Shown here piece by piece: positions 1 to 35,825 of a stretch of 35,825 nt of DNA. The DNA comes from Sneathiellales bacterium. GTDB lineage: Bacteria > Pseudomonadota > Alphaproteobacteria > Minwuiales > Minwuiaceae. The notes under the pieces were generated by a model. That model saw nothing but the letters and a program-made list of their open reading frames with translations, had not been told where the DNA came from and did not search any database. The number at the start of each line of letters is the position of its first letter. The first letter of the stretch is position 1. Both the position numbers and the translations under genes were made by a program. The stretch lies in assembly GCA_026992315.1 (NCBI GenBank), contig JALXAG010000253.1, forward strand, positions 1 through 35,825. Direction: 5' to 3'.

Positions 1-510
1 ACGGTTGTGACGGGGCGTGTCGAGCGCGGGATCATCAAGGTTGGCGACGAGGTTGAGATTGTCGGCATCCGGGAGACGCAGAAGACGACGTGCACGGGTG
101 TCGAGATGTTCCGGAAGCTTCTGGATCAGGGTCAGGCCGGTGACAATGTGGGCGTTCTTCTGCGCGGCATTGGCCGTGACGAGGTTGAGCGCGGTCAGGT
201 TCTGGCGCAGCCCGGTTCGATCACGCCGCATACGAAGTTCAAGGCGGAGGCCTATATTCTGACGAAGGACGAGGGTGGGCGTCATACGCCGTTTTTCTCG
301 AACTATCGTCCTCAGTTTTACTTCCGGACGACGGATGTTACGGGTCTGATCACGCTTCCCGAGGGTGTGGAGATGGTGATGCCCGGCGACAACATTGCGA
401 TGGAGGTAGAGCTGATCAGCCCGATCGCCATGGATGAGGGGCTGCGCTTCGCCATCCGCGAGGGCGGGCGCACCGTCGGCGCCGGTGTCGTATCCTCCAT
501 CATCGAATAA
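1..510 (+). CDS. tuf: Elongation factor Tu, 3' part (domains 2-3)
   Basis: Partial gene running in from the left edge; about 169 C-terminal residues are visible out of roughly 396 in the family. EF-Tu is the GTPase that delivers aminoacyl-tRNA to the ribosome. The visible part opens with the domain 2 barrel (VTGRVERG) and continues through domain 3 ([20 protein letters not shown]), ending in a normal EF-Tu C terminus, so the GTPase domain lies outside the window. It is followed 59 bp later by rpsJ, the usual end of a str operon. Oddity: 14 of the 15 visible Thr codons are ACG and only the last is ACC, whereas the ribosomal genes downstream mix ACC and ACG. Confidence 0.97.
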
Positions 511-524
511 TTGGGTTTGCCGCG

Positions 525-552
525 ATCCGGGCCCCGGCCGCGGGGCCCGGAT
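525..552 (+). other. Perfect 11-bp hairpin between tuf and rpsJ
   Basis: An 11-bp GC-rich stem (525-535 paired with 542-552) closes a 6-nt loop. No T-run follows, so it is not a classic intrinsic terminator. It may mark the str/S10 boundary as an attenuator, a processing site or an RNA stabiliser. The structure is seen directly; the role is inferred. Confidence 0.6.
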
Positions 553-569
553 ATCAATAGGGTAAGATC

Positions 570-878
570 ATGGAAAAGCAGAATATCCGGATCCGACTGA
601 AAGCTTTCGATCACCGGGTGCTGGATCAGTCGACAAGCGAGATTGTCAGTACGGCACAGCGTACGGGCGCCCAGGTGCGCGGCCCGATTCCGCTGCCGAC
701 GCGGATCGAGAAGTTCACGGTTCTGCGTTCGCCGCATATCGACAAGAAATCGCGCGAACAGTTTGAAATTCGCACCCATAAGCGTCTGCTGGATATTATC
801 GATCCGACCCCGCAGACGGTGGATGCATTGATGAAGCTCGATCTCGCCGCCGGCGTAGATGTCGAGATCAAGCTCTAA
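570..878 (+). CDS. rpsJ: 30S ribosomal protein S10
   Basis: A 102-residue protein, the normal S10 length. It begins [15 protein letters not shown] and carries the S10 signature stretch around residues 28-50 ([24 protein letters not shown]). S10 binds 16S rRNA in the 30S head and doubles as NusE in antitermination. The start is preceded by a weak AGGGTAAG-type ribosome binding site. It is the first gene of the S10 block here, downstream of a strong hairpin. Confidence 0.98.
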
Positions 879-891
879 GGGAGTTCATGTG

Positions 892-1626
892 ATGCGTACG
901 GGACTGATTGCCCAGAAACTCGGCATGACCCGGATTTTCGACGAGGACGGCACGCATGTCCCGGTGACCGTTCTGAAAGTCGACAATGTCCAGGTCGTCG
1001 CGCAGCGTACCGCCGAAAAGGACGGTTACGTGGCCCTGCAGCTTGGCGCCGGAAATGCCAAGGTGAAGAACGTTTCCAAGCCCATGCGCGGGCATTTCGC
1101 CAAGGCGAAGGTCGAGCCCAAGCGCAAGCTTGCGGAATTCCGCGTCAGCGAGGATGCCCTGGTCGAGGTGGGCGCCGAGCTGGTTCCCAGCCATTTCGTG
1201 CCGGGCCAGTATGTCGATGTCGTCGGCATCAGCATCGGCAAGGGCTTTGCCGGTGCCATGAAGCGCCATAATTTCGGCGGTCTGCGGGCCTCGCACGGCG
1301 TTTCGATTTCGCATCGTTCCCACGGTTCCACCGGCCAGTGCCAGGATCCGGGCCGTGTCTTCAAGGGCAAGAAGATGGCCGGTCACATGGGCTCGCGCCG
1401 GGTGACGGTTCAGAATTTGAGAATTGCCCGCGCCGATGACGAAAACGGCCTGCTGCTGGTTCGCGGCGCCGTGCCGAGTCACAAGGGCGGGTGGGTGCTG
1501 ATCTCCGATGCGGTCAAGAAAGAGCGCAGCGCAGACGCACCGTTCCCGGCGGCCATCCGCGCCGCCAAGGACGAGGTCGCAGAGTCCGCCGAGGAGACCA
1601 CGACCCCGGAAGAGAAGGGTGAATAA
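892..1626 (+). CDS. rplC: 50S ribosomal protein L3
   Basis: A 244-residue L3 starting [16 protein letters not shown]. The ATG at 892 is chosen because homologues begin at this point and AAGGGAG sits at 877-883; an in-frame GTG at 889 lies one codon upstream. L3 organises 23S rRNA near the peptidyl transferase centre. The conserved glycine/histidine-rich loop ([22 protein letters not shown]) is intact. Compared with the roughly 209-residue E. coli protein it has an Ala/Glu-rich C-terminal tail (ending TTTPEEKGE), common in alphaproteobacteria. It lies 13 bp after rpsJ. Confidence 0.97.
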
Positions 1627-1629
1627 CCG

Positions 1630-2250
1630 ATGAAAGCCGAGGTTATCAAACTGGATAACAAAAAGGCCGGTAGCATCGAGCTTGCGGACGAGGTCTTCGG
1701 GCTTGAACCGCGTGTGGATCTGCTGCACCGGGCTGTGCGTTATCAGCTCGCCAAACGGCGTGCAGGCACGCACAAGGTGAAGACGCGCAGCGAGGTCAGC
1801 GGCACGACCCGCAAGCCTTTCAAGCAGAAGGGCACCGGTCGCGCCCGTCAGGGCAGCACGCGTGTTCCGCAATTCCGCGGCGGTGGGGTGGCCTTCGGTC
1901 CCGTGGTGCGGGATCACAGCCACAAGCTGCCGAAGAAGGTGCGCAAGCTGGCTCTGAAGACGGCGCTGTCGGCCAAGGCCGCCGATGGCAAGCTGGTCAT
2001 TCTCGACGAGGCCAAGCTGCCGGAACGCAAGACCCGCGCCCTGAAGGATGCCGCCGCCAAGCTCGGCTGGAATTCGGTGCTGGTCATCGACGGGCCGGAG
2101 GTGGATGAGAATTTCGCCGGCGCCGCCGCCAATCTGCCGCTTTTCGACGTGCTGCCGCAGCAGGGTGCGAACGTTTATGACATTCTGCGCCGTGATGTTC
2201 TGGTGCTGACCAAGGCCGCTGTCGAACATCTGGAGGCTCGCCTCAAATGA
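1630..2250 (+). CDS. rplD: 50S ribosomal protein L4
   Basis: A 206-residue L4. The extended-loop motif ([21 protein letters not shown], residues about 65-86) that reaches into the peptide exit tunnel is present, followed by the globular RNA-binding fold. It starts 3 bp after rplC and overlaps rplW by 4 bp (ATGA), so the two are probably translationally coupled. In E. coli L4 represses its own operon; no equivalent leader can be identified here. Confidence 0.97.
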
Positions 2251-2540
2251 TCACTGAAAAACACTACAACGTGATTTTGTCGCCGGTGATTACCGAGAAA
2301 TCGACCCTGATTTCCGAGCATAATCAGGTGGCGTTCAAAGTGGCCATCGACGCGACGAAGGCCGATATCAAATCGGCTGTGGAGGCCCTGTTCAAGGTCA
2401 AGGTGACCGGGGTCAACACGATGCGCGTCAAGGGCAAGGTGAAGCGTTTCCGGGGGCATCTCGGCAAGCGTTCCGACTGGAAAAAAGCGATCGTGACGCT
2501 GGCCGAGGGCCAGTCGATCGATGTGACGACGGGGGTCTGA
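2247..2540 (+). CDS. rplW: 50S ribosomal protein L23
   Basis: A 97-residue L23 ([20 protein letters not shown]). L23 lies at the tunnel exit and docks trigger factor and SRP. The conserved SPVITEKS and [17 protein letters not shown] segments are present. The ATG is inside the rplD stop region (ATGA overlap). The length matches the family. Confidence 0.97.
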
Positions 2541-2544
2541 GACG

Positions 2545-3378
2545 ATGGCGCTGAAGAATTTCAAACCCACGACTCCCTCCCAGCGCGGTCTGATCCTGGT
2601 CGATCGTTCCGGGCTGTACAAGGGCAAGCCGGTCAAAACCCTGACCGAGGGGCTGACCAAGAAGGGCGGGCGCAACAATACCGGTCGCATCACGGCACGC
2701 CGCCGTGGCGGCGGACACAAGCGCACCTATCGCATCATCGATTTCAAGCGCCGTAAATTCGGTGTGCCCGCGGTGGTGGAGCGGATCGAATACGATCCCA
2801 ACCGTTCGGCCTTTATCGCCCTGGTCAAATACGAGGATGGCGAGCTGTCCTATATTCTGGCCCCGCAGCGCCTCAATGTCGGCGACAAGATCGAATCGGG
2901 CGAAAACGTCGATATCCGCCCCGGCAATGCCATGCCGATGAAGAACATTCCTGTCGGCACCATCATCCACAATGTGGAGATGAAGCCGGGCAAGGGCGGG
3001 CAGATCGCCCGTTCCGCGGGCACTTATGTGCAGCTCATCGGCAAGGATTCCGGTTATGCCCAGCTTCGCCTGGCTTCCGGCGAGCAGCGCATGGTGCGCG
3101 CCGAATGCATGGCGACGGTGGGGGCGGTGTCCAATCCGGATAACGCCAACATCAAGCTCGGCAAGGCCGGGCGCAAGCGCTGGCTCGGCAAGCGTCCGTC
3201 GGTGCGTGGCGTGGCCATGAACCCGGTCGATCATCCCCATGGCGGCGGCGAAGGCCGCACCTCCGGCGGTCGTCATCCGGTGACCCCGTGGGGCAAGCCC
3301 ACCAAGGGGGCGCGGACCCGCCGCAACAAGGCGACCGACAAATACATCATGCGCCGGCGCTCAGCCAGCCGCCGCTAG
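2545..3378 (+). CDS. rplB: 50S ribosomal protein L2
   Basis: A 277-residue L2, near the E. coli length of 273. L2 is needed for subunit association and peptidyl transferase activity. The highly conserved C-terminal loop [18 protein letters not shown] (around residues 218-235), holding the critical histidine, is intact, as is the N-terminal [18 protein letters not shown]. It starts 4 bp after rplW. Confidence 0.98.
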
Positions 3379-3409
3379 TAACTGACCCAAGAGAGGAAGG
3401 AGCACGATC

Positions 3410-3688
3410 GTGGCTCGTTCGGTATGGAAAGGCCCCTTTGTTGATGCCTATCTGCTGAAAAAGGCAGAGGCGGCTCAATCTTCGGGGCGCAAGGAAGTAA
3501 TCAAGACCTGGTCGCGTCGTTCGACCATTCTGCCGCAGTTCGTCGGTCTGACGTTCGGCGTCTACAATGGTCAGAAATTCGTGCCTGTTCTGGTGACCGA
3601 GGATATGGTCGGTCATAAATTCGGCGAATTCTCACCGACGCGGACCTATTACGGCCACGCCGCCGACAAGAAGGCGCGGAGGAGATAG
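3410..3688 (+). CDS. rpsS: 30S ribosomal protein S19
   Basis: A 92-residue S19 ([18 protein letters not shown]) from a GTG start at 3410; GAAGGAGC at 3396-3403 is its ribosome binding site. S19 pairs with S13 in the 30S head. The [22 protein letters not shown] core and the basic C terminus (ADKKARRR) are conserved. No alternative ATG would keep the conserved N terminus. Confidence 0.97.
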
Positions 3689-3693
3689 TCGAT

Positions 3694-4074
3694 ATGGGCA
3701 AGAGCAAGACAGAACGCCGCCTGGCCGATAACGAGGCGCTGGCCGTGGGCCGCAATATCCGCGTCAGCCCGCAGAAGCTGAATCTGGTCGCGCAGATGAT
3801 CCGCGGCAAGAATGCCGAGCAGGCGCTGAACGTGCTGACCTTTTCCAAGCGCCGCATCGCCAACGATGTGCGCAAGGTGTTGCAGTCGGCCATTGCCAAT
3901 GCGGAAAACAACCATCAGCTCGATGTCGATCAGCTTTATGTCAAGGAAGCCAGCGTCGGCAAGGGCATGGTCATGAAGCGCTGGCGTCCCCGCGCCCGCG
4001 GGCGTGTCGGCAAAATCCTGAAGCCGTTTTCGCAGATTCGCATCGTCGTTGCCGAACGTGAGGAGGCCGAGTAA
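3694..4074 (+). CDS. rplV: 50S ribosomal protein L22
   Basis: A 126-residue L22. L22 lines the exit tunnel with L4; its beta-hairpin loop ([18 protein letters not shown], residues about 91-108) is intact. The N terminus is about 15 residues longer than in E. coli (110 aa), as is usual in alphaproteobacteria. The stop overlaps the rpsC start by one base (TAATG). Confidence 0.97.
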
Positions 4075-4760
4075 TGGGTCAGAAAGTCAATCCGATCGGC
4101 CTGCGCGTCGGTATCAACCGCACCTGGGATTCCCGCTGGTATGCCGACGGGCAGGAATACGGTTCGCTGCTGCATGAGGATATCGCGATCCGCGATTATC
4201 TCGAAAGCAAGCTGGCCAATGCCGGTATTTCCAAGGTGGTGATCGAGCGTCCGGCCAAGAAGGCGCGGGTGACGATCCACACCGCCCGTCCCGGCGTTGT
4301 CATCGGCAAGAAGGGCGCGGATATCGAAAAGCTGCGCGCCAAGGTCGCGACGATGACCAATTCGGATGTTCACATCAATATCGTCGAGATCCGCAAGCCC
4401 GAGATCGACGCCCGCCTGGTGGCCGAGAACATCGCCCAGCAGCTTGAGCGCCGTGTAGCCTTCCGCCGTGCCATGAAGCGGGCCGTTCAGTCGGCCATGC
4501 GTCTGGGCGCCGAAGGCATCCGCATCAATTGCGGCGGCCGTCTGGGCGGTGCCGAGATCGCGCGCACCGAATGGTACCGCGAGGGTCGGGTGCCGTTGCA
4601 TACGCTTCGTGCCGATATCGATTACGCCACGGCCACGGCACATACCGCCTACGGCACCTGTGGCATCAAGGTTTGGATCTACAAGGGCGACATCATGGCC
4701 CACGATCCCATGGCGCAGGAGAAGCGTCTGAGCGAACAACAGGTCCAGAAACGGTCCTGA
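4074..4760 (+). CDS. rpsC: 30S ribosomal protein S3
   Basis: A 228-residue S3 ([22 protein letters not shown]). The KH RNA-binding domain with its GxxG loop ([15 protein letters not shown]) lies at about residues 75-95, and the C-terminal domain with [21 protein letters not shown] at about 155-175. S3 forms part of the mRNA entry channel. The one-base TAATG overlap with rplV suggests coupling. Confidence 0.98.
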
Positions 4761-4778
4761 TAGTTTAGGAGTATCGAG

Positions 4779-5192
4779 ATGCTTCAGCCCAAGAGAACGA
4801 AATTCCGCAAGGCCCACAAGGGCCGTATTCACGGGAAGGCCAAGGGCGGCACGACGCTGAATTTCGGCTCCTACGGCCTCAAGGCCCTGGAACCGGAACG
4901 GATTACCGCCCGTCAGATCGAAGCGGCGCGTCGTGCCATGACCCGTCACATGAAGCGTGCCGGCCGTGTCTGGATCCGCATCTTTCCCGATGTGCCGGTA
5001 TCCAGCAAGCCCGCCGAAGTGCGCATGGGTAAGGGCAAGGGCTCGCCGGAATACTGGGTGTGCCGTGTGAAGCCCGGCCGCATCATGTTCGAAATCGACG
5101 GCGTCAGCGCCGAAGTCGCCCGCGGGGCCTTCGAACGTGCCGCCGCCAAACTGCCGATCAAGACCCGCGTCGTGGCGCGGGCCGGAGAATAG
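4779..5192 (+). CDS. rplP: 50S ribosomal protein L16
   Basis: A 137-residue L16 ([24 protein letters not shown]), the standard length. L16 helps accommodate A-site tRNA. The conserved [23 protein letters not shown] segment (about residues 83-105) is intact. AGGAG at 4767-4771 lies 7 bp before the ATG. It is 18 bp after rpsC. Confidence 0.98.
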
Positions 5193-5200
5193 GTACAGCC

Positions 5201-5395
5201 ATGAAGGCGGAAGAAATCAGAGCGAAAAGCGACGACGAGCTGAAGGAACAGCTCCTCTCGCTGAAGAAAGAGCAGTTTAACCTGCGCTTCCAGCAATCCA
5301 CCGGGCAGTTGGAAAACACCGCCCGTGTGCGCACGGTGCGCCGGGGTATCGCCCGGATCAAGACCGAACTGCGCCACCGCAGGGACAAGGAGTAG
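5201..5395 (+). CDS. rpmC: 50S ribosomal protein L29
   Basis: A 64-residue L29 ([25 protein letters not shown]). The longer open frame begins upstream inside rplP, but the ATG at 5201 gives the canonical protein and lies 8 bp after the rplP stop. The family signature around [20 protein letters not shown] is present. L29 sits near the tunnel exit beside L23. Confidence 0.97.
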
Positions 5396-5398
5396 ACA

Positions 5399-5635
5399 AT
5401 GCCCAAGCGCATTCTTCAGGGTGTCGTGACCAGCAGCACGAATGACAAGACCGTCGTCGTGTCTGTCGAGCGGCGAGTGATGCATCCGATTTACAAGAAG
5501 TTCATCCGTAAATCGAAGAAGTATCATGCCCATGATGAAAACAACCGCTGCGCGGTTGGGGACACGGTGCGCATTCGTGAATGTCGGCCGGTTTCCAAGC
5601 TGAAGCGGTGGGAAGTCATCGAAGAGCAGGCCTAG
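5399..5635 (+). CDS. rpsQ: 30S ribosomal protein S17
   Basis: A 78-residue S17 ([26 protein letters not shown]). This OB-fold 16S rRNA-binding protein carries the characteristic [21 protein letters not shown] motif near its C terminus. It starts 3 bp after rpmC with AAGGAG as ribosome binding site. Confidence 0.97.
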
Positions 5636-5663
5636 GCGGTCTGCAGAATAGAGGAATACGACA

Positions 5664-6032
5664 ATGATTCAGATGCAAACCAACCTGGACGTTGCCGACA
5701 ATTCTGGCGCTCGCCGGGTGCAGTGCATCAAGGTGCTGGGCGGATCCAAACGCATGATTGCCGGCGTTGGCGATATCATCGTTGTGTCCGTGAAGGAGGC
5801 CATTCCCCGTGGCCGCGTCAAGAAGGGCGACGTTCATCAGGCCGTGATCGTGCGTACGGCGAAGGAGATCCGCCGCAAGGACGGCACCGTGATCCGCTTC
5901 GACCGCAATGCCGCCGTGCTGATCAACAAGCAGGGCGAGCCGATCGGTACGCGTATTTTCGGCCCCGTGACCCGTGAGCTGCGTTCGCGCGGCCATATGA
6001 AGATCATTTCTCTCGCGCCGGAGGTTCTCTGA
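5664..6032 (+). CDS. rplN: 50S ribosomal protein L14
   Basis: A 122-residue L14, exactly the family length, beginning [21 protein letters not shown]. The core signature ([18 protein letters not shown], about residues 72-89) is present. L14 forms an intersubunit bridge and is the docking site for RsfS. AGAGGAATACGACA precedes the start. Confidence 0.98.
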
Positions 6033-6035
6033 GCC

Positions 6036-6359
6036 ATGGCTGAAAAATTCAAGATCAAGAAGGGCGACAAGGTCGTCGTCCTGACGGGCAAGGACCGGGG
6101 CCGCAAGGGCGAGGTTCTCTCCGTGAACCGCAAGGAACGGCGTGCCATCGTCAGCGGTGTGAACATCGTCAAGCGTCATCAGCGTCCGACCGCGAATGCC
6201 CAGGGCGGCATCATCGAGAAGGAAGCCCCGATCCATCTGTCCAATCTGGCGATCGAGGATCCGAAGGATGGCAAGCCGACCCGTGTCGGCTACAAGGTCC
6301 TGGATGATGGCCGTAAGGTACGCTTCGCCAAACGTTCCGGCGAAGTGATTGATCTGTAA
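6036..6359 (+). CDS. rplX: 50S ribosomal protein L24
   Basis: A 107-residue L24 with an N-terminal KOW motif ([20 protein letters not shown], about residues 8-27). L24 starts 50S assembly by binding the 5' part of 23S rRNA. It is 3 bp downstream of rplN, consistent with coupled translation. Confidence 0.97.
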
Positions 6360-6373
6360 GGATGGGGACCATC

Positions 6374-6919
6374 ATGTCTGCACCACGTTTGCAAGAACGC
6401 TATGAGAAGGATGTTCTCCCCGCGTTGATGAAGCAGTTCGATATCAAGAATGTCCATGCTGCTCCGAAGCTGGAGAAGATCGTCGTGAACATGGGCGTCG
6501 GCGAGGCCGTCGGCGATTCCAAGAAGATCCAGGCGGCCCTGAACGACATGGCGGCGATCACGGGCCAGAAGCCGGTGATCACCCGGGCGCGCAAGTCGAT
6601 CGCGAACTTCAAGGTTCGCGAGGGCATGCCGCTTGGCGTCAAGGTAACGCTGCGCCGCAATCAGATGTACGAATTTCTCGACCGTCTGATCACGATCGCC
6701 CTGCCGCGCGTGCGTGACTTCCGCGGCCTTTCCGGCAAGAGCTTCGACGGCCGCGGCAATTATGCCATGGGTCTGAAAGAGCAGATCGTTTTCCCGGAAA
6801 TCGACTACGATCAGGTCGATGAGATCCGGGGCATGGATATCGTCATCTGCACCAGCGCGGATAACGATGAACAGGCCAAGGCCCTGCTGGCCGGCCTTAA
6901 CATGCCGTTCGCAAATTGA
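6374..6919 (+). CDS. rplE: 50S ribosomal protein L5
   Basis: L5 binds 5S rRNA and contacts P-site tRNA. The ATG at 6374 gives a 181-residue protein beginning [19 protein letters not shown], in line with homologues, and has GGGGA 7 bp upstream. An in-frame ATG at 6362 would add four residues (MGTI) but lies only 2 bp after rplX with poor ribosome-binding-site spacing. The signature [19 protein letters not shown] and the C-terminal [17 protein letters not shown] are intact. Confidence 0.96.
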
Positions 6920-6948
6920 GCTGGCGGTAAGGCCAGAGGGAGAAACAG

Positions 6949-7254
6949 ATGGCAAAGAAGAGTGCTATTGAAAAGAACAAGCGGCGGCAGCGTCTCGTCG
7001 CCCGGTATGCCCGCAAGCGTGCCGAGCTCGCCGCGATTGTTCAGAACAAGGAAATCGCGGCCGAAGAGCGTTTCGTCGCCGCGATGAAGCTGGCGGAACT
7101 GCCGCGCAATTCCTCGAAAACCCGCATCCGTAACCGGTGCGAAGTGACGGGGCGCCCGCGCGGTTATTACCGCAAACTGAAGATGTCGCGTATTGCCCTG
7201 CGGGAACTGGCCTCCAACGGTCAGATTCCCGGTATGGTCAAGTCGAGTTGGTGA
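6949..7254 (+). CDS. rpsN: 30S ribosomal protein S14 (zinc-free form)
   Basis: A 101-residue S14 of the long, zinc-free class: one cysteine ([17 protein letters not shown], about residues 61-77) instead of the paired CxxC motifs of the short zinc form. The C terminus GMVKSSW is canonical. AGAGGGAG precedes the start. S14 joins the 30S head late in assembly. Confidence 0.97.
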
Positions 7255-7267
7255 GGGAGAATAGGAT

Positions 7268-7666
7268 ATGGCTCTGAGCGATCCCTTGGGGGATATGCTA
7301 ACGCGTATCCGGAACGGCCAGCGGGCAGGCAAGACGGTTGTCGTTTCTCCCGCTTCGAAGCTTCGGGCGCGCGTGCTGGACGTGCTGCAGCGGGAAGGAT
7401 ATATCCGCGGCTACACGCAGAAGGAAATCAAGGCCGGTATTTCCGAGCTGACGATTGAACTGAAATATCACGAAGGCGATCCCGTCATCAGCCGGATCCA
7501 GCGCGTCTCGAAACCGGGGCGGCGGGTTTATTCCGGTGTCAAGGATCTGCCGAAGGTTCACAACGGGCTGGGGATTTCCATCCTGTCGACGCCGCGCGGC
7601 GTGCTCTCCGATGCGGAAGCGCGCAGCGAGAACGTCGGCGGCGAAGTTCTCTGCCAGGTATTCTAG
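7268..7666 (+). CDS. rpsH: 30S ribosomal protein S8
   Basis: A 132-residue S8 ([22 protein letters not shown]). S8 binds the central domain of 16S rRNA; in E. coli it also represses the spc operon. The conserved C-terminal stretch [16 protein letters not shown] ... [12 protein letters not shown] is intact. GGGAGAATAGGAT lies before the ATG. Confidence 0.97.
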
Positions 7667-7676
7667 GAACGGTCCC

Positions 7677-8210
7677 ATGTCACGAATCGGAAAAAATCCC
7701 GTGGCGGTCCCCAACGGGGTCGAGGTCAAACTCGATGGGCAGGACCTGACGGTAAAAGGCAAGAACGGCGTTCTCTCGATGACCTATGTCGATGTGATCG
7801 AGGCCGTTTACGAAGATAACCAGATCGTCGTCCGCCCCCGTGACGACAGCCGCGAAGGCCGGATCATGTGGGGCATGCAGCGCACGCTGACGCAGAATCT
7901 GGTTACGGGCGTCAGCGAGGGCTTCACGGTCGAACTGGAAATCAACGGCGTCGGTTACCGTGCCGCGGTCCAGGGCCGTGAGGTGGTGCTGCAGCTCGGT
8001 TACAGCCATGAGATCCGCCATCCCATTCCCGATGGGGTCGAGGTCAAGTGCGAGAAGCCGACCTCGATCAAGATCAGCGGCGCCGACAAGCAGCTTGTCG
8101 GTCAGTGCGCAGCGGAAATCCGGGCCTATCGCCCGCCGGAGCCCTTCAAGGGCAAGGGCGTGAAATATGCCCATGAAACGATCTTCCGCAAGGAAGGCAA
8201 GAAGAAGTAA
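7677..8210 (+). CDS. rplF: 50S ribosomal protein L6
   Basis: A 177-residue L6 (MSRIGKNPVAVPNGVEV), the usual length. The open frame extends upstream into rpsH, but the ATG at 7677, 10 bp after the rpsH stop, gives the canonical N terminus. The second repeat contains the signature near residues 150-170 (AAEIRAYRPPEPFKGKGVKYA). L6 lies by the sarcin-ricin loop near the factor-binding site. Confidence 0.97.
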   Translation: MSRIGKNPVAVPNGVEVKLDGQDLTVKGKNGVLSMTYVDVIEAVYEDNQIVVRPRDDSREGRIMWGMQRTLTQNLVTGVSEGFTVELEINGVGYRAAVQGREVVLQLGYSHEIRHPIPDGVEVKCEKPTSIKISGADKQLVGQCAAEIRAYRPPEPFKGKGVKYAHETIFRKEGKKK

Positions 8211-8219
8211 GGGGCTGGT

Positions 8220-8585
8220 ATGAGCAACACGACAAAGATGCTTGCGGCACGGCGCAAGGCGCGTACCCGCAATCAGATCCGCAAGGTGGCCAATGGCCGC
8301 CCGCGTCTGTCGGTTTTCCGTTCGTCGAAGCACATCTATGCCCAGATCATCGATGATGCCGCCGGGCGTACGCTGGCTGCCGCCTCGTCGCTGGATGCGG
8401 ATCTGCGCAAGAAGCTGAAAAACGGTGCCGATGTGGCGGCCGCAACCGAGGTTGGCAAGCTGGTGGCCGAACGGGCCAAGGCGGCCGGCGTCGAAGCGGT
8501 TGTTTTCGATCGCGGCGCTTATCGTTATCATGGCCGGGTCAAGGCCCTTGCCGATGCAGCCCGCGAAAGCGGCCTGTCGTTCTAG
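8220..8585 (+). CDS. rplR: 50S ribosomal protein L18
   Basis: A 121-residue L18. It binds 5S rRNA with L5; the basic N terminus ([17 protein letters not shown]) and the [26 protein letters not shown]-terminal motif are typical. It begins 9 bp after rplF with AAGGGG as ribosome binding site. Confidence 0.97.
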
Positions 8586-8599
8586 GAGAGAGAGGAATT

Positions 8600-9148
8600 A
8601 TGCAGCGTCAAGATTTTGATCGCTCCGAAAACGAGCTGGTCGACAAGCTGGTTCACATCAACCGCGTGGCCAAGGTGGTCAAGGGCGGTCGCCGCTTCGG
8701 TTTTGCCGCGCTGGTGGTCGTCGGTGATCAGAAGGGTCGCGTCGGTTTCGGCACGGGCAAGGCCCGGGAAGTCCCCGAAGCCATCCGCAAGGCCACGGAA
8801 GCCGCCAAGCGTGCGATGATTCGCGTGCCGCTGCGTGAGGGGCGCACCCTGCATCATGACGTTACCGGCCGTCACGGGGCGGGCAAGGTGGTGCTGCGTG
8901 CGGCGCCTCCCGGCACCGGAATCATTGCCGGCGGTCCGATGCGCGCCGTGTTCGAAACCCTCGGCGTGCAGGATGTGGTGACCAAATCCGTCGGATCGTC
9001 CAACCCGCACAACATGATCAAGGCGACGATCGATGCCCTGAAGAATTGCGCTTCTCCGCGCCAGATTGCCGCCAAGCGCGGCAAGAAGGTCAGCGAAATC
9101 GTCGGGCGGCGCGATTCCTCCCCGGTGAAGGAGCAGGCTGATGGCTAA
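8600..9148 (+). CDS. rpsE: 30S ribosomal protein S5
   Basis: A 182-residue S5. The N-terminal double-stranded RNA-binding-like domain shows the signature [24 protein letters not shown]-type sequence (here [20 protein letters not shown], about residues 15-34), followed by the [20 protein letters not shown] segment. S5 helps proofread decoding. The last 8 bp overlap rpmD. Confidence 0.97.
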
Positions 9149-9338
9149 GGCAAAGAAGAAAACCATCCGGGTAACCCAGATCGGCAGCCCGATCGGCCGC
9201 AAGAAGGATCAGCGCGCAACGCTGATCGGTCTGGGCCTGAACAAGATGAACCGCACCGTGGATCTGGAGGATACCCCTGCCGTGCAGGGCATGATTCGCA
9301 AGGTCCAGCATCTGGTCAAGGTCGTCGACGCGGGCTGA
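9141..9338 (+). CDS. rpmD: 50S ribosomal protein L30
   Basis: A 65-residue L30 ([22 protein letters not shown]) with the conserved [25 protein letters not shown] stretch. Its ATG lies inside the last codons of rpsE (8-bp overlap), and GAAGGAG at 9126-9132 provides the ribosome binding site. L30 is absent in some bacteria, so its presence is informative. Confidence 0.96.
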
Positions 9339-9369
9339 TGCCGCGCGCCCTGGAAATGAGGATTGAGAA

Positions 9370-9852
9370 ATGCGTTTGAACGAACTCCGCGATAATGACG
9401 GCGCGGTCAGGGAACGGACCCGCGTCGGCCGCGGCATCGGTTCCGGCAAGGGCAAGACCGGCGGGCGGGGCCAGAAGGGCCAGAAATCCCGCTCCGGTGT
9501 TGCCATCAAGGGGTTCGAGGGCGGTCAGATGCCCTTGCACCGCCGTCTGCCGAAGCGCGGCTTCAACAATATTTTCCGCAAGCACTACAATGCGGTGAAT
9601 ATCGGCCGTCTGCAGGCAGCGATCGATGCCGGTAAGCTCGATACCAAGGAAACGATCACGCTGGATGTCCTGCGCAATGCCGGCGTCATCACCCGTCCGC
9701 GCGATGGCGTGCGCCTGCTGGCCAAGGGCGAGCTCTCCGCCAAGCTGACCATCGAGGTCGACGGGGCCTCGAAGGCGGCCGTCGCCGCGGTCGAAAAGGC
9801 CGGTGGCAAGGTGATCGTCAAGGAAGTCAAGGAAGAGGCCGCCGCCGAATAA
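9370..9852 (+). CDS. rplO: 50S ribosomal protein L15
   Basis: A 160-residue L15 ([26 protein letters not shown]). The glycine/lysine-rich N-terminal extension that threads into 23S rRNA ([20 protein letters not shown]) is typical, as is [18 protein letters not shown]. The C terminus is slightly longer than in E. coli (144 aa), ending in an acidic Glu/Ala run. It precedes secY by 50 bp. Confidence 0.97.
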
Positions 9853-9902
9853 GGCGGCGGTCCCTGTTTTCGCTACTGGGGCGGTAAGCCCGGGAGAATG
9901 GC

Positions 9903-11261
9903 ATGGCGTCAGCCGCTGAACAGCTTGCTGCAAATCTGAATTTTGGGGCATTTGCCAAGGCCGAGGAACTGAAGAAGCGCATCTGGTTCACGCTGGGTGT
10001 GCTGATCGTCTATCGGCTCGGTACCTATATCCCCCTGCCCGGAATCGATCCGCAGGTGCTGAAGGATATCTTCTCCCAGGCACAGGGCGGTATCCTGGAC
10101 ATGTTCAATGTCTTCTCCGGCGGTGCCCTGCAGCGGATGACGATCTTTGCCCTGAATGTGATGCCGTATATTTCGGCATCGATCATCATTCAGCTGATGA
10201 CGACGGTGGTTCCCACCCTCGAGCAGCTGAAGAAGGAAGGCGAACAGGGCCGCAAGAAGATCAATCAGTATACCCGTCTGCTGACCGTGGTTCTGTGTAT
10301 TTTCCAGTCCTACGGCATTGCCGTCGGCCTCGAAGGCATGACCAGCAGTGCCGGTGCGGCGGTCGACAATCCGGGCCTGTTCTTCCGTGCCTCCGTGGTG
10401 ATCACGCTGACCGGCGGCACCATGTTCCTGATGTGGCTGGGCGAGCAGATCACGGCACGCGGCATCGGTAACGGCGTTTCTCTGATCATTTTTGCCGGCA
10501 TCGTCGCGCAGTTGCCGCAGGCGCTGTTATCGACGCTGGAGCTGGGCCGGACCGGCGCGTTGAGCACCGTGGTCATTCTGGCCGTGATGGTTCTGGCGGT
10601 CGTGACCATTGCCTTCATCGTGCTGGTGGAACGGGCCCAGCGGCGCGTGCTGGTGCAATATCCGAAGCGCCAGGTCGGCAACAAGATGTTTGGCGGCGAA
10701 AGCTCGCACCTGCCCTTGAAGCTGAACACCGCCGGGGTTATTCCGCCGATCTTCGCCTCCTCCATCCTGCTGATGCCGGCAACGGTCGCCAGCTTCTCTT
10801 CCGCCCAGGGCGGCAGCGAATGGCTGACCACGGTCACGGCGCTTCTCGGGCGCGGCCAGCCGCTCTATATGCTGCTTTATGCCGCCGGTATCGTTTTCTT
10901 CAGCTTTTTCTATACGGCCATCGTCTTCAATCCGCAGGAAACCGCGGACAATCTGAAGCGCAACGGCGGTTTCATTCCCGGCATTCGCCCCGGTCAGCGC
11001 ACGGCCGAATATTTCGACCACATCCTGACCCGGCTGACGGTGATCGGCGCCGCCTATCTGGTCGCGGTGTCGCTTCTGCCGGAAGTTCTGATCAGTCAGT
11101 TCGCGGTGCCGTTCTATTTCGGCGGAACGTCGTTGCTGATCGTCGTCAATGTGACCATGGATACGGTGGCGCAGATTCAGAGCCATCTGCTGGCCCATCA
11201 GTATGAGGGGCTGATCAAGAAGTCCAAGCTCCGCGGCAGCAAGGGGAGGAAGAAACGTTGA
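9903..11261 (+). CDS. secY: Protein translocase subunit SecY
   Basis: A 452-residue inner-membrane channel protein of the Sec translocon. Ten hydrophobic segments are expected and the sequence shows the matching alternation from about residue 30 to 430. Family signatures seen: LGTYIPLPGIDP (TM1/plug side), NVFSGGALQRMTIFALNVMPYI (plug and TM2), and the cytoplasmic loop NPQETADNLKRNGGFIPGIRPG before TM9. The stop overlaps the adk TTG start by 4 bp, the standard alphaproteobacterial arrangement. Confidence 0.98.
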   Translation: MASAAEQLAANLNFGAFAKAEELKKRIWFTLGVLIVYRLGTYIPLPGIDPQVLKDIFSQAQGGILDMFNVFSGGALQRMTIFALNVMPYISASIIIQLMTTVVPTLEQLKKEGEQGRKKINQYTRLLTVVLCIFQSYGIAVGLEGMTSSAGAAVDNPGLFFRASVVITLTGGTMFLMWLGEQITARGIGNGVSLIIFAGIVAQLPQALLSTLELGRTGALSTVVILAVMVLAVVTIAFIVLVERAQRRVLVQYPKRQVGNKMFGGESSHLPLKLNTAGVIPPIFASSILLMPATVASFSSAQGGSEWLTTVTALLGRGQPLYMLLYAAGIVFFSFFYTAIVFNPQETADNLKRNGGFIPGIRPGQRTAEYFDHILTRLTVIGAAYLVAVSLLPEVLISQFAVPFYFGGTSLLIVVNVTMDTVAQIQSHLLAHQYEGLIKKSKLRGSKGRKKR

Positions 11262-11908
11262 ATATCATTCTGCTCGGCCCTCCCGGCGCGGGTAAGGGGA
11301 CTCAGGCGAAGATTCTCGAACGCAAATACGGCATGATCCAGCTTTCCACCGGCGACATGCTGCGGGCGGCGGTGGCGGCGGGCACCCCGCTGGGCAGGAA
11401 GGTCAAGGAGCTGATGGACAGCGGCGGCCTGGTTTCGGACGATATCATGATTTCGCTGATTGGCGAGCGCATCAGTCAGCCCGATTGTGCCAGGGGCTGC
11501 ATTCTCGACGGTTTCCCGCGCACCACGGCCCAGGCCGAGGCGTTGGACAAGATGCTGGCCGAGCGGGGGCTGAAGATCGATCATGTGATCGAGATGAAGG
11601 TGGATGAAGACGCCTTGGTCAAACGCATTACCGGCCGCTATACTTGCGCCAAATGTGGCGAAGGATATCATGACGAGTTCAAGCGCCCGAAAAAGGAAGG
11701 CGTTTGCGATGTCTGCGGTTCTACGGAATTTGTCCGCCGTCCCGATGACAACCCGGAAACGGTGAAAGCCCGTCTGGCGGCCTATCGGGAACAGACAGCG
11801 CCTATTCTGCCGTTCTATCGGGAGAAGGGCATTTTGAGGACAGTCGACGGCATGGCCTCCATGGAGGAGGTTTCCCGTCAGATAGAAGCGGTGCTGAACG
11901 GTAACTGA
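11258..11908 (+). CDS. adk: Adenylate kinase, zinc-LID type
   Basis: A 216-residue enzyme catalysing ATP + AMP = 2 ADP. The P-loop GPPGAGKGTQ is at residues 7-16 and the NMP-binding region STGDMLRAAVAAGTPLG follows. The LID carries four cysteines, C130, C133, C150 and C153, a tetra-Cys zinc site. The start is an unusual TTG at 11258 overlapping the secY stop (TTGA); GGGGAGGA at 11242-11249 supports it and the N terminus MNIILLGPPG is canonical. No ATG fits. A 114-bp gap with a promoter separates it from rpsM. Confidence 0.96.
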   Translation: MNIILLGPPGAGKGTQAKILERKYGMIQLSTGDMLRAAVAAGTPLGRKVKELMDSGGLVSDDIMISLIGERISQPDCARGCILDGFPRTTAQAEALDKMLAERGLKIDHVIEMKVDEDALVKRITGRYTCAKCGEGYHDEFKRPKKEGVCDVCGSTEFVRRPDDNPETVKARLAAYREQTAPILPFYREKGILRTVDGMASMEEVSRQIEAVLNGN

Positions 11909-11928
11909 CCGTAAGGGCATCTGGATAG

Positions 11929-11956
11929 TTGACTATTGCGGTAACGCCCCTATACT
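11929..11956 (+). promoter_or_regulatory. Predicted sigma-70-type promoter for rpsM-rpsK-rpoA-rplQ
   Basis: TTGACT (11929-11934), a 16-bp spacer, then TATACT (11951-11956), each one mismatch from consensus. It lies in the largest gap of the ribosomal block, 67 bp upstream of the rpsM start. It suggests that the alpha operon genes can be transcribed independently of spc. Sequence-based prediction only. Confidence 0.65.
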
Positions 11957-12022
11957 CGCGCGCCTGCGAAAGGCGAGGCGGGTTCATGGGTGTTGCCTGA
12001 GCCGGTTTTAAGGAGAACAAGC

Positions 12023-12391
12023 GTGGCGCGAATAGCTGGTGTGAACATACCGACGAATAAGCGGGCAGTGATCGGGCTGACCTATATTCACGGTATCGGG
12101 CCGAAGTCGGCCCGGGATATCTGCGCGAAGGTCGGCATTGCCGATGACCGACGGGTCAGCGATCTGAGCGATGCCGAAGTCATTCAGATCCGTGAAGTGA
12201 TCGAAAAGGAATATCTGGTCGAGGGCGATCTTCGCCGTGAAGTGGCCATGAACATCAAGCGGCTGATGGATCTGGGGTGCTATCGCGGCCTGCGTCATCG
12301 CCGTGGTCTGCCGGTGCGCGGTCAGCGTACGCATACCAATGCCCGCACCCGCAAGGGCAAGGCTAAACCCATCGCCGGCAAGAAGAAATAG
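12023..12391 (+). CDS. rpsM: 30S ribosomal protein S13
   Basis: A 122-residue S13 ([26 protein letters not shown]). The GTG at 12023 is the start: AAGGAG at 12010-12015 lies 7 bp upstream and the N terminus is canonical; an upstream in-frame GTG at 11990 adds non-conserved residues. The C-terminal [25 protein letters not shown] motif is intact. S13 contacts P-site tRNA and the 50S subunit. Confidence 0.97.
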
Positions 12392-12411
12392 CACTCGCAT
12401 AGGGGTCAGCA

Positions 12412-12801
12412 ATGGCACGTGACAAGACGCGCGTTCGTCGTCGTGAACGCAAGAACATTACCGCCGGTGTTGCGCATGTGAATGCGACATTCAACAACAC
12501 CATGATCACCATTTCCGATGCGCAGGGCAATGCCATCGCCTGGTCGTCGGCCGGCGCCATGGGCTTCAAGGGTTCGCGCAAATCGACGCCCTATGCCGCG
12601 CAGATGGCGGCCGAGGATGCCGGGCGCAAGGCGCAGGAACATGGTGTCAAGACCCTGGAAGTGAACGTCAAGGGGCCGGGTTCGGGGCGCGAATCCGCGC
12701 TGCGCGCCCTGCAGGCGGTCGGGTTCACGATCACGTCGATTCGCGATGTGACGCCGATTCCGCACAACGGTTGCCGCCCGCCGAAACGCCGCCGCGTCTG
12801 A
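12412..12801 (+). CDS. rpsK: 30S ribosomal protein S11
   Basis: A 129-residue S11, the family length. It contains the [24 protein letters not shown] core and the C-terminal signature [24 protein letters not shown]11 shapes the 30S platform and the E/P-site mRNA path. It is 20 bp after rpsM. Confidence 0.98.
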
Positions 12802-12826
12802 GCGGGATTTCGCGTTATCCTTGATG

Positions 12827-12846
12827 ATGCCGCCTGCGGGCGGCAT
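12827..12846 (+). other. Hairpin in the rpsK-rpoA spacer
   Basis: An 8-bp perfect stem, ATGCCGCC (12827-12834) with GGCGGCAT (12839-12846), closes the tetraloop TGCG. It sits in the 76-bp gap before rpoA, 31 bp from the GTG start, without a T-run. Possible roles are an attenuator, a processing site or a translational control element adjusting the rpoA:ribosomal-protein ratio; the role is inferred. Confidence 0.55.
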
Positions 12847-12877
12847 ACGGAAAAGACAGAAAGCAGAGGTCAGGGTC

Positions 12878-13894
12878 GTGATCCAGAAAAATTGGAAGGA
12901 ACTGATCAAGCCGAACAAGCTGGTTGTCGAGCCCGGGGTGGACCCGGCCCGGCAGGCCACCTTCATCGCGGAGCCTCTGGCCCGCGGCTTCGGCTTGACG
13001 CTTGGCAATGCGCTGCGGCGCATTCTGCTGTCCAGCCTTCAGGGCGGTGCGGTGACGGCCATCCATATCGATGGTGTCCTGCATGAATTCTCGTCCATTC
13101 CCGGTGTCCGCGAGGATGTGACGGATATCGTGCTGAACGTGAAATCCCTGGCGGTGCGTGTGCATGCCGACGGCCCGCGCAAGATGCATCTGCGCGCCGA
13201 AGGGCTGGGGCCGGTGACGGCGGGGCAGATCGAATGCGGGCACGATATCGAGATCCTCAACCCGGACCTGGTGCTGATGCATCTGGATGAGGGTGCTTCC
13301 ATCAACATGGAACTGACGGTCAATACCGGCAAGGGCTATGTTCCCGCCTCCGAAAACCGGCCCGAGGATGCGCCGATCGGTCTTATTCCGGTCGATGCCC
13401 TCTACAGTCCGGTGGTGCGCGCCGCCTACAGGGTGGAAAGCGCCCGTGAAGGCCAGGTGCTGGACTATGACAGCCTGATTCTGGAAGTCGAAACCGATGG
13501 CACCGTCTCGCCCGAGGATGCGCTGGCCTTCGCCGCGCGCATCATGCAGGATCAGCTTCAGCTCTTCATCAATTTCGAAGAGCCGGTCGAGGAATCGCAG
13601 CCCGAGGATTCCGAGGAACCCGCCTTCAACCGCAATCTGCTGCGCAAGGTGGACGAGCTGGAACTGTCGGTGCGTTCGGCCAACTGCCTGAAGAACGACA
13701 ATATCGTTTACATTGGCGATCTCATTCAGAAGACCGAGGCGGAAATGCTGCGGACGCCGAATTTCGGCCGCAAGTCGCTGAACGAGATCAAGGAAGTGCT
13801 GGCCCAGATGGGGCTGCATCTCGGTATGGATGTACCGGGATGGCCGCCGGAAAACATCGAGGACCTGGCAAAGAAACTGGAAGATCAGTATTAA
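12878..13894 (+). CDS. rpoA: DNA-directed RNA polymerase subunit alpha
   Basis: A 338-residue alpha subunit. The GTG at 12878 gives [19 protein letters not shown], the alphaproteobacterial N terminus; the open frame upstream to 12821 is not conserved. The N-terminal dimerisation/assembly domain (to about residue 230) includes [23 protein letters not shown]. After an acidic linker, the C-terminal domain (about 255-325) has the [22 protein letters not shown] and [16 protein letters not shown] motifs that bind UP elements and activators. Confidence 0.97.
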
Positions 13895-13927
13895 GGGTTC
13901 CGCATAGGCGGATCAGGAGCTTGGATT

Positions 13928-14356
13928 ATGCGTCATCGCAAAAGTGGGCGGAAACTCAACCGCGACAGTGCCAACCGGCGTGCCTTATTCCGCAGTCAGG
14001 CGGTCGCGCTGCTGAAGCACGAACAGATCAAAACGACCCTGCCGAAGGCGAAGGAATTGCGGCCCATTGTCGAGCGTTTGATCACGCTGGGCAAAAAGGG
14101 CGGGCTGCATAACCGCCGCCAGGCGCTGGCCTATCTGCCGGAAAAGGCGATTGTCGATAAGTTGTTCGATACTCTGGCCGAACGCTACAAGGAACGCCAG
14201 GGCGGCTATACCCGTATCATCCGCGCCGGCTTCCGTTATGGCGATGCCGCGCCGATGGCTGTGATCGAACTGGTGGACCGCGATCCCGATGCCAAGGGCA
14301 CCGATGCGGGGCCGACGGCCGAGGAGAGCGAGGACGAGGCTGAAGAAGCCGCGTAA
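13928..14356 (+). CDS. rplQ: 50S ribosomal protein L17
   Basis: A 142-residue L17 ([24 protein letters not shown]). The core matches the roughly 120-residue family; the remainder is an acidic tail ([11 protein letters not shown]), a common alphaproteobacterial extension. GATCAGGAG lies before the start. It is the last gene of the ribosomal block, followed 25 bp later by a strong terminator. Confidence 0.97.
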
Positions 14357-14380
14357 ACGCCTTTTTTGGATGTATCATGC

Positions 14381-14414
14381 AAAGCAGCCCCGGCGCAGGA
14401 CGGGGCTGCTTTTT
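14381..14414 (+). terminator. Intrinsic terminator of the ribosomal block
   Basis: A 12-bp stem (AAAGCAGCCCCG with CGGGGCTGCTTT) closes an 8-nt loop and runs into a TTTTT tract. It is placed directly after rplQ and before the protease gene, so it ends the tuf-to-rplQ transcription region. Confidence 0.92.
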
Positions 14415-14448
14415 GCTTTGTAAATCAGGGCCGAAGGGATGGACGATC

Positions 14449-15921
14449 ATGCAGGAACGGGCGATGGCTGAGAAGGCCGGGTACAGGCAGGGGGCATGTC
14501 GGTCAGGGGCAGGCCGCCGGATGGGATATCTTGTCATTCTGATGCTGCTGGCGGGGTTTGTCTCTTCCGCCCAGGCCCAGGCCATTCGCATCGTTCCCGA
14601 ATCGCGTGAGGAAATCCGTCTTTCCTTCGCCCCCCTGGTCAAGCAGGCGGCGCCTGCGGTGGTCAACATCTATACGCGCAAGCTGGTGCAGACGCGAAGC
14701 TCGCCGCTGTTCGACGATCCGTTCTTTCGCCGTTTTTTCGGCCGTGAATTCCCTTTCGGGCAGAAACGCCAGAAGGTGCAGAATGCGCTGGGTTCCGGCG
14801 TGATTGTCCGCGCCAATGGCCTGATCGTCACCAATAATCACGTCATCGCCGGGGCGGACTCGATCCGCGTGGTACTGAACGACAAGCGGGAATACGATGC
14901 GCGCGTCGTTCTTGCCGATGAAAAGACCGATCTGGCAGTGCTGCGCATCGACACCAAGGGCCGCAGGCTGCCGGTACTGCGTTTTGCGGCCATGGACGAT
15001 CTGCAGGTCGGCGATGTGGTGATCGCCATCGGCAATCCGTTCGGTGTCGGGCAAACCGTGACCATGGGCATTATTTCGGCCCTGTCGCGCAGCAATGTCT
15101 TTCGCGGCGGCGTGCAATCCTTCATCCAGACCGATGCGGCGATCAATCCGGGCAATTCCGGCGGCGCCTTGCTGACGCTGGACGGCAAGCTGGCGGGCAT
15201 CAATACGGCCATTTTCTCCAAAAGCGGCGGGTCGATCGGTATCGGTTTCGCCATTCCGGCGGATCTGGTCGCCTCGGTCGTGCGCAGCGCCGAACAGGGC
15301 GGCAAGGTCGTGCGGCCGTGGTTCGGGGCTTCGGGCCAGTCGGTGACGCTCGATCTGGCCGAGGGGCTGGGCCTGAAACGGCCGGTCGGGGTATTGCTGA
15401 GCGATATCTATCCCGGCGGTCCGGCGGACAAGGCCGGGCTGCGTTCGGGCGATGTGGTGGTCGAAATCAACGGCCATGCAGTGCAGGAACCGAACGACCT
15501 GCGTTTCCGTATCGCCACCCTGGCCGTCGGCGGTTATGCGGATCTGGTCTATTACCGCGACGGACGCAAGCGCAAGACACGCATTGCCCTGCGTGCGGCA
15601 CCGGAAATTCCGCCGCGCAACGATACCCGGATTAGCGGGCGCAACCCGCTTGAAGGGGCGGTGGCGGCCAATCTGTCGCCTGCGGTGACACAGGAACTGG
15701 AACTTCCCTATGGTCAGAAAGGGGTGATTCTGCTGGAGATCGCCCGTGGCAGCACCGCGGCACGGCTGGGATTCCGCCCGGGCGACATCGTTCTGGAACT
15801 GAACGGCACGCGTATCGATCGCGTCGATACATTGCTGACGGCGTTGCGTCGGGCACAGGGCAACTGGCGTTTCCGCATTCAGCGCAAGGGCCGGATCCTC
15901 AGACGCAGTTTCCGGTCGTAA
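14449..15921 (+). CDS. Periplasmic serine protease, HtrA/Deg family, two PDZ domains
   Basis: About 490 residues. The start at 14449 is chosen for AAGGGA 9 bp upstream; in-frame ATGs at 14464 and 14521 are alternatives and all keep the signal peptide (hydrophobic run YLVILMLLAGFVSSAQAQA). The trypsin-like domain has the catalytic triad H131 (TNNHVIAG), D161 (KTDLAVL) and S237 (GNSGGAL). PDZ1 lies at about residues 290-385 (GLRSGDVVVEINGH) and PDZ2 at about 415-490 (GFRPGDIVLELNG). The family degrades or refolds damaged envelope proteins. Whether it is DegP-, DegQ- or DegS-like in role cannot be told; two PDZ domains argue against DegS. The stop overlaps rarA by one base. Confidence 0.93.
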   Translation: MQERAMAEKAGYRQGACRSGAGRRMGYLVILMLLAGFVSSAQAQAIRIVPESREEIRLSFAPLVKQAAPAVVNIYTRKLVQTRSSPLFDDPFFRRFFGREFPFGQKRQKVQNALGSGVIVRANGLIVTNNHVIAGADSIRVVLNDKREYDARVVLADEKTDLAVLRIDTKGRRLPVLRFAAMDDLQVGDVVIAIGNPFGVGQTVTMGIISALSRSNVFRGGVQSFIQTDAAINPGNSGGALLTLDGKLAGINTAIFSKSGGSIGIGFAIPADLVASVVRSAEQGGKVVRPWFGASGQSVTLDLAEGLGLKRPVGVLLSDIYPGGPADKAGLRSGDVVVEINGHAVQEPNDLRFRIATLAVGGYADLVYYRDGRKRKTRIALRAAPEIPPRNDTRISGRNPLEGAVAANLSPAVTQELELPYGQKGVILLEIARGSTAARLGFRPGDIVLELNGTRIDRVDTLLTALRRAQGNWRFRIQRKGRILRRSFRS

Positions 15922-17249
15922 TGGCGGATCTGTTTTCAGACGGTGACACAGCCACGGGCGGCGGCGAAGAGCACCGCCCGCTGGCCGACAGGCTGCGCCC
16001 TGCCAGCCTGGACGAGGTGCTGGGGCAGGACCATCTCCTCTGCGGCGACGGCCCGCTGGCACGGCTGAGGGCGACAGGACGGATCGGATCGCTGATCCTG
16101 TGGGGGCCGCCGGGCACGGGGAAGACGACGATCGCCCGCCTCCTTGCCCGGGAGGTGGGCATGGAATTCGAGCAGCTTTCGGCCGTTTTCGCCGGTATTG
16201 CCGATGTGCGCAAGGTGATCGACCGTGCGGCCCGGCGGGCGCAGGCGGGGCAGAAAACCCTGCTGTTCGTCGACGAGATTCATCGTTTCAACCGTTCCCA
16301 GCAGGACGGATTTCTGCCCTTTGTCGAGGATGGCACCATCGTTCTGATCGGGGCGACGACGGAAAACCCTTCTTTCGAGGTCAATGGCGCCCTGCTGTCG
16401 CGTTGTCAGGTTCTGCCGCTGAAGGCACTGGACGAGGCATCGCTTCTGGCCCTGCTGAAACGGGCCGAGGATCTTACCGGAACGACCCTGCCGCTGGATG
16501 AGGACGGCCGCCGCACCCTGGTGGCCATGGCGGACGGGGACGGGCGTTATCTGCTCAACATGGCAGAGGAACTGTTCGCCCTGCCGGAAGGGGATATCGT
16601 CCCGGCCGACCGTCTGGGCACGGTGTTGCAGCGCCGCGCCCCGCTTTACGACAAGGGGCAGGAGGCCCATTACAACCTGATCAGTGCCCTGCACAAGGCC
16701 CTGCGCGGTTCCGATACCGATGCGGCGCTGTATTGGCTGGCCCGGATGCTGGCGGGCGGGGAGGATCCGCGCTATATCCTGCGGCGCATGATCCGCTTTG
16801 CCTCCGAAGATATCGGCCTGGCCGATCCTCAGGCACTGCAGCAGGCGATTCTGGCCCGCGACGCCTATGAGTTCATCGGTTCGCCCGAAGGGGATCTGGC
16901 GCTGGCGCAATGTGCGATCTATCTGGCCACGGCGCCCAAATCGAACGCCGCCTATACGGCGTTCAAGAAGGCGATGCGTTCGGCGCGAAAACATGGATCG
17001 CTACCGCCGCCGATGCATGCGGTCAATGCGCCGACAAGGATGATGAAGGATCTGGGCTACGGTAAGGGCTATGTCTATGACCACGATATCGAGCAGGGCA
17101 GTGCCGGGCTGAACTATTTTCCGGAAGAGATGGCGCGGGAAAACTATTACCGGCCGCAGGAACGGGGTTTCGAACGCGAGATCGCCAAGCGCCTGGCCTA
17201 TTGGCAGCGCATTCGCGATGTCCGCGCCGGCGGGAAGGACGAACGATAG
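15921..17249 (+). CDS. rarA: Replication-associated recombination protein RarA (MgsA), AAA+ ATPase
   Basis: A 442-residue AAA+ ATPase close to the E. coli length (447). The Walker A motif GPPGTGKTT is at residues 62-70 and Walker [12 protein letters not shown] has D118/E119; a sensor 1-like [12 protein letters not shown] follows. The C-terminal half carries the tetramerisation region typical of the RarA/WRNIP1 family ([12 protein letters not shown] near the end). The protein acts at stalled replication forks and binds single-strand DNA ends. The TAATG overlap with the protease gene suggests co-transcription. Confidence 0.95.
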
Positions 17250-17252
17250 GAC

Positions 17253-18263
17253 ATGGCTCAGAGCAGTCAGTATGAAATCGGCGAAGATGAAGCCGGGCAG
17301 CGCCTCGACAGGTGGATCAGGCGGCGTTTCCCTCATCTGACGCAGGGATGGATACAGAAACGCCTGCGGCGCAAGGATATCCGCGTCGATAATCGCCGGG
17401 CGGAAGCCGCGCAACGGCTGGAGGCCGGGCAGGTGGTGCGCATGCCGCCCCTGCCCCGGGAGGAGGGTGAGCGTCCGCCCGCTGCACAGCCTTCCCGGGG
17501 GCCGGACCGGCAGGATCTTGCCCTGCTGCAATCGATGATTCTGCATCAGGACGAACAGGTGATCGTGCTCAACAAGCCTCACGGGCTGGCGGTGCAGGGC
17601 GGCAGCGGACAGAAGCGCCATCTGGACGGTCTGCTCGAAGGGCTGAAGGGCCGATATCCCGAAAAGCCGCGCCTGACCCACCGTCTGGACCGGGATACAT
17701 CGGGGGTGCTGCTGCTGGCGCGCAGCCGTGCGGCGGCGGATTTTCTGACCCGTGCCTTCCGTGAAAAACAGGTGCTGAAGATCTATTGGGCGCTGGCGGC
17801 CGGCTGGCCGGAAATTCAGCAGGGCACGATCGACCTGCCTTTGCGCAAGGCGCCGGGGCGAGGCGGCGAGCGGGTCGTCGTCGATTACGATATGGGCAAG
17901 AAGGCGATCAGCGATTATGCGGTGATCGATCATGCCGGGCGGCGGGTGTCGTGGCTGGCCCTGTCACCGCGGACGGGGCGGACGCATCAGCTTCGCGTTC
18001 ATTGTGCCGCCATTGGCCATCCCATACTGGGCGATGGCAAATACGGTCAGCGCGGCGACCTGACCGGGTCGCTGGTGGCGCGCAGGCTGCATCTGCATGC
18101 GCGGGCGCTGGATTTCCCCCATCCCGGCGGCGGCCGGCGGCGCATCGTGGCGCCGTTGCCGGCACATATGGAGGAAAGCTTTGCCCGGCTGGGCTTCGAT
18201 GCCGGCGAACAGGACGATCCCTTCGCCGTTTTCGATCCCGAAGGCGGCGTGGCGGTGCGATGA
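17253..18263 (+). CDS. RluA-family ribosomal large-subunit pseudouridine synthase
   Basis: A 336-residue enzyme. An N-terminal S4 RNA-binding domain (about residues 15-75) precedes the catalytic domain; the family motif HRLDRDTSGVLLLAR holds the catalytic aspartate D146. The GRTHQLRVHCAAIGHPILGD segment (about residues 245-264) is also characteristic. It resembles the RluC/RluD branch, which modifies 23S rRNA uridines; the exact target cannot be assigned from sequence alone. It is 3 bp after rarA and part of a conserved alphaproteobacterial neighbourhood with the HAD and ATP12 genes, here interrupted by queF on the other strand. Confidence 0.93.
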   Translation: MAQSSQYEIGEDEAGQRLDRWIRRRFPHLTQGWIQKRLRRKDIRVDNRRAEAAQRLEAGQVVRMPPLPREEGERPPAAQPSRGPDRQDLALLQSMILHQDEQVIVLNKPHGLAVQGGSGQKRHLDGLLEGLKGRYPEKPRLTHRLDRDTSGVLLLARSRAAADFLTRAFREKQVLKIYWALAAGWPEIQQGTIDLPLRKAPGRGGERVVVDYDMGKKAISDYAVIDHAGRRVSWLALSPRTGRTHQLRVHCAAIGHPILGDGKYGQRGDLTGSLVARRLHLHARALDFPHPGGGRRRIVAPLPAHMEESFARLGFDAGEQDDPFAVFDPEGGVAVR

Positions 18264-18280
18264 CGGGGTCGGTTCTGCGC

Positions 18281-18736
18281 CTAACCACGCCCCCGGTAGG
18301 GGGCAACGCCCTGATCGGGCAGCCACAACCCTTCGGGCGGTTCGCCGCTTTGATAGAACACGTCGATGGGGATGCCGCCGCGCGGATACCAATAGCCGCC
18401 GATGCGCAGCCAGCGCGGGGCCATGGCCTGTTCCAGACGGCGGGCGATGGCGACGGTGCAATCCTCGTGAAAGGCGCCGTGATTGCGGAAGGAACCGAGA
18501 AACAGTTTCAGGGACTTGCTTTCGACCAGCCTTTCATCGGGCACGTAATCGATGACCAGATGAGCGAAATCCGGCTGGCCGGTGATCGGGCACAAAGAAG
18601 TGAATTCCGGGCAGGTGAAGCGCACCAGATAGGTGACACCGGCCTGGGGGTTGGGCACGGTTTCCAGATTGGCTTCTTCGGGGCTTTGCGGCAGGGGCGT
18701 GTTCTGGCCGAGCTGGGTAAGCTGTTCTTCATGCAT
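18281..18736 (-). CDS. queF: NADPH-dependent 7-cyano-7-deazaguanine reductase, unimodular type
   Basis: A 151-residue QueF of the short (YkvM-like) class, which reduces preQ0 to preQ1 in queuosine biosynthesis. The active-site cysteine C49 lies in [11 protein letters not shown] with D56 seven residues on, and the QueF motif [22 protein letters not shown] follows. The start [11 protein letters not shown] (codon at 18734-18736) is selected because upstream in-frame sequence is low-complexity and would run through the HAD gene. It is transcribed opposite to its neighbours, convergent with the pseudouridine synthase gene and divergent from the HAD gene (44 bp). No other queuosine gene is in the window. 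Confidence 0.94.
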
Positions 18737-18780
18737 GGGACGGATCCTGATCGTGAGTACCGTACAGGGATATCGCAGCC

Positions 18781-19455
18781 ATGAAGGAAGATAAAGTGCG
18801 ATTGGCGGTTTTCGACTGTGACGGCACGCTGGTGGACAGTCAGCACCTGATCCATGCGGCGATGGAAAGCGCTTTCGCCGCCTTTGCGCTGGAGCCGCCG
18901 TCGCGGTGCGCGGTGCGTGGCGTTGTCGGCCTGTCGCTGGCAGAGGCAGTGGCGCGCCTGTTGCCGGAAGGTTCCGGTATTTGTGCCGGGGATGTGGTGG
19001 CGGTTTATCGCGATGCCTTTTTCCGCCTGCGCCAGTCGCCCGAAATGGCGGAACCCCTTTACCCCGGCGCGCGGGAGGCGTTGGCGGAACTGCGCGGGCA
19101 AGGCTATCTGCTGGGCGTGGCAACGGGAAAGTCGATGCGCGGGCTGCGGGCTTTGCTGGAACGGCTGGGGATGGAGGATTGGTTCATCACGCTGCAGACG
19201 CCGGATTTCAATCCCGGCAAACCCCATCCCGCGATGTTGCTGGCGGCGATGGAGGATTGCGGCGCCGCCCCTTGCGATACGGTCATGATCGGCGATACCA
19301 GCTTCGATATGGATATGGCCGCCGCCGCCCGCGTAGCGGGAATCGGGGTCGGCTGGGGATATCATGACGTTGACGAACTGGCGGCGGCCCGGGTGCTTGT
19401 GCACAGCTTCGATGCGCTTCCCGCCACGATAGACAGGATTTTGAACGGCAGATGA
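18781..19455 (+). CDS. HAD-superfamily (subfamily IA) phosphatase, phosphoglycolate-phosphatase-like
   Basis: A 224-residue HAD hydrolase. Motif [10 protein letters not shown] has nucleophile D12 and general acid D14; motif II is in VATGKS (about residues 116-121); motif III K and motif [12 protein letters not shown] (about residues 169-178) are present. The alpha-helical cap between motifs I and II fits subfamily IA. The substrate is unknown; Gph-like enzymes dephosphorylate 2-phosphoglycolate. A GTG at 18796 preceded by AAGGAAG is an alternative start removing five residues. The stop overlaps ATP12 by ATGA. Confidence 0.9.
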
Positions 19456-20162
19456 AACGGTTTTACAAACAGGCAGCCGCCGGAATGCATCCGGACGGTT
19501 ACGGTGTGTTTCTCGACGGGCGGCCGATCAGGACGCCGGCCAAACGGCATATGATCCTGCCTTCCGAGGCATTGGCGGCGGCGATTGCCGATGAATGGAT
19601 GGCACAGGAGGAAAAGGTCGATCCCGCGACGATGCCGATGATGCGCCTTGCCGCCACGGCCATCGACCGCGTCGGCCCGCAGCGCGATCATGTGATCGGC
19701 GAAATCGCCGCCTATGGCGGTTCCGATCTGCTGTGTTACCGTGCCGAATACCCGGATGCGCTGATCATGCGTCAGGCAGCGGACTGGGACCCGCTTCTGT
19801 CCTGGTGCGAGGAGTGTTTCGGCGCCCGGCTGGCGGTGACATCGGGGATCGTTCATATTCCTCAGGACGATGCGGCGCTGGCGGCATTGCGCGATGCGGT
19901 CGCCGCCTGCGACGATTTCACGCTTTCGGCCCTGCATGCCCTGGTCGGGGCGAGCGGATCCCTGATTCTGGGGCTGGCGGTTCTGCACGGGCGGATGGAG
20001 GCCGGCGCGGCCTTTGCCGCCAGTCAGATCGACGAGGATTTCCAGCGTGAGCAATGGGGCGAGGACAAGGAGGCCCTGGAGCGCCGGGCGCGCCTGCAGG
20101 CCAGTATGGAGGACGCCGCGCGTTTTCTGATCCTTCTGAGGAATGACAGGCCTGCGGCCTGA
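19452..20162 (+). CDS. ATP12-family F1-ATPase assembly chaperone
   Basis: A 236-residue protein with the ATP12 N-terminal signature MKRFYKQAA ... GYGVFLDGRPIRTPAK and the downstream ADEWMAQEEKVDPATMPMMRLAATAIDRV. In mitochondria ATP12 binds the F1 alpha subunit before assembly of alpha3beta3; alphaproteobacteria keep homologues, and this supports the taxonomic call. The 4-bp overlap with the HAD gene indicates coupling. A 6-bp hairpin (20147-20161) spans the stop codon and might act as a weak terminator. Confidence 0.93.
   Translation: MKRFYKQAAAGMHPDGYGVFLDGRPIRTPAKRHMILPSEALAAAIADEWMAQEEKVDPATMPMMRLAATAIDRVGPQRDHVIGEIAAYGGSDLLCYRAEYPDALIMRQAADWDPLLSWCEECFGARLAVTSGIVHIPQDDAALAALRDAVAACDDFTLSALHALVGASGSLILGLAVLHGRMEAGAAFAASQIDEDFQREQWGEDKEALERRARLQASMEDAARFLILLRNDRPAA
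20147..20161 (+). other. Small hairpin across the ATP12 stop codon
   Basis: CAGGCC (20147-20152), loop TGC, GGCCTG (20156-20161), followed by a poor T-rich run (AGCCTTTATT). It could be a weak terminator separating the ATP12 unit from pccB; the T-run is too poor for confidence. The rest of the 197-bp spacer to pccB shows a second 6-bp hairpin (20199-20216) and no gene. Confidence 0.3.
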
Positions 20163-20359
20163 GCCTTTATTCTGCGACGAAGGGTCACGCGCAAAGATGC
20201 AATCTGGCCTGATTGCGCCAATAGTGATATGCAGGGCGCGGCGCATCCGCCGGGCTCTGCGGTGTCGGACAGGCGGGTGTGGTTGCGCGTATGGCGGGCA
20301 GGCGGGGGATGCCCGGAACATGGCGGTTTCGGCCACCGGCCCAGACAGGTGAGGGTATA

Positions 20360-21892
20360 ATGGAAAACATCATCAGACAGCTCGAAGCGAAACGTGCAGA
20401 AGCCCGGGCAGGCGGCGGCCAGCGCCGGATAGATGCCCAGCATGCCAAGGGTAAGCTGACGGCCCGCGAACGGATCGAACTGCTGCTTGATGAAGGTTCC
20501 TTCGAGGAATGGGACATGTTTGTCGAACATCGATGCGTCGATTTCGGCATGGAGGATCAGAAAGTCGCCGGCGATGGTGTCGTAACCGGCTACGGCACCA
20601 TCAACGGCCGTCTGGTGTTCGTTTTCAGCCAGGATTTCACCGTGTTTGGCGGTTCCCTGTCCGAGATGCATGCCCGGAAGATCTGCAAGATCATGGACAA
20701 GGCGATGCAGGTCGGCGCCCCGGTGATCGGGCTGAACGATTCCGGCGGTGCGCGCATTCAGGAAGGCATCGACAGCCTGGCCGGCTATGCCGAGGTGTTT
20801 CAGCGCAATGTCCTGGCCTCGGGCGTGGTGCCGCAGATTTCGCTCATCATGGGGCCATGCGCGGGCGGCGCGGTTTATTCCCCGGCGATGACCGATTTCA
20901 TTTTCATGGTCAAGGACAGCTCCTATATGTTCGTGACCGGCCCTGACGTGGTCAAGACCGTTACCCAGGAGGTGGTGACGCAGGAAGAGCTGGGCGGGGC
21001 GATCACCCACACGACCAAATCCTCCGTTGCCGATCTGGCCTTCGAGAACGATGTCGAGGCTTTGTTGCAGACCCGTCGTTTCATGGATTTCCTGCCTGCC
21101 TCCAACCGCGAACGGCCGCCGCACCGCCCGACGGAAGATCCCGTGGAGCGCACCGAACCTTCGCTGGATACCCTGGTGCCGGCAAATCCGAACAAGCCTT
21201 ACGACATGCTGGAACTGATCGAAAAGATTGCCGATGAAGGCGATTTTTTCGAAATCCAGCCCGGCTTCGCCAAGAATATTCTGACCGGGTTCATTCGTAT
21301 CGGCGGTGATCCCGTCGGCGTGGTTGCCAATCAGCCGATGGTTCTGGCCGGTTGTCTGGATATCGATTCCAGCCGCAAGGCCGCGCGTTTCGTGCGTTTC
21401 TGCGATTGCTTCAATATTCCGATCGTCACCTTCGTCGATGTGCCGGGCTTTCTGCCGGGTACGGCGCAGGAATATGGCGGCATCATCAAGCATGGTGCCA
21501 AGCTGCTGTTTGCCTATGCCGAGGCGACGGTGCCGAAAATCACCGTCATTACCCGCAAGGCCTATGGCGGGGCCTATGACGTGATGAGTTCGAAACATCT
21601 GCGCGGCGATGTCAATTACGCCTGGCCATCGGCGGAAATTGCCGTGATGGGGCCCAAGGGGGCGGTGGAGATCATTTTCCGCGCCGATATCGGCGATACG
21701 GAAAAGATGGAAGCGCGGACCGAGGAGTATCGCAAGAAATTCGCCAATCCCTTTATCGCCGGACATCGCGGCTTCATCGACGATGTGATCATGCCGCACA
21801 ACACCCGTTACCGGATCGCCCGTTCCCTGAAACTGCTGCGCGAAAAGGATCAGGAAAACCCCTGGAAAAAGCACGACAACCTGCCGCTTTAG
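20360..21892 (+). CDS. pccB: Propionyl-CoA carboxylase beta (carboxyltransferase) subunit
   Basis: A 510-residue biotin-dependent carboxyltransferase, the standard PccB length. The ATG at 20360 has AGGTGAGG 6 bp upstream. The N-terminal half binds acyl-CoA (oxyanion glycines in [15 protein letters not shown] and [13 protein letters not shown]) and the C-terminal half binds biotin ([25 protein letters not shown]). With PccA it turns propionyl-CoA into methylmalonyl-CoA, used to assimilate propionate, odd-chain fatty acids and branched amino acids. Acetyl- or methylcrotonyl-CoA substrates are alternatives, but similarity to PccB is clear. No epimerase or mutase gene is nearby. Confidence 0.95.
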
Positions 21893-21943
21893 GCCGGGTT
21901 GCCAGGGATATGTGGGACAGCGTGATCGAAGGGGTTTTGTAAA

Positions 21944-23923
21944 ATGTTCAAAAAGATACTGATTGCCAACCGCGGTGAAATCGCCTGCCGGATCATCAAA
22001 TCCGCCCACGCCATGGGCATCGAGACCGTTGCCGTTTATTCCGATGCCGATGACGGGGCCCTGCATATGCGCATGGCTGACGAGGCCGTGCATATCGGGG
22101 GGGCTGCGGCCGCCGAATCCTATCTGCTGGCGGATCGTATCATTGAAGCCTGTCGCAGCACCGGGGCCGATGCGGTGCATCCCGGTTTCGGGTTTCTCTC
22201 GGAAAACGCCGCCTTTGTCGAAAGCCTGAAGGCGGCGGGGATTGCCTTTATCGGCCCCGACACCAAGGCCATCGCCGCGATGGGCGATAAGATCGAATCC
22301 AAAAAACTGGCCGAGGCCGCGGGCGTCAACACCGTGCCGGGCCATACCGGTGCCATCGCCGATGCGGATGAGGCCGTGCGCATTTCCCGTGAAATCGGCT
22401 ATCCGGTGATGATCAAGGCCTCCGCCGGCGGCGGCGGCAAGGGCATGCGTGTCGCCTATGACGACGATGAGGCGCGCGAGGGCTTCACCTCTGCCGTTAA
22501 CGAGGCGCGCTCCTCCTTTGGCGACGATCGCGTGTTTATCGAAAAATTCATCGAGGAACCGCGCCATATCGAAATTCAGGTGCTGGGCGACAAGCACGGC
22601 AACTGCATCTATCTGGGCGAACGCGAATGTTCCATTCAACGCCGTCACCAGAAGGTGATCGAAGAGGCGCCCAGCCCCTTTATCGATGAACAGACCCGCC
22701 GCGCAATGGGCGAACAGGCGGTGCGTCTGGCCGCGGCGGTGGATTATTCCTCGGCCGGGACGGTGGAATTCATCGTCGACGGGCAGCGCAATTTCTATTT
22801 CTTGGAAATGAACACCCGCCTGCAGGTGGAACATCCGGTCACCGAATACATTACCGGCATCGATCTGGTGGAGCAGATGATCCGCGTCGCGGCGGGCGAG
22901 GCATTGTCGATCGCTCAGGAGGATGTGCGCCTGACCGGCTGGGCGGTCGAAAGCCGTGTCTATGCCGAGGATCCCTATCGCGGTTTTCTGCCTTCGACCG
23001 GACGGCTGAGCCGCTTCCGCCCCCCGGCGGAAGGCAAGAATGTCCGCATCGATACCGGGGTCGAGGAAGGTTCGGAAATCAGCATGTTCTACGATCCGAT
23101 GATTGCCAAGCTGATCACCTATGGCGGGGATCGTGCCGAGGCCCTGACCCGGATGGAGGATGCGCTGAACAGCTTCGATATCGATGGCATCGCCCATAAT
23201 ATCGATTTTCTCAATGCCGTTATCCGTCATCCGCGTTTTCGCGAAGGGCGTCTGTCGACCAACTTCATTGCCGAGGAATATCCCGACGGCTTCCAGGGGG
23301 CGCCGCTTGAGAAGGCGGAACAAAGCGCCCTTGTGGTTCTGATGGCGCATATCGATGCCGCTGAGCGGCGCCGGGCGCGACTGATCGAGGGCCAGGCAAT
23401 GCCCCGGCCGTTGCCCGCGCGCGATGAGCGGGTTGTGCTGTGCGGCGACGAGCGCTTTGACGTGGCGATAGAACATGACGGTGCCGTCATTGCCCTTGAC
23501 GGCAAGCACTTCGCGGTCAGAAGCGATTACAAGCCGGGCGGGCGGCTGGTTCAGGCCGATATCGGCGACCGGCATATGGTGGTCAAGCTGCGCAGAAAGG
23601 GCAGCGGATACAGTCTCAATTACGGCGGGGCGACGCTCGAAGGTGCCGTCTATTCCCCCCGCGGGGCCGAACTGGCGGCGCTGATGCCCTATAAGGCCCC
23701 GCCGGACATGTCGAAATTCCTGCTTTGTCCGATGCCGGGTCTGGTCGTTTCCATCGCCGTCGAAGTCGGTGAAGCGGTCAAGGCCGGGCAGGTGCTGGCC
23801 GTGGTCGAAGCGATGAAGATGGAAAATGTCCTGCGCGCCGAGCAGGAAGGTACGGTCAAGGCCATTCGTGCCGCGGCGGGCGACAGCCTGGGTGTCGATG
23901 ATGTGATCATCGAATTCGAGTAA
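21944..23923 (+). CDS. pccA: Propionyl-CoA carboxylase alpha subunit (biotin carboxylase + BCCP)
   Basis: A 659-residue subunit. Biotin carboxylase spans about residues 1-445: N-terminal MFKKILIANRGEIACRII, ATP-grasp glycine loop KASAGGGGKGMRVAYDD, and catalytic EMNTRLQVEHPVTE. A linking BT domain follows, and the C-terminal carrier domain holds the biotinylated lysine K625 in VVEAMKMENVL. It carboxylates biotin with ATP and bicarbonate and hands it to PccB. It lies 51 bp after pccB on the same strand and is probably co-transcribed. Confidence 0.96.
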   Translation: MFKKILIANRGEIACRIIKSAHAMGIETVAVYSDADDGALHMRMADEAVHIGGAAAAESYLLADRIIEACRSTGADAVHPGFGFLSENAAFVESLKAAGIAFIGPDTKAIAAMGDKIESKKLAEAAGVNTVPGHTGAIADADEAVRISREIGYPVMIKASAGGGGKGMRVAYDDDEAREGFTSAVNEARSSFGDDRVFIEKFIEEPRHIEIQVLGDKHGNCIYLGERECSIQRRHQKVIEEAPSPFIDEQTRRAMGEQAVRLAAAVDYSSAGTVEFIVDGQRNFYFLEMNTRLQVEHPVTEYITGIDLVEQMIRVAAGEALSIAQEDVRLTGWAVESRVYAEDPYRGFLPSTGRLSRFRPPAEGKNVRIDTGVEEGSEISMFYDPMIAKLITYGGDRAEALTRMEDALNSFDIDGIAHNIDFLNAVIRHPRFREGRLSTNFIAEEYPDGFQGAPLEKAEQSALVVLMAHIDAAERRRARLIEGQAMPRPLPARDERVVLCGDERFDVAIEHDGAVIALDGKHFAVRSDYKPGGRLVQADIGDRHMVVKLRRKGSGYSLNYGGATLEGAVYSPRGAELAALMPYKAPPDMSKFLLCPMPGLVVSIAVEVGEAVKAGQVLAVVEAMKMENVLRAEQEGTVKAIRAAAGDSLGVDDVIIEFE

Positions 23924-23931
23924 GCCGCGAC

Positions 23932-24231
23932 ATGGCCGGGCCGATCTGCAGAAGGGTGCTGGTATCGGGGCGGGTTCAGGGTGTTTTCTATCGTGGCTGG
24001 ACCTGCCGGGAGGCCGAGAAGCTGGGCGTGTCGGGCTGGGTGCGCAATCTGCGCGACGGGCGGGTGGAAGCCCTTCTCTGCGGCAGGGAGGAGGCTGTTA
24101 CCGCCCTCCTTGCCCGCATGAATGACGGCCCGCCGGCGGCACGGGTGGATTCCGTTTCGGTTGAGGAAGAGCCTCTGCCCGATCGGACGGACGGGCCGTT
24201 ACAGGGCTTCACGCAGAAGCCGACCTTGTGA
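23932..24231 (+). CDS. acyP: Acylphosphatase
   Basis: A 99-residue alpha/beta-sandwich enzyme. Motif [11 protein letters not shown] holds the phosphate-binding R21, and [13 protein letters not shown] holds N39, the two catalytic residues. It hydrolyses acyl phosphates such as carbamoyl or 1,3-bisphosphoglyceroyl phosphate; the physiological role is uncertain. It begins 8 bp after pccA, so it is likely in the same transcript, and its last 23 bp overlap the 3' end of lipB on the other strand. Confidence 0.94.
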
Positions 24232-24889
24232 GCGTTTTCCGGGGTCTGAGCGGCTGATCGAGCGTGAAGGGGCAATGCTGCTGTAATGCCCGGTCGAGGC
24301 GCGTCATATCGGCATCCCGTCCCAACGCCGCCAGCGATGTGACGCCATGTTCGCGGATGCCGCAGGGCACGATGCCGGCATAATGGTTCAGGTCGGGATC
24401 GGCGTTCAGGGACAGGCCGTGAAAACTGACCCAGCGGCGGATGCGGATGCCGATGGCGGCGATCTTGTCGTCATGGCCGTCCCCGCGGGGCACCCAGACG
24501 CCGACGCGGCCCTGCCTGATGGTGGCGTCGATATCGTATTCGGCTTTCAGCGTGGCGATGACCCAGTTTTCCAGTGCCTGAACGAAGGCGCGGATGTCCT
24601 TTCCGCGCCTGGCCAGATCGAGCATGACATAAACGATCCGCTGCCCCGGGCCGTGATATGTGTATTCGCCGCCCCGGCCAGCCTTGTATACGGGAAAGCG
24701 CGGGTCGAGCAGGTCGTCGCTTCTGGCGGATGTTCCGGCGGTATAAAGCGGCGGATGTTCAAGCAGCCAGATGCATTCGCGCATGCTGCCGTCAATGATG
24801 CCGCTGACCCGTTCCTCCATGAAGGACAGGGCTTCTTCATAAGGGACGGGATCTGGCGAATACCGCCATTCGATGGAGGGTACCGTCAT
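24209..24889 (-). CDS. lipB: Octanoyl-[acyl-carrier protein]:protein N-octanoyltransferase
   Basis: A 226-residue LipB that moves octanoate from ACP to lipoyl domains, the first step of endogenous lipoate synthesis. The signature [20 protein letters not shown] (about residues 73-92), the catalytic lysine K142 (DDKIAAIGI) and the acyl-accepting cysteine C176 (IVPCGI) are all present. The ATG codon is at 24887-24889. It is convergent with acylphosphatase with a 23-bp 3' overlap, and lipA is not adjacent. The 253-bp region upstream holds no convincing gene. Confidence 0.96.
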
Positions 24890-25142
24890 GATGCCATGCC
24901 TTCATATCGTGCAGATCCGAAAAGCGGGATCCGTAAAGCCGGTGCGTGGCGTTCCTGCAATCAGGCATGCCGGGATGGAGCCAAACATTACGCCTTGCAT
25001 AAAAACAGCTTTTCATAGCACCGTTATCGGCGATGGCAAAGCCTGTGAAAGCCACCGATCATGAGCAGATAACCGGCAATGGAGAGGTTTGCATCGTATG
25101 CTGGCTTGCGAGTGCGTCAGTTCGCCAGCTTGTCGGGTTTGC

Positions 25143-25508
25143 TTATTGACCCTCGGTTTGTTCGCTGTCCCACAGCCCCTTGCCGCCGCGTTGCTGCGGT
25201 GTCGTCAGATCGCCTGCGGCTGGCTGGATACCGTTGAGGCGTTCGATTTCCTCCGGGCTGAGGATGTCTTCGGCATCCGGTGCCGCCATTTCCGTGAGCG
25301 GCTGGGAGGCCGGAGTCGAAATACTCTTGTCTTCGCCGAGGAGGGCGGTGATCAGCGATGAGGACTGATCCGCGATAATGTAACCAAGAGCGAAAATGCC
25401 GATCCAGCCAGAAATGGCCAGGGCCAGCCATGAAATCAGGGCGCGCCGCCGGGACAAGCGCTCCTTGTGGCTGTGTTCAGATGTCGATCCGGAAGACGGG
25501 GGTTTCAT
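25143..25508 (-). CDS. Hypothetical single-pass membrane protein
   Basis: 121 residues, family not recognised. A basic N terminus (SHKERLSRRRALIS, about residues 13-26) precedes one hydrophobic segment (WLALAISGWIGIFALGYIIA, about 27-46), followed by a Pro/Glu/Gln-rich C-terminal part of about 75 residues. By the positive-inside rule the tail would be periplasmic. The ribosome binding site is weak. The gene is stand-alone, with a plausible promoter at 25671-25698 and a 23-bp tandem duplication in its leader. Composition fits a real protein rather than a shadow, since no gene is on the opposite strand. Confidence 0.65.
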   Translation of the reverse strand: MKPPSSGSTSEHSHKERLSRRRALISWLALAISGWIGIFALGYIIADQSSSLITALLGEDKSISTPASQPLTEMAAPDAEDILSPEEIERLNGIQPAAGDLTTPQQRGGKGLWDSEQTEGQ

Positions 25509-25516
25509 TTTGCCGC

Positions 25517-25562
25517 TTTTTCTCTGTCCGTTCCTGTTATTTTTCTCTGTCCGTTCCTGTTA
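25517..25562. repeat. Perfect 23-bp tandem duplication
   Basis: Two identical, directly adjacent 23-bp copies, 25517-25539 and 25540-25562, each beginning TTTTTCTCTG and ending TTCCTGTTA. They lie 9 bp upstream of the start codon of the membrane-protein gene, inside its leader, so each copy would be transcribed as an ACAGGAACGGACAGAGA-type sequence that includes a Shine-Dalgarno-like AGGA. Confidence 0.95.
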
Positions 25563-25670
25563 AAGGTGCTCTCAGTTCGGTAGGCACTCCAACAGACTGT
25601 GTTTGAAGGTGTTTTGGCCTTTTCGGGCTTCTTCCCCGTATCAAGCCGATTTCTGGATCGCCCTCTACAG

Positions 25671-25698
25671 GATATAGTGTTTCTTACGCGGTTAACAA
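25671..25698 (-). promoter_or_regulatory. Possible sigma-70-type promoter for the 121-aa membrane protein
   Basis: On the minus strand: TTGTTA, 16-bp spacer, TATATC. It would give a leader of about 155 nt that includes the 23-bp tandem repeat. Both hexamers match consensus only partly. Confidence 0.35.
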
Positions 25699-25746
25699 AG
25701 TCCTAACCGGGCTGCGATACAAAAGCCTGATGCCTGGTCGGGATAT

Positions 25747-25785
25747 TGAAAAAAGGGCGGGGCCGTTATGTCAGCTCCGCCCTTT
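25747..25785 (-). terminator. Intrinsic terminator of the PEP-CTERM gene
   Basis: Read on the minus strand, a 12-bp stem (25774-25785 with 25752-25763, one G-U pair) with a 10-nt loop runs into a six-T tract, starting 32 bp after the stop codon at 25817. Confidence 0.88.
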
Positions 25786-25816
25786 CTGTTGCTCAGGCCC
25801 GTCTTTCAGGCAAGTG

Positions 25817-26431
25817 TCAAGAATTCCGACGCCGGCGGGCGAGACCAAGACCCAGCAGGCCGAGGCCGATCAGGCCCAGAGAGGCCGGTTCCGGGACATT
25901 CTGCGGACCGCCGGTAGTCAGGTTGACGCGGACGACGAAGTCGTTGAAATCCTGATCGGGACCAGTCAAGGGCAGGTCTTCCCAGAACAGCAGGAATTCC
26001 AGCGGGTCGGCCTTGTTGCGGAAGGTCAGCAGGTGGTCCAGACCATCGCTGTTCAGGCTCTTCTTGCTGTACCAGGTGTCACCCACATAACCCGGCGTGT
26101 CCAGATAGAAGGTGAACGGATCGAAGCTCGGTACGAAGACCTGGGCACCGATGCTGTCCTTATTCAGGATAAAGGTCTTGTTGTTGCCGGCGGCGTCAGC
26201 AAAACCCATGGAGTTGTTGTAAGCGGCGAGCTTCACTTCAAAGGTTGCGGAACCCGCGCCGCTCCACAGGCTGTCATTACCGCCGATGAAGGTCCAGTCG
26301 GCTGTCGTCTCGCCAACCAGGCCCAGCAGGCCGCTGGCCGTCCAGGCCGCCTTGGCCTTGTCGGCCGAAGCAAAGGAAACCGCAAGGGCCCCGATGCTGG
26401 CGATCGTTGCGATCATCAAACGTTTGAACAT
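25817..26431 (-). CDS. PEP-CTERM sorting-domain protein with DUF4114-like domain
   Basis: 204 residues. The start at 26431 (MFKRLMIATIASIGAL) is chosen for GGAGG at 26441-26445; an upstream GTG/ATG extension would add non-conserved residues. A signal peptide ends near ADKAKA-A. The middle resembles DUF4114: hydrophobic LEFLLFWEDLP followed by acidic DQDFNDFVVRV (about residues 143-168). The tail is a textbook PEP-CTERM signal: PEP at 180-182, a hydrophobic LGLIGLGLLGLGLA helix and RRRR. Exosortase cuts such tails and the protein is usually exported and linked to exopolysaccharide. No exosortase is in the window. The gene is monocistronic with its own sigma-54 promoter and terminator. Confidence 0.93.
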   Translation of the reverse strand: MFKRLMIATIASIGALAVSFASADKAKAAWTASGLLGLVGETTADWTFIGGNDSLWSGAGSATFEVKLAAYNNSMGFADAAGNNKTFILNKDSIGAQVFVPSFDPFTFYLDTPGYVGDTWYSKKSLNSDGLDHLLTFRNKADPLEFLLFWEDLPLTGPDQDFNDFVVRVNLTTGGPQNVPEPASLGLIGLGLLGLGLARRRRNS

Positions 26432-26452
26432 GGCATTCGCCTCCCGATCAGT

Positions 26453-26468
26453 GTTTCCCGAAGGAAAC
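26453..26468 (-). other. UUCG-tetraloop hairpin in the PEP-CTERM leader
   Basis: On the minus strand GTTTCC, loop TTCG, GGAAAC: a 6-bp stem closed by the very stable C(UUCG)G tetraloop, directly 5' of the Shine-Dalgarno GGAGG. It could stabilise the mRNA or keep the ribosome binding site exposed. Confidence 0.55.
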
Positions 26469-26588
26469 GGTAAATGAATAAACATCTGTGCGGCTACAAC
26501 AGGTATCCCATCTCTTCAGTCTGCCTGCTGAGAAAACCGGCCCAGACCGAAATCTTTTAAGTGCTAAACCGCATCTGCCCTTATATAT

Positions 26589-26603
26589 GCAATGACCGTG
26601 CCA
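26589..26603 (-). promoter_or_regulatory. Sigma-54 (-24/-12) promoter of the PEP-CTERM gene
   Basis: The minus strand reads TGGCACGGTCATTGCA, which matches the sigma-54 consensus TGGCACG-N4-TTGC; GG and GC are separated by the required 10 nt. It is preceded by a T-run. Transcription would start near 26577, giving a leader of about 145 nt. RpoN control of PEP-CTERM genes through the PrsK/PrsR pair is known in other proteobacteria. Confidence 0.85.
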
Positions 26604-26610
26604 AAAAAAA

Positions 26611-26628
26611 TATTGTTTAAAAACAATA
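26611..26628. repeat. 7-bp inverted repeat upstream of the sigma-54 promoter
   Basis: TATTGTT (26611-26617), TAAA, AACAATA (26622-26628), a perfect 7+4+7 palindrome about 10 bp upstream of the -24 element. It may be a regulator or IHF-type bending site; function is inferred. Confidence 0.5.
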
Positions 26629-26659
26629 AGTTAAATTTCAACTATATGACATGTGTAAA

Positions 26660-26702
26660 GGATTTCGACAATTTTGTGAGAAATTTCTGAAATCGATAAT
26701 CC
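26660..26702. promoter_or_regulatory. Nested inverted repeats, candidate enhancer for the sigma-54 promoter
   Basis: The palindrome AGAAATTTCT (26679-26688) and the arms GATTTC (26661-26666) / GAAATC (26689-26694) lie about 85-125 bp upstream of the predicted start, the distance usual for NtrC-type activator sites. The same stretch includes a weak plus-strand TTGTGA-N17-TAATCC (26674-26702) that could serve the FliN-like gene. Confidence 0.35.
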
Positions 26703-26800
26703 GATAACATCCGCCCCCAGGTGCAGGGATTTAAAGGTTCGTTTACCAAGAGCGGGCACTATGGCTGCAAAGCCCTCTGGTTTATGCGTGGAGCATCAGC

Positions 26801-27043
26801 GTGTCCTCTGCCGTCGAAAATGTCGAAATCGAGATCTCCGTCGTTATCGGGGCGGCCACCATGCCGATCAATCAATTGCTGAAAATGGGCCGCGGCGCCG
26901 TGATCGAACTGGCGGCAACGGTCGAGGATCATGCCTGGATCTATGCCAATGACCGCCTGATCGCCCGGGGGGAGGTCGTGGTCACCGGCGATAATGTCGG
27001 CGTGTCGATCACCCGGACCTATAGCATAGGTGAAGAGGAATAA
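26801..27043 (+). CDS. FliN/SpoA-domain protein, stand-alone
   Basis: An 80-residue protein made almost entirely of one SpoA (FliN/MotC/SctQ C-terminal) domain: VEIEISVVIGAATMPINQLLKMGRGAVIEL followed by IYANDRLIARGEVVVTGDNVGVSITRTY. In FliN this domain builds the flagellar switch C-ring. The GTG start at 26801 has TGGAG 7 bp upstream; no in-frame ATG exists before the domain. E. coli FliN is 137 aa, so the N-terminal part is missing or minimal. No flagellar or secretion gene is nearby, so it may be a displaced fliN or a FliN-like paralogue. Confidence 0.85.
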   Translation: MSSAVENVEIEISVVIGAATMPINQLLKMGRGAVIELAATVEDHAWIYANDRLIARGEVVVTGDNVGVSITRTYSIGEEE

Positions 27044-27131
27044 CCGCTTCACCGGGTTCTGCCCGGTTCCCGTTCTTGCGGATATATGGGTGGGGAAACG
27101 GATGATGGGTTCTGCAGGGGATTCTTTGGGC

Positions 27132-27160
27132 TTGATGCCCTGTTGTGAATTTGCTATTCC
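27132..27160 (+). promoter_or_regulatory. Possible promoter of tRNA-Leu
   Basis: TTGATG (27132-27137), 17-bp spacer, TATTCC (27155-27160), ending 16 bp before the mature tRNA 5' end. The -10 match is weak. Confidence 0.35.
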
Positions 27161-27176
27161 CCCGTTCGCGTCTTTC

Positions 27177-27263
27177 GCGGTCGTGGCGGAATTGGTAGAC
27201 GCGCAGCGTTGAGGTCGCTGTGGGAGAGATCCCGTGGAAGTTCGAGTCTTCTCGACCGCACCA
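27177..27263 (+). tRNA. tRNA-Leu (anticodon GAG)
   Basis: An 87-nt class II tRNA with encoded CCA. The acceptor stem GCGGTCG (27177-27183) pairs with CGACCGC (27253-27259). The anticodon stem CAGCG/CGCTG encloses TTGAGGT with GAG at 27211-27213, reading CUC/CUU. A long variable arm (GTGGGAGAGATCCC region) and the T arm GTTCGAGTC are present. Confidence 0.96.
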
Positions 27264-27274
27264 GAATTCGACTG

Positions 27275-27302
27275 AAGGCCCCGTGGCAGCCACGGGGCCT
27301 TT
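27275..27302 (+). terminator. Terminator of tRNA-Leu
   Basis: A 12-bp perfect stem (27275-27286 with 27290-27301) and a 3-nt loop, followed by TTATTC. It lies 11 bp after the tRNA CCA. The 202 bp from here to maeB contain only a short palindrome (GGGAATTTTCCC, 27406-27417) of unknown role. Confidence 0.88.
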
Positions 27303-27504
27303 ATTCAATTATATCCGTTTGCATTGTTCAGATCCCCTGAATGCCGGCTCGTTGCCGTAATGCCGGAAGCGTCTGCCCCTTACGCAGCGTTTTCCGCGCC
27401 TGGCGGGGAATTTTCCCGTTTATGTGCTGGCATGCGCCGGGAGGGCATATTATCTATACCAGTCCGTGCGGATCGGTCTCGTGGTAAGGCAGGGTATTGA
27501 TAAG

Positions 27505-29802
27505 ATGGCTGAAGATCTCGATGAAATGGCGCTGGAGTATCATCGCTGTCCCACACCGGGCAAGCTGAAGATCACGCCGACGAAAAAGATGGCGAACCAG
27601 CGCGATCTGGCGCTGGCCTATTCGCCGGGCGTTGCCGCTGCCAGCAATGCCATTGCCGCCGATGAGCGCGAAGCGGCATCGCTGACGGCGCGGGGCAATC
27701 TCGTCGGGGTGATCAGCAACGGCACCGCCGTGCTGGGGCTGGGGGCCATCGGGCCGCTGGCGGCCAAGCCGGTGATGGAAGGCAAGGCCGTTCTGTTCAA
27801 GAAATTCGCCGATATCGACGTTTTCGATATCGAGGTCAACGAAACCGATCCCGACCGCCTGGTCGACATCGTCGCGGCGCTGGAGCCGACCTTCGGCGGC
27901 ATCAATCTGGAGGATATCAAGGCGCCGGAATGTTTCATTGTCGAGCAGAAATGCCGCGAACGCATGTCCATTCCCGTCTTTCACGACGATCAGCACGGTA
28001 CGGCGATCTGCGTGGCGGCGGCAATCTACAATGCCCTGAAGCTGGTGAACAAGGACCCGGCGAAGGTGCGGCTGGTCTGTTCCGGCGCCGGGGCGGCGGC
28101 GCTCGCCTGTCTCGATCTTCTGGTCAGCCTGGGACTGGATAAGCGCAATATCACCGTCTGCGACATTCATGGCGTGATCTATGCCGGACGTACCGTGGAG
28201 ATGGATCCCTACAAGGCGCGCTATGCCGTAAAGACGGAACACCGCACCCTGGCCGAGGCGATCGTCGGGGCGGATATCTTTCTCGGCCTGTCGGCGCCGG
28301 GCGTGCTGAGCGAGGAAATGGTCGCGACCATGGTCGAGGATCCGATCATCATGGCCCTGGCCAATCCGACGCCTGAGATCATGCCGGAGCTGGCCCGCAA
28401 GGCCCGTCCCAACGCGATCATCGCCACCGGCCGTTCCGATTATCCCAATCAGGTGAACAACGTCCTGTGCTTTCCCTTTCTTTTCCGCGGGGCGCTGGAT
28501 GTCGGTGCCACCACCATCAATGAGGAAATGAAGCTGGCCTGCGTCAAGGCCATCGCCAGCCTGGCGATGCAGGAGCCTTCCGATATCGTGGCCAAGGCGT
28601 ATGGCGATGTGAATCTCAGCTTCGGCCCCGATTACCTGATACCGAAACCGTTCGATCCGCGCCTCATTCTCGAAATCGCGCCCGCCGTGGCCCGGGCAGC
28701 GATGGATTCAGGCGTCGCCACCCGCCCGATCGAGGATTTCGAGGCCTATCGCGAGCGGTTGGACCAGTTCGTCTACCGCACCGGTTTCGCCATGAAGCAT
28801 ATTTTCGACCGGGCCCGCGCCAATCCGATGCGCGTCGCCTATGCCGATGGCGAGGAGGAGCGGGTTCTGCGCGCGGTGCAGATCGTGGTCGATGACGGTC
28901 TGGCCCGGCCGATCCTGATCGGACGGCGCGCCGTGGTCGAAAGCCGTATCGCCAGATTCGGCCTGCGCCTGCGTATCGATGAGGATTTCGAGCTTGTCGA
29001 TCCCGATGACGATCCGCGCTATCACGAATACTGGACCGGCTATCACGCGCTGATGGAGCGCAAGGGCATCACCCCCGATGCCGCCCGCTATCTGGTGCGC
29101 ACCAACAGCACCGTTATCGGTGCGATGATGGTCTATCGCAAGGAGGCCGATGCCCTGATCTGTGGCCTTGTCGGGCGCTATGAAAAGCATCTGGAGCGTA
29201 TTCGCGGCATCCTCGGCCTGCGCGAAGGGGTGCGTCTGCCGGCGGCGATGCAGATGCTGGTTCTGCCAAGCGGTACCTTCTTCATGGCCGATACCCATGT
29301 TTCCTACGATCCCTCCGCCGACGAACTGGCGGATACGACCCTGCTGGCGGCAGAGGAAATGCGTCGCTTCGGCGTGGAGCCCCGGGTTGCGCTGCTGTCG
29401 CATTCCAATTTCGGTTCTTCGAAATATCCCTCGGCCGAGAAAATGCGCCAGGTCTACCGGCTGGTGAAGGAGCGGGCGCCCGATCTGCTGATCGAAGGCG
29501 AGATGAAAGGCGATGTCGCCGTATCCAGGGTGCTGCGCGAGCGCATTTTTCCCAACACGGTGCTGAAGGAAAATGCGAACCTGCTGATTCTGCCTAACCT
29601 GGATGCGGGCAATATCGCCTTCAATCTGGTGAAGGAATTGAGCGACGGCATGTCGGTCGGGCCGATATTGATGGGGATGGCACAGGCGGCGCATATCGTG
29701 ACCCCGGCGATTTCCGTGCGTGGCATGGTCAATATGACGGCGGTGGCCGCCGTCGATGCGCAGGACCGGGCCCGGCTGCAACAGGAAGAAACACAGCGCT
29801 GA
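27505..29802 (+). CDS. maeB: NADP-dependent malic enzyme, MaeB type with PTA-like C-terminal domain
   Basis: 765 residues from the ATG at 27505 ([14 protein letters not shown]); an upstream TTG-initiated extension to 27424 is not conserved. It decarboxylates malate to pyruvate with NADP+. The malic domain (about 1-160) has LAYSPGVA with the catalytic Tyr, [14 protein letters not shown] and metal-site EDIKAPECF; the NAD(P)-binding domain (about 165-410) has HDDQHGTAI and [11 protein letters not shown]. The C-terminal 330 residues resemble phosphotransacetylase, which in MaeB is not catalytic for acetyl transfer but mediates allosteric control by acetyl-CoA. The enzyme links C4 acids, including methylmalonyl-derived succinate, to pyruvate and NADPH. 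Confidence 0.95.
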
Positions 29803-29840
29803 CCGCCCGTGGCGGCAGGCAGAGGAAGAGGCAGGTTTAT

Positions 29841-31220
29841 TTGGAAAACAATCAGGCAACCCCCGACGAGACGGAACCGAACCGTCCCCTGACGCCGGAG
29901 ACGATCCGTGCCGTGCGCGATGCCCTGGCCGAACGCGACTGGGCACGGGTGCGCTCCCTGTGCGAGCCATTGCATGCCGCCGATCTGGCGGATCTGGTGC
30001 ATCAGCTGTCGAGTGCGGAGCGCGAAGCCTTTGTCGAGGCGTTCGGCGGTCAGCTCGATCCGGAAATGCTCATCGATCTGGATGAGACCGTCCGCGACGA
30101 AATCATCGCCCTGATGGAGCCCGGCGAGGTTGCCGCCGCCGTGTCCGAACTGGATACGGACGATGCCGTCTATCTGCTGGAGGATCTGGAGCCCGAAGAG
30201 CGCGAAGCGGTTCTCGAAAGCGTGCCGGAGGAAGAGCGGGTCGCGGTCGAAAAAAGCCTGAATTACGCCGAGGATACGGCCGGGCGGCTGATGCAGCGTG
30301 ATCTGATCGCGGTGCCCTCCTTCTGGACCATCGGCCATACCATCGACTATCTGCGCGAAACTGAGGACCTGCCCGACGATTTCTATGAAATCTATGTGGT
30401 CGATCCTGCCCATCACCCTATCGGCGCCGTGCCGCTCAACCGGGCCATGCGCACCAAGCGCGATGTGCCGATCAGCGACATCATGGAACGGGATATCCAC
30501 ATCATTCCCGCCGATATGGAGCAGGAAGAAGTCGCTTATCTGTTTCAGCAGTATGATCTGACTTCGGCGCCGGTGGTCGATAAATCGGGTCGTCTGATCG
30601 GCGTGATCATGGTCGATGATATTCTCGATGTCATCGAGGAAGAGGCGGAAGAGGATCTGCTGGCGCTCGGCGGCGTGCAGGACGATAACTTCTACGATTC
30701 CGTCTGGAAGACGACCATGAGCCGCGCGCCGTGGCTGGCAGTCAATCTCGCTACCGCGCTGCTGGCATCGGCCGTGATCAATCTGTTCGGCGCCACCATC
30801 GAGAAGGCGGTGGCCCTGGCGGTGCTGATGCCGATCGTGGCTTCCATGGGCGGCAATGCGGGGACCCAGACCCTGACGATTGCCGTGCGCGCCCTGGCGA
30901 CGAGGGAGCTGACCCCGCACAATGCCTGGCGGCTGGTAAACAAGGAAATGCTGGTCGGCTTCGGCAACGGCGTATTGATGGCGGTGCTGGTGGGTGCCGT
31001 GACCTATGTCTGGTTCGGCGATACCCGTCTGGCGCTGGTGATCGTGCTGGCAATGATCGTCAACATGATCTCGGCCGGGCTTGCCGGCATTCTCATCCCC
31101 CTGGCACTGGATCGGATGAAAATCGACCCGGCATTGGCCAGTTCGGTATTCGTGACCACGATCACCGATGTTCTGGGATTTTTCTCCTTCCTCGGCCTTG
31201 CCAGCCTGATCTTGTTCTGA
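29841..31220 (+). CDS. mgtE: Magnesium transporter MgtE
   Basis: A 459-residue Mg2+ channel. An N-terminal superhelical domain (about residues 20-140) is followed by two CBS domains (about 145-270; the second includes TSAPVVDKSGRLIGVIMVDDILDVIEEE) that sense cytosolic Mg2+. Five TM segments follow from about residue 295, containing PIVASMGGNAGTQTLTIAVRAL, the pore motif, and ending FFSFLGLASLILF. The start is TTG at 29841 with AGGCAGG 5 bp upstream; no ATG is available until about residue 76. It follows maeB by 38 bp. It is convergent with the NmrA-like gene. Confidence 0.94.
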   Translation: MENNQATPDETEPNRPLTPETIRAVRDALAERDWARVRSLCEPLHAADLADLVHQLSSAEREAFVEAFGGQLDPEMLIDLDETVRDEIIALMEPGEVAAAVSELDTDDAVYLLEDLEPEEREAVLESVPEEERVAVEKSLNYAEDTAGRLMQRDLIAVPSFWTIGHTIDYLRETEDLPDDFYEIYVVDPAHHPIGAVPLNRAMRTKRDVPISDIMERDIHIIPADMEQEEVAYLFQQYDLTSAPVVDKSGRLIGVIMVDDILDVIEEEAEEDLLALGGVQDDNFYDSVWKTTMSRAPWLAVNLATALLASAVINLFGATIEKAVALAVLMPIVASMGGNAGTQTLTIAVRALATRELTPHNAWRLVNKEMLVGFGNGVLMAVLVGAVTYVWFGDTRLALVIVLAMIVNMISAGLAGILIPLALDRMKIDPALASSVFVTTITDVLGFFSFLGLASLILF

Positions 31221-31256
31221 AGGTCGCCTCTTCCCGGTCTTTCCGATTTCCGAAGC

Positions 31257-32135
31257 TCATGGCTGCTTCGCCGGGCTGTCGGCATGGCCGTGTTTCAGCC
31301 ACATATCCAGGGTGGTCGCGGGCACGGTAAAGGGGAGGCGCGCTTCCGGCAGGCTGGCTTCATCGAAGTTTTCGAAAACCCGGAACAGGTCGGTAACGGG
31401 GCGCAGTTCCCTCACCATCATGGATAGGATGCGGGCAACGAAAACCGGCATTCTGGCGGGCTTTGCCGCCAATTGTCTGGCAACGGTATATTTTTCGGCG
31501 GCAGTGGCTATGGATATGGCCTCGGGTCCCAACACGGTATAAGCCCCGTTCAGTTTTCCCCCTGCCTGCAATACCTCGATGATGATTTGCACCAGATCCT
31601 GCAGGGCAAGCCAGTGAACCCGGGATTTGCCCGAACCTATCAGAGATATTCTGCCATTCCGTTCCATGCGGGGTAGTGTTTCCATGAGCCAGGAAGGGCG
31701 GAGGATGACGACTGGGGCACGCATTTGCATAAGGGCTTTCTCGGATTTGTATTTTGCCTGCCCGGCCTCGAACCATGGCGGTGCGAAGGGTGTGGACGAT
31801 CCGGAGATATGGACAATTTTTCTGACACCCAGCGTCATGGCCTGCCTTGCCGCTTCAATCACGCCTGTGTGTTCGATGCGATCGAAGGAACCGGCCTGCC
31901 CGGATACGGCAATGACAAGATCGGTAATACCGGCGAATGGTTCCTGCAGAGTTTCAGGTTGCGTCAAATCGCCATCGAAAAGCTCGATGGTTGGGCTCAT
32001 ATCCCCGGCAAGCGTTGCGGTGTTTCTGGCAATGCCCCGAACGGTGGCTTCCGGGAAGGCTGTCTTCGCCGCCGTCAGGGTGGCCTTGCCGATCAGACCG
32101 GACGCCCCCAGAATGACGATTACGCGTTTTTTCAT
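31257..32135 (-). CDS. NmrA-like NAD(P)-binding Rossmann-fold oxidoreductase
   Basis: 292 residues from the ATG at 32133-32135; a GTG two codons upstream (32139-32141) is an alternative. The N-terminal dinucleotide motif VIVILGASGLIGKATL (GxxGxxG) and a short-chain-dehydrogenase-like fold with KIVHISGSS and a YKSEKALM segment in the place of the YxxxK site are visible. It is an atypical SDR/NmrA protein, possibly an NAD(P)H-quinone or redox-sensing enzyme; the substrate is unknown. It is divergent from the TetR gene with two palindromes between, so it is the likely TetR target. Confidence 0.85.
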   Translation of the reverse strand: MKKRVIVILGASGLIGKATLTAAKTAFPEATVRGIARNTATLAGDMSPTIELFDGDLTQPETLQEPFAGITDLVIAVSGQAGSFDRIEHTGVIEAARQAMTLGVRKIVHISGSSTPFAPPWFEAGQAKYKSEKALMQMRAPVVILRPSWLMETLPRMERNGRISLIGSGKSRVHWLALQDLVQIIIEVLQAGGKLNGAYTVLGPEAISIATAAEKYTVARQLAAKPARMPVFVARILSMMVRELRPVTDLFRVFENFDEASLPEARLPFTVPATTLDMWLKHGHADSPAKQP

Positions 32136-32162
32136 TTTCACTCTCGTCGTTCTTCCATAAAA

Positions 32163-32176
32163 TGGACATATGTCCG
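32163..32176. promoter_or_regulatory. Operator 1 for the TetR regulator
   Basis: TGGACATATGTCCG, a 12-bp perfect palindrome (GGACATATGTCC) in the divergent spacer, 27 bp before the NmrA-like start codon. It shares TGGACA/TGTCC arms with operator 2, whose centre is 29 bp away. Confidence 0.7.
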
Positions 32177-32191
32177 ATTAAAGCCTGTAAA

Positions 32192-32205
32192 TGGACAAAT
32201 GTCCA
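32192..32205. promoter_or_regulatory. Operator 2 for the TetR regulator
   Basis: TGGACAAATGTCCA, a perfect 6+2+6 inverted repeat with the same arms as operator 1, 24 bp before the tetR start. Two such sites in a divergent spacer suggest repression of both genes. Confidence 0.72.
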
Positions 32206-32229
32206 TATAAATTTGAAAGAGAGATATAC

Positions 32230-32796
32230 ATGGCCCGTCGGGATGCTGAGGAAAACCGGCAGCGTATTCTGGCAGCCTTCGCTGCCCTGATCAGACAAAG
32301 TCCGGATAAACCGCCCAGTATGAGCGATATCGTCAAGGCGAGTGGTCTTGGTCGGGGAACCGTTTACCGTCATTTCCCGGATATAGGATCCCTTGCCTTC
32401 GCACAGCTGGACGAGGGGTATCGGGAATTGTTTTCCGCGTTCAGGGCCGATCTGAAAAATGCCGGCGCCGATCGCACGGAAGTGGCGTTCGCCGGGTTTC
32501 TGGCGCGATGCCATCGTTTTGCATCGGAAAACAAAGTCCTGCTTTTGGCGCCAGAATGCCAGAATTCAAAGGCATATGCACATGCGAAAGAGACGCTTCG
32601 CACTCTGGTGGCCGAAACTCTTTGTGCGCTGTCCGTCAATCGCCTTGAACCGGCCGATCTGACGCAATGGGCGGATGTTATCGCCCATTGTGTGGAGGCA
32701 GAGCACATCCGTTTCGGCGGAGAAGACGAACAAAGCCGGCAAAATTCAGTAACCTTGGCCCTGAAGATTCTGCGGATGGCCGTCAGCGATCGGTAG
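32230..32796 (+). CDS. TetR/AcrR-family transcriptional regulator
   Basis: 188 residues. The ATG at 32230 (MARRDAEENRQRIL) is selected over an upstream ATG at 32191, which lies on the edge of operator 2 and would add 13 non-family residues; AAAGAGAG lies 8 bp before 32230. The N-terminal helix-turn-helix (MSDIVKASGLGRGTVYRHFPDIGSLAFA, about residues 34-61) is typical; the C-terminal ligand domain is not recognisable. It probably represses itself and the divergent NmrA-like gene. It is convergent with the glutathionyl-hydroquinone reductase gene. Confidence 0.9.
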   Translation: MARRDAEENRQRILAAFAALIRQSPDKPPSMSDIVKASGLGRGTVYRHFPDIGSLAFAQLDEGYRELFSAFRADLKNAGADRTEVAFAGFLARCHRFASENKVLLLAPECQNSKAYAHAKETLRTLVAETLCALSVNRLEPADLTQWADVIAHCVEAEHIRFGGEDEQSRQNSVTLALKILRMAVSDR

Positions 32797-32889
32797 TCGT
32801 CAAAGCCGAAGGGCACGACCCGATTGCCGTTTCCGACACTTCCTGCGCGGGTTCACAGGTGTCTTTCATGCCTGAAAGGGACGTCTCTT

Positions 32890-33867
32890 CTACAAACACT
32901 CCCGCCCGTGCGGCGCATCGAGGTTCAGGACCGGCCCTGCGGGAACGATGCCCGAAGGATTAACGGTTTTGTGGCTGCCGTAATAATGCTTCTTGATATG
33001 ATCGAAATGTACGGTTTCTGCCACGCCCGGCCATTGATACAGCTCGCGCAGATAGCCGGACAGATGCGGATAATCGGCGATGCGGCGCAGATTGCATTTG
33101 AAATGGCCGACATAGACGGCATCGAAGCGGATCAGGGTGGTGAACAGCCGCCAGTCGGCTTCGGTAACGGCATCCCCCAGAAGATAACGCCTTTCTGAGA
33201 GGCGCGCATCCAGCCAGTCCAGGGTTTCGAACAGAGGGTAAACCGCCTCTTCATAGGCCTCCTGCGTGGTTGCAAACCCCGCCTTATAGACGCCGTTGTT
33301 GACCGTATCGTAGACGCGGGCATTGATGGCATCTATTTCCGCTGCCAGTGCCTGCGGGTAGTAATCGCCTTCCCGCGCGCCGATATCATCGAAGGCATTG
33401 TTGAACATGCGGATGATTTCCGACGATTCGTTGGAGACGATGGTCCCGCGCTTCTTGTCCCACAGGACGGGAACGGTTACCCGTCCGTTGTAGCGGGGGT
33501 TGGCGGCCGTATAGACCTGGTGCAGATAGCGGGCGCCGTTGACCGTATCGGCGATGACGCCGTCGCCTTCCTCGAATGTCCAGCCCTGATCGCCCATATG
33601 CCAGTGGACCACGGACAGGGAGATCATCTTCTCCAGCCCCTTGAGCCGGCGGAAGATCAGGGTGCGGTGCGCCCAGGGGCAGGCGTGGGAAACATAAAGA
33701 TGATATCTGCCGGCTTCGGCCGCGAAACCGCCTTCACCGGAGGGGCCGGGGGCGCCGTCGGGGGTGATCCAGTTGCGAAACTGCGATTGCTGGCGCCGGA
33801 AGCGGCCCTTGCTGCTTTTGGTATCGTACCATTGATCGTGCCATACGCCGTCGATGAGCAGTCCCAT
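32890..33867 (-). CDS. yqjG: Glutathionyl-hydroquinone reductase (YqjG/Xi-class GST)
   Basis: A 325-residue Xi-class glutathione transferase that reduces glutathionyl-hydroquinones. The thioredoxin-like domain carries the CPWAH motif with catalytic C63 (SHACPWAHRTLIFR), the same number as in E. coli YqjG, then VTVPVLWDKKRGTIVSNESSEIIRMFN for glutathione binding. The helical domain includes YKAGFATTQEAYEEAV and the YLLGDAVTEADWRLFTTLIRFDAVYVGHFKCN signature. It follows doxX on the same strand (84 bp; a hairpin lies between), as yqjF-yqjG do in E. coli. Confidence 0.94.
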   Translation of the reverse strand: MGLLIDGVWHDQWYDTKSSKGRFRRQQSQFRNWITPDGAPGPSGEGGFAAEAGRYHLYVSHACPWAHRTLIFRRLKGLEKMISLSVVHWHMGDQGWTFEEGDGVIADTVNGARYLHQVYTAANPRYNGRVTVPVLWDKKRGTIVSNESSEIIRMFNNAFDDIGAREGDYYPQALAAEIDAINARVYDTVNNGVYKAGFATTQEAYEEAVYPLFETLDWLDARLSERRYLLGDAVTEADWRLFTTLIRFDAVYVGHFKCNLRRIADYPHLSGYLRELYQWPGVAETVHFDHIKKHYYGSHKTVNPSGIVPAGPVLNLDAPHGRECL

Positions 33868-33916
33868 GGGGCTTGCCTCCGTAGTCTTGTTGTTCGGGAA
33901 AAACAGCGGGAAGGTG

Positions 33917-33941
33917 CCCCGGCGGCATCGGCCCGCCGGGG
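33917..33941 (-). other. 9-bp hairpin between doxX and the hydroquinone reductase gene
   Basis: CCCCGGCGG (33917-33925) pairs with CCGCCGGGG (33933-33941) around a 7-nt loop. The T-run is not adjacent, so full termination is unlikely; it may attenuate transcription or mark an mRNA processing point between the two genes. Confidence 0.45.
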
Positions 33942-33951
33942 TGTGCGGCCG

Positions 33952-34383
33952 TCAGCCGTTGGGGTCGTTCGGTCCGCTGCTGGATGAGCGGTTGTCCAGC
34001 GCATAGGCGCCGGGACCGTAAGCGAAGAGAAACAGGAAGCCGCCGGCGATCGACAGATTTTTCAGGAAATGAATCATCTGGTTCTGGTCGGCGAAATTGT
34101 TGTGAAAGATAATCGCGGCAAGAATGCTGAATCCCGCCAGCGCCAGCGCCGCCAGACGGGTCTGCCAGCCGATGACGATGGCCAGCCCGCCGCCGACTTC
34201 AAGCAGAATGACCAATGGCAGCAACGCCCCGGGCACACCCTTGGATTCCATATAGCCCTGGGTGCCGGTATAACCGATGATCTTGTTGATCCCGGCCAGA
34301 ATGAAGATCAGCGCGATCAGAATGCGCCCCGCCGGCGCCGCGAGTTGCTGCAGCTTTCCCTGCACTCCCTGTTCCGAAGTCAT
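33952..34383 (-). CDS. DoxX-family integral membrane protein (YqjF-like)
   Basis: A 143-residue protein with four hydrophobic segments (about residues 18-36, 53-74, 79-97 and 110-128). The N-terminal RILIALIFILAGINKI motif and GGGLAIVIGWQTRLAALALAGFS are typical of DoxX/YqjF proteins. DoxX-like proteins are tied to quinone or thiol redox defence; the biochemical function is not firmly known. GGGGAGA lies before the start. It is the first gene of a doxX-yqjG pair divergent from a LysR gene. Confidence 0.9.
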   Translation of the reverse strand: MTSEQGVQGKLQQLAAPAGRILIALIFILAGINKIIGYTGTQGYMESKGVPGALLPLVILLEVGGGLAIVIGWQTRLAALALAGFSILAAIIFHNNFADQNQMIHFLKNLSIAGGFLFLFAYGPGAYALDNRSSSSGPNDPNG

Positions 34384-34413
34384 CTGTCCATCTCCCCTTT
34401 GCAGTTACAACGG

Positions 34414-34434
34414 GCACGGGCGATATTCCCGTGC
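34414..34434. promoter_or_regulatory. Inverted repeat in the doxX-lysR spacer
   Basis: GCACGGG (34414-34420), 7-nt spacer CGATATT, CCCGTGC (34428-34434). A perfect 7+7 dyad 31 bp before the doxX start, in the 135-bp divergent spacer. It could be the LysR binding site or part of a leader hairpin. Confidence 0.45.
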
Positions 34435-34518
34435 TTGCGAAGGTAGTTTAATATTTGCGCAGGAGAGAAGTAAGAGGGAATATATAACAACATTGTGCTG
34501 GTTTGGAGAACAATCCCC

Positions 34519-35409
34519 ATGGGTCAATTCGAGGATATGACGATTTTCATCAAGATCGTCGAGGCGGGCGGCATCAGCCGTGCCGCCGAGCAACTGGGCA
34601 TCGCCAAATCCGCCGTCAGCCGCCGTTTGGGAGAGCTGGAACGTCGCCTCGGCGTTCAGTTGATGAACCGTTCCACCCGCCGCTACAGCCTGACCGAGGC
34701 CGGGCGCAATTATTATGCCCGCGCGGCGCAGATCCTTTCCGATACGGCGGAGCTGGATGCGGAAATTTCGGAAAGGCAGGGGCTTTTGCGCGGCTCCGTG
34801 CGCATGTCGCTGCCTTTGTCCTTCGGGTTGCAGCATCTGGCCCCGGCCATTCTGGATTTCGTTTGCCAGCATCCGGATCTGACGGTGGATATCGACTTTT
34901 CCGACCGCCATGTCGATCTGATCGAAGAGGGGTACGATCTGGCGATCCGCATCACCGATCCGAAATCCTCGACATTGATCGCGCGCAAGCTGACCCCCAT
35001 TCATTTCGTGCTTTGCGCCAGTCCGGCCTATCTCGAAAGAAGGGGGGAACCCCGGCATCCGGACGATCTGGCCGATCATGACGGGGTGTTCTATTCCAAC
35101 GTGCCGGAGCGGAGCTGGACGCTGATCTCGCCGCAGGGGCGCGAATTCCAGGCCTCGCCGCATGTGCGGATGTCGGCAAGCAACGGCGATTTCCTGCGCG
35201 AGGCGGCGATTGCCGGGCTGGGGATCACCCGCTCGCCGTTGTTTCTGGTGCGCAAGGCGCTGGAGGAAGGGCGGCTGAAGACCGTGCTTGCCGATTACAC
35301 CATTCCGGGGCTGAACGCCTATGCCCTCTATCCGCAGACGCGGTTTCTCTCCCGCCGGGTGCGTGCGATCATCGATATGATCGTCGATGCCTGCAGAAAA
35401 TGCGCCTGA
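34519..35409 (+). CDS. LysR-family transcriptional regulator
   Basis: 296 residues. The ATG at 34519 (MGQFEDMTIFIKIVEAGG) has GGAGA 9 bp upstream and gives the usual LysR N terminus; the frame opens 8 codons earlier. The winged HTH is at about 1-60 (SRAAEQLGIAKSAVSRRLGELERRLGVQLMNRSTRR), followed by the effector domain (about 90-290). It resembles the CrgA/AaeR-like branch rather than E. coli YhaJ. It is divergent from doxX-yqjG and is the likely regulator of that pair; the effector may be a quinone or aromatic, by inference from the target genes. Confidence 0.92.
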   Translation: MGQFEDMTIFIKIVEAGGISRAAEQLGIAKSAVSRRLGELERRLGVQLMNRSTRRYSLTEAGRNYYARAAQILSDTAELDAEISERQGLLRGSVRMSLPLSFGLQHLAPAILDFVCQHPDLTVDIDFSDRHVDLIEEGYDLAIRITDPKSSTLIARKLTPIHFVLCASPAYLERRGEPRHPDDLADHDGVFYSNVPERSWTLISPQGREFQASPHVRMSASNGDFLREAAIAGLGITRSPLFLVRKALEEGRLKTVLADYTIPGLNAYALYPQTRFLSRRVRAIIDMIVDACRKCA

Positions 35410-35427
35410 GCCGTTTTGCCGGTGATC

Positions 35428-35825
35428 TCAGCGCCGCCGCAGGGGACGGGTTTCGCTCATGAAGCTTTCCTCCAGCCAGTTGTGGCTGGTGGCGAAAATG
35501 CGAAACAGGGCCGCCGCCGGATTGTCGCGCCGGGCCGTCAGCAGGCCGATGTCGTGAGACATGCGCAATTCCGGGGCGGGCAGCAGCACCAGGCCGGGAC
35601 GGGCCAGGCGGTCCGGCAGCAGGGTGACGCCCAGCCCGGCTGCCGCCATTTCAATCGCCTGATCGTCGCGGGTGGTGCGCATGACGATATGCGGGCGGAT
35701 GTTGCGCGCATCGAACAGGCGGCGGCTGTTGCGGTAGAATTCGCAGTTGATGCGCACGATCGTCGGCAGGTCCTGAAAATCGCTGAGCGCGATTTCGCTT
35801 CGCTGGGCCAGGGGGTGGTCCGGTG
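35428..35825 (-). CDS. LysR-family transcriptional regulator, C-terminal part
   Basis: Partial gene whose 5' part lies beyond the right edge; 131 complete C-terminal codons are seen. They carry the end of a LysR substrate-binding domain: PDHPLAQRSEIALSDFQDLPTIV, then AIEMAAAGLGVTLLPDRLA and NPAAALFRIFATSHNWLEESF. It is convergent with the other LysR gene (18 bp between stops) and is a different protein, not a duplicate. Target and effector are unknown. Confidence 0.85.
   Translation of the reverse strand, partial: PDHPLAQRSEIALSDFQDLPTIVRINCEFYRNSRRLFDARNIRPHIVMRTTRDDQAIEMAAAGLGVTLLPDRLARPGLVLLPAPELRMSHDIGLLTARRDNPAAALFRIFATSHNWLEESFMSETRPLRRR

Follow-up and report, generated by a model that had tools for sequence, protein, structure and literature searches.

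What controls a small gene for a PEP-CTERM protein on the minus strand of the window (the whole 35,825-nt stretch of DNA analysed), and does the gene stand alone or belong to a larger regulated set? The first-pass annotation of this locus had described a monocistronic RpoN unit, consisting of a near-perfect sigma-54 promoter, a leader, a strong ribosome binding site, a PEP-CTERM/DUF4114 gene and its own terminator, and had viewed it as an extension of a known regulon into alphaproteobacteria. Each of these elements was recovered in our analysis, together with a second promoter element further upstream, and we consider it very probable that the gene is a single-gene member of a PrsR/sigma-54 PEP-CTERM regulon, with the activation, sorting and probable matrix role that membership would entail.

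The window gene and its two-part promoter

The features of the unit, in the direction of transcription, are as follows.

26670-26654, minus strand: PEP-CTERM box (motif 1 of Haft et al. 2006), predicted PrsR site; TGTCGAAATCCTTTACA, an exact match to TGTCGRNNWYYTTTACA
26603-26588, minus strand: sigma-54 -24/-12 promoter; TGGCACGGTCATTGCA, no mismatch to TGGCACRN4TTGCW
26432..26577, minus strand: predicted 5' leader of ~146 nt, start inferred from the -24/-12 geometry
26440..26445, minus strand: ribosome binding site GGGAGG, with the ATG 8 nt further on
25817..26431, minus strand: CDS of a 204-aa DUF4114/PEP-CTERM protein with an N-terminal signal peptide (MFKRLMIATIASIGALAVSFASADKAKA...)
25919..26080, minus strand: DUF4114 region, which includes the acidic GPDQDFNDFVV stretch
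25826..25897, minus strand: PEP-CTERM sorting signal NVPEPASLGLIGLGLLGLGLARRRR, by sequence an exosortase A substrate signal
25787-25750, minus strand: rho-independent terminator hairpin and U run (-23.9 kcal/mol, z = -6.5)

Within TGGCACGGTCATTGCA the GG and GC are exactly 10 nt apart (TGGCAC-N5-TTGC[AT]), and no other stretch of the window matches TGGCACGNNNNTTGCA exactly; when up to two mismatches were allowed, five matches were found versus 4.3 expected, the remaining four each carrying two mismatches. Across the 3.15-Mb genome (284 contigs), TGGCACRN4TTGCW occurs nine times versus once for the same pattern written backwards. Proteobacterial PEP-CTERM genes have two common upstream motifs, a 17-nt motif 1 ending in TTTACA and a motif 2 that is the -24/-12 sigma-54 site, separated by a spacer of 62.8 +/- 10.6 nt (range 32-92) (Haft et al. 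2006, PMC1569441). The 17-nt TGTCGAAATCCTTTACA ends 50 nt upstream of the -24 element; the interval of the first-pass annotation begins at the -24 element, leaving this box outside and unnoticed. Its consensus, TGTCGRNNWYYTTTACA, which emerged when the genome's other promoters were compared, has nine exact matches genome-wide, and 12 when one mismatch is allowed, versus one for the reversed control.

The -24/-12 geometry predicts a transcript start at approximately 26577, 12 nt past the C of the -12 element, and the overall fold of the resulting leader is not significant (z = -1.5). Since GGGAGG stands before the ATG at 26431, this start codon is preferred and an alternative ATG at 26485 is less likely. 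The encoded protein exceeds the cut-offs of both Pfam families, PEP-CTERM (PF07589, 32.4 bits, curated cut-off 20.7) and DUF4114 (PF13448, 33.3 bits, gathering cut-off 27, profile positions 30-84 of 85), as well as that of TIGR02595 (26.5 bits, cut-off 16). The sequence features of an exosortase A substrate are found in it: the PEP motif, the hydrophobic stretch, the basic tail and the signal peptide, the last recognised by eye. The DUF4114 region is a possible Ca2+/sugar-binding domain.

The layout is monocistronic, with a divergent FliN-type gene beginning 370 nt upstream and the next downstream ORF beginning past the terminator. The terminator hairpin was not listed by a simple terminator scan, probably owing to the stem and loop shape limits of that scan. 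The divergent gene (26801-27043, plus strand) encodes a stand-alone, 80-aa FliN C-terminal domain protein that scores 76.5 bits with PF01052 and 74.2 bits with the NCBIfam FliN model, under its cut-off of 84.05.

Relatives of the DUF4114 protein were found neither in a search of the genome collection nor in a protein search across the order, so the window promoter has no orthologue footprint and was compared instead across the other PEP-CTERM genes of the genome. Another class member encodes a PEP-CTERM protein that also has a box and sigma-54 site upstream (L100). This protein was considered as an orthologue and rejected; the alignment is weak (32% over 176 aa) and covers mostly the tail and the D-rich stretch.

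PEP-CTERM promoters and system genes in the genome

Eleven PEP-CTERM matches in the genome exceed the cut-off, and a twelfth gene, on contig C199, was missed by the family search and found only through its box and sigma-54 site; the tail of its product, NVPEPVSALLFGAGLLGLGGLFRRRRKS, scores 18.0 bits against the cut-off of 20.7. Of these 12 genes, two are cut by contig ends and another stands second in a tandem pair, which leaves nine that have their own readable 5' region. Each of the nine is preceded by a sigma-54 site that carries no more than one mismatch, so that the -24/-12 scan of PEP-CTERM genes proposed for this locus gave a positive result. In eight of the nine the box lies upstream of the sigma-54 site, with spacers of 50, 62, 62, 62, 63, 63, 64 and 74 nt; the background rate of such sigma-54 sites is ~0.0008 per 71-nt window. 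These cluster at 62-64 nt, near the published mean, and the 50-nt spacer of the window gene, the shortest of the eight, is inside the published range. In front of the ninth gene, on C204, the sigma-54 site is perfect and the box lies inverted ~206 nt upstream (L054; G000:C204:10876-10892), hinting that the box may act at a distance and in either orientation. Neither element was found at a sub-threshold PEP-CTERM match on C72 (17.1 bits).

On these sequence grounds the PEP-CTERM promoters constitute a predicted regulon and not a coincidence. The recurrence of the promoter in otherwise unlike sequences indicates selection rather than chance, and a chance origin of the window sigma-54 site is rejected because the same two-part promoter stands before the other PEP-CTERM genes of the genome.

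All of the genes of the system are present; the search of the genome for exosortase, prsK/prsR and rpoN returned each of them over curated cut-offs. PrsK (676 bits, cut-off 300), PrsR (672, cut-off 502.6) and PrsT (710, cut-off 312) are encoded in tandem on contig C115 (L042 10097-16377), and RpoN is encoded as well (TIGR02395, 424 bits, cut-off 277). Exosortase A (XrtA), on C84, scores 276.5 bits with TIGR03109 (cut-off 208) and carries a fused EpsI domain; its gene is flanked by those for an XrtA-type amidotransferase and glycosyltransferase, a chain-length determinant and a TIGR03016 outer-membrane protein, all over their cut-offs. Besides PrsR, the genome encodes eight NtrC-like regulators with long matches, all under the PrsR cut-off.

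Sigma-54 sites that lack the box precede a flagellin gene and pspA (L047 10711-10726 and 8566-8581, minus strand). Flagellin and pspA are textbook sigma-54 targets and so provide an internal check that this genome uses sigma-54. A perfect PrsR box elsewhere (L072 minus 4606-4622; G000:C283:9605-9621) is paired with a weak sigma-54 site (two mismatches, spacer 73) and precedes a gene for a 68-aa membrane protein without a Pfam match, a candidate target outside the PEP-CTERM family.

Distribution in the class and competing readings

Of 385 genomes sampled from the class, 31 encode a PrsR over the cut-off. Among 62 class genomes tested for paired box and sigma-54 sites, 18 have such pairs and none has a hit with the reversed-pattern control; 17 of these 18 genomes have PrsR (17 of the 31 PrsR carriers). 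The eighteenth, G001, belongs to the same family; with 9 of 83 candidates unscored, none from it matched PrsR at E <= 1e-130, which counts against control by PrsR. The loci of 30 pairs were read, and approximately 20 of these pairs precede a gene having a P-x-P sorting tail, a count from which one false positive was taken out and to which two genes were added by eye. G001 (L218-L232) has 15 pairs, at least 11 of them before PEP-CTERM genes. Another of its pairs (L218, box at 9606, reverse strand) precedes a gene for a 61-aa protein judged by eye to be Flp-pilin-like, which suggests that the regulon may include pili.

In a tree of PrsR proteins, the PrsR of this genome falls in a clade with 100/99 support that contains class members and Novosphingobium capsulatum, a named alphaproteobacterium, as well as one long-branched gammaproteobacterial sequence. 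This grouping agrees with the assignment of the host to the alphaproteobacteria, and gives no support to the idea that PrsR was recently acquired by horizontal transfer from a donor outside the class.

Studies of relatives suggest how the window gene would be controlled. PrsK, on a cue, would phosphorylate PrsR, and the phosphorylated PrsR would bind the TGTCG-N6-TTTACA box and activate sigma-54 polymerase at the -24/-12 site. The signal peptide would export the DUF4114 protein, and exosortase A would recognise its PEP-CTERM tail. After its release to the cell surface or into the matrix, the protein would probably help to keep exopolysaccharide (EPS) on cells. That the DUF4114 protein holds EPS to cells is plausible, and from betaproteobacterial genetics in Zoogloea and Aquincola (PMC9850573, PMC9012009) we infer a part in biofilm or floc secretion.

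The last of these steps is the only one disputed by a reading that we regard as somewhat unlikely but worth keeping in mind, namely that regulation is as proposed and the DUF4114 protein neither belongs to the matrix nor binds EPS, acting for example as a surface enzyme or in envelope stress. DUF4114 has no established function, the structure model predicted from the window protein sequence alone has a mean pLDDT of 37, and a search for a solved relative found none. A matrix role is nevertheless favored by three lines of evidence: the DUF4114 domain of Myxococcus xanthus PilY1.1 has been proposed to bind Ca2+ and EPS (PMC9109919); the exosortase gene of the system adjoins EPS genes; and prsK or prsR mutants of Zoogloea are reported to produce EPS but to shed it in soluble form, flocs being restored by overexpressed PepA (PMC9012009).

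A different activator is far harder to reconcile with the data. The presence of the eight further NtrC-like regulators and of boxless sigma-54 sites, as at flagellin and pspA, would allow the window site to work with another enhancer-binding protein of the NtrC type in place of PrsR. We consider this quite improbable, since the TGTCG-N6-TTTACA box of the PEP-CTERM promoters is missing from these other sigma-54 promoters, and the paired box and sigma-54 site goes with PrsR across the class. Least credible of all is that the sigma-54 match is decorative and that a sigma-70 promoter in the AT-rich region is the main source of expression, for although two weak sigma-70-like sites lie upstream (9 of 12 matches each, versus 0.8 sites expected by chance), it is the two-part sigma-54 promoter that recurs before other PEP-CTERM genes in otherwise unlike sequences.

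With control by PrsR and sigma-54 as the preferred reading, a bolder version of it would make the DUF4114 protein a Ca2+-dependent, EPS-binding matrix lectin under PrsR and would extend the PrsR regulon beyond exosortase substrates (to the C283 gene and, in G001, to the Flp-pilin-like gene and another non-PEP-CTERM gene). We hold this combination to be doubtful; if true, PrsR would be a more general switch of the surface matrix.

Comparison with known PrsR and DUF4114 systems

The biology of this locus is largely known, and the control scheme dates to 2006, alphaproteobacteria included. The two-part promoter and PrsK, PrsR and PrsT were already described by Haft et al. (PMC1569441), who list EpsH, PrsK, PrsR and PrsT for the alphaproteobacterium Rhodospirillum rubrum (their Table 1 and Figure 6) and place motif 1 before its one PEP-CTERM gene. 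The proposal that the regulon is newly extended to alphaproteobacteria thus does not hold, as the number of PrsR carriers in the class also indicates. The other half of that proposal, control of an exosortase substrate by RpoN and PrsK/PrsR, is supported in silico by the system genes and the common promoter, and it is the novelty that falls away. The PEP-CTERM regulon found here leaves the known picture unchanged; its value lies in the genome-wide in silico confirmation that the PrsR/sigma-54 PEP-CTERM promoter marks a coherent regulon in another lineage, and in the finding that the paired box and -24/-12 site is specific enough to reveal exosortase substrates that family models miss.

The PEP-CTERM/EpsH system of Haft et al. 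and the one described here have in common the 17-nt box ending in TTTACA, a spacer of ~63 nt in most genes, the -24/-12 site, a single-gene unit after a long intergenic region, the PrsK-PrsR-PrsT tandem, an exosortase with an EpsI domain and EPS genes. The window gene differs from that set in its genome, in its 50-nt spacer and in the DUF4114 region in the body of its product. It resembles pepA of Aquincola tertiaricarbonis RN12 and Zoogloea resiniphila in having a TGGCAC -24 element, an upstream enhancer and its own terminator (PMC9850573, PMC9012009). Primer extension placed the start of the Aquincola PEP-CTERM gene at a TGGCAC -24/-12 site, and its transcription depends on RpoN1 (PMC9850573). 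RpoN dependence and PrsK/PrsR control, described for pepA (PMC9850573, PMC9012009), are predicted from sequence for the window gene. The window protein is not itself the floc protein PepA, scoring 27.7 bits with NF033554 (floc_PepA) against a cut-off of 80. With Myxococcus xanthus PilY1.1 it shares the same Pfam domain and an acidic, possibly Ca2+-binding stretch, the contact with EPS being proposed for PilY1.1; in PilY1.1, however, DUF4114 belongs to a type IV pilus protein, whereas here it is carried by a small predicted exosortase substrate.
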